Below are positions 1 to 41,222 of a stretch of 41,222 bases of DNA, piece after piece. Source of the DNA: an uncultured Candidatus Peregrinibacteria bacterium (GTDB taxonomy: Bacteria; Patescibacteriota; Gracilibacteria; UBA1369); contig CALMAI010000014.1 of NCBI GenBank assembly GCA_937858825.1, forward strand, positions 1 through 41,222. The letters run 5' to 3'. Every line of letters begins with the position of its first letter. The first letter of the stretch is position 1. A model generated the notes under the pieces. It was given only the letters and a program-made list of their open reading frames with translations, made no database searches and was not told where the DNA came from. The translations under genes were made by a program, and so were the position numbers.

Positions 1-1625
1 ACAACGTCATTCAAGATACATGCGTCGTTGTTGGTTGGGTTTGGGTTGGCGGTCAATGTAAAGCTGTCACCTTCGCTTACTGCTGTGTATTGGTAGCTAC
101 AAGTGTAGTGTGTTGTAAAGTTTGAGCTTGGAATCTGGTTACACTGTGGCTGAATAATTTGTGAATTTGGAATATTTGAGAAGTATCCGTCACCAGTTTC
201 TGACCAGGTAATTGTTTCTGGCTGAAGGTTCGATGAGTAGTTGACTTGTGGGTTGATGGTGATTGTTTCACCTGGTTGAACCGGTTTTGCGTAGTTCGCA
301 GTGAGGCTTAAACACATTCCACCTTCGTCTTCTGGAGGAATTGGGAACGATGCTTCACATCCAACTGGTTGATCATTTTGGTCCAAAGCGACTACCCGGA
401 CTACGGTGTTGGCATCCCCGCCGCTATACCATGTGCTGGTATTCAGGTCGATGAATGGGTTTCCGTTGAGAGGGGAGTTTTGGTCATCTTTGAACTCTCC
501 TTGTGGTTGAAGGTTGAGCATTCCAGTCCATCGGTACTTCAATGGGATTGATTGATTGGCTGGATTAAAGCTTGGAGTTACATTCAACTGCATTGGCTGG
601 TTTGGTTGGATGCCAGCCGGGTTGTTGGCGTTGTATGTGTTTCCACCTTGAGCGATTGTGAGGTCGAGACCGGTACAAACGGCTTCTGGTGGGGTTTCTG
701 GTTTTTTCCATGTTGTTCCAACAACACCGATTCTATACCAGTAGTACTGCTTCCCATCGTTGGTTTCTGTTCCTTCAACACCTGAAATGTTTGGAGGGTT
801 CATAGTACACCAGTTTCCATCAAAATCTTTTTGTGCTCCTGGTTGTCCATCGTTGGCACATGATGGAGCATCTCCATCATCGTCACTACTCTTTAAGAGG
901 GCAAGATCTCTGATAAGTGCTCTTGATGTTGTTGTGGCACTCCAAACTTCCTGAGGATTATCTTTTGATACAAGTTTTATATAAGCGCCCCAATATCCAT
1001 GAGATTTTCCGAGAGATGGATTTTGGCCCCAGAGCATTGGACGTCCTGTTTTACTTGAACTTTCTGCGAAATCCCATGTGGCTACACCTGTTGAGGCGTT
1101 GTATGAAATTTTTGTTGTTCCCCAATTGGAAACTGTTCCATTACATCCTGGTGTTTCAACATAGGTGTTTGGTCCGGTAGCTGTTCCACAAACAACATTG
1201 AACTTATCAGTATTTGCCAACGCGTCTGGTTCAAGGGTGATTTGGAATTTTGCCATATATGACTTGTACCAGAAATTATCTTCAACAGATGCATTGTGAT
1301 AGGTGTGGTTGTGTCGTGTGGTTGGTGCGTGGATGTTTTCAACTCCGTTTACGTTTTTGAGGGGATTGTCCTGAACGGTTGGAGGCTGAGGTTGATATTG
1401 ATTTGGATATTGAAGATGTTGTGTACATTGTCCGCTTCCACTAAAAACGTTAAACCACTGATTCGCCAAATCATTCACAACGGTCCCTTGTGGATTAAAA
1501 GGATGAATCGACAGTGCACATGTTGGAAATTGCAGTGCGCTGTTATAAGCTGCGTTGGCTGTCCCTGCTGTTAAAAGTGAAAGGACAAATGTAAGGAGAA
1601 TGAATTGTTTTTTTAGTTTAAGCAT
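1..1625 (-). CDS. Secreted protein of unknown function, 3' end beyond left edge
   Basis: A minus-strand frame is open from ATG 1625 to the window edge (541 codons plus two bases) with no stop, so the C-terminus is missing. The first 26 residues form a typical Sec signal peptide: a lysine-rich start (MLKLKKQ), a hydrophobic core (FILLTFVLSLLTAG) and an AxA-type cleavage site (TANA before AYN). The mature part is rich in Asn, Gln, Pro, Thr and paired cysteines. It has an acidic Asp stretch (SSDDDGDAPSC), and its later segments, which start like SLTANYAKPVQPGETITI, resemble the beta-sandwich modules of bacterial surface proteins. It lies 16 bases after the 49-residue membrane protein gene and closes the visible part of the giant-protein operon. 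I infer an exported or surface-attached protein. Neither the family nor the anchoring signal can be judged because the end is not present. Confidence 0.85.
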   Translation of the reverse strand, partial: MLKLKKQFILLTFVLSLLTAGTANAAYNSALQFPTCALSIHPFNPQGTVVNDLANQWFNVFSGSGQCTQHLQYPNQYQPQPPTVQDNPLKNVNGVENIHAPTTRHNHTYHNASVEDNFWYKSYMAKFQITLEPDALANTDKFNVVCGTATGPNTYVETPGCNGTVSNWGTTKISYNASTGVATWDFAESSSKTGRPMLWGQNPSLGKSHGYWGAYIKLVSKDNPQEVWSATTTSRALIRDLALLKSSDDDGDAPSCANDGQPGAQKDFDGNWCTMNPPNISGVEGTETNDGKQYYWYRIGVVGTTWKKPETPPEAVCTGLDLTIAQGGNTYNANNPAGIQPNQPMQLNVTPSFNPANQSIPLKYRWTGMLNLQPQGEFKDDQNSPLNGNPFIDLNTSTWYSGGDANTVVRVVALDQNDQPVGCEASFPIPPEDEGGMCLSLTANYAKPVQPGETITINPQVNYSSNLQPETITWSETGDGYFSNIPNSQIIQPQCNQIPSSNFTTHYTCSYQYTAVSEGDSFTLTANPNPTNNDACILNDV

Positions 1626-1641
1626 TTTGTGAAAGAAAATG

Positions 1642-1791
1642 TTATTCGTTAGCGCTGTCTGTTACTGCAGTTGATCCAACGCTTTCGTTGGGATTTGGAT
1701 TAGATCCGTTACTCAACTGAGTAAAAAGTATTACTACAATCGCGATGATCGCTATAACTGCAATAATGAGATGATTTTGTTTGAGCTTCAT
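1642..1791 (-). CDS. 49-residue single-span membrane microprotein
   Basis: A short frame from ATG 1791 to TAA 1642 encodes 49 residues. It starts MKLKQNHL, continues with one strongly hydrophobic span of about 16 residues (IIAVIAIIAIVVILF), and ends in a polar Asn/Ser/Pro/Thr-rich tail. Two positive lysines before the span suggest N-in, C-out orientation. It sits 11 bases after the giant-protein gene and 16 bases before the secreted-protein gene on the same strand, so it fills the gap between them exactly and is very likely translated. The hydrophobic run and the fit in the operon support it. I do not recognise a family. It could be a membrane tether or a small subunit for its neighbours, but that is inference only. 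Confidence 0.75.
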   Translation of the reverse strand: MKLKQNHLIIAVIAIIAIVVILFTQLSNGSNPNPNESVGSTAVTDSANE

Positions 1792-1802
1792 ATTTTTTAG
1801 GG

Positions 1803-4800
1803 TTATTCGTTACTATGTTCTTGACCTTCTTCCATGCCTTCTGAGGCGTTGGATCCAGGACCTACTTCATCAACAGATACTTCTCCTTTTGGTCCGCCAG
1901 ATGGTGGTTCTTCTTCGGGAGGTGTTTCTGGAGGTGGTGGAGTTTTCTTTGGTGGTGCGGCCTCTGGTCCAAGAGCGGCAGTAGCGCCGATTCCGATTGA
2001 GATGTCTTGTGTTCGGAAGCTGGTAACGAGTGATGAAGCGCTCTTGGCTCCGTAAACCCGCATGTTCCCGACCATTTGGTATGGTTCTGTTTCGTTAATG
2101 GCCATCAACTGTTCGTCGTAGAGTTTTGATGCGTTCAAACATCGTTCATAGACACCAGACTTAATGCTTCCGGTTCGGATTCCAATACGTACTCCATTTA
2201 CTTCAATGGTGTGGAAAGCAGCTCCGTCGACAACAACAAGTGTTCCTTCTTTGCCTTCCTGAGCGGCTCGCAGTTTTTGTACGAGTTCCTGGAATGATTT
2301 AACGGCCTCCTGTGCGCCTTCTGCCACTTGTGGTGGTTTGGTGGCATAGCACTCAACAATCTTATTAAATGCCTCTTCGCCAAGCGCGAGACCCAGGATT
2401 GGGTTGTCTCTGTTGGTTCCCATAAGAGCCAACTTGGTCGCGAGCGATGATGCCAGGAATTGTGATTGTTCAGGGAATTCTGTTGGGCTTTCTGCGTCGC
2501 GGATAATCAAAGCGATAGCTTTATCGATTGGGGGTTGTCCGGTTTCCAGAGCAGTCGCGTAGTCTTTTGCTACGAATAGTCGGTGATCTGGAATTTTTTC
2601 TCCTTCACCATGAGCAATGTTGAATCCACGTCGTCCAAAGACGCTTTGGGTTCCAACGGCTACATCGAGTCGAGCTCCAACTGGAATCTCTTCTGGATTG
2701 TCCAATGCCGCATCACGGATTGGTTTTACGAATGCTTCAGCAAGTTCTTCGGCTGGGATGTTATTTGGATTGTTCTGGGCGTTGCTGTGTTCTTTAAAGA
2801 ATGGAATGTAGATTGTGGTTTTCATCCATTGTAAACGTTGTCGAACAATCTGTTTCATGGCCAGCTTTCGTTGCTTCTCTGGAAGCTTTTCGTAGCGGGC
2901 TTTTTCATTGGCCATGCTCAAGTTGAAGAGCTCTTCCATGATGGCGTGAATTTGATCCGGATTTTCGTTCAGATCAGAATTTTCTTCGCTGATCATGTCG
3001 AAGATCTTCTTAATGTCTCCAGGGGACTTGTGAGGGTTGGTTGTGAGCAGTCGATATTCACGAGGATGTTTCTTCATGAATGCTTCAGCCTTCACGCGCA
3101 TTGCGTTAAGGTCCACTCCTTCAATATCGGCTTCTCCAATGTTTTGTCGGAGTTTTCGTCCTGACTCGGCCATTCGGTTGAACTTCTCACGTTGCTCACG
3201 AGCTTTGGCTGTTTCTGGAGTATCCTTGTCGAGGGTGTCGAACTGTCCGTATTCCGCACCAGCTTTCCATGCCAACATATTGGCCTGGCTGGTTTTTCCC
3301 CGATTTTTTCTTTCGAGTGAAACTGGGAACCGTTTTCGTTCGGTTTGATCCTGGGTTCGTGAATCCAGATAGTAATCACTTTCGGCTATGATTGATTCTT
3401 GTGTTCGGTAGTCCTGATCACTGATGGTGATAATTGAGTGTTTGACGTTCCCATCTTTCGGACGAGGATAGTAGTAGTCTGCACGCTTGATTACCATGTT
3501 TGGACTCTTACTGGCAGAGATAAGTACCTCTCCATTTTTAAGGATGATTCCAGCCTTTTCCTGCATAGCAGGGTCAATGTAGAGTTGCCAGTTTCCAGCT
3601 TGTTGTACTTCCAGTTTGTACATTTTCTCGGCTGGTACTTTGGTGAGTTTGAGCCCACGTTTGGCGAGCTCTTTTTGGTATTCATTAAACATCTTATCGA
3701 TCTGGGCATCTTCTGCTTCTCCAGCTTCGATTTTGGCTTCACCAATCTCTTTCTTAACTGGTTGAAGTCCAGTTTCAGAGGTTCCAACGAGGGATTCGCT
3801 TAATGTAGTGAAGGTGACTGTTGAATAACCAGCCTTGCCAGCTTCTGATTTCAGTTTTCTTCGATATTCGTCAGCCTGCTTATTCATCTTTTCTTCTGCG
3901 CCTTGAGTAAGCTGTTCGGTTGTGTGGCTCGATTTTTGGAAAATTTTGAGCTCGGATCCTATTGCAAATGCAAAGGCAATACCTGGAACAACTGTTGGTT
4001 CTCCTTTTTTATCGATGATAACTCCGACTCCTCCTCCAATGGCAGTGAGTTCCATTGGGCTGATAGTTTCTTTTCGGGCAACTTCATCTTCAATGATTTT
4101 TCTAAAATGTTTGTTGTAAGCTTCAACCAGCTGCTCATCGCTCCATTGCATGTTGTATTGGAGTTGCGCGAACATTGGTCCATGTGGAGATGGGAGCTGT
4201 CGTAGAAGAATGGCTTTTGAAGCATTATCCGGAGCCTTCTCAACGTTTTTGTAAACGCTATCGTTGAGGTGTTCTTTGAGGGTATTTTGATACTCTTTTT
4301 CAAGGTTTTTATGCCAGATCATGGCAACACCAGGTCCGGCAAAGAGACCACTCTTAATTGATGCTCCAACAACACCTCCAACGGTAAGTGTTGGTTCCCA
4401 TTCATTGTCAGCATCAACTGGGATCTCCCAAGATACACCAAGTCCACCCATAACACCGGCGACTGGTCCACCATTGTCCAGATCTACACCAACTTTTCCG
4501 CCAACACCTCCTACGAGAGAGACGTTTTTGGCTACTTCAACGCTTCCTCCAATACCGGCACGGAAGGCGAGTGCATTGTCTTGTGGGCTGTATTCAGCTC
4601 CAAATGCGAGGTAGAGGGATCCTTTTTCTCCTCCAGCAATTTTAACCGGAACAGTCACTCCAATAGATTGGACACCTTTTCCTTTGAAATTTCTGGTGAA
4701 GTTGAGGTCAAAGAAAGCAATTAACTGACTGTTAACATGCTTTTCGATTTCCTGTAAATCTTCATTGGTTGCTCCGTGTTGAGCTGCATAAACCTGCATC

Positions 4801-7712
4801 TCTCGGAGGTTTGGATCGCTTGACCATTTGAAGTTTTCCGGTACTTCTTCACGAACTTCTCCCTGACTTCCGGCCATTTCCACCAGGAATCCAAGTCGAA
4901 TAAGTTCGCGTTGCATTTTGCTCAACTGTTGACCCTTTCCAAGGTCTCCAATTTTTAGCTTTTCAGCAACTTTGTTTACGACATCTTTGTCGTTAATATC
5001 AATATCTTTCCCAACGCCAAGAAGTTGAAGGTTTTTGGTTCGTTGTTTTGATTCTGGTTCTGCAATGAGTGCAGCGATACCAGTATGAAGGTAGAGATTG
5101 AGCTCGTTTTGCAGTTTCTTTGTGTCGAGCTCTTCACCGGTTTTGCATCGATCAGAAATAATCTTATATGCGGTTGCAGAAGAGGTGGTTTTGTCGAGTT
5201 TGCTCAACTGAGAATCGGCATCACTATGGTCGAATGTGAAGAGTCCGCCGGAAATTACTTCTCCATCTTCTTTGGTCGCGTCATAGTAGTCTTGTCCACG
5301 TCCATTAAGACTTCCTCCATCTGCCGGAGGGAAAATTGACTTGAGGACATCTTCTCCTTTATATGCTGGAGCCTCTTTTGAAGGATTCAGATTTCGAACT
5401 GCCTGGATCAATACTGCTGTACTTTTCCAGAATTCTGAAAGGTTCAAATAGATAGCTTTGTATGCTTTTGGATTTTCGATGTCGTTGTATTTTTCAAGCT
5501 CTTCGGCATTTAAATTTGGGTAACGGTATGCCATGTCAGCTCTCCAGTATTCATCAATAAAATCATCAACATCTCCAGGGGTTCCATCAATTGTTTTGTA
5601 AAGGACACCGTTGTCGTTCAATTCGTTGAGGATGTTTTCCATTCCAATCTCATTTGGACCTTCGACAAGTTTGTCATCGTCTCCAAGCAGGTTGAAAACT
5701 TTTGTTTTGTAAACAGAAAGTGGGACCTTGCTATAAGGGTATTGTTGGAGTGCTAGTTTGAGCTGTCCAAATCCGCCTTTCTCACTTTCCCACATTTCAT
5801 CCCACTTAGCTTTATCGTCCAGAATTTTATCCATCTTTTCTGAAATCTGGTACATTTCCGGATCTCCTTCTTTCCCATAAATGTATTTACGATTTTCACG
5901 AATAGCTTTTTTCTCAGCGTCAGTATATTTAAGGCTTTCCATGGTTTTATCACGGAACTGACGTGTTTCTGTGGTTGGCTTAAATTCGCTTACAGCTTTA
6001 ATGATTTCTACTGCAGCTCGACCAAGCTGGTTCAGCTCTCTCGTTTTTTTGTCAGCTTGTCGGTACGCTTTGATTTCATCGGCACTCATATCGTCATGCC
6101 ACTTTTTGCCTTCCTTTAGATTTTCTTTGGCTTTTTGGCGTGCATCGACAATTCGATCAATGTCATCCTGCATATCATCGTAGTCACCCTTTTTGCCATC
6201 AATGGTTGTATAAAGGGTCGCATACTTATTGAACTCTTCAATAAGATAACTCAACTCGATTCCATTTTTTCCAACGGTGTAATCCATGACTTTTCGTAGA
6301 CCGTCACGAATTCTTTCTTCCGGGATTTTATCAAATGGTTTGTTTTTGAATGCCTGTTTAATGCGGGCAACGTTCAAGAGATCGCCTTCGGCCCATTCTT
6401 TGTTCCAGAGTTTTGCGTCTCCGGCAAGGTCACGAATTTTAGCGTCTGGTACGAATTTTTCGTCGTCCCAAAGTTTGTCTTTATTTTTTTTGTATTGGCT
6501 GTCGAGTCGTCTTTTTTCTTTTTCTGTTCCGGCCTTTGTTCTCTTTTCAGCTGCTTCACGTTCTTTTTTAATAGCTTCATCTGTTTCTTTTTTCTGAACG
6601 GCTTCTGTTTTTGGAGGAAGAACAATCCAATAGTTTCCTTCTTCATCGGCAAACTTTTTAAGTTCAACTGCATAGGTTTGTGATGTGTAGCCATGTTCTT
6701 TAATCTGTGCGTGACTTTTCATTACGTCCGAAGCTACAGCAACCCATGAGCCTTTCATTTGTTCGGCAGTGAGTTTGTGTGGCTGGTTTTCAATGAATGC
6801 GTACCCACTTGGAAGTTGTGGTCGGGTTGCTTGTTTTTCACGAATTTCAATAGTTGCGCCTTCCATTGGGCGAACAGTGTATCCGTCAAAAATTTTAGCA
6901 ACCTGGCCATTGTCAAATTTCCATTTTCCGTCTTTGAGGGTGGCAACTTTTGGTTTCTTTATATACTTATCGGTTACCATTAATTGTGCTCCTTCTGTTG
7001 CGTTTGGAAAGAGGGTGTTCAATGTGACGCTTTGTGTCTGCTTCCATTTTTCGGCAGCGTTTCCTTTAAAAGTTACAAGACCGGTGTTCCGATCCCAATA
7101 AACTGAACGACTTTTTTCTGCCTCTTCGGCAGTTTTCTTTAGTTGTTCTTTCTGTGCGATCTTTTCTTCATCAACTTCTACAGCAAGTTCAGCGTTCTTT
7201 TTTGGTGCCTTTTCTTCTTTCTTTGGTTCTTCATCGATTTTTACTCCGGCTTTTTCTCCGGCAAGCATTTCTGCGATACCTTTGTCTCCTTCAAGCTTGA
7301 TTGCGCTGCCATCCATTTCTGTAAAGGCAAAGCGCCATTCATTACCATATTTCTTGATGCTGATAGCTTTGTTGTTAGCGCTAAGGGTTGCAAAGAAGCT
7401 TTCAATTTTTTTACCTGGATACTCTTTTTGGAATGATTCGCGAATTTGAGTAATCAACTGTTGTTTTGTCTCTGGTTTTCCATCAATCTTCGCTGCCAGC
7501 TTTTCCATGCTTGCTTCAACGGTCTTTTCCATTTTGAGAGGAGTGTCCAGTTTTTCTTTTGGGTTTTCAAACTTTTCTCCCAAAATTTCTTCTCGTTTTT
7601 TTGGTCCTTTTTGCGCTTCTGGAGCTTTTTCACCGGCTTCCAAAGCTAGAAAAGTAAACCTTTTTTCAAAAAGGAGTTCAGGAGTGAGATGTTTTTTGCA
7701 TGAGTTCTTCAT
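1803..7712 (-). CDS. Giant protein of unknown function, 1969 residues
   Basis: One uninterrupted frame. ATG 7712 is preferred: an earlier in-frame start at 7805 would overlap the upstream gene (ending at 7753) and adds a segment unlike protein. There is no signal peptide. Residues 1-430 are charged and helical with Lys/Glu-rich linkers. Residues about 434-596 and 636-794 are two diverged copies of one module, both with the motif Y-[TK]-T-I-D-G-x-x-G-D-x-D-D. Residues about 998-1134 are Gly-rich alternating beta sequence (SLYLAFGAEYS, SLVGGVGGKVGVDLDNGG), with a shorter similar stretch further on. The last 60 residues are Pro- and Glu-rich. I recognise no catalytic motif and no known family. 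It stands second in an operon with a small helical protein, a membrane microprotein and a secreted protein, so a structural or cell-surface role is a guess. Without a signal peptide its location is open. Confidence 0.9.
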   Translation of the reverse strand: MKNSCKKHLTPELLFEKRFTFLALEAGEKAPEAQKGPKKREEILGEKFENPKEKLDTPLKMEKTVEASMEKLAAKIDGKPETKQQLITQIRESFQKEYPGKKIESFFATLSANNKAISIKKYGNEWRFAFTEMDGSAIKLEGDKGIAEMLAGEKAGVKIDEEPKKEEKAPKKNAELAVEVDEEKIAQKEQLKKTAEEAEKSRSVYWDRNTGLVTFKGNAAEKWKQTQSVTLNTLFPNATEGAQLMVTDKYIKKPKVATLKDGKWKFDNGQVAKIFDGYTVRPMEGATIEIREKQATRPQLPSGYAFIENQPHKLTAEQMKGSWVAVASDVMKSHAQIKEHGYTSQTYAVELKKFADEEGNYWIVLPPKTEAVQKKETDEAIKKEREAAEKRTKAGTEKEKRRLDSQYKKNKDKLWDDEKFVPDAKIRDLAGDAKLWNKEWAEGDLLNVARIKQAFKNKPFDKIPEERIRDGLRKVMDYTVGKNGIELSYLIEEFNKYATLYTTIDGKKGDYDDMQDDIDRIVDARQKAKENLKEGKKWHDDMSADEIKAYRQADKKTRELNQLGRAAVEIIKAVSEFKPTTETRQFRDKTMESLKYTDAEKKAIRENRKYIYGKEGDPEMYQISEKMDKILDDKAKWDEMWESEKGGFGQLKLALQQYPYSKVPLSVYKTKVFNLLGDDDKLVEGPNEIGMENILNELNDNGVLYKTIDGTPGDVDDFIDEYWRADMAYRYPNLNAEELEKYNDIENPKAYKAIYLNLSEFWKSTAVLIQAVRNLNPSKEAPAYKGEDVLKSIFPPADGGSLNGRGQDYYDATKEDGEVISGGLFTFDHSDADSQLSKLDKTTSSATAYKIISDRCKTGEELDTKKLQNELNLYLHTGIAALIAEPESKQRTKNLQLLGVGKDIDINDKDVVNKVAEKLKIGDLGKGQQLSKMQRELIRLGFLVEMAGSQGEVREEVPENFKWSSDPNLREMQVYAAQHGATNEDLQEIEKHVNSQLIAFFDLNFTRNFKGKGVQSIGVTVPVKIAGGEKGSLYLAFGAEYSPQDNALAFRAGIGGSVEVAKNVSLVGGVGGKVGVDLDNGGPVAGVMGGLGVSWEIPVDADNEWEPTLTVGGVVGASIKSGLFAGPGVAMIWHKNLEKEYQNTLKEHLNDSVYKNVEKAPDNASKAILLRQLPSPHGPMFAQLQYNMQWSDEQLVEAYNKHFRKIIEDEVARKETISPMELTAIGGGVGVIIDKKGEPTVVPGIAFAFAIGSELKIFQKSSHTTEQLTQGAEEKMNKQADEYRRKLKSEAGKAGYSTVTFTTLSESLVGTSETGLQPVKKEIGEAKIEAGEAEDAQIDKMFNEYQKELAKRGLKLTKVPAEKMYKLEVQQAGNWQLYIDPAMQEKAGIILKNGEVLISASKSPNMVIKRADYYYPRPKDGNVKHSIITISDQDYRTQESIIAESDYYLDSRTQDQTERKRFPVSLERKNRGKTSQANMLAWKAGAEYGQFDTLDKDTPETAKAREQREKFNRMAESGRKLRQNIGEADIEGVDLNAMRVKAEAFMKKHPREYRLLTTNPHKSPGDIKKIFDMISEENSDLNENPDQIHAIMEELFNLSMANEKARYEKLPEKQRKLAMKQIVRQRLQWMKTTIYIPFFKEHSNAQNNPNNIPAEELAEAFVKPIRDAALDNPEEIPVGARLDVAVGTQSVFGRRGFNIAHGEGEKIPDHRLFVAKDYATALETGQPPIDKAIALIIRDAESPTEFPEQSQFLASSLATKLALMGTNRDNPILGLALGEEAFNKIVECYATKPPQVAEGAQEAVKSFQELVQKLRAAQEGKEGTLVVVDGAAFHTIEVNGVRIGIRTGSIKSGVYERCLNASKLYDEQLMAINETEPYQMVGNMRVYGAKSASSLVTSFRTQDISIGIGATAALGPEAAPPKKTPPPPETPPEEEPPSGGPKGEVSVDEVGPGSNASEGMEEGQEHSNE
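5331..5807 (-). repeat. Second copy of the internal module in the giant protein
   Basis: Codons for residues about 636-794 of the giant protein. This copy aligns with residues 434-596 at its start (KWDEMW against KLWNKEW), in its middle (YKTIDGTPGDVDDF against YTTIDGKKGDYDDM) and at its end (AVLIQAVRNLNPS against AVEIIKAVSEFKPT). The similarity is at protein level; the DNA has diverged. Confidence 0.7.
5925..6413 (-). repeat. First copy of the internal module in the giant protein
   Basis: Codons for residues about 434-596 of the giant protein, the first of two diverged copies of a roughly 160-residue module. The shared core is Y-[TK]-T-I-D-G followed by G-D-x-D-D. A linker of about 40 charged residues separates the copies. 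Confidence 0.7.
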
Positions 7713-7752
7713 GGGAGATTTTTTATTTTTGTTTTTTTGTGTGAGGAAAGTT

Positions 7753-8247
7753 CTATGCCAGGTTGTTGGCTTGGCGGATCTCTTCCAGAAGAGATGCCAG
7801 ATCACTGCGTGCTGTTTGAATTGTTTCTTGTCGTTTACTCATAAGTGTTTTGTCGAGTGCTGATTCTGCAGGGAGTGAGAATGGTTTAAGGAAATCTTCT
7901 AATCCAATCTCTTTTTCTCCGACTTTTTTCCCTTCATAGAAGTGGAGAATTCCCTGAACTATGGCAGTAAGGCTACAGTTTTTTCCTTCCATATATTTCC
8001 AGAGATCGTCGATAGTTTTTCCTTCCTGAAGATATTTTTCCAATGATGCTTTAATTTTATTGGCGTATCGTTCCTGCTCTTCTGAGTCGTTTGGGTAGGC
8101 TTTTTCTGCTAATGTGCGAATATTTGTTTCAGCATCAGACTGAAATTCTGTCTGTGCATTCACACGTTCCTTGATTTGCTCTTCAGCCTGTTTGGCCGCT
8201 TCTACAAGGCTTTCAGGTTGTCGAGATCCAACATTGTCTTTCGCCAT
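7753..8247 (-). CDS. Small helical protein of unknown function, 164 residues
   Basis: ATG 8247 to TAG 7753. The protein is hydrophilic and predicted helical throughout, with Glu/Lys/Gln-rich stretches (AAKQAEEQIKERVNAQ near the start, ALDKTLMSKRQETIQTARSD near the end) and no signal peptide, membrane span or metal motif. It is the first gene of the giant-protein operon, 40 bases before the chosen start of the giant gene. A clear sigma-70-type promoter stands just upstream. I recognise no family. A cytoplasmic partner or chaperone of the giant protein would fit the layout but is only a guess. Confidence 0.85.
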   Translation of the reverse strand: MAKDNVGSRQPESLVEAAKQAEEQIKERVNAQTEFQSDAETNIRTLAEKAYPNDSEEQERYANKIKASLEKYLQEGKTIDDLWKYMEGKNCSLTAIVQGILHFYEGKKVGEKEIGLEDFLKPFSLPAESALDKTLMSKRQETIQTARSDLASLLEEIRQANNLA

Positions 8248-8279
8248 AGGTATGTTTTTGATTTCAAATTAATCATAAA

Positions 8280-8308
8280 ATTATATCAAATTTTGGCAAG
8301 TTGGGCAA
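8280..8308 (-). promoter_or_regulatory. Promoter of the giant-protein operon
   Basis: Read on the minus strand, a -35 box TTGCCC (8303-8308), a 17-base spacer and a perfect -10 box TATAAT (8280-8285) lie about 30 bases before the ATG at 8247. This is a textbook sigma-70-type arrangement. Its -35 box is 2 bases away from the -35 box of the opposing promoter. Confidence 0.75.
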
Positions 8309-8310
8309 GC

Positions 8311-8339
8311 TTGATTGATGCTTTCTTGGTGTATAGATT
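8311..8339 (+). promoter_or_regulatory. Promoter of the triosephosphate isomerase gene
   Basis: A -35 box TTGATT (8311-8316), a 17-base spacer and a -10 box TAGATT (8334-8339) stand 26 bases before ATG 8366. The boxes are weaker than those of the opposing promoter, but the spacing is ideal. The two -35 boxes are almost touching. Confidence 0.6.
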
Positions 8340-8365
8340 AGATATGTATTTCTTGATGAACTGGC

Positions 8366-9058
8366 ATGAAAGATTTTCAATTGATTGTGAATTTTAAGAC
8401 TTATGACAATGCGACAGGGAATTATGCATTGGAATTAGCAAAAATTCATGAAAAAGTGGCGCAGGAGACGGGAGTTGGAATTGCCATTGCCGTGCAGGCG
8501 GTGGATCTTCGACATGTTGCTGAAGAGGTGAGTATTCCGGTACTGGCTCAACATTTCGATTTTGTAAGAAATGGTGTTCATACAGGACATGTGACAGCTC
8601 AGGCATTGAAAGATTCCGGGGCGTATGGAACGCTTTTAAATCATGCTGAGCGGCGAATTGACCTGGATGATATTGAGGAATCAGTGGATTTGGCCCGACA
8701 GTTGGGACTTTTTACAATTGTATGCGCCGATACACCTTATACGGGGAAAGCAGTGGCGGCACTCAATCCTCATATGGTTGCCGTTGAGCCTCCGGAGCTG
8801 ATTGGCGGTGATGTTTCTGTTTGTACGGCGAATCCTCAAATTCTTATGGATGCTGTGGCGATGATTGATAATGCACCGGTTGTTATTGGCGCAGGCATCA
8901 AGACAAAAGAGGATGTAGCCCATGCTATAAGACATGGGGCTTCCGCTGTGCTTGTTGCATCTGGTGTTATTCGATCGATGGATCCGGAGCAGACTTTGCG
9001 GGAATTGGCACAAGGCGTTATTGAAGGCCAAAAAGGCGCGGTTGAGCATATGCTTTAA
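8366..9058 (+). CDS. tpiA: Triosephosphate isomerase, archaeal type
   Basis: Interconverts dihydroxyacetone phosphate and glyceraldehyde 3-phosphate in glycolysis (cytoplasm). At 230 residues it has the short length of archaeal enzymes; the usual bacterial form is about 250. The catalytic residues appear as Lys11 (VNFKTY), His93 (LLNHAERR) and Glu141 (VAVEPPELIGG). The VEPPELIG block, SHTGHV-like segment (VHTGHV) and GAGIKTKEDV phosphate-binding loop are hallmarks of the archaeal subfamily such as Pyrococcus TIM. It is the first plus-strand gene after a divergent promoter pair, 45 bases before hpf, which has its own promoter. GpmI, a later glycolytic enzyme, is also in the window. Function is sure; archaeal origin is inferred from motif likeness. 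Confidence 0.93.
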   Translation: MKDFQLIVNFKTYDNATGNYALELAKIHEKVAQETGVGIAIAVQAVDLRHVAEEVSIPVLAQHFDFVRNGVHTGHVTAQALKDSGAYGTLLNHAERRIDLDDIEESVDLARQLGLFTIVCADTPYTGKAVAALNPHMVAVEPPELIGGDVSVCTANPQILMDAVAMIDNAPVVIGAGIKTKEDVAHAIRHGASAVLVASGVIRSMDPEQTLRELAQGVIEGQKGAVEHML

Positions 9059-9070
9059 TGGCGCTATAAT
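9042..9070 (+). promoter_or_regulatory. Promoter of hpf
   Basis: A -35 box TTGAGC (9042-9047), a 17-base spacer and a perfect TATAAT (9065-9070) lead to ATG 9104, leaving a leader of about 27 bases. The -35 box overlaps the last codons of tpiA. Confidence 0.7.
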
Positions 9071-9103
9071 GAGCGACGTGTCTTTATTATCTAAGAACAA
9101 TTT

Positions 9104-9685
9104 ATGCAGTTTACGATTCACGAAAAAGGGCTGAAGCTTAACGATACACAGCGTGATTACATTATGGAGAAGGTCGATCACCTTAAAACATATAGTGACA
9201 GAGTGAATGATGAATCTACCCAGGTTCGTATTGATATAGAGATGAATAAGATGAAAACCACGAATAAGAATTTTACAGTTCAGATTACAATGTTCGTGCC
9301 GAATTCAGTTATTCGTGCCGAGGTTTATTCGACTTCGATTGAAGAGGGGACGGATCTTGCGGTTGAAAAATTGAAGAAGCAGATTGAACGATATAAGGAG
9401 AAGACAAATCGACGTGATCAGAGTGGGAAATGGATTCCTGCTTCAACACTGGAGGAAATTTCTGCAGAAGCAGTTCAAAATAAGCCGGAAGCAGTGGTAA
9501 CTTTTTCAAAGAAAAAGAGTTTTACCCTGGATCCAATGCATGAGGAGGAGGCAATTGAACAGATGGAACTTTTGGGTCATCAGTTTTTTGCTTTCTATAA
9601 CGCAGATTCGGAGCGTTTTAATATCGCTTATAAAAGAGAGGATCAAACCTATGGTCTTTTGGACTTTGGGTTGAATCGTGAATAA
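9104..9685 (+). CDS. hpf: Ribosome hibernation-promoting factor, long form
   Basis: Binds the 30S subunit and pairs ribosomes into inactive 100S dimers during slow growth. The 193 residues hold both parts of long HPF: an N-terminal S30AE domain (about 1-105; FTIHEKGLKLNDTQRDYIMEK through AVEKLKKQIERYKEK), a variable linker, and the C-terminal dimerisation domain (about 135-193), recognised by KKKSFTLDPMHEEEAIEQM, LLGHQFFAFYNAD and YGLLDF. The gene has its own consensus promoter overlapping the end of tpiA and lies 8 bases before the O-antigen ligase-like gene. The C-terminal domain matches the family closely and excludes the short HPF and YfiA forms. Confidence 0.93.
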   Translation: MQFTIHEKGLKLNDTQRDYIMEKVDHLKTYSDRVNDESTQVRIDIEMNKMKTTNKNFTVQITMFVPNSVIRAEVYSTSIEEGTDLAVEKLKKQIERYKEKTNRRDQSGKWIPASTLEEISAEAVQNKPEAVVTFSKKKSFTLDPMHEEEAIEQMELLGHQFFAFYNADSERFNIAYKREDQTYGLLDFGLNRE

Positions 9686-9693
9686 TCTGACCT

Positions 9694-11154
9694 ATGGAAA
9701 ATATTGTAATAGCAGTTGGAGGGCTCGCATACCTGGCTTTTGGACTGTTTCGCTTGAGGGCTGCTATTATTTGGTTGCCGCTTTTTATTCCGACGTATCT
9801 TATTAAGGGTGAATTTGCAGGTATTCCGGTTACTCTGGTGGAGGTTCTTATTTATGCTTTGGTTGTGGCGTACCTGATCCGATCGATTAAAGCTCTTGTG
9901 GAAAAGAAGAGTGGAATTAGTACTTTGTTTTCGGGAATTGTGGACTTTATTGCTCCACAGGAAAGCCTTTTTAAGAAATATGGTTGGATGATTGTAGGGA
10001 TGGGGGGGATTTTGGTGGCTGCAGGGTTGAGTTTCCTGGTTACAGAGAAGGAGCTGCCGATTCTTTATGGAAACGTATATCCTTCTTTAAGGATTGCTTT
10101 GGGAATTTTGAAAGGATGGATTCTGGCTCCGATTCTTTATGCCCTTTTGCTTTTGGGTGTGGTTCGGAAAACGAAGGAGGGGTTGGATATTTTAAACGTG
10201 TATACAATATCTGCTGTGATTCTTTCTTTGTGGGCTTTGTATCAGGTGATTGCTCAGGATTTTGTCACACCGGATATGCGGGCATCTGGACCTTTTGAGA
10301 ATGCGAACTATCTGGCTCTTTATATTGGCCCGGCCTTGTTGTATATGATAATTCGGGTGAGAGATGCTCTTTTCCCATTAGCTCTTATAGAAGGGAAGCG
10401 ACGGTGGAGTATGCCTTTCTTAAAAGGAAAGGTTCCTGTTGATTATACGCTTTCTTCGCTTGTTTTTACTGCTGCATTAATTCTGCTTTTTGCCCTGATT
10501 GCTTCAAAATCTTATGGAGCAATGGTTGCTGTTTTTGTTGCCGGGCTTTTCTATTTTGGGATGGAGTATTGGCAATATTGGAAAAAGGAAGGGAAAACTA
10601 CATTTCCCTGGAAGGTTACACTTTTAACGGCTGCCGGACTTTTTGTGATTCTTCTTGTTGTTTTTGCTGTTGATCCATCCAAATGGCAGGCAATGTTTCA
10701 ATTTAGCCAAAGAAATTCCAGTAGCGTGAGAATTGAAGTCTATAGCATTGCCTGGGGGCTGCTCTCTCATAATTGGCTTTTGGGTATTGGAATGGGGCAG
10801 TTTCAGGCACTTTATCAATTGGAGGGGATGAATATTTTGGGACATGTGCCGTATGAGCTGAATATGCTTCATCCACATAATTTTGCTCTGGCAATTTGGT
10901 TGAATCTTGGAATTATGGGGCTTGCGAGTTTTATTCTTATTTTAGCTTTGGGCCTGCAAAAAGTATGGCCACACTTCACCACTTTTTTTCAGGAGAAAGT
11001 GAAGGGTGTTGGAAAAGTGAGAATGATCGCTTTTACCATGATGTTGAGTATTGTTGTTCATGGTTTTTTTGATACACCTTTCTTTAAAAATGACCTGGCA
11101 CTCCTGTTTTGGGTTGTGCTTGGTGTTTTGATTGCCGTTGAAAAGGAGGATTAA
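9694..11154 (+). CDS. O-antigen ligase-like polytopic membrane protein
   Basis: 486 residues with about 11-12 hydrophobic spans. The Wzy_C-type signature lies in the second half (about residues 330-430): the long extracytoplasmic loop starts after the RNSSSVRIEVY segment and contains HNWLLGIGMGQF, HVPYELNMLHPHNFALAIW and the following span LGIMGLASF. Proteins of this family transfer or polymerise lipid-linked glycans (WaaL, Wzy) or glycosylate proteins (PglL) outside the membrane. Which activity applies cannot be told. The WecA/MraY-type transferase downstream could prime such glycans. It follows hpf by 8 bases and ends 7 bases from a convergent gene, with no clear terminator between. Confidence 0.85.
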   Translation: MENIVIAVGGLAYLAFGLFRLRAAIIWLPLFIPTYLIKGEFAGIPVTLVEVLIYALVVAYLIRSIKALVEKKSGISTLFSGIVDFIAPQESLFKKYGWMIVGMGGILVAAGLSFLVTEKELPILYGNVYPSLRIALGILKGWILAPILYALLLLGVVRKTKEGLDILNVYTISAVILSLWALYQVIAQDFVTPDMRASGPFENANYLALYIGPALLYMIIRVRDALFPLALIEGKRRWSMPFLKGKVPVDYTLSSLVFTAALILLFALIASKSYGAMVAVFVAGLFYFGMEYWQYWKKEGKTTFPWKVTLLTAAGLFVILLVVFAVDPSKWQAMFQFSQRNSSSVRIEVYSIAWGLLSHNWLLGIGMGQFQALYQLEGMNILGHVPYELNMLHPHNFALAIWLNLGIMGLASFILILALGLQKVWPHFTTFFQEKVKGVGKVRMIAFTMMLSIVVHGFFDTPFFKNDLALLFWVVLGVLIAVEKED

Positions 11155-11161
11155 TCCTTTC

Positions 11162-11995
11162 TTATCTCAGAAGGATGTCTATTTTTTGGAATAGCTCATC
11201 CTGTATGATTTTAATGCTTACTGGTGACTGTAGAAGATGTCTTTTCCACCTTTGTAGATCTTTTATCGGGAGTGGATTCAATGAATGCAGATTCATGCTT
11301 CTTTGATTGATCCAATCCAGGGCACACCTTGTGATTTCCAACTCAAGCTCTTCATCATCAAAATCTTCATTGGCCCGCATAAATGCAACGACATGAGGGG
11401 TGATGTCTTTTTTTGTTTCGAGAGGAAGGTTTTGGTAGAGTGGGTATTGAAAAAGTGTTGTTTGGTGGAACCAAAAGTTGATTTTGTCTGGGTATTCTTC
11501 CGGTGTGTGTGGATGATCTTCATACATGGTGACCAGCTGCATAACCTCATTATAAACTTCTAAACGTAAGTCATCTTTGTTGGGAAGAGCATACCGGCGT
11601 GTTCCTTCTTCTGAAACAGGGGTAGTGTGTTTTTGAATAAAGGATAAAAGGTTGCCGGCTATGGCATTTTTCATCTCTGATGGAAGGCAGTGAAATTCGT
11701 CGATGTTTGCCAAAACATAAAGTCCCCAATGGTGATTGTCTGTTTCATGGTATTGCATTGCTAGTTTTTCCGGAAGATCTGGCATTTTTTCTAGAAATAC
11801 CCACATGTGGTTTGGGTTTTCATCTTCAAATAAGCGTTGTATAGGAAAAGTCCCGCTATCAATGCCTCGTTGGACTCGTGGAGGAATGCTGCTCATTCGA
11901 GGTCTGGCCGTGGATCCATCAATACTATAATAGGAGGGAGAGCTTTCTTTTGCCATTCGGTGCAGGTGAGGTGGTCTAAATTTTTTGAGTAGCAT
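11162..11995 (-). CDS. Hypothetical cytoplasmic protein
   Basis: 277 residues from ATG 11995; a TTG start at 12022 would add nine residues. No signal peptide, membrane span or known motif was seen. The protein is rich in His, Pro and aromatic residues (HHWGLYVLANIDEFHCLP, NFWFHQTTLFQYP) and has helical stretches near the end (EELELEITRCALDWINQ). It lies alone on the minus strand between two plus-strand operons, convergent with the O-antigen ligase-like gene and divergent from the riboflavin kinase gene. The consistent amino acid composition and length support a real gene. I do not recognise a family. Confidence 0.75.
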   Translation of the reverse strand: MLLKKFRPPHLHRMAKESSPSYYSIDGSTARPRMSSIPPRVQRGIDSGTFPIQRLFEDENPNHMWVFLEKMPDLPEKLAMQYHETDNHHWGLYVLANIDEFHCLPSEMKNAIAGNLLSFIQKHTTPVSEEGTRRYALPNKDDLRLEVYNEVMQLVTMYEDHPHTPEEYPDKINFWFHQTTLFQYPLYQNLPLETKKDITPHVVAFMRANEDFDDEELELEITRCALDWINQRSMNLHSLNPLPIKDLQRWKRHLLQSPVSIKIIQDELFQKIDILLR

Positions 11996-12054
11996 TATGC
12001 ATATTTTGTCATTCTTTTGCAAATATCTTTTGTTTTAGCTGGAGTTTTTATAGA

Positions 12055-12438
12055 ATGGGCATCATGAAAAAGATTGCAACACTGTCAGGTAAGGTTGTGC
12101 GCGGAAAGCTCTTGGGGAGGGAACTAGGCTTTCCCACCATTAATGTTTTGGGGCCGCATGATCTTCCTTTTGGAGTGTATGTGAGTGTGGTGATGACGTC
12201 GAAAGGTCGCTATAAAGGGGCTTTACACTTTGGTCCACGAGAAGTGATCAATATTGCGAAACCGAGCCTGGAGGTTCATCTTTTGGACTTTCAGGGTGAT
12301 TTATATGATGAAACTGTGACTATTGATGTGTATAATAAGGTACGTGATGTTCAACGTTTTTCGGATCTGGAAAGTTTGAAAGATCAGATTGCAAAAGATG
12401 TTGAACAGGTGGCCCTTGCAGAGGTGCCTTTAGATTAA
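12055..12438 (+). CDS. Stand-alone riboflavin kinase
   Basis: Phosphorylates riboflavin to FMN. The 127 residues cover only the flavokinase domain that normally forms the C-terminal half of bifunctional RibF. Motifs are the Mg-ATP-binding block GRELGFPTINV (about 21-31), PFGVYVS, and the flavin block SLEVHLLDFQGDLYDE with the likely catalytic Glu73. The end also fits the family (RFSDLESLKDQIAKD). The FAD synthetase half is absent and is not encoded nearby. The start may be ATG 12055 or ATG 12064 (MKKIATLSG); the second gives the more usual beginning. It is 3 bases before the murE-like gene and leads a tight plus-strand operon. Archaeal CTP-dependent riboflavin kinases are unrelated and do not share these motifs. 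Confidence 0.88.
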   Translation: MGIMKKIATLSGKVVRGKLLGRELGFPTINVLGPHDLPFGVYVSVVMTSKGRYKGALHFGPREVINIAKPSLEVHLLDFQGDLYDETVTIDVYNKVRDVQRFSDLESLKDQIAKDVEQVALAEVPLD

Positions 12439-12441
12439 ATT

Positions 12442-13791
12442 ATGCTCGATTATCTTCGGAACAAAATATCGGATCGGAATCCATTGCGTCTGCTCTATCA
12501 TAAGATTATGGCAATTATTGCCACGATATACTACCGGTTTCCGTCTCGTTATTTGAATGTGATTGGAATTACTGGGACAAAAGGGAAAACAACAACCACG
12601 AATTTAACGGCCTCTATTTTAACGGAAGCGGGATACAAGGTTGGAATGACTTCGACAGTGAATTTCCGAATTGGTGATTTGACATGGTCGAATACAACAA
12701 AAATGACATCGCTCGGGCCGTTCTTTTTGCAAAAGATGCTTCGTCGCATGGTTAATGAAAATTGTACCCATGCGGTTTTAGAGGTTTCTTCTCATGCGAT
12801 TTTACAGAATCGTGTCTGGGGCGTGAATTTTGATACAGCCGTCTTTACCAATATTTCGGAGGAGCATGTGGATTATCATGGTGGGTTTGATAATTATCTG
12901 CGGACGAAAGGGCTTCTTTTTGATCGTTTGAATCGCTCTTCGCGAAAGCCACGTATTAAAAAGGTATCAATCCTTAATAAAGATGATCCTCACTTTAGCT
13001 ATTTTGATCAGTTTTTGGTGGATAGGCAGTACACCTTTGGGAAAAAGCAGGGAACAGTGTTTGCCAAGAATATTGAACTTTTGGCTTCGGGCTCCAGGTT
13101 TGAACTTCATGTTCCGAATGATTATGCCGATGTTCATCTGAAGCTTCCGGGAGAGTTTAATGTTTACAATGCTGTTGCGGCTGCGACTGTTGCGTTATCC
13201 CAAAACATTAATATCAAGACTATTAAGGATGCTTTGGAAAAAGCTTCGTCTGTGCCGGGACGATATGAAGCGGTTGATGCCGGTCAGAAATATACGATTA
13301 TTGTTGACTACGCGCATACAGCAGATTCACTTGAGAGCCTGCTTTCTTTGTATAAAAATCTGACGAAAGGGAAACTGTATGTTGTTTTTGGAGCGACTGG
13401 AGGTGGCAGAGATAAGGGGAAACGTCCGAAAATGGGTGAAGCAGCAGATAAGCATGCTGACTATATTATTGTGACGGATGACGATCCTTATAGTGAAAAC
13501 GAGTGGAAGATTATTGAAGATATTTGTGCCGGAATTCAACGGCAAGAGGGTGATGGGTTATGGAAGATTCCAAATCGGGAAGAGGCGATTAAGCTTGCAC
13601 TTACATTTGCTCAGGAAGGAGATACGGTTGTGATTGCGGGAAAGGGAGCCGAAGAGGTACAGATGCTTCGGGGAAAGAAGATTGCTTGGGATGATCGAAA
13701 GGTGATTCGTGGTCTTTTGAGCCGGGAAATGAAAGTGGAGATTGGACGTGGAAAGTTTGAGAAGCGTGAGAATGTTTATATGGAAGGGTAG
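12442..13791 (+). CDS. murE: MurE-like Mur ligase lacking the usual N-terminal domain
   Basis: Adds the third amino acid to the UDP-MurNAc-dipeptide in peptidoglycan synthesis. The P-loop ITGTKGKTTTT is at residues 43-53, followed by MurE-typical blocks EVSSHAI (114-120), FTNISEEHVDYHG (135-147) and YLRTKGLLF with the likely carbamylated Lys156. The C-terminal domain has FGATGGGRDKGKRP, DDPY (347-350) and AGKGAEE. In usual MurE the P-loop stands near residue 110; here only 44 residues precede it, so the UDP-substrate-binding first domain is missing. The DNPR motif that binds diaminopimelate is DDPY here, so the third residue may not be diaminopimelate. It lies 3 bases from both neighbours in a tight operon. 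Confidence 0.85.
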   Translation: MLDYLRNKISDRNPLRLLYHKIMAIIATIYYRFPSRYLNVIGITGTKGKTTTTNLTASILTEAGYKVGMTSTVNFRIGDLTWSNTTKMTSLGPFFLQKMLRRMVNENCTHAVLEVSSHAILQNRVWGVNFDTAVFTNISEEHVDYHGGFDNYLRTKGLLFDRLNRSSRKPRIKKVSILNKDDPHFSYFDQFLVDRQYTFGKKQGTVFAKNIELLASGSRFELHVPNDYADVHLKLPGEFNVYNAVAAATVALSQNINIKTIKDALEKASSVPGRYEAVDAGQKYTIIVDYAHTADSLESLLSLYKNLTKGKLYVVFGATGGGRDKGKRPKMGEAADKHADYIIVTDDDPYSENEWKIIEDICAGIQRQEGDGLWKIPNREEAIKLALTFAQEGDTVVIAGKGAEEVQMLRGKKIAWDDRKVIRGLLSREMKVEIGRGKFEKRENVYMEG

Positions 13792-13794
13792 TTC

Positions 13795-14661
13795 ATGATC
13801 GGATTTCTGTTAATCGATAAAGAGAAGGGGGCGACTTCGTTTTCGTGCGTGAGCGCGGTACGAAAGTTTTTTGATACGCGAAAAGTTGGATTTGTGGGGA
13901 CATTGGATCCGTTGGCTTCGGGTTTGATGATTGTGGCAGTGGGAGAAGCGACAAAGATGATCTCTTATTTAGAGGGATTGGATAAAACGTATGAAACGGT
14001 TATTCAGCTGGGTGCAACGTCGAGTACGTGTGATGGTGAGGGGGAGATTGAAAAAGTTGAAAATCCAAAAGAGCCAACCCTGGCAGAGATTGAGCAGATT
14101 TTGCAAAACTCTTTTTTGGGTGAACGAATGCAGATTCCACCGATCCACTCGGCTATTCAGATTGATGGGAGGCGGGCGTATAATTTGGCACGTAAGGGTG
14201 AGGATATTGTCATGAAGCCGCGGAAGGTTATTTTTCATGAGGTTGATATTCTTGATTATAAATGGCCGACTCTTCGTGTGCGTCTGAAGGTGGGCAGTGG
14301 AACCTATGTGAGGAGTTTTGCCCATGATCTTGGGGCATTACTTGGTTGTGGCGGATATGTAAAAGAGCTCCGGCGGACACATATTGCAAATTTTTCTGTG
14401 TCTGATGCCCGGATGCTTAAAGAGGTGGAATCCTTGAAGGGGGAGGCGGTTCTTCCAGTTGAAGAGGTTTTTTCTGATTGGGAACAGGTGGAATTATCTA
14501 TGGACCAGATTGCTGTTCTTGATAATGGCGGATTTATTGATTTCAACGTTTCTGGTGAAGGGCCTTTTTTAGGGATGTTGAACGGGCAATGTGTAGGGGT
14601 TTTGGAAAAGCGTGAGAATCAGCTTAAATATCGGCGAAAATTCCTGCTTCAGGAGGGATAG
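13795..14661 (+). CDS. truB: tRNA pseudouridine-55 synthase
   Basis: Converts uridine 55 in the T-loop of tRNAs to pseudouridine. The 288 residues contain the catalytic block VGFVGTLDPLASG with Asp38, the KTYE segment (DKTYETVIQLG), the IPPIHSAIQIDGRRAYNLAR block and the SGTYVRSFAHDLG motif. A C-terminal segment of about 60 residues extends beyond the catalytic core, as in many TruB proteins. An SD-like GGAAGGG stands shortly before ATG 13795, overlapping the end of the murE-like gene. The protein stands 3 bases after murE and 54 bases before the sugar-phosphate transferase gene. Confidence 0.95.
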   Translation: MIGFLLIDKEKGATSFSCVSAVRKFFDTRKVGFVGTLDPLASGLMIVAVGEATKMISYLEGLDKTYETVIQLGATSSTCDGEGEIEKVENPKEPTLAEIEQILQNSFLGERMQIPPIHSAIQIDGRRAYNLARKGEDIVMKPRKVIFHEVDILDYKWPTLRVRLKVGSGTYVRSFAHDLGALLGCGGYVKELRRTHIANFSVSDARMLKEVESLKGEAVLPVEEVFSDWEQVELSMDQIAVLDNGGFIDFNVSGEGPFLGMLNGQCVGVLEKRENQLKYRRKFLLQEG

Positions 14662-14715
14662 GGGTTGAATTTTATTGAATCTAAGGGCAAGATGCTCTCT
14701 GCTTTAACATGAAGC

Positions 14716-15780
14716 ATGATCGAGACATATCTTATTGCGGGCCTTTTTGCCTTTCTTCTTACATTCATATTGTGCTTGTTGGCACTCAAGCTGTTTCCCA
14801 AGTGGGGGCTTTTGGATCGACCGAAGCGATATGGCCTTAAACGTAAGCCAATTCCGTACTATGGAGGGCTGATTCTTTTTATGAGTTTTCTGGTGTCGGT
14901 TTTGATTTTTGTGAAGCTGGATGAGGTTTTGATTATCTTTTTGTTGGCCGCTTTTTTATTGGTTTTTGTGAGTTTTCTGGATGATATGTTTGGTTTGAGT
15001 CCATATTTGCGTTTGTTTGTGCAGGTTTTTGTTGGTGGAATGTTAGTTTGCGCAGGGATTGGAATTCTTTCGATTTCGAATCCTTTGGGAGATCCTATTT
15101 TGCTGGACCAGTGGAAGTGGACTTTTACTTTGGATCATGTGTATACCTTTTCTGTTTTGAGTGCTCTCTTTACCATTGTGTGGGTGGTTGCGTTTATTAA
15201 CTCCTTTAACTGGTTGGATGGACTAAATGGTTTACCAAGCGGGGTTGCGGCAATTGCGGGGGCGACTCTTTTCCTGTTGAGCATTCGTCCGGACATCCAT
15301 TTTGATATTAGTTCTCAGCAACCGGTTGCCATGATGAGTATTATTGTTGCGGCTTCTGCGTTTGCGTTTTGGATATTCGATTTTTATCCGGCACGCATGT
15401 TAATGGGGGATACGGGGAGTATGTTTTTGGGATTTGTATTGGCGACGCTTGCGATTTTTTCCGGAGGAAAGATTGCCACTGCTATTTTGGTTATGGGATT
15501 TCCTCTTTTGGATGCGGCATGGGTTATTGTGCGGCGGATACTTCAGGGGCAATCGCCTTTTAAAGGAGATTTAAAGCATTTGCATCATCGATTGTTGGAA
15601 GTTGGACTGTCTCATCGGCAGGTACTCTATCTTATATATGGTGTTTCAGCAGTTTTTGGAGGGATTGCTGTTTTTCTTGAAGGAATGAGTAAACTCTATG
15701 CAATTATTGCAATGGTGTGTCTCATGGTGATTGTGGGGAGTATTGCGGTCTATTTTTCATGGAAAAAGAAGGAAATCTAG
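14716..15780 (+). CDS. WecA/TagO/MraY-family sugar-phosphate transferase
   Basis: A polytopic membrane protein of 354 residues with about 10-11 spans that moves a sugar phosphate from a UDP-sugar to undecaprenyl phosphate. Family motifs are visible: FLDDMFGLSP (first Asp pair), NSFNWLDGLNGLPSG, FPARMLMGDTGSMFLG-like FYPARMLMGDTGSMFLG, and the cytoplasmic His block HLHHRLLEVGLS. The HHR block and the NWLDGLNGL form fit the WecA/TagO/WbpL group better than MraY. It could start glycan or teichoic-type polymer synthesis that the O-antigen ligase-like protein finishes. The exact sugar is unknown. It is 54 bases after truB and 14 before dnaG. Confidence 0.88.
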   Translation: MIETYLIAGLFAFLLTFILCLLALKLFPKWGLLDRPKRYGLKRKPIPYYGGLILFMSFLVSVLIFVKLDEVLIIFLLAAFLLVFVSFLDDMFGLSPYLRLFVQVFVGGMLVCAGIGILSISNPLGDPILLDQWKWTFTLDHVYTFSVLSALFTIVWVVAFINSFNWLDGLNGLPSGVAAIAGATLFLLSIRPDIHFDISSQQPVAMMSIIVAASAFAFWIFDFYPARMLMGDTGSMFLGFVLATLAIFSGGKIATAILVMGFPLLDAAWVIVRRILQGQSPFKGDLKHLHHRLLEVGLSHRQVLYLIYGVSAVFGGIAVFLEGMSKLYAIIAMVCLMVIVGSIAVYFSWKKKEI

Positions 15781-15794
15781 TATATTAGTTGTAT

Positions 15795-17585
15795 ATGAAT
15801 AATGCGGTACAAGAAATTAAGGATCGGCTTAAAATTGAAGATGTTGTCAGTCAATATGCTCAATTAAAGAAAGCCGGAAGGAGTTTTAAGGCTCTGTGCC
15901 CTTTCCATAATGAAAAGACTCCCAGCTTTGTGGTGAGCCCTGACCGGCAGATTGCTTACTGTTTTGGATGTAATAAAGGAGGTGACATTTTTACTTTTGT
16001 ACAGGAGATGGAGGGGTTGGACTTTGTTGATACCTTGAAAATGTTGGCAGATAAGGCTGGCGTTGAACTTGAGGAATATAAGCCAAAAGGGAATAGACCC
16101 CAGGTAACCAAGGATGAGAAAGATCAGTTTTTTCAGGTTTATGATGATGCGACAGCTTTTTATGAAGACCAACTTTGGAACTCTGCCGATGGAAAGAAGG
16201 TTTTGGAATATTTGAAACGGCGGGGCCTGACGGATAAGAGCATAAAGTCGTTTCGGCTTGGTTTTGCCAAGGACGATTTTGATGGACTTTATCCTCGATT
16301 ACTCAAAAAAGGTTATACGAAGAAATTTTTAGTAGCATCTGGTCTTACTCTCACCAAAGAGACAACTGTCGACAAAATTTACGACCGTTTCCGTGGGCGT
16401 TTAATGTTTCCGATTCGGGATAATTTGGGACGGATTGTTGCTTTTGGAGGACGAGCTTTGAAGAAGGATCAGACCCCAAAATATTTGAATTCACCGGAAT
16501 CACCGATTTATCATAAGAGTACTGTGCTTTATGGTTTTTATCAGGCGAAATCGGAATTGAAGCAGAAAGGAAGAGCTCTGATTGCAGAAGGTTATTTTGA
16601 TGTGATTGCTGCGCATCAGGTGGGGGCGGTGAATACCGTTGCTCCTTGTGGAACTGCTTTGGCTACGCGGCAGTTGAGGTTGTTAAAACCTTTTATTAGC
16701 GAAGTTGTTTTGGCTTTTGATAATGATTTTGCAGGACAGGAAGCGGCGCAGCGAGCGTATGAGATGGCTCAGGAGTTTGAGTTTGGAGTGAAGATGCTTG
16801 TTATTGATGATGGGAAAGATCCTGCTGATTATGTTCGGGATCATGGTGAAGATTTTTTGCAATTGATTGATCAGGCCAAAGAGTATGGCGACTATTTTTA
16901 TGGTGAACTTTTTCGGAAATATGGGACAGATACTGTAGCAGCAAAGAAGAAAATTCTGCATGAATTCCTGCCATTTTTTGCTCAAATGAAGAGTTCGATT
17001 GAAAAAGATGAATATGTTCGTCGTCTGGCGTTGGATTTGGATGTGAAAGAGGTTCAGATTTATGATGAGGTTAAAAATTATACTTTGCCGACGAATCATC
17101 CAGCCCGACTCAAAGAGGTTTTGGATGATCGGATGACTCCTAAAAATTCAACAAAAAAGCGAGCGGAAGAGATCTTGCTGGGGTTGATGATGGAGTTCCC
17201 GAGAATTGGGAAACTTTTTTTAAAAAATGTAATGGAGGAAGAGTTTCCAGAGGATTTAAAAGCTATTTACAAGGCTTTGGCTGATCTATATAATGACGAC
17301 GGTTTGGAGACCGCTACAGGCGTTATCGATCATTTTCCGCATGAAATAAAGGAAAAAGCTGCACTCCTTTCGCTCTATGTTTCTGAGCATTATGGCGAAA
17401 TTAGTGAAGTAGATGTGGAAAATGAGCTCAATGCATTATTACTTCGGCTCCGACAAAAGCAGAGAGATTTCAAACGACTGGATTTACAGAAAAAGCTTCA
17501 ACAAGCAGAAAAAGATGACGATAGAGATCTGAGCCAACAGCTCTTGAAAGAGCTGAACGAGCTCAACATTGAGACAATGCGATAA
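15795..17585 (+). CDS. dnaG: DNA primase
   Basis: Makes RNA primers at the replication fork. The 596 residues (from ATG 15795; a TTG at 15789 is an unlikely alternative) carry the CHC2 zinc-binding domain (Cys35, His38, Cys56, Cys59 in CPFH and CFGC), the RNA polymerase core ([22 protein letters not shown]), and the Toprim domain with EGYFDV (Glu265) and DNDFAG (Asp309, Asp311). The C-terminal part (about 430-596) is the less conserved helicase-binding region. It is followed after 8 bases by rpoD, the conserved order of the macromolecular synthesis operon, though rpsU is not seen before it. Confidence 0.96.
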
Positions 17586-17593
17586 CACTCCTC

Positions 17594-18832
17594 ATGGCAC
17601 AACAACGAAAATTTATAACTCAGCCCTCTGACGATCGCCTCCAGCAGTTTCCGGAGGCCGTACGAGAGCTGGTAAAAAAAGGTCAACAACACGGGTTTAT
17701 TACCCACCAGGAGCTTCTACGGGCAATGCCAAACGTGGAAGACGATTTGATGATTCTGGATGAGCTTTATGGGCTCTTTTTGGATCTTGGAATTGAGGTG
17801 ATTGATAGTCGGGATACTCTTGTTTTGAAACCGACAAAAAAGGATGAGGCTGAAGAAAATGATGAAAAGGAGGTGAAAGGGGCGAAAAAAGATGCAAAAG
17901 GAAAAAAAACGAAGAAAGGAAAGGAAACCAAAGCAAAGACTGAAAAAGAGGAGAAGCCAAAGGCAAAGAGTAAATCAAAAACAAGTGGACGGGTGGAGCT
18001 TCGTGAAATTGCGAATGACTCAATTCGTCTTTATTTGTGTGAGATTGGAAAAGTGGATCTTTTGACTGCGAAAGAAGAGGTTGATTTGGCACGACGAATT
18101 AAGAAGGGTGATCAGACAGCCAAGAAGCACCTTGCTGAAGCGAATCTCCGTTTGGTTGTGAGTATCGGGAAGAAATATATTGGTCGTGGACTTTCGTTCC
18201 TGGATTTGATTCAGGAAGGAAATATTGGTCTTTTCCGTGCGGTTGAAAAGTTTGATCCCGATCGGGGATTTAAGTTCTCGACTTATGCGACCTGGTGGAT
18301 TCGTCAGGCTATTACGCGTGCTATCGCGGATCAGGCCCGAACAATTCGTATTCCGGTTCATATGGTGGAAACGATCAATAAGCTCACCCACGCGCAGCGT
18401 CGTTTGGTACAGGAACTTGGCCGTGAACCATTGATCGAGGAACTGGCGGCTGAAATGGATATGGAAGAGAAGAAGGTTCGTCACATTTTGAAGATTTCTC
18501 AGGATATTGTTTCACTTGAGGCTCCGGTTGGAACGGAAGAAGACAGTAAACTGGGAGACTTTATTGAAGATGATGAGGCTCAATCGCCTTTAGATGCTAC
18601 GAATCGCCAACTTATTAAAGAAAACATCCATGAGATGCTCAACTATCTTTCTCCACGTGAGCGAAAGATTATTGAAATGCGTTTTGGATTAAAAGATGGA
18701 GTTGGACACACGCTTGAGGAGGTTGGACATGAGTTTGGCGTGACACGTGAACGTATCCGACAAATTGAAGCAAAGGTTCTTCAGAAGATGAAAGAACATC
18801 CAACAAGTGTGAAAATTCGAAGTAATTCATAA
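17594..18832 (+). CDS. rpoD: Primary sigma factor (RpoD, sigma-70)
   Basis: The housekeeping sigma factor that directs RNA polymerase to promoters. The 412 residues have a region 1.1-like start (about 1-80), a Lys/Glu-rich low-complexity linker (about 80-135), region 1.2 ([21 protein letters not shown]), region 2 ([52 protein letters not shown]), region 3 and region 4 with the helix-turn-helix ([20 protein letters not shown]). The linker is longer and more lysine-rich than in most bacteria. It sits 8 bases after dnaG. The several TTGxxx-N17-TATAAT-like promoters seen in this window fit its conserved regions 2.4 and 4.2. Confidence 0.96.
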
Positions 18833-18835
18833 AAA

Positions 18836-18841
18836 TATAAT
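18836..18841 (+). promoter_or_regulatory. Possible -10 box of greA
   Basis: A perfect TATAAT lies 14 bases before the ATG at 18856, in the short gap after rpoD. No good -35 box is found at the usual distance, so an independent greA promoter is only possible. Confidence 0.3.
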
Positions 18842-18855
18842 CTAAATTTATTGAT

Positions 18856-19371
18856 ATGCCTAAAACTAAAGATGCTATTATGGATCCGGCTCAACAAGAT
18901 GATAAAGTGACTTTAGTAACGAAAGAAGGTTTTGCAAAACTCAAAGAAGAGCTTGAGCTCCTTAAAAATGTAAAACGTCGAGAGGTGGCAGAACGTCTTA
19001 AGGAGGCTATCTCTTATGGTGATCTTTCGGAAAACTCTGAATATGAAGAAGCAAAGAATGAGCAGGCTTTTGTGGAGGGACGAATTGCTGAACTTGAGGA
19101 AAAGGTGAAGTATGCCAAGATTATTAAGGAAAAATCTGACGTTAAGACGGTTCAAATCGGGACAAAAGTTGTAATTAAAGATATCGGTCGAAAAACGGCT
19201 GAAAAAGAAGAATACACTATTGTTGGTTCTACAGAGGCTGATCCTTTGGATCATAAGATTTCTAATGAGTCTCCGGTGGGAGCGGCTCTTTTGGATCAAA
19301 AAAAGGGTGATATCGTGAAAGTTATCACTCCAAATGGGGTTACCGAGTACGAAATTATGAATCTTGAATAG
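18856..19371 (+). CDS. greA: Transcription elongation factor GreA
   Basis: Rescues backtracked RNA polymerase by stimulating cleavage of the nascent RNA. The 171 residues include an N-terminal coiled coil with the acidic tip block YGDLSENSEYEEAKNEQ, whose Asp and Glu hold the catalytic Mg, and the C-terminal FKBP-like domain (about 100-171; VQIGTKVVIKD, ISNESPVGAALLDQKKGD). An N-terminal extension of about 17 residues (MPKTKDAIMDPAQQDD) precedes the usual start (VTLVTKEGFAKL); an in-frame ATG at residue 9 is an alternative. It follows rpoD by 23 bases and precedes the PEGA-domain gene by 3. Confidence 0.95.
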   Translation: MPKTKDAIMDPAQQDDKVTLVTKEGFAKLKEELELLKNVKRREVAERLKEAISYGDLSENSEYEEAKNEQAFVEGRIAELEEKVKYAKIIKEKSDVKTVQIGTKVVIKDIGRKTAEKEEYTIVGSTEADPLDHKISNESPVGAALLDQKKGDIVKVITPNGVTEYEIMNLE

Positions 19372-19374
19372 GTC

Positions 19375-20763
19375 ATGAAAAAGAAACTGACCTTTGCTGT
19401 ATTTCGGGCGGTAACTGTGGTGATTTTTATTGTGGTAAGTGTTTTTGCGATCTTTTTTGCGTATGGCTATCGGGTCGATTTTTCTGACTGGACTGTTACC
19501 AAGACGAGTATTGTTGATGTGGTGGGTCCTAAAATGGATGCGCTGGTTTCGCTTGATGGGGTGCAACATGGTGAGGAGCTGCCGTTTCAGATTTCAAATG
19601 TGTTGCCTGGGCGACATGAAGTTGCAGTAGTGAAACGTGGATTTCATGAATGGTCGCGAGTTGTGGATGTTGAGGAGGACGTGGTTTCTATTGTGCGGGA
19701 TTTGCTTTTGGTTCCAACCAATCCAGACCTTTATACGGAAGAGATTTTGTCTTTTGAACCCGAGGACCTCCCTGTTTTTGGAGATGGTTATGTTTTGGTG
19801 CGGCGGGCTCCAGCGGAAGATTTGCGTTTGGTGGATAATGAACTGGAGGTTATTTTAGTTAAAGGGGATGGTGAAATTTCCAGTGAGGTGATGTCTTTTT
19901 ACGAAGAGGAGTTTCAGGTGCTGGATAGTTTTTCGGATGATCGACTCTTTTTGGCTCTGGCCAATGATTCTTATGCGCTTATGTCACTTCGGGATCGAAG
20001 TTTTGACCTTTTTTCGCTCCCTTCTTCAGTTGAAAATATCCAAGTTGATATTGATGGAAGGGAACTTTACTTTTTGGAAAGTGGGAATCTTTATGGGTCC
20101 AAGATTGAGGATCTTCCAACTTTTTTAACTCCTTCTTTTCAACCTGACGATTTTGAACTATTGAGGGAAGGCGTGACAGATTATGCTCTTTCATCAAATG
20201 GAACACTTTTTTTCCTTGCAGGGGGGAAGTTATACTTCAAGGATTCAGATCAGGCAAAAGCTCTTTTAGTTGATCATAAGCCTGGACTGATAGACCACTT
20301 TACGTATTATCCAGATGGCTCTCTTGATCTTATGACTGTTTTTGAATCTGCAGATGCTGTATCTGGAACACTGCTTTCTATTGCCGATGATGGTACGATA
20401 AAGGTTATTGGACCGGATGTTGTTGGGGAGCCTTTTCTTAATGATGATGGTGATGCTCTTTTTGTAAATAATGAAGGGAAGGTGTCTTTTTATGATCTGG
20501 AACTGGATGTTGTGAAGACTGCCCGTGGATTTGATGGGGAGTTTGAGCTGCTTGGGTGGTTTGATAACTTTGGTCATTTTCTTGTGCGACAAAATCAGCA
20601 GGTCATTGTTACCGATGTTTTTCATGAAAACGAGTTCGTCCTTATTCCTGACGCGACAAATGTTTCACATCTTTTTGTGAAGGATAAAGCAATATTCTGG
20701 TTTGCGGAAAATGAAGAAAAGCGACAGCTTATGCGTCTTTATTGGGGTGAAGCTTTTGAATAG
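19375..20763 (+). CDS. PEGA-domain membrane-anchored protein
   Basis: 462 residues. One N-terminal membrane span (about 8-30: FRAVTVVIFIVVSVFAIFFAYG) is followed by a PEGA-type beta domain (about 45-105: DALVSLDGVQHGEELPFQI, PGRHEVAVVKRGFHEWS). The remainder (about 115-462) is made of repeated short beta strands with Asp-Gly turns, which fits a beta-propeller-like fold facing outward. Such proteins occur widely in Patescibacteria, but their role is not defined. It ends the greA operon and is separated by only 3 bases from the convergent membrane-protein gene, without a visible terminator. Function unknown. Confidence 0.8.
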   Translation: MKKKLTFAVFRAVTVVIFIVVSVFAIFFAYGYRVDFSDWTVTKTSIVDVVGPKMDALVSLDGVQHGEELPFQISNVLPGRHEVAVVKRGFHEWSRVVDVEEDVVSIVRDLLLVPTNPDLYTEEILSFEPEDLPVFGDGYVLVRRAPAEDLRLVDNELEVILVKGDGEISSEVMSFYEEEFQVLDSFSDDRLFLALANDSYALMSLRDRSFDLFSLPSSVENIQVDIDGRELYFLESGNLYGSKIEDLPTFLTPSFQPDDFELLREGVTDYALSSNGTLFFLAGGKLYFKDSDQAKALLVDHKPGLIDHFTYYPDGSLDLMTVFESADAVSGTLLSIADDGTIKVIGPDVVGEPFLNDDGDALFVNNEGKVSFYDLELDVVKTARGFDGEFELLGWFDNFGHFLVRQNQQVIVTDVFHENEFVLIPDATNVSHLFVKDKAIFWFAENEEKRQLMRLYWGEAFE

Positions 20764-20766
20764 ATA

Positions 20767-21204
20767 TTAGCTGTTGCGCCGTTGTTTTCCTTTCTTTTTC
20801 TTGTTTTTAACAACTTTGTAGTTTGAGTTGGAATGATTTCGAGAAAGAGTCTTTTTGAGTTCCGGATAGGTTTTGAGATAGGCGTTGATGATCTGATAGA
20901 ACAGATATCCGGTGAGTAGAAGAATGATATAGAAAAAGAGTCTCATTGAGAGCATTGGAACGTAGTTGTAACGGGCAATGAGGTAGAATCCAAAAAGAGC
21001 CGCCATGGTCCAGAGTTTTCGGGGGAAGTTCTTAAACAGTTTTCGAAAAGCTTTGTCGTCTTTATTCTTTTTAATGTAAACCTTCAGGATAATTCCTAAA
21101 ATTACGAGAATACCGATGAGGATACCAACAAAAGTGTAGTATTGAAATGTTCGTCCTGGTACTGGAAGAAAAAAGTAGAGAATAAAACTATTGAGTGTTT
21201 GCAT
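20767..21204 (-). CDS. Small membrane protein of unknown function
   Basis: 145 residues from ATG 21204, which overlaps the last 17 bases of the Lgt-family gene; starts further upstream lie inside that gene in another frame and give unlikely sequence. At least three hydrophobic spans are seen (NSFILYFFLPVPG, YYTFVGILIGILVILGIIL, and the pair LWTMAALFGFYLIARY and LFFYIILLLTGYLFY). The end is a strongly basic tail (NKKKKGKQRRNS). No family was recognised. Translational coupling with the Lgt-family gene is likely from the overlap. Confidence 0.75.
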   Translation of the reverse strand: MQTLNSFILYFFLPVPGRTFQYYTFVGILIGILVILGIILKVYIKKNKDDKAFRKLFKNFPRKLWTMAALFGFYLIARYNYVPMLSMRLFFYIILLLTGYLFYQIINAYLKTYPELKKTLSRNHSNSNYKVVKNKKKKGKQRRNS

Positions 21205-21988
21205 TCGTTTCGTTGTTAGAGAGCTTTTTTTTACGGGTTTTGAGCACGAAGAGAATAATGGTTGTGAGTAGGGCGAGTAAAGCGAAAATTTGTGATTCAC
21301 GGAATCCAAAGAAGTGATGGCTTTCATCGCCTCGAATAAACTCTTCCAAGATCTTAAAGAATGAATAGCTACCAACGGCGATAAGGGTTATATTTCCGGG
21401 CTCTTTGGAAATTTTATGATGAAAGAGTTGGTAGAGAATGAATGTTAGAATTCCGCTGTAAATGGCAGCGTAGATTTGAACAGGATGGATTGGTACGGCA
21501 TAGATAGAGTTGGCAACCAGAACGCCCCATGGAAGATTGGTTTCTGTTCCGTAATTGCTTCCGTCAAAAAAGGCTCCAATATTAATAAAGGTAATGGCGC
21601 TTAGAATACTCACGCTGAGAACATCGAACCATTTTCGGACGTTTTCTCCTTCACGTCGGGCAAAATAGAGCAGACTGAGGGTAATTCCAAGTATTCCACC
21701 CCATGGAGAAAGTCCTTTGTCGTTCCATATAGAGAATATTTGAATGAAGCTGGAAAATGATACATCTTGAAAAAACATTTGGTAGTTCCGTACAACAAAG
21801 ACCAACCGTGCCATGGCAAGTCCTCCAAAGAAAATAGCAAGGCTGTAGTTATTGATGAATTTAAGCGAAAGCCTGGTTTTCTGAACAAGCTTATTCATCA
21901 TGAGAAGCGCAGCAAAAAAGCCAATCGCAACGAAGATCCATAGCGAATAGATGGTGATAGGACCAATCTCAAGCAAAATCGGATACAT
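21188..21988 (-). CDS. lgt: Lgt-family protein (prolipoprotein diacylglyceryl transferase-like)
   Basis: 266 residues with about seven membrane spans and the general layout of Lgt, which moves diacylglycerol from phosphatidylglycerol to the lipobox cysteine. Family blocks are the start (ILLEIGPITIYSLW), WGGILGITLSLLYFARR, the HPVQIYAAI block and the late ILEEFIRGDES block. However, the signature that reads GRxGNFxNxE in usual Lgt reads INIGAFFDGSN here. By my alignment the conserved Arg, Asn and Glu are replaced by Asn, Ala and Ser, and the His before GG in the earlier block is Trp. It is therefore either a very diverged Lgt or a related protein with another job. It follows the PilC-like gene by 5 bases. 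Confidence 0.75.
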   Translation of the reverse strand: MYPILLEIGPITIYSLWIFVAIGFFAALLMMNKLVQKTRLSLKFINNYSLAIFFGGLAMARLVFVVRNYQMFFQDVSFSSFIQIFSIWNDKGLSPWGGILGITLSLLYFARREGENVRKWFDVLSVSILSAITFINIGAFFDGSNYGTETNLPWGVLVANSIYAVPIHPVQIYAAIYSGILTFILYQLFHHKISKEPGNITLIAVGSYSFFKILEEFIRGDESHHFFGFRESQIFALLALLTTIILFVLKTRKKKLSNNETNANTQ

Positions 21989-21993
21989 GCGCG

Positions 21994-23379
21994 CTAAAAA
22001 TTAAGATAAATGACTATAAGGCTGAGCAAGAATACCGGAGTGATGACAAGGCTGGCAACCTCATTCCGTTTGAAGAAGTTGATTTTAAGGCTTAATGCTG
22101 AGTGTAAGAGGAAAACTGTGGCAAGGAAATATTTAAGGAAGGCACTGCGGTAAATGTAAAACACGCCTGGAATGGTGAAATCACCCAGCTCTTTCGATGT
22201 TGTGTAGATTGAAAGGAAATAGTAAATGAGGTAGAACGCCAGAAGCCAACCGGTAAAAGAGAGAACCTGCTGCCCCAGCTTTTCTACAGGGGTGAGTTGT
22301 GCAGAAGCTTTTCGTTCCATTTTGATTCTCTTTTTTTCTGCGGCGAGCTCTTTTTTCAGCTTTTTTCTTTGGTTCCACAGATTTTTTATTCCTGCCCGGG
22401 CCTGGTTTTTAAATTCAGGGTCCGGTGCCTGAAAATAGAGAACAATGTAGTGTTTCATCTGGGCATTCACATTTTGGATTTGTTGTTTGATGCTCAGCAT
22501 TTTTTCGGTCTCTGTGGTGATTCCCAGAATTGGACTGACAATGGAATCGAAAATGCGATAGTAGAGTGGGGGATTTTCATTCTGAATAATGTGTTCTTCT
22601 CTCCATTGGCGCATGGCGTCGGTGACGCTCATGTTGGATTTGGATTTTCCACGCTTGAGTTCCATCATCATACTTTTGGCTTCTACAACCATGTTGGTGC
22701 GATCGGCCATGTGCTCTGATTCGTGGAGGAATATTTCTTCTTTTTGAATAAAATGAAGAAGGTCTTCGGTGGTTTTGCGGATGTAATCCAGGTTGGTACT
22801 GTTTTTGATTCGAAGAATTTTGTCGACTCTTTGTCGGATCTTTTCTTTGGTGGCAGGGGACATGTTCTGCTCATATTTATCGAGCATCTCTTTTACTTTC
22901 CCCAATACAAAATCGATTTGTTGCTGGAGGACGGCCTGTTTTTTTTCGAACTCTTTCAAGTCTTTTTCATCGGCACTTTCTTTCTCTTGTGTGGCAAGGA
23001 GTTCTTCCTCTAGTTGTTGATGAAGATGGTATGCCCCTTTTTTTCGTTCTTTTTCTTTTTGGGCTTCGGTGAGATTGTTGGGAATAACATACTCAATTTC
23101 AAACTCGTACTCTTCTAAAAGTCGTTTGTAAGCGTTGTATTCGTCTTCGGCCTGAATGGTTCCAGCGACGCGCTTCTGGTTTTTATCAAGACCCGCAAAC
23201 TCAAAAACCGGCAAGGTGCTCTCACTGGTGGCCTCGTTTTCGGGAATTTCTTCAATGGATACAATTGAAAACTCTAACTCTCCCAACTCTTTTCGGGCAC
23301 TTGCTTCATCGGGAGAACTAATCGTCCCTTGTAATTGTTGGTTCGAATTGTTGACAACGGTATACCGAAATTTTGGCAT
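21994..23379 (-). CDS. Membrane protein with two PilC/GspF-like N-terminal modules
   Basis: 461 residues. Residues 2-46 (KFRYTVVNNSNQQLQGTI, ARKELGELEFSIVSIEEI) and 57-99 (FEFAGLDKNQKRVAGTIQA, YKRLLEEYEFEIEYV) both follow the pattern of the small N-terminal cap of PilC/GspF, the inner-membrane platform of type IV pilus and type II secretion systems. A long charged coiled-coil region (about 105-365) comes next, then about four membrane spans at the C-terminus (for example LSFTGWLLAFYLIYYFL, FLKYFLATVFLLHSALSL, ASLVITPVFLLSLIVIYL). The two helical domains of true PilC are not seen. A role near a pilus or secretion machine is an inference supported by the prepilin peptidase elsewhere in the window. 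It lies between pyrG and the lgt-like gene. Confidence 0.75.
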   Translation of the reverse strand: MPKFRYTVVNNSNQQLQGTISSPDEASARKELGELEFSIVSIEEIPENEATSESTLPVFEFAGLDKNQKRVAGTIQAEDEYNAYKRLLEEYEFEIEYVIPNNLTEAQKEKERKKGAYHLHQQLEEELLATQEKESADEKDLKEFEKKQAVLQQQIDFVLGKVKEMLDKYEQNMSPATKEKIRQRVDKILRIKNSTNLDYIRKTTEDLLHFIQKEEIFLHESEHMADRTNMVVEAKSMMMELKRGKSKSNMSVTDAMRQWREEHIIQNENPPLYYRIFDSIVSPILGITTETEKMLSIKQQIQNVNAQMKHYIVLYFQAPDPEFKNQARAGIKNLWNQRKKLKKELAAEKKRIKMERKASAQLTPVEKLGQQVLSFTGWLLAFYLIYYFLSIYTTSKELGDFTIPGVFYIYRSAFLKYFLATVFLLHSALSLKINFFKRNEVASLVITPVFLLSLIVIYLNF

Positions 23380-23385
23380 TTCCTC

Positions 23386-25011
23386 TTAGGATTTATGTTT
23401 TGCGCTTGCCTCAATAAAGCTGAAGAACAGAGGATGTGGGTTGTGTGGTCTTGAGAGGAATTCTGGATGGAACTGGCATCCGAGCATATATGGATGATCT
23501 TTTAATTCAACCATCTCGACCAGGTTTCCTTTTTGGAAAATTCCTGCAGTTACCAGACCGGCTTTTTCAAGATCCTTGCGGAGAGCATTGTTGTATTCAT
23601 AACGATGACGATGTCTTTCGTGGATAATGCTCTGTTTTCCGTAGATGTCATAAATTTTTGTGCCTTTGGTCACTTTACATGGATAGCTCCCAAGGCGGAG
23701 TGTTCCTCCTTTATCTCTTTCTTTATATTGATCTGGCAGGAAGTGGATAGCATAGAATTTTTTTGGAATCTTTCCTTCTTCGTCAAACTCTTCAGATGTA
23801 TAGCGTTTATCACAGAGTGCATGACGCGCGAACTCTATGGTAAGAATCTGCATTCCAAGGCAGAGTCCCAGGTATGGTTTTTTGTTTTCACGACAGTAGG
23901 TTGCTGCCATAATCATACCTTCTGTTCCTCGAATACCGAATCCTCCTGGAGTGATGATTCCATCGGCTTCATCCAACTTTTCCCATTCGGACTTATCTTT
24001 CTTCTCCAGCTTTTCTGCATCAACCCATACAAGATTTAACTCCTTTTTTTGATGGTAGCAGGCGATTTTGAGCGACTCCAATACGCTTAAGTACGAGTCA
24101 TCGAGGCCTGTGTATTTTCCAACCAGCGCGATGGTGACAAGGTCTCTCTTGGCTTTGATTTTTTCGTTCAGTTTTTTCCAGTCTGTCAGCTTTGGTTTTA
24201 ATCTTCCCATGTTGAGGCGCTTTCCAAGTTTTTCCGCCAGGTTGTTTTCTTCATACTTGAGTGGAACTTCATAGATGGAAGAGACTGTTGGTGCCGGAAT
24301 GACGTGGTCTTCCTCTACATCGCAGAAGAGTGCAATTTTTTTGAGGAGCTCTTTTTTAATTGGATGATCCGCGCGGGCTAAAATGAAATCCGGATGAATA
24401 CCGGTTGCGCGGAGTTCTCGGACTGAAGCTTGTGTTGGTTTGGTCTTCAGCTCTTTTGGTCCTGCCAGGTATGGCAGAAGCGTGAGATGAACAAAGAGTG
24501 TGTTGTCGTATCCCAGTTCATGCCGAAGCTGACGGATGGCTTCCAGATAGGGGAGTCCTTCTATATCTCCAGTTGTTCCTCCGATTTCAACCATGACTAC
24601 ATCGGCTTTGCTCTTTTTCCCGGCATCGGTAATGCGCTTTTTAATAGCATTGGTGATGTGCGGGATGATCTGAATGGTTCCTCCCAGATAAGATCCTTTT
24701 CGTTCTGATGCGATCACTTCTGAATAGACTTTTCCGGTTGTGACAGATGAAAGTTTTGAAAGGTTTTCTCCAACAAATCGCTCGTAGTGTCCAAGGTCCA
24801 GATCTGTTTCTGCTCCATCATCCAATACAAAAACTTCACCATGTTGAAATGGGCTCATGGTGCCAGGATCCACGTTCAAATAGGGATCAAGCTTCATGGT
24901 GAAGACTTTGAACCCAGACGCTTTGAGGAGAGCACCGATCGAGGCAGTTGCAATGCCTTTTCCTAAGGAGGAACATACGCCTCCAGTCACGAATATGTAC
25001 TTAGTGCTCAT
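23386..25011 (-). CDS. pyrG: CTP synthase
   Basis: Makes CTP from UTP, ATP and glutamine. The 541 residues are close to the usual length (about 545 in E. coli). The N-terminal synthetase domain begins KYIFVTGGVCSSLGKG with the P-loop and has the DPYLNVDPGTMSPFQHGEV block; the C-terminal class I glutamine amidotransferase domain has the nucleophile block LGLCLGMQ, the oxyanion glycine segment ITPGGFGIRG and the His-Glu pair in CQFHPEF. It follows trpS by 18 bases and precedes the PilC-like gene by 6, all on the same strand. Confidence 0.97.
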   Translation of the reverse strand: MSTKYIFVTGGVCSSLGKGIATASIGALLKASGFKVFTMKLDPYLNVDPGTMSPFQHGEVFVLDDGAETDLDLGHYERFVGENLSKLSSVTTGKVYSEVIASERKGSYLGGTIQIIPHITNAIKKRITDAGKKSKADVVMVEIGGTTGDIEGLPYLEAIRQLRHELGYDNTLFVHLTLLPYLAGPKELKTKPTQASVRELRATGIHPDFILARADHPIKKELLKKIALFCDVEEDHVIPAPTVSSIYEVPLKYEENNLAEKLGKRLNMGRLKPKLTDWKKLNEKIKAKRDLVTIALVGKYTGLDDSYLSVLESLKIACYHQKKELNLVWVDAEKLEKKDKSEWEKLDEADGIITPGGFGIRGTEGMIMAATYCRENKKPYLGLCLGMQILTIEFARHALCDKRYTSEEFDEEGKIPKKFYAIHFLPDQYKERDKGGTLRLGSYPCKVTKGTKIYDIYGKQSIIHERHRHRYEYNNALRKDLEKAGLVTAGIFQKGNLVEMVELKDHPYMLGCQFHPEFLSRPHNPHPLFFSFIEASAKHKS

Positions 25012-25029
25012 AGCGTTCGATTTGTCAAT

Positions 25030-26007
25030 TTACTGAAAGTTCAGGCCAGTGTGATTTCGTACCTCGGCCATAGTTTTCAATGCTACTGCGCGGGCTTTCT
25101 CTGCCCCGCTTTGTAATACTGTATCAATGTACTCCAAATTTTCTGCCAGTTCAATTCTTTTTTGGCGGAATGGACCAAAGTGTTCCATGATTTTCTCAAG
25201 GAGGACTTTCTTGGCATCGCCGTAGCCGAATCCGCCTGCACGGTACTTGTCGGCGAGAGCTTTTTTCTCTTCTTCTGTGGCGAAATATGAATAGATTTTG
25301 TAGACGGCACAGGTGTCTGGATCTTTTGGTTCTTCCAACGGGGTTGAATCGGTTGTGATGCTCATGACCTGTTTTTTGAGTGTTTTTTCATCGGCAAAGA
25401 ATTCAATCACGTTGCCGTAGCTCTTACTCATTTTGTGTTCGCCATCGGTCCCGATTACATATCCAACATCTTCCGGAATGTGCGGTTCTGGCATTGGGAA
25501 TGTCTCTCTATAGATGTTGTTGAATTTGTCAGCAAGGTCGCGAGTGATTTCAATGTGTTGCTTCTGGTCTTTCCCAACGGGAACAATGTCTGGTTTGTAG
25601 AGAAGGATGTCGGCGGCCATGAGGACCGGATAGGTGAAGAGGCCAACAGTTGGTTCTTTCATTCCTTTGGCTACTGCGTCTTTGTAGGCGTGGGCTCTTT
25701 CCAACAATCCAAATGGGGTCACCGTGCTCAGGATCCATGCCAGCTCTGAATGTTCGGGGACGTCGCTTTGGCGGAAGAATGTCACTTTTTCCGGATCGAG
25801 TCCTAATGCCAAATAATCAATGGCGATTTCTCGTGTCATTTTTCGTAACTTTTCCGGGTCGCGCACAGTTGTGAGCGCGTGAAGATCGGCAATGAAAATG
25901 AAGCATTCATGCGTGTCCTGCATGGCAATGTGATTTTTCATCGCTCCAAGATAGTTGCCCAAGTGGGGCGTTCCGCTCGATTGGATTCCGGAAAGAATTC
26001 GTTTCAT
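25030..26007 (-). CDS. trpS: Tryptophanyl-tRNA synthetase
   Basis: Charges tRNA-Trp. A class I synthetase of 325 residues, the usual bacterial length. The HIGH-like motif is TPHLGNYLGA near the start (after ILSGIQSSG) and the KMSKS motif is in DGEHKMSKSYGN. The tryptophan-binding and ATP-binding blocks LMAADILLYKPDIVPVGKDQ and AYKDA are present. The 55-base gap before it holds an inverted repeat directly next to the ATG, which may be part of a regulatory leader. It starts the trpS-pyrG gene run. Confidence 0.96.
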   Translation of the reverse strand: MKRILSGIQSSGTPHLGNYLGAMKNHIAMQDTHECFIFIADLHALTTVRDPEKLRKMTREIAIDYLALGLDPEKVTFFRQSDVPEHSELAWILSTVTPFGLLERAHAYKDAVAKGMKEPTVGLFTYPVLMAADILLYKPDIVPVGKDQKQHIEITRDLADKFNNIYRETFPMPEPHIPEDVGYVIGTDGEHKMSKSYGNVIEFFADEKTLKKQVMSITTDSTPLEEPKDPDTCAVYKIYSYFATEEEKKALADKYRAGGFGYGDAKKVLLEKIMEHFGPFRQKRIELAENLEYIDTVLQSGAEKARAVALKTMAEVRNHTGLNFQ

Positions 26008-26040
26008 GATGCCACTTTACAGTTTTTAAAAAGAGGCATC
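26008..26040 (-). promoter_or_regulatory. Inverted repeat next to the trpS start codon
   Basis: GATGCC (26008-26013) and GGCATC (26035-26040) form six pairs; after one mismatch a further CTTT/AAAG pairing extends the stem. One arm touches the ATG of trpS (26007-26005), so the folded RNA could hide the start. No T run follows, so it does not look like a terminator. A promoter-like TTGATG-N17-TAAAGT overlaps it. Confidence 0.35.
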
Positions 26041-26062
26041 AATGCTTGATTAATTATTAGTT

Positions 26063-27997
26063 TTACTCTTTCTTTTTTCTGCGGAGGATAAGTAATCCAA
26101 GTGCTGATAGAAGACCTACAAGTTGTAGATTTATTTCACGTTGAATTGAGGTAGTGGAGATGTTACATCCACCACTTTCTGATGAAGATGGCTGATTTTC
26201 GTATTTTAAGAGTTCTGCTTCAGTCCATTGAGCTTCTCCTCCGGCGTTTAGAATTGCCAACTCGATGGTTTTACCATTTGGTAATTCTAAAAAGTTTATG
26301 GTTTTACCTTCGTGCTGCGTGTTTTTGTAATAGAAGGATTCTTCTTGAGTGAAATTGCTTATTGTGAATTTTGTGCCCAGGGGTCCAAGGTGTAAGTTTG
26401 ACCCGTTTCTTCCTACTGGAATGACGATTTCATCAACATAGTGAGATGAGTTCTTGCCAGGGTGAAATAGAGTGAGATCATAGTCGGCTTTTCGCTCTTT
26501 AACAACTGTTTTAGCGCCACTAATGTAGATGGCTTCACCTTCTCCAATTGCAGTTAATATATCAGTGGTAACACCATTTTCGTTCATGAAAGAGTAGACG
26601 CAACCAGAACTACTGTAAGTATTTGTGAGGTAAACAGGATCATTGGTGAGCCGATTTTCACAATTTTTTATTTCACAGGATGGTCCAATTGTTTCTATTT
26701 TTATTGGACATTCTTCCATCATGCTTCCACCTTCTCCGCCAGCTCCACCCATGCCACCAGTTTCCATACCACCTGCTCCACCCATGCCACCTGCACCGCC
26801 TGATCCTCCAACTCCTCCCATACCACCGGTTCCACCAGTGCCTCCGGTACCTCCAGAACCACCAGTCCCACTCATACAGTCAGAAGCACAGCTGACAGAG
26901 TCCTCTCCATCGAGAGTGTCGCAGACCGCATCTCCACAGAAAGACCCCTGCACGGTATGTGAAACACACATGGTGTCACAGTAAGTACATTGACTATTAT
27001 AAGCTGCAGTACAAGGGGTATTGGTGTTAGACATTCCGTCATCACACTGTTCTGTTCCTTCCGGATTTCCATCACCGCAAACAGGTGCTTGAGGCACCTT
27101 TTTTGCCCACATGATTTGGTATTTGCCACCAATTTGTTCTGTGTACCAAAGCCCACCATTTGAGTCTAATCTAGGTGCATCAATAAAGTTGCCATTATTA
27201 ATTGTTTGAGCAGTAGGAATGTTTATGTCCACACCCATTGACCCCATGGCAGTACCATTCCATGAATTTACTGTCACAACACCTCCCGGACCTCTAAATA
27301 ATATCTCATTTCCATTCACAAAGAAGTCAGATTCGCTAATCGTGACGCTGCTAGCCCCAGGCACTTCAGAATAGCTCGTAAGTGCGGGACGAGATAATCG
27401 AACTATGTCAAAATTTCCATTTGCTGAATTCCATCTCGTAGAAAAAAGCGTATTTGCATCCGCACAGGTTGGAAGTGTGCCACCGCTTGTAAATAATCCT
27501 GGAACATCTGCACAACTAGACGGTTGAGTTAAAAACCCATTCCATGTGCAATAAATAGCTTTCCCATTTTCAGCATAGAAATATTGCCCATCAGAAACTA
27601 CTGCATTCGTATCAGGATACTGAGAAGTAGTAAATTGGCTTGGAACACTCCAATTCTGTCCGCCATCAGTACTATTTACGTAGAAAATATCATAATTACC
27701 GAGGCGATCAGATGAAATAAGGACGTCAATCGCATTACCATTAATTTCAATAACATTAACAGCTTCATTTGCATTGATATCAGAAAAAGGCAAAGTTTGC
27801 GGTGCCTGCAAAGGCTCAATTGCCTCCGCATTCTGAGTTGTCAAAGTTGGCGCAACAAGGGCACTAGCAACCAAAGCTGCCTTTCCAAGATCATTTCTCA
27901 GTTTTGAAATCTGCTTCCCCAAAAAAGTTGAGGAGCTCACGGATTCAACATGGTTTTTATTTTTTGATCTTTCTGGATTTGAAGAAGAAAGAGACAT
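26063..27997 (-). CDS. Surface protein with Asp-box, Cys-rich module, Gly-rich linker and MYXO-CTERM-like tail
   Basis: 644 residues. A long charged N-region precedes a hydrophobic signal core (about 40-52) and a cleavage-like NAEA at 56-59. The first half has beta-propeller character with an Asp-box-like STDGGQNW (109-116). Next comes a Cys-rich CGDG..EQCDDG module (307-374) of the DUF4215 type, with further Cys pairs. Residues 377-424 are a run of Gly-Gly-x repeats. After a beta domain (430-600) the tail has GGCN, a hydrophobic stretch (LVGLLSALGLLIL) and RRKKKE, a three-part sorting signal like MYXO-CTERM. This order is typical of myxobacterial surface proteins. I infer a cell-surface protein trimmed by a sortase-like or rhomboid-like protease. 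It has its own promoter. Confidence 0.8.
   Translation of the reverse strand: MSLSSSNPERSKNKNHVESVSSSTFLGKQISKLRNDLGKAALVASALVAPTLTTQNAEAIEPLQAPQTLPFSDINANEAVNVIEINGNAIDVLISSDRLGNYDIFYVNSTDGGQNWSVPSQFTTSQYPDTNAVVSDGQYFYAENGKAIYCTWNGFLTQPSSCADVPGLFTSGGTLPTCADANTLFSTRWNSANGNFDIVRLSRPALTSYSEVPGASSVTISESDFFVNGNEILFRGPGGVVTVNSWNGTAMGSMGVDINIPTAQTINNGNFIDAPRLDSNGGLWYTEQIGGKYQIMWAKKVPQAPVCGDGNPEGTEQCDDGMSNTNTPCTAAYNSQCTYCDTMCVSHTVQGSFCGDAVCDTLDGEDSVSCASDCMSGTGGSGGTGGTGGTGGMGGVGGSGGAGGMGGAGGMETGGMGGAGGEGGSMMEECPIKIETIGPSCEIKNCENRLTNDPVYLTNTYSSSGCVYSFMNENGVTTDILTAIGEGEAIYISGAKTVVKERKADYDLTLFHPGKNSSHYVDEIVIPVGRNGSNLHLGPLGTKFTISNFTQEESFYYKNTQHEGKTINFLELPNGKTIELAILNAGGEAQWTEAELLKYENQPSSSESGGCNISTTSIQREINLQLVGLLSALGLLILRRKKKE
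26726..26869 (-). repeat. Gly-Gly-x coding repeat
   Basis: About sixteen consecutive triplets of the form Gly-Gly-(Ser/Thr/Met/Ala/Val/Glu) encode the flexible linker (residues 377-424) of the surface protein. The DNA repeat unit is about 9 bases long and imperfect, so copy number may vary between strains. Confidence 0.8.
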
Positions 27998-28005
27998 AGG
28001 GAACT

Positions 28006-28021
28006 TTTACTAAGTAGTAAA
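28006..28021. promoter_or_regulatory. Perfect dyad at the transcription start of the surface-protein gene
   Basis: TTTACTA and TAGTAAA (28006-28012 and 28015-28021) form a perfect 7-base inverted repeat with a 2-base centre. It lies just after the predicted transcription start (about 28022), where repressor operators are often found. A short RNA hairpin is less likely with such a small loop. Confidence 0.4.
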
Positions 28022-28028
28022 GTGTCTC

Positions 28029-28057
28029 ATTCTACCCTCAAAAGAGAAGAATCTCAA
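28029..28057 (-). promoter_or_regulatory. Promoter of the surface-protein gene
   Basis: On the minus strand, -35 TTGAGA (28052-28057), a 17-base spacer and -10 TAGAAT (28029-28034) precede ATG 27997 by about 31 bases. It lies in the 108-base gap after priA, which suggests that the surface protein is transcribed on its own. Confidence 0.65.
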
Positions 28058-28105
28058 TTGATTGACTTATCTAAGGATGACTTTTTGCTGAGAATTGGCA
28101 ACCGG

Positions 28106-30118
28106 CTAGACGGTGAAAAGGGGATCGATATCAATGGCTCCTCCGTGAAACTCTTTTATCTGGCGAAGGAGTTTGGAGGGGTTTGGGCCACTGATGAGTA
28201 TGTGCCAACGATATTTGTTGTGAAGCCTTGGGATGAGGGCCGGGAAGTAGTTGATTTCATAAGATGTTCCTTCGGGGAGACTGGCGTTGAGGCTTTCCAG
28301 CTCATGGAAGATTTTGAGCGCGTTGTTGAGGGCTTTTTTGTTGTCCGCGTGTTTGAATGTAATTTTGGCGAGTTTGTTAAAGGGAGGCTGTTGCAGTTCT
28401 TTGCGGAGAGCAATCTCTTTTTCATAGAATCCGTGATAGTCGTGACTGGCCGCTGCCTGAATGGCGTAGTGGTTTGGAAGATAGGTCTGGATAATGGCTT
28501 GACCCTCGTTTTCGCGCCCGGCGCGTCCGGCAACCTGGGTAATGAGCTGAAATGTTTTTTCGCTGCTGCGGAGATCGGGGATAGTCAGTCCTACATCGGC
28601 AAGAATGATTCCTACAAGATTAACGTTGGGAAAGTGAAGTCCAATAGCAACCATTTGGGTTCCAATAAGAATGTCGGCGTCACCTTTTTTGAATGATTCA
28701 TACATCTGTTTAAACTGGTCGCGTTTTTGTGTGGTATCGCGGTCGGCACGTAAGGTTTTTGCTTGAGGGAAGAGCTTGTTGATCTCTTCTTCGACACGCT
28801 GGGTTCCCAGTCCAATATAGCGGATATAGGCGCTCTGGCACTTGGGGCATGCTTTTGGGGGATAATCCATATGTCCGCAATGGTGGCACACTAATCGTTC
28901 GGCATTATAGATGCCACCTTCGAGCGTCATTTTGCGGTGATACGTCATGGGTATGTCGCAGTTGGGACAGTTCACAACATAGCCACAGGTTCTACAAATA
29001 ACAGCTGACGCGGCGCCCCGACGATTTAAGAAGAGAATGATCTGCTCTTTTGCAGATAGTTTTTGGTCGATCAGCTGCTGAAGATCTTCGCTGAAAACGG
29101 AGAAATTTCTTTTATGGATTTCAGCACGAAGATCGATAATTTTAGCTTTTGGCAGACTGAGATTGTCTTTGGTGGGACGCTGGGAAAGTTCAATCAGTTC
29201 GATTTTTCCGCTTTTTGCCTCGTGGTAGGTTTCCAGCGTGGGGGTGGCGCTTCCCATCACCACTTTTATATTGAGAAGATCGGCCATTTTTTTTGCGACC
29301 TCTTTGGCATCGTAGCGTGGTGACTGGTCTTGTTTGTAGCAGTTGTCGTGTTCTTCGTCGATGATGATTGAGCTTAAGTTTTGAAATGGAGCAAAGATAG
29401 CCGATCTGGATCCAATAATAATTTTTGCTTCACCCTGGTAAATATTTTGCCATGCCTCTTCTTTTTGTTTTGGAGTGAGCTGGCTGTGAATGGCGACTGT
29501 TTTCTCATTGAAGTGAGCCTGAAAGCGTTGGCACATTTGTGGGGTCAGTGAAATTTCCGGAATCAGGATCAAAACCTGTTTTCCGTTTTTGACTGCTTCC
29601 TCCACAATATGAAGATAAATTTCGGTTTTTCCCGAACCGGTTATACCGTGAACCAGACAGATTTTTTTATTGGAGGACTTGATGGTTTTGATGGCTTCCT
29701 GTTGTTCCTGGCTGAGGGTGTGTTTGAACTTGAGCTCCGGTTCCATGAGATCATTTTCATTGGGAGTGAGCGCTTTAAGTTTCTTTTTCCTTATAACTGT
29801 GGCTGGCAAAAAGAGCCGTAAGGATTTAAAAAGTGGAGCAAAATAGTAATCGGCGATCCAGTGCATGAGTTGTATCTGCCACTGGGCCAGGTGGGGGGCG
29901 TTGGGAATGATCCGTTGAATCTCTTTGGTGGGGTATGGCGGTTTTTTAGTGTGGATGTTGGTGATGATTCCTTTTTCGGTGCGGTTTCTAAGGGGGATTT
30001 CTACCAGCTGGCCAACTTGAAGATCTTTTAAGGATTCAGGAATTGTATAGGTGAGAGTTTTGTCTGTTGGGCCGATCTTCTTTGGGAGAAGAATTTCTGC
30101 ATACTGATGTTGTGTCAT
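28106..30118 (-). CDS. priA: Primosomal protein N' (replication restart helicase PriA)
   Basis: Recognises stalled forks and reloads the replicative helicase. 670 residues: an N-terminal DNA-binding domain (about 1-110), a DEAD-like helicase core with Walker A HGITGSGKTEIYLHI (P-loop) and the DEEH box (IIIDEEHDNCYKQD), then the PriA-specific zinc-binding insertion with eight cysteines (CRTCGYVVNCPNC and CHHCGHMDYPPKACPKC), and the C-terminal helicase lobe (IGTQMVAIGLHFPNV, QVAGRAGR). The ATG overlaps the stop of the upstream DUF1858-type gene by four bases (ATGA), so translation is likely coupled. Confidence 0.96.
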   Translation of the reverse strand: MTQHQYAEILLPKKIGPTDKTLTYTIPESLKDLQVGQLVEIPLRNRTEKGIITNIHTKKPPYPTKEIQRIIPNAPHLAQWQIQLMHWIADYYFAPLFKSLRLFLPATVIRKKKLKALTPNENDLMEPELKFKHTLSQEQQEAIKTIKSSNKKICLVHGITGSGKTEIYLHIVEEAVKNGKQVLILIPEISLTPQMCQRFQAHFNEKTVAIHSQLTPKQKEEAWQNIYQGEAKIIIGSRSAIFAPFQNLSSIIIDEEHDNCYKQDQSPRYDAKEVAKKMADLLNIKVVMGSATPTLETYHEAKSGKIELIELSQRPTKDNLSLPKAKIIDLRAEIHKRNFSVFSEDLQQLIDQKLSAKEQIILFLNRRGAASAVICRTCGYVVNCPNCDIPMTYHRKMTLEGGIYNAERLVCHHCGHMDYPPKACPKCQSAYIRYIGLGTQRVEEEINKLFPQAKTLRADRDTTQKRDQFKQMYESFKKGDADILIGTQMVAIGLHFPNVNLVGIILADVGLTIPDLRSSEKTFQLITQVAGRAGRENEGQAIIQTYLPNHYAIQAAASHDYHGFYEKEIALRKELQQPPFNKLAKITFKHADNKKALNNALKIFHELESLNASLPEGTSYEINYFPALIPRLHNKYRWHILISGPNPSKLLRQIKEFHGGAIDIDPLFTV

Positions 30119-30369
30119 TTTTTTCGGGATTTTTTGATGGTGGTATTGATTTTTTTGCAGAGTTTTTGTGGATCAATCCGATGAAGCACTGCTGCTTCAG
30201 CAATGCTGTCTCTGGTGGCTGCCTGACAGGAAAAGCAGTTAACGTTCATTTCGCGAAAAACTTCGGCAACTTCGGGGTAGACTTCAATAACATCTCCGAC
30301 AATCATGTCTGGAGTTATTTCAATGATTTCGCCTTCCTGTAGCTCTATTTCGACAATTTTGTGGTTCAT
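30115..30369 (-). CDS. DUF1858-type CxxC protein
   Basis: 84 residues. The core ITPDMIVGDVIEVYPEVAEVF, followed by NVNCFSCQAATRDSI and LHRIDPQKLCKKIN, matches the small 'hybrid cluster-associated disulfide' family (DUF1858), with a CxxC pair (CFSC) that may form a redox disulfide or bind a metal or cluster. An N-terminal stretch of about 18 acidic residues precedes it. Its stop is the only TGA among the complete genes in the window; it is shared with the priA start (ATGA). Reading past the TGA would add only 28 codons to a TAA. The biological role of this family is not established, and a link to PriA is known only from position. Confidence 0.85.
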   Translation of the reverse strand: MNHKIVEIELQEGEIIEITPDMIVGDVIEVYPEVAEVFREMNVNCFSCQAATRDSIAEAAVLHRIDPQKLCKKINTTIKKSRKK

Positions 30370-30413
30370 AATCTTATTGTACGGACATTTTAAAAATGTG
30401 TGAGCCTTAACCC

Positions 30414-30442
30414 TTGACGAATCTATTTAATTATGGTATAAA
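30414..30442 (+). promoter_or_regulatory. Strong promoter of the helical-repeat protein gene
   Basis: -35 TTGACG (30414-30419), a 17-base spacer and -10 TATAAA (30437-30442) lie 32 bases before ATG 30475. This is one of the best sigma-70-type matches in the window and suggests strong expression. Confidence 0.75.
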
Positions 30443-30474
30443 TTTATGCTTTGTCAATTCTATCACATCCAAAT

Positions 30475-31098
30475 ATGCAGAATGAAAACCTCAAGCGGGC
30501 ATTGGAAATCCTTAAAAAAGCGGTACAAAACCGTGAGGCTGTTGTAGTGGAGGGTTTTGTACAATTGGGGCCGGATGAGCTTCGCAAAGCTCTTGAGATT
30601 GAAGATGGAGAACGGTGGCAAGAGGTTTTTGATTATATGGTTCTTCATAAGGGGGTCATTAAACATTGTGTGCGAAAGTATATGGATTTTTTCTATGATT
30701 TTATGGTGGATCGTGGGCCGCTTGCCATCCGATCTGCTTTTGATATTGAAGATGCGAAATATGATGCTGTTTTTGAAGAGATTTTTGATCTTGTTGCTAT
30801 TGGAAAAGGGGCACTTTATGACCATGTGAAAAAGAATATGCATGTGTATGTGATGTCTGTGCGGGATGGTAATGCTAATAGTTTGAGAAAAGAGCTTGGT
30901 CTTGCTGGCAAGCGGTATCAAAGAGTGTGGGAAGAGCTTTTGGGTGGATTTATGAATGCTGTTTGTGACAGTTTTTATGGTGAGCGGGATGTGGAGCAGG
31001 GGATTTTCCTTTTTGATGTTTTGATGAACAGCCTTCGTGAGCATCGATCTCTGCGTTCCAATGAGAAGATGTGGGTGTTTGAAGAGGCCATTTCATAA
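30475..31098 (+). CDS. Protein of three tandem helical repeats, function unknown
   Basis: 207 residues from ATG 30475; a TTG start at 30451 lies where transcription should begin and is unlikely. After a short helical start, the sequence holds three related units of about 37-52 residues. Their first halves are PDELRKALEIED, PLAIRSAFDIED and ANSLRKELGLAG; their second halves share a W/Y-x-x-V-F/W-E pattern (RWQEVFDY, KYDAVFEE, RYQRVWEE). No enzyme motif, signal peptide or membrane span is seen. It has its own strong promoter and terminator, so it is a single-gene unit. The repeats point to a binding protein, perhaps for nucleic acid or protein, but this cannot be decided here. Confidence 0.85.
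   Translation: MQNENLKRALEILKKAVQNREAVVVEGFVQLGPDELRKALEIEDGERWQEVFDYMVLHKGVIKHCVRKYMDFFYDFMVDRGPLAIRSAFDIEDAKYDAVFEEIFDLVAIGKGALYDHVKKNMHVYVMSVRDGNANSLRKELGLAGKRYQRVWEELLGGFMNAVCDSFYGERDVEQGIFLFDVLMNSLREHRSLRSNEKMWVFEEAIS
30568..30981 (+). repeat. Three tandem protein-level repeats
   Basis: Units at about 30568-30714, 30715-30870 and 30871-30981 encode the three related helical segments of the 207-residue protein. Shared positions include L-R-x-x-x-x-[IL] at the start of each unit and V-[FW]-[ED]-[EY] in the middle. The third unit is shortened. Confidence 0.65.
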
Positions 31099-31103
31099 AG
31101 TGA

Positions 31104-31138
31104 AAAACCTCCCCGCGAGAAAAAAACGGGGAGGTTTT
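31104..31138. terminator. Bidirectional rho-independent terminator
   Basis: A perfect 12-base stem (31104-31115 with 31127-31138, core CCTCCCCG/CGGGGAGG) with an 11-base A-rich loop. The arms end in A and T runs, so it should stop transcription from both the plus-strand repeat-protein gene (ending at 31098) and the minus-strand lipoprotein gene (ending at 31175). Confidence 0.9.
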
Positions 31139-31174
31139 GCGTATTGGCCGAGTAGGTCTAGCGAATGTAGAAAA

Positions 31175-32731
31175 CTACATCACGTCACCCCACTCTGGCA
31201 CGGCACCCGGCGGAATCGGTGAAAAGTCGACCGTGCCGCCAGGCGGGGCCTGAGGGTTGTTGAAATCCGGAGGAGCGAGGGCATTCCCGAGACCGTTGAA
31301 GTACAGGAAATGCATCTCGTCCCAATTGTCCATGTCACCGTAGGCGCTCGCCCAGTGGAGGTGAGTGTGGTAGGTGGGGGCCAGGAGTTTGGCCATGTCT
31401 TCCGCTTGAGAGTGGAAGATTCCTTCCAGCACCCGATCCATAGCAACAGTGTCCACGCCCTGAGGAGCGAACTGTTGGGGCGTCTTGGGGACGCCGTTCT
31501 GCAGTGCTCCGAACATGGCGGGGTGCCATGCATCGTTCATTGCGCGGTAGTAGCGCAACGTTTCGATGACGTCTTTGACGTAGGACACGTTGAAATGTCC
31601 GCTGGTGGCGACATACCACGATGGCTGTTGGGTGGGACCGGCAAGCTCGCAATCGAGGCCGGTCACGGGGTCGGTCACGTCACACTCAAAGCCGGCCTCT
31701 CCAAGGAGAACCCGGTTGTTCATGACCACGCCGGCGGGAAAGCCGGCGACGGAGTTGCGCACGAATGACAGGCGCCCTTCCGTTCCAAGAGTATCGACGC
31801 TCATGTGCACTCCGTCGGGGGAGAAGAGCAGCGAATCGGCCGCAGAGTGGCCATGCTGAGTGGGAGTCAGGAGTCGGAAGGTCTTGCCTTCGAACTTGAA
31901 CTTCCCGTTCATGCGGGAGGTGATGATCTCCCGGTTCCTCGGCAGGCGAGGGAGGTAAGGGTGATAGGTGCAGTTTGTTTTGGGGCTGGCGGTGGTGAAG
32001 TCGTAGCACGCGTCGTCACCAAGCGCAATAGCCAAGCGGTACTGGCGGACGTTGTCAGCTAGCTGCTTGCTCGTGATGATCCGAAGGCCGGGATAGCGGA
32101 ACTTTAGACCCATCGAGTGGCCGACGTGGTCGGTGTGTGGATGACTGAGCACCAGCGCCTTGAGTGGCAAGTTGGTGTCGTAGTCACGTCCTCGGCTCTG
32201 AGCGATCATGCGCAGGCCGTTCTCTATGTTGGCAAGCTCTTGGCCGCCTTGTTGGAACTCGGGTCCGTTGGGACCCATGACGATGGGAATCTGTCCGGCG
32301 TTGGATCCGCCGCAGTCCATCATGAGGAGTCCATGATCCCCTGCGTAGACATATGATCCGAAGTCATTGTAGAACATGACGTAGGACCGGTCGTTCAACC
32401 GTTGGACATAGAGTCCGTGGTTGAGGTAGCTATCGACGTCCTTGGGATGACCGTTTTGGTCACGGATGTCGATGTATGTTCCGTATGGAAGTGGAACGGT
32501 TACAGATGCGGTCATCAATGGGACGTTGCGAAGCCCCTCGGAGGATTCGGACTTCGGCCCTGTAGGGGCTTCACATTCAAATGCCTCGATATCACCAGGT
32601 AGGAGTTGCTGGACAGCTTCTCCAATGGATGATTCGTTGATTTGATTCTCCTCCATGTCAGCACAAGCAATGAAGCTCATGGTGGTTGCGAGGAGTATCA
32701 GAAGGGCAAATTTGCTTTTGCTGTGTCGCAT
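31175..32731 (-). CDS. Metallo-beta-lactamase-fold lipoprotein, GC-rich, probably acquired
   Basis: 518 residues. A lipoprotein signal peptide ends in the lipobox SFIAC with Cys23. The metal motif is HPHTDH (His197, His199, Asp201, His202), with further likely ligands near His293 or His295, Asp313 and His379. The fold is thus a secreted MBL hydrolase. Substrate unknown; the long C-terminal part (about 380-518) has more His/Trp-rich segments. The base composition is unlike its neighbours: the line 31741-31800 has 38 G+C of 60, against 20 of 60 at 30781-30840. This points to recent horizontal transfer. It is bounded by a terminator on one side and a 200-base AT-rich gap on the other, in which I see no clear promoter. 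A short hairpin (AAACCC/GGGTTT, 32738-32754) lies just before the ATG. Confidence 0.88.
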   Translation of the reverse strand: MRHSKSKFALLILLATTMSFIACADMEENQINESSIGEAVQQLLPGDIEAFECEAPTGPKSESSEGLRNVPLMTASVTVPLPYGTYIDIRDQNGHPKDVDSYLNHGLYVQRLNDRSYVMFYNDFGSYVYAGDHGLLMMDCGGSNAGQIPIVMGPNGPEFQQGGQELANIENGLRMIAQSRGRDYDTNLPLKALVLSHPHTDHVGHSMGLKFRYPGLRIITSKQLADNVRQYRLAIALGDDACYDFTTASPKTNCTYHPYLPRLPRNREIITSRMNGKFKFEGKTFRLLTPTQHGHSAADSLLFSPDGVHMSVDTLGTEGRLSFVRNSVAGFPAGVVMNNRVLLGEAGFECDVTDPVTGLDCELAGPTQQPSWYVATSGHFNVSYVKDVIETLRYYRAMNDAWHPAMFGALQNGVPKTPQQFAPQGVDTVAMDRVLEGIFHSQAEDMAKLLAPTYHTHLHWASAYGDMDNWDEMHFLYFNGLGNALAPPDFNNPQAPPGGTVDFSPIPPGAVPEWGDVM

Positions 32732-32931
32732 TATCTCAAACCCAAGTAGGGTTTTCCTTATTTGAGTCGCGGTTCCCTGGCAAAAATTTGGACAATTTAT
32801 GCCGGATTTTCAAATGTCATCCCAAAAGGGTGACGATATAGTGACAAATAACTTCTGAGGTTGCTAATAAAATTCCTTGACGAAGGATGTAATTATTTTT
32901 TCACAATTGGAAATTGTTTATTTGTTGCCAC

Positions 32932-33252
32932 TTATTCAAGGTTTTCCTTGAGTGTGATTTGAAAATAGTGGTCTTTTTTGGAACCGTCTTTGTGCTGAAC
33001 TGTGATTTTATACGCTGCCACACGATCTGGTAAGTATTTGTAAAAGCAATAATCGACAACGTTGGTGTCATTGTCGTCGTTGAGGCGATCTTCGTTCAGG
33101 TGGTTGTCGCTGTCTTCACGTTCGCTGCGCTCAATAGCTTCGTACTCTTCTTTGGTGAGATCTTTCCATTCAGAGCTGCGGCTTTCATAAATTTCCCGGA
33201 GTTGATTCCAGTAGTCTTCAAGGGTTTCGGCTTGAATGTATTCTCCAGACAT
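32932..33252 (-). CDS. Small acidic hypothetical protein
   Basis: 106 residues, ATG 33252 to TAA 32932. The first half is helical and very acidic (WKDLTKEEYEAIERSERED, HLNEDRLNDDNDTN); the second half is probably beta (VVDYCFYKYLPDRVAAYKI, DHYFQITLKENL). No signal peptide or known motif. It stands 16 bases after the tRNA-Arg gene on the same strand and may share its transcript. The composition is protein-like, and the gene fills an otherwise empty interval. A 6-base inverted repeat (ACAATT/AATTGT, 32903-32917) lies just beyond its stop but has no T run. Confidence 0.7.
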   Translation of the reverse strand: MSGEYIQAETLEDYWNQLREIYESRSSEWKDLTKEEYEAIERSEREDSDNHLNEDRLNDDNDTNVVDYCFYKYLPDRVAAYKITVQHKDGSKKDHYFQITLKENLE

Positions 33253-33268
33253 AGCGATGTTTTAGAGA

Positions 33269-33345
33269 TGGTGCGCCAGGAGGGATTCGAACCCCCGACA
33301 CCCGGTTCCGAAGACCGGTGCTCTATCCAGCTGAGCTACTGGCGC
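33269..33345 (-). tRNA. tRNA-Arg (anticodon UCG)
   Basis: A full 77-base cloverleaf on the minus strand. The acceptor stem GCGCCAG pairs with CTGGCGC; the D arm is GCTCAGCTGGATAGAGC; the anticodon stem CCGGT/ACCGG encloses the loop CTTCGGA with anticodon TCG; the T arm is GGGGGTTCGAATCCCTC; the end is A followed by an encoded CCA. It reads CGA, and by wobble CGG, arginine codons. It lies between secDF and a small unknown gene, just after a strong hairpin that ends secDF. Confidence 0.97.
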
Positions 33346-33352
33346 ATGGGCT

Positions 33353-33386
33353 GTAAAAAGGATCGCCTTTCGGCAATCCTTTTTAC
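33353..33386. terminator. Terminator hairpin after secDF
   Basis: GTAAAAAGGAT (33353-33363) pairs perfectly with ATCCTTTTTAC (33376-33386). After one mismatch GCC/GGC extends the stem, and the loop is TTTC. The A and T tracts in the arms are typical of a two-way terminator. On the minus strand it follows secDF (stop at 33417) and precedes the tRNA gene, so the tRNA needs its own promoter or read-through. Confidence 0.8.
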
Positions 33387-33416
33387 CATTTTTTGTTCTC
33401 TATATCAATCCTCAAT

Positions 33417-36400
33417 CTAACTTCTTTTTTTATGGTGGCGCTCCTGCCAGTCAACCAGGAGTGGTGTCGCCACGAAAATAGAAGAGTAGGTTCCTGATAC
33501 GATTCCCACGAGGAGAGCAATCACAAAGAATTTGATGGTTGGGGCTCCAAGAAGGGCAAGGGCCAGAAGTACAATCAAGGTTGAAATTGAAGTGTTGAGG
33601 GATCGGGCCAGGGTTTCGTTAAGCGCGCGATTAGCGACTTCTGCAAACGTTTCATCACGTTTCTGGTGCTTCAGGTTTTCACGAAGGCGGTCGAATACAA
33701 CAATGGTATCGTGAACGGAGAAGCCAAGCACGGTGAGCATGGCGGTGATGAAGAGCGCGTCCACCTCTACTCCCATAGTCATACCAAGATAGATGTAGAC
33801 ACCAATCATGATACCAAGATCGTGAACGAGCGCGGCAATGGCACAGAGTCCAAATCGCCATTTTCCGATTGATCGTGGAACTTTACGGAAGGCAAAGGCT
33901 ACGTACAAAATAATCATCACTACGGCAGCCAGGACAGCTACGATAGCTTTTTGCTGAAGGCTTTGTCCGACTGTTGGACCAACAGTTGCAAAGCGGTTTT
34001 CTTCGAATGATCCAATGTGCTCTGTTAATTTGGCAATGAGCGCGTCGTGGTAGGCGGAGCTCATGTGTGGAGTCTTGATGATAAATCCATCATCGCTCTT
34101 CACAACGAGTGATTTTTCGAAATCAACTTTTTCTTCGGTATTCTGAATTGATGGTACAGCTGGTGATGAAGTTTCGGCAACATCTTCAGTTGATTCTTCA
34201 GTGTTTTCTTCGGTGGGATCCGCGACAGCAAGATTTTGACTGCTGGTAATAAGTCCTTCTTTTACCTGATCAATGGTGAGCTCTTTGTTTTCTGTTGAAA
34301 TTTCAATGAGTGATCCACCGGTGAAGTCCAGTCCAAGTCTCAAACCAAAGACAGGCCATCCAATAAGGACTGCGGCAAGCATGATCCCAGAGAGCCAGTA
34401 GACCTTTTTCCGGTTGCTGACAATTTGAAGGAGTTTCTTTTCTTTCTTGTTTGCTCCGCCAAAGAGCCAGAGACTTTGTCCAAATCGTGTATTGGCTACG
34501 AATTGAAGAAGCGTTTTACTAATAGTGATAGCTGTAAACATGGAGACCAAAATTCCGGCTGCCAGGTTGAAGGCAAATCCTTGAATAATGGATGTTCCAA
34601 AGTAGAAAAGGATTCCACAGGTAATGAGTGATGAGAAGTTCGAATCACGAATACTATCCCACGCGCGGTCAAATCCAACTTCAATCGCGGCAGAGAGCTG
34701 CCTTCCATCTCTCAGTTCTTCTTTAATACGTTCAAAGATAAGAATGTTGGCATCCACTGCCATACCAATAGAAAGGATAATACCGGCGATACCGGCGAGC
34801 GTCATTACTACTGGAGTGCTCAGAATAAAGGCAATGAAGAAGAGGAGGAAACATGCCAGAATGGCTGCGATTGATTTTTCTGGTCCGGATTCACGACTCT
34901 TTAATATGTTCATGACCAGATAAACGAAGATTGCCACAGAGATAGCAAGAGCCCAGCTGATCGGCATAGCGATCTTAATAAGGAAGAGGAGGAATGCTGT
35001 ATAAACCGCCAATGCAGTGACAGCAATGATTCCGGGCAGGCGATAAAGAAGAATCATAAATGCGGCCAGAATCATCAAACCAATAGCTCCTGCATAGAGG
35101 CTGCTTTGAAGTGCATCTTGTCCAAGGGTCGCTCCAATTGAATATTGTCCTGCTGGAGTTACTGGGGCGGGGATAGCACCGGTATTAAGGTCACGGGCAA
35201 GTTGTTCGGCTTCATCAACGGAGAACTGTCCGGTGATTTGGGCCCGTCCTCCAGAAATAACCTGATTAACATTTGGGGCTGAAACTGCAACTCCTCCAAC
35301 AAAGATAGCAATCTGCTTGTTGATGTTTTTTCGGGTCAGCTCTTCAAAGATACGCGCACCTTCATCATCAAAGATGATAGAAACATATGGTTGAAGGGTG
35401 TTTTGTGCGAATTCTACGTCAGCACGAACAAAATGAGATCCATCCAGTTCTGTTTCCTGCCATGGATCTGGTGCTGCTGAGAAGTAAACGGCAATGTACT
35501 TCACTTGAGGTTCAGACTCAGTTGTCGAGGTGGCCTCGGTGATTTCATTGGCTTTGATAATGTGATATCCAAATGGACTTTCCACTGGCTGGGTTGTGAT
35601 GTCTCCGGTTTTTTCAAAGGCGATAGCCGCGTCTTCGAACTCTTTTACATACGTACCGGAATCTTTGACGACTGGAGCATCCAGAACCCCACCGGTTTGT
35701 GCATTACTTTCATCGTCAGAGTACTCTTTGGCCAGATCTTCGAAAGATGCTCCTTCCTGAAGTTTTTGAATAACCTCTTCTGCGCGGGCTTTGGCTTCTT
35801 CTTCAGTTCGGGTGATGTTGTCACCAGGTTGTTGAGCATCTTTATGAGCGATGAGGATATGGCTTACTTTTACTTGTCTCGGGGTGTCGATTGTTCGTTC
35901 TTCTTCACGTTTTTCAGTTGTCTGAACAATATAGAATCCAGCCGGACTATCAACGATTTGTCCTTCGGCATCTACGGTCAGCTCTCCTGAGTTATCAAGG
36001 AGTGTGTCAGCAGTTTGTCCTGGTTCCAGCTCGAAAAGTTTTTCTGCAAAAGTTCCACGAACTTCATCTTTATATTTCCATTCAGTTTCTTCAGCATAGA
36101 AAACCGTGCTTGGATTTGCCTGAGTCTCTTCTTGTCCCAAAACACGCAAATCTCCTCCGGCAAGAACTTTATCCAGGAGCTGTTGAGCCTGTCCTTTTAC
36201 TTCTGCCTCCAGTTCGGCGTTGTCGGGAGTTTCTTCTGCCTCTTCTTTAAATTCGAGTTGAATGGTTTTTCCAACAACAGCTTTCGCTTCTTCCAGGTCT
36301 TTCACACCAGCAAGTTCCACGATGATATGTTTTTCATCACCAATGTCAGAGGTGTAGATGTTTGGTTCGGCAACACCCAGGCTGTTGACGCGGCGGTTCA

Positions 36401-36644
36401 TAACATCCAGAATCCCGGTGATAACCATTTTTTGGTCCGCTTCCGGTACTTTTCTCAGGTCTACCTTATAATCAAGTTGTGATCCTCCCTGAAGATCCAG
36501 TCCTAAATTGATTTCACTGTTTAGGATGACTTCTGGTGTAAATGGCGCTATTTCGAGCTGCTTGTCAGAAGGCAGATCAAAGAAAGCCAGGAAAAGACCT
36601 CCCAGAATAATAAGTCCGGTGTAGAGAAATGTTCGATTCTTCAT
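33417..36644 (-). CDS. secDF: SecD-SecF fusion with an embedded parvulin (PpiC) prolyl isomerase domain
   Basis: 1075 residues. SecDF uses the proton gradient to pull exported proteins out of the Sec channel. Order: first membrane span (8-22); the P1 start with NLGLDLQGGSQLDY (46-59) and VVGKTIQLEF (123-132); then an insertion. Residues 190-246 look like the last half of a parvulin domain (ending DSPAGFYIVQ); 257-366 form a complete PpiC-type parvulin (VKVSHILIAHKD, GASFEDLAKEYSDD, TGGVLDAPV, SPFGYHIIKA). SecD resumes at about 380 and has the rest of P1, five spans and the proton-relay block GMAVDANILIFERIKEE (Asp631). SecF starts near 741 with GLDFTGGSLIEI (771-782), an acidic Ser/Glu/Thr-rich insertion, and VHDTIVVFDRLREN. 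The isomerase would sit outside the membrane, at the exit of the channel. Usual SecDF proteins lack it. Assignment of both parts is firm. Confidence 0.95.
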   Translation of the reverse strand: MKNRTFLYTGLIILGGLFLAFFDLPSDKQLEIAPFTPEVILNSEINLGLDLQGGSQLDYKVDLRKVPEADQKMVITGILDVMNRRVNSLGVAEPNIYTSDIGDEKHIIVELAGVKDLEEAKAVVGKTIQLEFKEEAEETPDNAELEAEVKGQAQQLLDKVLAGGDLRVLGQEETQANPSTVFYAEETEWKYKDEVRGTFAEKLFELEPGQTADTLLDNSGELTVDAEGQIVDSPAGFYIVQTTEKREEERTIDTPRQVKVSHILIAHKDAQQPGDNITRTEEEAKARAEEVIQKLQEGASFEDLAKEYSDDESNAQTGGVLDAPVVKDSGTYVKEFEDAAIAFEKTGDITTQPVESPFGYHIIKANEITEATSTTESEPQVKYIAVYFSAAPDPWQETELDGSHFVRADVEFAQNTLQPYVSIIFDDEGARIFEELTRKNINKQIAIFVGGVAVSAPNVNQVISGGRAQITGQFSVDEAEQLARDLNTGAIPAPVTPAGQYSIGATLGQDALQSSLYAGAIGLMILAAFMILLYRLPGIIAVTALAVYTAFLLFLIKIAMPISWALAISVAIFVYLVMNILKSRESGPEKSIAAILACFLLFFIAFILSTPVVMTLAGIAGIILSIGMAVDANILIFERIKEELRDGRQLSAAIEVGFDRAWDSIRDSNFSSLITCGILFYFGTSIIQGFAFNLAAGILVSMFTAITISKTLLQFVANTRFGQSLWLFGGANKKEKKLLQIVSNRKKVYWLSGIMLAAVLIGWPVFGLRLGLDFTGGSLIEISTENKELTIDQVKEGLITSSQNLAVADPTEENTEESTEDVAETSSPAVPSIQNTEEKVDFEKSLVVKSDDGFIIKTPHMSSAYHDALIAKLTEHIGSFEENRFATVGPTVGQSLQQKAIVAVLAAVVMIILYVAFAFRKVPRSIGKWRFGLCAIAALVHDLGIMIGVYIYLGMTMGVEVDALFITAMLTVLGFSVHDTIVVFDRLRENLKHQKRDETFAEVANRALNETLARSLNTSISTLIVLLALALLGAPTIKFFVIALLVGIVSGTYSSIFVATPLLVDWQERHHKKRS
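35547..35876 (-). other. Parvulin (PpiC) domain inserted in SecD
   Basis: Codons for residues 257-366 of SecDF. The segment has the parvulin order: V-S-H-I-L strand, a helix rich in Glu/Ala (EEEAKARAEEVIQKLQEG), SFEDLAKEYSDD, a T-G-G-x-L block, then FEDAAIAFEKTGDIT and SPFGYHIIK. It lies in the extracytoplasmic P1 domain, between the GKTIQLEF strand and the WQETELDG region, where longer SecD proteins carry the mobile P1 head. Confidence 0.9.
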
Positions 36645-36679
36645 AGCTGAATGTTGTAAGCGTTTTAAAAATTAATGTT

Positions 36680-37108
36680 TTATTGCTGCTTGGCAGCTTG
36701 TTGAGCTTCTTGGCTCAGTTTTTTGTCGAGGTCATGATCATTGCCGCGGTCAGGACGACCATAGTCGTCGGCCAGACGGACAATATCTTCAAGTTCATCG
36801 GTGGAAACTTCGAAAATCTGTGAATCTTCCAGGGCTTCCGGTCGATGAATAATATGCGGGAAAATATCAAGTTTGTCGCCGGGATTCATAATGATCTCTT
36901 CAAGAGACTCTTCACTTTCGCCAAGAGTCATTTTGATTTTTCCGCTCAAAATGTACATAGTTTCGGTCTTTTTTTCGTGGTACTGAAGTGAAAGTCTTTT
37001 CCCTTTTTTGATTTCAAGGATTTTGCCTGCGTAGCCTGCGGTGTTTGCGAACCAGATTTCCCGGCCCCAAGGCTTTTCTTTATATTGAATTGGTACCTGC
37101 TCAGGCAT
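36680..37108 (-). CDS. Cupin-domain protein related to mannose-6-phosphate isomerase
   Basis: 142 residues from ATG 37108; an ATG at 37141 would add 11 residues unlike the family. The cupin fold is visible: KPWGREIWFANTAGYAGKIL at the start, KRLSLQYHEKKTETMYILSGK (metal-binding His and Glu), then NPGDKLDIFPHIIHRPEAL with further His. This is the type seen at the C-terminus of mannose-1-phosphate guanylyltransferase/mannose-6-phosphate isomerase. A polar tail of about 30 residues follows (DYGRPDRGNDHD and on). It lies in the nucleotidyltransferase-secDF run, so a role in sugar phosphate or sugar nucleotide metabolism is plausible but not shown. Confidence 0.82.
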   Translation of the reverse strand: MPEQVPIQYKEKPWGREIWFANTAGYAGKILEIKKGKRLSLQYHEKKTETMYILSGKIKMTLGESEESLEEIIMNPGDKLDIFPHIIHRPEALEDSQIFEVSTDELEDIVRLADDYGRPDRGNDHDLDKKLSQEAQQAAKQQ

Positions 37109-37188
37109 GAAAAAAGTATGTAAATTTCTGTCCGTCACCATAGATCAGCGACGACCGACTGTCAATGCAACCAGAGGCTGTTTTTTGC

Positions 37189-37626
37189 CTATTTTTTGTG
37201 CCCGAGGGCCTGATTAATCCTTGTGGATGAATCGGCCTTTTCTGTACCTCCGACTCCAAAGACCATTTGGATTTTGTACTCTTTGCAGACTTCGGTTTCC
37301 GGAATAGCCTTTTCTGAGTCCCGATCTCCACCATTGGCAAAGACGAGTTCATCGTTTGGATATTTCTTTGCGATGAGTTTGAGTGACTGAATGACGGTTG
37401 GGTCCTGGTCGATTGATATGATGGCTTCATCAACATCGCGGAGGGCCCGTATGAGCCGTATGCGGTTTTCTTCGGAAAGGATAACTTTGTCCTTTTTCAT
37501 AACCTGCTGCACATCGTTATTCACGATCACGATTAATTTATCTCCCATTTTGGCAGCAGCTTCGATCATATCCAGATGTCCGCCATGAAGGGGGTTAAAG
37601 AATCCGCTAACGATGACTATTTTCAT
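37189..37626 (-). CDS. Cytidylyltransferase-like nucleotidyltransferase
   Basis: 145 residues. The start VSGFFNPLHGGHLDMIEAA carries the HxGH motif of the nucleotidyltransferase alpha/beta phosphodiesterase superfamily. FANGGDRDSEKAIPETEVCK and SSTRINQAL (the ISSTR-like block) match the group with RfaE/HldE C-terminal domain and glycerol-3-phosphate cytidylyltransferase. It transfers CMP or AMP to a phosphorylated sugar or alcohol. The substrate cannot be read from the sequence. It stands 5 bases after gpmI and 80 bases before the chosen start of the cupin gene. Confidence 0.87.
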   Translation of the reverse strand: MKIVIVSGFFNPLHGGHLDMIEAAAKMGDKLIVIVNNDVQQVMKKDKVILSEENRIRLIRALRDVDEAIISIDQDPTVIQSLKLIAKKYPNDELVFANGGDRDSEKAIPETEVCKEYKIQMVFGVGGTEKADSSTRINQALGHKK

Positions 37627-37631
37627 ATCTT

Positions 37632-39158
37632 TTAAGTTATGAGCGATGTTCCGGTCATTTCCTGTGGTTGATCAATGTCCATAATATTGAGCACGGTTGG
37701 CGCAATATCTTTCAGTCCCTGATCTGCTTTGAGTGTAGCATTTTTATAGGTATTTGAAACCAGAATGAAGGGGACAGGATTTTCAGTATGGGATGGACAT
37801 GGTTCGCCATTTTCTTCGTAGATCATGTATTCGGCGTTGCCATGGTCGGCGGTTATGATCAGATGGTAGCCATTTTTGAGGCAAGCCTCTGCGATACGCT
37901 CAACACATTCATCGATTACTTCGCAGGCTTCAATGGTTGCTTCCAGTTTGCCGCTGTGTCCGACAAGGTCAGGGTTGGCAAAATTTTGAATAATAAAATT
38001 GTTCGATTTTTTTTCTATTTCCTCAATAGCTCGGTCAGTAATTTCTCTGGCGCTCATGGCGGGGACCTGGTCAAACGATTCTGCTTTTGGAGAGGGGATC
38101 ATAATACGATCTTCATGAGGGAGGGGATCTTCGACCTGGCTGTTAAAGAAATAGGTAACGTGCGCGTATTTTTCGGTTTCGGCGATATGGAGTTGTTTTG
38201 CTCCTGCGTTTTCCAGTGTTTCGGACAGGTTGTTTTTGATCTCATCCAGTGGGAAGACAATGGGAGCTGTTTCTGAATAGTCTCCAAAACAGACCATGTA
38301 TGGATGAACCTCTTTTTGTGGCTGGAATCCAATTTTTGTTTCACCAGTTAATGCCTGGGTAAGCTGCCTTGGGCGATCTGTCCGGAAATTGAAGAAAATG
38401 ACACTGTCTTCGTCGTGAAAGAGCCCATCTTTGTTGAGGATGATGGGTTTTATGTAGTAGTCGGTTTCTGCTCCTGTTGCGTAGGCATTGTCGATGGCTG
38501 TAAGGGGATCTGTCTCTGCTGTTCCGGCTCCAAGAGTGTAGAGGTTGTAGGCCTGTTCTGTGCGATCCCAGTTTTGATCGCGATCCATGGCATAGTAGCG
38601 TCCGACAATGGTGGCTATGCTGGCATGATCTTCCAGTCCAAGTTCAGTAATTTTGTCCTGGATCATAGCGATGTATTTTTTTGCTGATCGTTCAGCAACG
38701 TCCCGACCATCTGTTATCGCATGAATAAAGATGTTACTCACTTTGTGTTTTTTTGCGAGTTCTAAAAGTGCAAAGAGGTGATTTGTATGCGCATGAACAC
38801 CTTCATCAGAGATAAGTCCCAAAAGGTGAAGTGATCCATTTTGTTCAATTTTTTTGATCGAATCAAGAAGGGGAACTTTATTATAAAAGGATCCATCCTT
38901 AATGCTTCGATTAATCATTTCAAGCGACTGGTAAACAATCCGTCCGGCACCAATGGTGTAGTGTCCGACCTCGGAGTTGCCAATAGTTCCTTCAGGTAAG
39001 CCAACTTCATTGCCTGCAGCTTTCAATGTTGTTGAAGGGTAATCTTTTTTGAATCGATCAATGTTTGGAGTGTTGGCTTTATCAATGGCATTGCCTTCAT
39101 ATTTTTTTCCTTCGCCAAAACCATCAATAATCATGAGATAGACTTTTTCGTTGTTCAT
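37632..39158 (-). CDS. gpmI: Cofactor-independent phosphoglycerate mutase
   Basis: Interconverts 3- and 2-phosphoglycerate in glycolysis with two metal ions. 508 residues, the usual length. The metal-binding start LMIIDGFGEG (Asp12), the catalytic Ser62 in PEGTIGNSEVGHYTIGAGR, HAITDGRDV and RYYAMDRDQNWDR in the transferase domain, and the late ITADHGNAE and SHTENPVPF blocks are all present. It lies 3 bases after the prepilin peptidase gene and 5 bases before the nucleotidyltransferase gene, in one operon. Together with TpiA it gives two glycolytic enzymes in the window. Confidence 0.97.
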   Translation of the reverse strand: MNNEKVYLMIIDGFGEGKKYEGNAIDKANTPNIDRFKKDYPSTTLKAAGNEVGLPEGTIGNSEVGHYTIGAGRIVYQSLEMINRSIKDGSFYNKVPLLDSIKKIEQNGSLHLLGLISDEGVHAHTNHLFALLELAKKHKVSNIFIHAITDGRDVAERSAKKYIAMIQDKITELGLEDHASIATIVGRYYAMDRDQNWDRTEQAYNLYTLGAGTAETDPLTAIDNAYATGAETDYYIKPIILNKDGLFHDEDSVIFFNFRTDRPRQLTQALTGETKIGFQPQKEVHPYMVCFGDYSETAPIVFPLDEIKNNLSETLENAGAKQLHIAETEKYAHVTYFFNSQVEDPLPHEDRIMIPSPKAESFDQVPAMSAREITDRAIEEIEKKSNNFIIQNFANPDLVGHSGKLEATIEACEVIDECVERIAEACLKNGYHLIITADHGNAEYMIYEENGEPCPSHTENPVPFILVSNTYKNATLKADQGLKDIAPTVLNIMDIDQPQEMTGTSLIT

Positions 39159-39161
39159 GCC

Positions 39162-39974
39162 TTAGATCGTCAGGTTTGAGAGGTAGAGGTTCATCAGATC
39201 CTGTCCGAAGAAGATGGTGATGATGGCCCCCAGTACGAGAAATGGACCAAACGGGATAGCGGTTTTTTTTGTTGCTTTCTTTGTAGCCAAAAGGGCAATT
39301 CCTATAATGGCACCGAGGAAGTAACTGATGACAATGTTGGTGACAAAGAGCTCCCATCCAAAAATAATGGCAAGTGCGAGAGCAAGATAGAAATCACCTT
39401 CGCCGAGCCATTTTCCTTTGGACACAACAATCTGTCCTCCAAAAAAGACGGCTGCGATGGCAAGTGCCAAGAGCACGCTCACAAAGGATGGGGTTCCGAG
39501 GGTGAGGGTTCCCACGGCTGTAAAAAGAATGAGTGGGAAGAGGAAAACGTCCGGAATTTTTTTAGTTTTCAGGTCATAGAAAAAGATCGCTGCGAAGAAA
39601 CTGGTGTAGATCGCGAAGAATGTGAATGAGATGAGAAGGGGAGTGGAAAGGGTTGCACTTTCAAGGCTGGCGCTTTCCAAAAATGGGTACCGGAAATAGA
39701 GAGAAAGAAACATTAACCCGGTAACGATTTCTATAAACAGGTACAATGGTGAGATTTTGGTTCCGCACTGGCCGCATTTTCCTCTAAGCATGAGGTAGCT
39801 GACGATTGGGACTAGATCCCGTGAGCGAAGTCTCTTTTTGCATGAAGGGCAGAAGGAGTGTCCAAAGATGATGCCGGATTTTTTTTTCTCAATCCGATAG
39901 ACTACCACGCTTAAAAAGCTTCCAACACTCGCTCCCAAGAAGAAGATGAGGATTGAAAGGAGAAGGGTCGCCAT
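39162..39974 (-). CDS. pilD: Prepilin peptidase (type IV leader peptidase)
   Basis: Cleaves and usually N-methylates type IV prepilins at the inner membrane. 270 residues with about eight spans. The N-terminal cytoplasmic loop has the four zinc-binding cysteines as CPSC and CGQC. The two active aspartates are in FFYDLKTKKIPD and GEGDFYLALA (the GxGD motif). It lies between the TPR-protein gene and gpmI on one transcript. No pilin or PilB/PilC genes are complete in this window, but the PilC-like protein at 21994-23379 suggests a type IV pilus or pseudopilus elsewhere in the genome. Confidence 0.94.
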   Translation of the reverse strand: MATLLLSILIFFLGASVGSFLSVVVYRIEKKKSGIIFGHSFCPSCKKRLRSRDLVPIVSYLMLRGKCGQCGTKISPLYLFIEIVTGLMFLSLYFRYPFLESASLESATLSTPLLISFTFFAIYTSFFAAIFFYDLKTKKIPDVFLFPLILFTAVGTLTLGTPSFVSVLLALAIAAVFFGGQIVVSKGKWLGEGDFYLALALAIIFGWELFVTNIVISYFLGAIIGIALLATKKATKKTAIPFGPFLVLGAIITIFFGQDLMNLYLSNLTI

Positions 39975-39986
39975 GCTTAAAAAGGT

Positions 39987-41222
39987 TTACTGGGATAAGA
40001 GGTCAACTTTAAGACTAGAATAGTCGAATTGGTCGGAATTGCCAATGAGTTTGTTGTACATGTCCGCTGCGGCTGTGGAGATAGAGTTGCCGCCTCCGAG
40101 TTCGTAGGCTTTTTTGTAGAAGGCGAGGGCGGTCTGGTTGTCTCCGCGGCGTTGGTAGAGTGTTCCAAAGTTGAGGTAGACGGCATCCAGTTCTGGATCA
40201 AGGGAAGCAGCTTTTTCCAGGTCCTGTTTTGCCTCCACCAGGTCTCCGGTTGCTATTTTTGCCCATCCTAAAAGGTTGTAGCTCATGGCTTGGTCCGGGT
40301 GGGTTTGGAGGGCGAGATTGGCGAGGGTGACAGCTTTTTCCGGTTGGTTCAGTTTTTCAATGTAAACCCACATTGGTTTAATGAAGTAGTTGATTTCCTG
40401 GCTGTTAAGGCTCAAAACCTCTTCATATTTGTCGGTCGCGGCTTCGTAGTCTTCAAGGATGAGATAGATCTCTGCGAGTTTTTGGTCGACCTGAACTTGT
40501 GGCTGGAATCCGTTACTCTTTGCCAATTCCAGGAAGGCTGCGGCTTGCTCATAATCTTCCAGGCCAAAGTATCCCAATCCCAAAAAGAAGAGTGTCTCTG
40601 GTTTTTGAGGATCGAGTTTTCGCGCTTCTTCCAGTGCTTCAACAGCATCCTGATATTTTTGTGTGCTCAGATAACTATGCCCCAAAATAATCCAGGCATC
40701 GCGGTAATCCTTCTTTTCCCGAATCACTTCAAAAAGAAGAGGAATAGCCATTTCGTACTCCCCAACCTGATCATAGCTGCGGGCCAAAAGTGTGTAGAGA
40801 TGAACGGCTGGACCTCCCTGGTTAGCGTCAAATTCGTCGTAAGCTGCCAGGAAGTTCTGAGCTCCGGCGGTGATGTTTTGATCACCACCAATGTTGATGG
40901 CTTCGCGGAAAGCAGTTTTAGCGCCTTCATGATCGCCAACATAAGCATGAGTCATAGCCTGGTAGAATTTTGAAAGCTGGTTGTGGACAGAGATTCCATC
41001 AAAGAGGATTTTTGCTTCGGTAATTTCACGATCCTGAATGAGAGTTTTTCCAAGGTAAATGGTCGCTTCAAGATTTGAAGGGTTGAGCTTGAGGGCTTCT
41101 TCAAAGCTGAGTTTTGCCTTAATGGTGTCGCCTGAATCCAGATGGATCTTTCCAATGGCAATGAGTGGACTCGGGTTGGTTGGGGCCTGGTCGGCTGCGG
41201 CCTCGAACTCTGCGACAGCAAG
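39987..41222 (-). CDS. TPR-repeat protein, 5' end beyond right edge
   Basis: The frame is open to the right edge of the window, so the N-terminus is missing; 411 residues are visible. The sequence consists of about nine or ten tetratricopeptide repeats, for example YRDAWIILGHSYLSTQKYQD, PETLFFLGLGYFGLEDYEQA and MSYNLLGWAKIATGDLVEAK, each with the W/L-G-Y-A-x-P pattern. Upstream visible residues (AEFEAAADQAPTNPSPLIAI, EEALKLNPSN) are also TPR-like. TPR proteins bind other proteins; this one lies 12 bases before pilD and may help assemble a pilus, but that is inference from position only. An internal ATG at 40955 is not the true start. Confidence 0.88.
   Translation of the reverse strand, partial: LAVAEFEAAADQAPTNPSPLIAIGKIHLDSGDTIKAKLSFEEALKLNPSNLEATIYLGKTLIQDREITEAKILFDGISVHNQLSKFYQAMTHAYVGDHEGAKTAFREAINIGGDQNITAGAQNFLAAYDEFDANQGGPAVHLYTLLARSYDQVGEYEMAIPLLFEVIREKKDYRDAWIILGHSYLSTQKYQDAVEALEEARKLDPQKPETLFFLGLGYFGLEDYEQAAAFLELAKSNGFQPQVQVDQKLAEIYLILEDYEAATDKYEEVLSLNSQEINYFIKPMWVYIEKLNQPEKAVTLANLALQTHPDQAMSYNLLGWAKIATGDLVEAKQDLEKAASLDPELDAVYLNFGTLYQRRGDNQTALAFYKKAYELGGGNSISTAAADMYNKLIGNSDQFDYSSLKVDLLSQ

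Follow-up and report, generated by a model that had tools for sequence, protein, structure and literature searches.

Matched C-terminal tails and a shared N-terminal motif in a giant-protein locus of Peregrinibacteria point to a possible unrecognised sorting or docking of proteins at the cell surface

Peregrinibacteria encode many huge proteins of unknown function (PMC11573180), and giant membrane or surface proteins have been reported from the related CPR predator Vampirococcus lugosii (PMC8080830). How large proteins are moved and how partner cells are attached in ultra-small CPR bacteria is an open question, and the giants are uncharacterised (PMC11573180). The available part of the account of Peribacteria describes large Cys-rich extracellular proteins with a signal peptide that are thought to serve attachment (PMC4736985). 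The locus presented here pairs a giant protein lacking a Sec signal with a secreted giant, and the latter (2.0% Cys over its family) fits these Peribacteria proteins, which come from the same candidate phylum; in the available part of that account no paired Sec-less giant, matched tails, N-terminal motif or location between tpiA and holA is described (PMC4736985). The giants of Vampirococcus and Peregrinibacteria are likewise without assigned function and have been proposed to act in host recognition (PMC8080830, PMC11573180), but those of Vampirococcus are predicted membrane proteins, whereas the present ones have no strong transmembrane segment, and no conserved locus is described there. In the open-access papers searched we found no description of the locus, the matched tails or the N-terminal motif, which does not prove that none exists.

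The locus between tpiA and holA

The window, i.e. the whole stretch of 41,222 nucleotides that was analysed, is contig C14 of a 1.3-Mb Ca. Peregrinibacteria genome (G000, the window's own genome; GTDB family f1). A public relative, Ca. Peregrinibacteria HKST-UBA20, encodes a giant that is 97% identical. All four open reading frames proposed in the sequence-only reading are present on the reverse strand at the positions given here, next to a divergent tpiA:

8366..9058, + strand: tpiA (triosephosphate isomerase), conserved divergent neighbour (family match, synteny)
8272..8308, - strand: promoter-like sites 5' of the operon (consensus scan; 2 found against 1.9 expected by chance)
8247-7753, - strand: helical protein of 164 aa (open reading frame), putative standalone version of the giants' first domain, family f1 only, all-helical in AF2
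ATG 7712 to 1803, - strand: giant of 1969 aa (open reading frame), no Sec signal, no strong transmembrane segment
7617..7682, - strand: N-terminal motif of the giant, PELLFEKRFTFLALEAGEKAPE (motif profile)
4305..4685, - strand: Gly-rich alternating (strand-like) stretch of the giant, aa 1010-1136, resembling amphipathic beta-strands
2103..3035, - strand: conserved C-terminal domain of the giant, aa 1560-1870, with invariant R1815, C1858 and N1860 (family alignment)
1806..1955, - strand: Pro-rich linker and C-terminal tail of the giant, ending ..GQEHSNE (sequence)
1791-1642, - strand: single-pass membrane protein of 49 aa (open reading frame), N-in/C-out by the positive-inside rule, tail ..TDSANE
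1625 to 3, - strand: 5' part of the secreted giant, 541 aa, with a Sec signal peptide; the frame is still open at base 3

None of the four proteins matches a Pfam or NCBIfam family above cut-off, so that their description as unrecognised stands, and the intergenic gaps of 40, 11 and 16 nt (in the order 164-aa protein, giant, 49-aa protein, secreted giant) make a single operon plausible, as had been proposed. An alternative GTG start upstream of the ATG at 7712 would extend the giant to 2000 aa. The strong promoter of the earlier reading did not hold up, since the promoter-like sites do not exceed the number expected by chance; in the best of them (8308-8280) a TG precedes TATAAT. Nor does the argument from cost in a compact genome carry over: 66 of the 351 frames in a 393-kb sample of genome G009 have at least 500 aa, and with long genes this common cost by itself is no argument. 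Two further reverse-strand proteins of the window, of 644 aa (26063-27997) and 461 aa (21994-23379), have no Pfam match at E 0.001.

The gene order is conserved, with two nearly constant members and two variable ones. Homologues of the giant were found in 14 of 59 related genomes by protein search and in 65 of the 89 genomes of its order with a profile of the C-terminal half; outside the order a single genome in a class sample of 288 has one. This homologue, of about 3,225 aa, is located on G070:C8 and is followed by a protein of 1,566 aa with a hydrophobic segment near its start, in a region where parts are read as N. Over the 61 loci inspected, tpiA is divergent to the giant within 900 bp in 32 of the 34 loci that have it on the same contig (the two exceptions are a gap of 1,063 bp and a mis-picked frame whose true giant start lies 66 bp from tpiA), and in 45 of 47 loci the secreted gene lies no more than 900 bp 3' of the giant in the same orientation. 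The next gene beyond the secreted giant is usually holA. The neighbours are thus kept with the giant, where the sequence-only reading had taken a lack of such conservation as evidence against itself. In G013 and in some genomes of family f13, tpiA and holA stand next to each other and the giant is missing, which indicates that the module can be lost; in f13, g42, a different, TM-anchored protein of 467-471 aa sits between the two genes, and in G015 the giant is followed directly by holA, the secreted gene being absent. The block between tpiA and holA hence holds the giant together with a second giant that is Sec-secreted and Cys-rich, to which a small membrane protein of transmembrane or lipoprotein type is added in some genomes. 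As to the order of all four genes, the pair of giant and secreted giant is kept order-wide, but the 164-aa protein is found in f1 alone and the small protein is often absent.

A profile of the 164-aa protein matches the first domain of three giants (E 3.9e-5, 1e-4 and 4e-4), and in two genomes the protein also bears the giant's N-terminal motif. Its AF2 model is all-helical at moderate confidence (pLDDT 68) and matches no PDB fold with an E-value below 3. The protein is best seen, from these profile matches, as a standalone version of the giant's first domain that would lie outside the core of the module, because it is seen in GTDB family f1 only and would duplicate a domain that the giant has itself.

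The giants of the order have about 1,480-3,540 aa and hydrophobic segments that are at most borderline. Tested as a Sec-exported adhesin the giant fails, its hydropathy maximum (12 residues) being 1.07 versus 2.2-2.7 for the secreted partners. One giant homologue has a match to OMP_b-brl (PF13505) at E 0.41, and the Gly-rich stretch shows strand-like alternation; an AF2 model of aa 905-1470 built from two near-identical input sequences was unusable (pLDDT 35) and did not confirm the strand-like stretch. A PDB profile search with the giant family gave nothing significant, and phage records held no match for the giant.

The secreted gene is cut in the window, which starts at a contig end. Extension to the left, as had been advised, located its missing 3' part (643 aa) at G000:C36:2074-4005 beside holA, with the C-terminal end NTPPALRDILNLSQTEVAR (..NLSQTEVAR). 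Complete homologues have about 1,000-2,250 aa, a Sec signal peptide (by hydropathy), Cys-rich repeats (by eye) and a conserved C-terminal part, with no C-terminal anchor. A PDB profile search with this family returned nothing significant, an Ig-like match (Big_1/Invasin_D3) was obtained for one of seven homologues, and a profile search of viral contigs found no relative. In G053 (L030 7532-12799) the secreted giant is spread over three frames, either through a frameshift in the draft genome or as a decaying gene.

Matched tails of the giant and the small membrane protein

The small protein measures 47-178 aa across genomes and is absent from many of them. Two types occur, a single-pass protein with N-terminal positive charges, whose C-terminus is expected to lie outside, and a lipoprotein, marked by a lipobox and present in six genomes; in family f7 an extra domain of extracellular type can be seen by eye. 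Within a genome, the giant and the transmembrane small protein agree in their last 5-8 residues, and these residues differ between genomes. Giant and small protein end in NPDQSG/NPDQSG in G009, ATPDDI/ATPADI in G010, AAGRR/AAGRR in G053, GTGDL/GTGSL in G314 and EHSNE/DSANE in the window, and in G315 the match extends over 18 residues.

The comparison covered 12 pairs of the transmembrane and six of the lipoprotein type, from genomes that are mostly draft MAGs and with several giants cut by contig ends; phylogeny was handled by permutation and by noting differing tails within one family. For the 12 transmembrane-type pairs the BLOSUM62 sum over the last six residues was 177; shuffled pairings averaged -10 (sd 26), and none of 50,000 scored as high. 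The last residue is identical in 10 of these pairs, and with G315 removed no match was seen in an internal control segment, which spans residues 9-16 counted from the end (p 0.08). The six lipoprotein-type pairs gave no significant tail match (p about 0.2), nor did G316 show one.

The agreement lies in the peptide. In G009 the giant's tail is encoded by aac cct gac caa tcc ggc and that of the small protein by aat ccg gat cag tct ggt, i.e. with synonymous differences, and the DNA 3' of the two stop codons is unrelated, which argues that selection acts on the peptide and led us to reject DNA duplication as the source of the identity. Within family f7, five genomes have five different matched tails, indicating repeated joint change. 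As judged from these comparisons, the C-terminal peptide of the giant and the small protein is under joint selection, and the membrane protein is functionally tied to the giant by tails that change together.

The pairing is also specific within genomes. NPDQSG at the very end is found in exactly two proteins of G009 and AAGRR in exactly two of G053, in both cases the giant and the small protein. Among 4,818 ORF ends examined in G009 the small-protein tail is the closest to that of the giant, and the outcome was always the same in the four genomes that have a small protein and were examined in part, with a thin margin over the next ORF end in the window's genome (13 vs 12). In three genomes that lack the small gene the giant's tail does not recur at the end of a second protein, from which it follows that tail sharing is not essential.

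An N-terminal motif on large proteins

Across the order the giants begin with a basic stretch and a core of the form [LF]-x-x-K-E-x-R-[LF]-[VI]-[FY] (consensus FKENRLVF), followed by a Pro/Glu-rich linker. A six-frame search of ten genomes with a 23-column profile found the same motif in unrelated large proteins besides the giants. All 12 non-giant matches read at E <= 0.05 lie directly after a start codon; three weaker matches do not. With a second profile, run against the 288 class genomes, 34 genomes from within the order and 17 from outside it had matches, and the 16 new loci read, six of these outside the order, were all N-terminal. Both searches combined thus place 28 of 28 inspected matches (E <= 0.05) at protein N-termini, the N-terminal 45 residues making up 12.6% of coding residues. 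In the 393-kb sample of G009, which had been excluded from the model, the three best matches, to proteins of 515-1,653 aa, were likewise all at the N-terminus, and in a phylum sample of 380 genomes matches were confined to this GTDB class.

The motif does not resemble a Sec signal, its hydropathy maximum averaging 0.56 over 27 motif N-termini versus 2.2-2.7 for Sec signals, and none of 20 carriers has a TM helix. An amphipathic helix explains it poorly (mean z 0.45). Most carriers have no Pfam domain; the others show phage lysozyme with GDSL lipase, GDSL, GGDEF, or WG with choline-binding repeats. Their Cys content is 0.20-0.21%, against a comparison value of 0.83%, which fits export; set against other large soluble proteins of G009 it is only weakly lower (0.21%; p about 0.04, n = 3), too weak a difference for Cys exclusion to serve as proof of export.

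Carriers adjoin each other in G025, G009 and G044. On G025:C6 (L245 4325-15679) three adjacent large genes of 2,093, 360 and 1,325 aa each start with the motif, and on G044:C47 (L249 4595-8937) carriers of 384 and 1,070 aa are adjacent, with a gene nearby that by eye is lytic-transglycosylase-like. A carrier at G025:C6:253500-258500 (L165 1351-3900), without a Sec signal, combines phage-tail-lysozyme and GDSL lipase domains and looks cell-wall-degrading. In G000 (C19, L243 9785-19664), G009 and G010 a carrier of 1,270-1,340 aa lies beside a multi-TM protein that is VirB6-like by eye, together with three more unrecognised proteins and near purL/ssb/rpsF-like genes; Pfam finds nothing convincing there and gives no support to a T4SS neighbourhood for these carriers.

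Readings of the module and comparison with known systems

The shared tag and the copied tail point to an unrecognised sorting or docking of proteins at the cell surface, and together they argue that the giant is sorted, possibly outward. Our preferred reading, held tentatively and at somewhat less than an even chance, is an order-wide surface module of two co-operating giants with docking through the tail and targeting through the N-terminal motif. The motif would steer the giant by a non-Sec route to or across the membrane. Since the C-terminus of the small protein is predicted to face outward, the partner of its tail should be outside and the giant is probably exposed there too. The shared tail would then dock outside, in a receptor pocket for which the secreted giant is the best candidate, with the giant itself as an alternative, and the small protein would hold the assembly at the membrane through the same plug-in peptide as the giant. 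Tails and pocket would be forced to change jointly in each species, a joint change that is seen for the tails, and the likely purpose would be attachment to, or action on, a partner cell. We infer the localisation, the tail receptor and the motif reader from this arrangement. Of the trans-envelope or surface apparatus first suggested for the operon, the conserved unit that combines a Sec-less giant with a tiny membrane protein and an exported large one remains, while the 164-aa protein drops out of the core.

The main rival stays close to that trans-envelope idea and is, in our view, serious though somewhat unlikely. It holds that the giant is inside, where the N-terminal motif, acting in docking or chaperone binding, anchors it near the membrane; the secreted giant is outside, and the shared tail is a cue that one cytoplasmic factor recognises in both proteins, prior to membrane insertion of the small one. 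Such a scaffold fits giants that lack a Sec signal and whose hydrophobic segments are borderline at best. DnaK binds basic-hydrophobic peptides, to which the motif is similar in composition, and one motif carrier has a GGDEF domain, which is usually cytoplasmic. Against it, the N-terminal positive charges of the single-pass type and the six lipoproteins imply that the small-protein tails end outside, and carriers with domains that act extracellularly (lysozyme-GDSL; WG and choline-binding repeats) bear the motif without a Sec signal. The evidence on export is thus mixed, the lysozyme-bearing carrier favouring it and the GGDEF-bearing one not.

It is distinctly unlikely that the shared tail serves as a signal for processing or turnover by way of a tail-specific protease or adaptor, with the small protein as decoy, regulator or co-substrate. 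Tails that are short, exactly C-terminal, species-specific and placed after flexible linkers would suit such a signal, but the module has no protease, and a general protease would hardly be expected to recognise a peptide that, in the two genomes searched, stands at the end of these two proteins only. The tmRNA (ssrA) tags of eight genomes are different peptides (e.g. ..APVAA in G000, ..LAPAVA in G053), which also removes tmRNA as a source of the tails. An LPXTG with TM segment and positive tail was found at none of the C-termini of giants, small proteins or secreted proteins.

We consider it very doubtful that the locus is a large adhesin with a partner in one operon and that the motif is the conserved start of one big protein family instead of a signal. 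The 164-aa protein shares the giants' first domain and, in two genomes, the motif, and both large extracellular proteins (PMC4736985, in its available part) and many huge proteins (PMC11573180) are known in Peregrinibacteria; yet the carriers do not otherwise form one family (their Pfam matches, if any, are GDSL, lysozyme, GGDEF or WG), and what comes after the motif is a low-complexity linker and no common domain. That the tail similarity is a functionless by-product of DNA duplication, gene-end signals or amino-acid composition, as the Ser/Pro/Gly-rich linkers before both tails and the longer match in G315 (18 aa) might suggest, is extremely improbable and largely refuted by codons that differ at most positions and unrelated sequence past the stops, with the cross-genome permutation and the internal control segment speaking against composition and the five differing matched tails of f7 against the idea as a whole.

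A broader reading, possible and yet rather doubtful, is a previously unrecognised class-wide targeting in which a KENRLVF-type N-terminal peptide would export or localise large soluble proteins, while the giant would dock by a species-diversifying plug shared with its anchor. Besides the window's order, at least some families elsewhere in the class would use such targeting, and the giant encoded beside tpiA would be the cargo retained most widely. The motif would mark candidate targeted proteins across the class and could be tried as a fusion tag, and with the co-changing tails a receptor can be sought among a few proteins of a single operon; both are testable outside the uncultured host.

Short shared peptides on unrelated cargo are likewise the principle of Sec/Tat signals, YSIRK-G/S, LPXTG sortase signals, the T9SS C-terminal domain and the type III N-terminal signal. 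The present elements differ from Sec in an N-terminal motif without a hydrophobic core, from LPXTG in a tail without a following TM segment and from T9SS in a tail that is no conserved domain. In encapsulin cargo-loading peptides and polyketide-synthase docking domains a short C-terminal tail sets partner specificity and diverges between species, and the likeness to the tails described here lies in just this short, partner-specific and species-divergent C-terminal peptide. The tpiA-holA locus differs in that it has no shell or synthase and in that its tail is shared by two products of the same operon, of which one is a membrane anchor.
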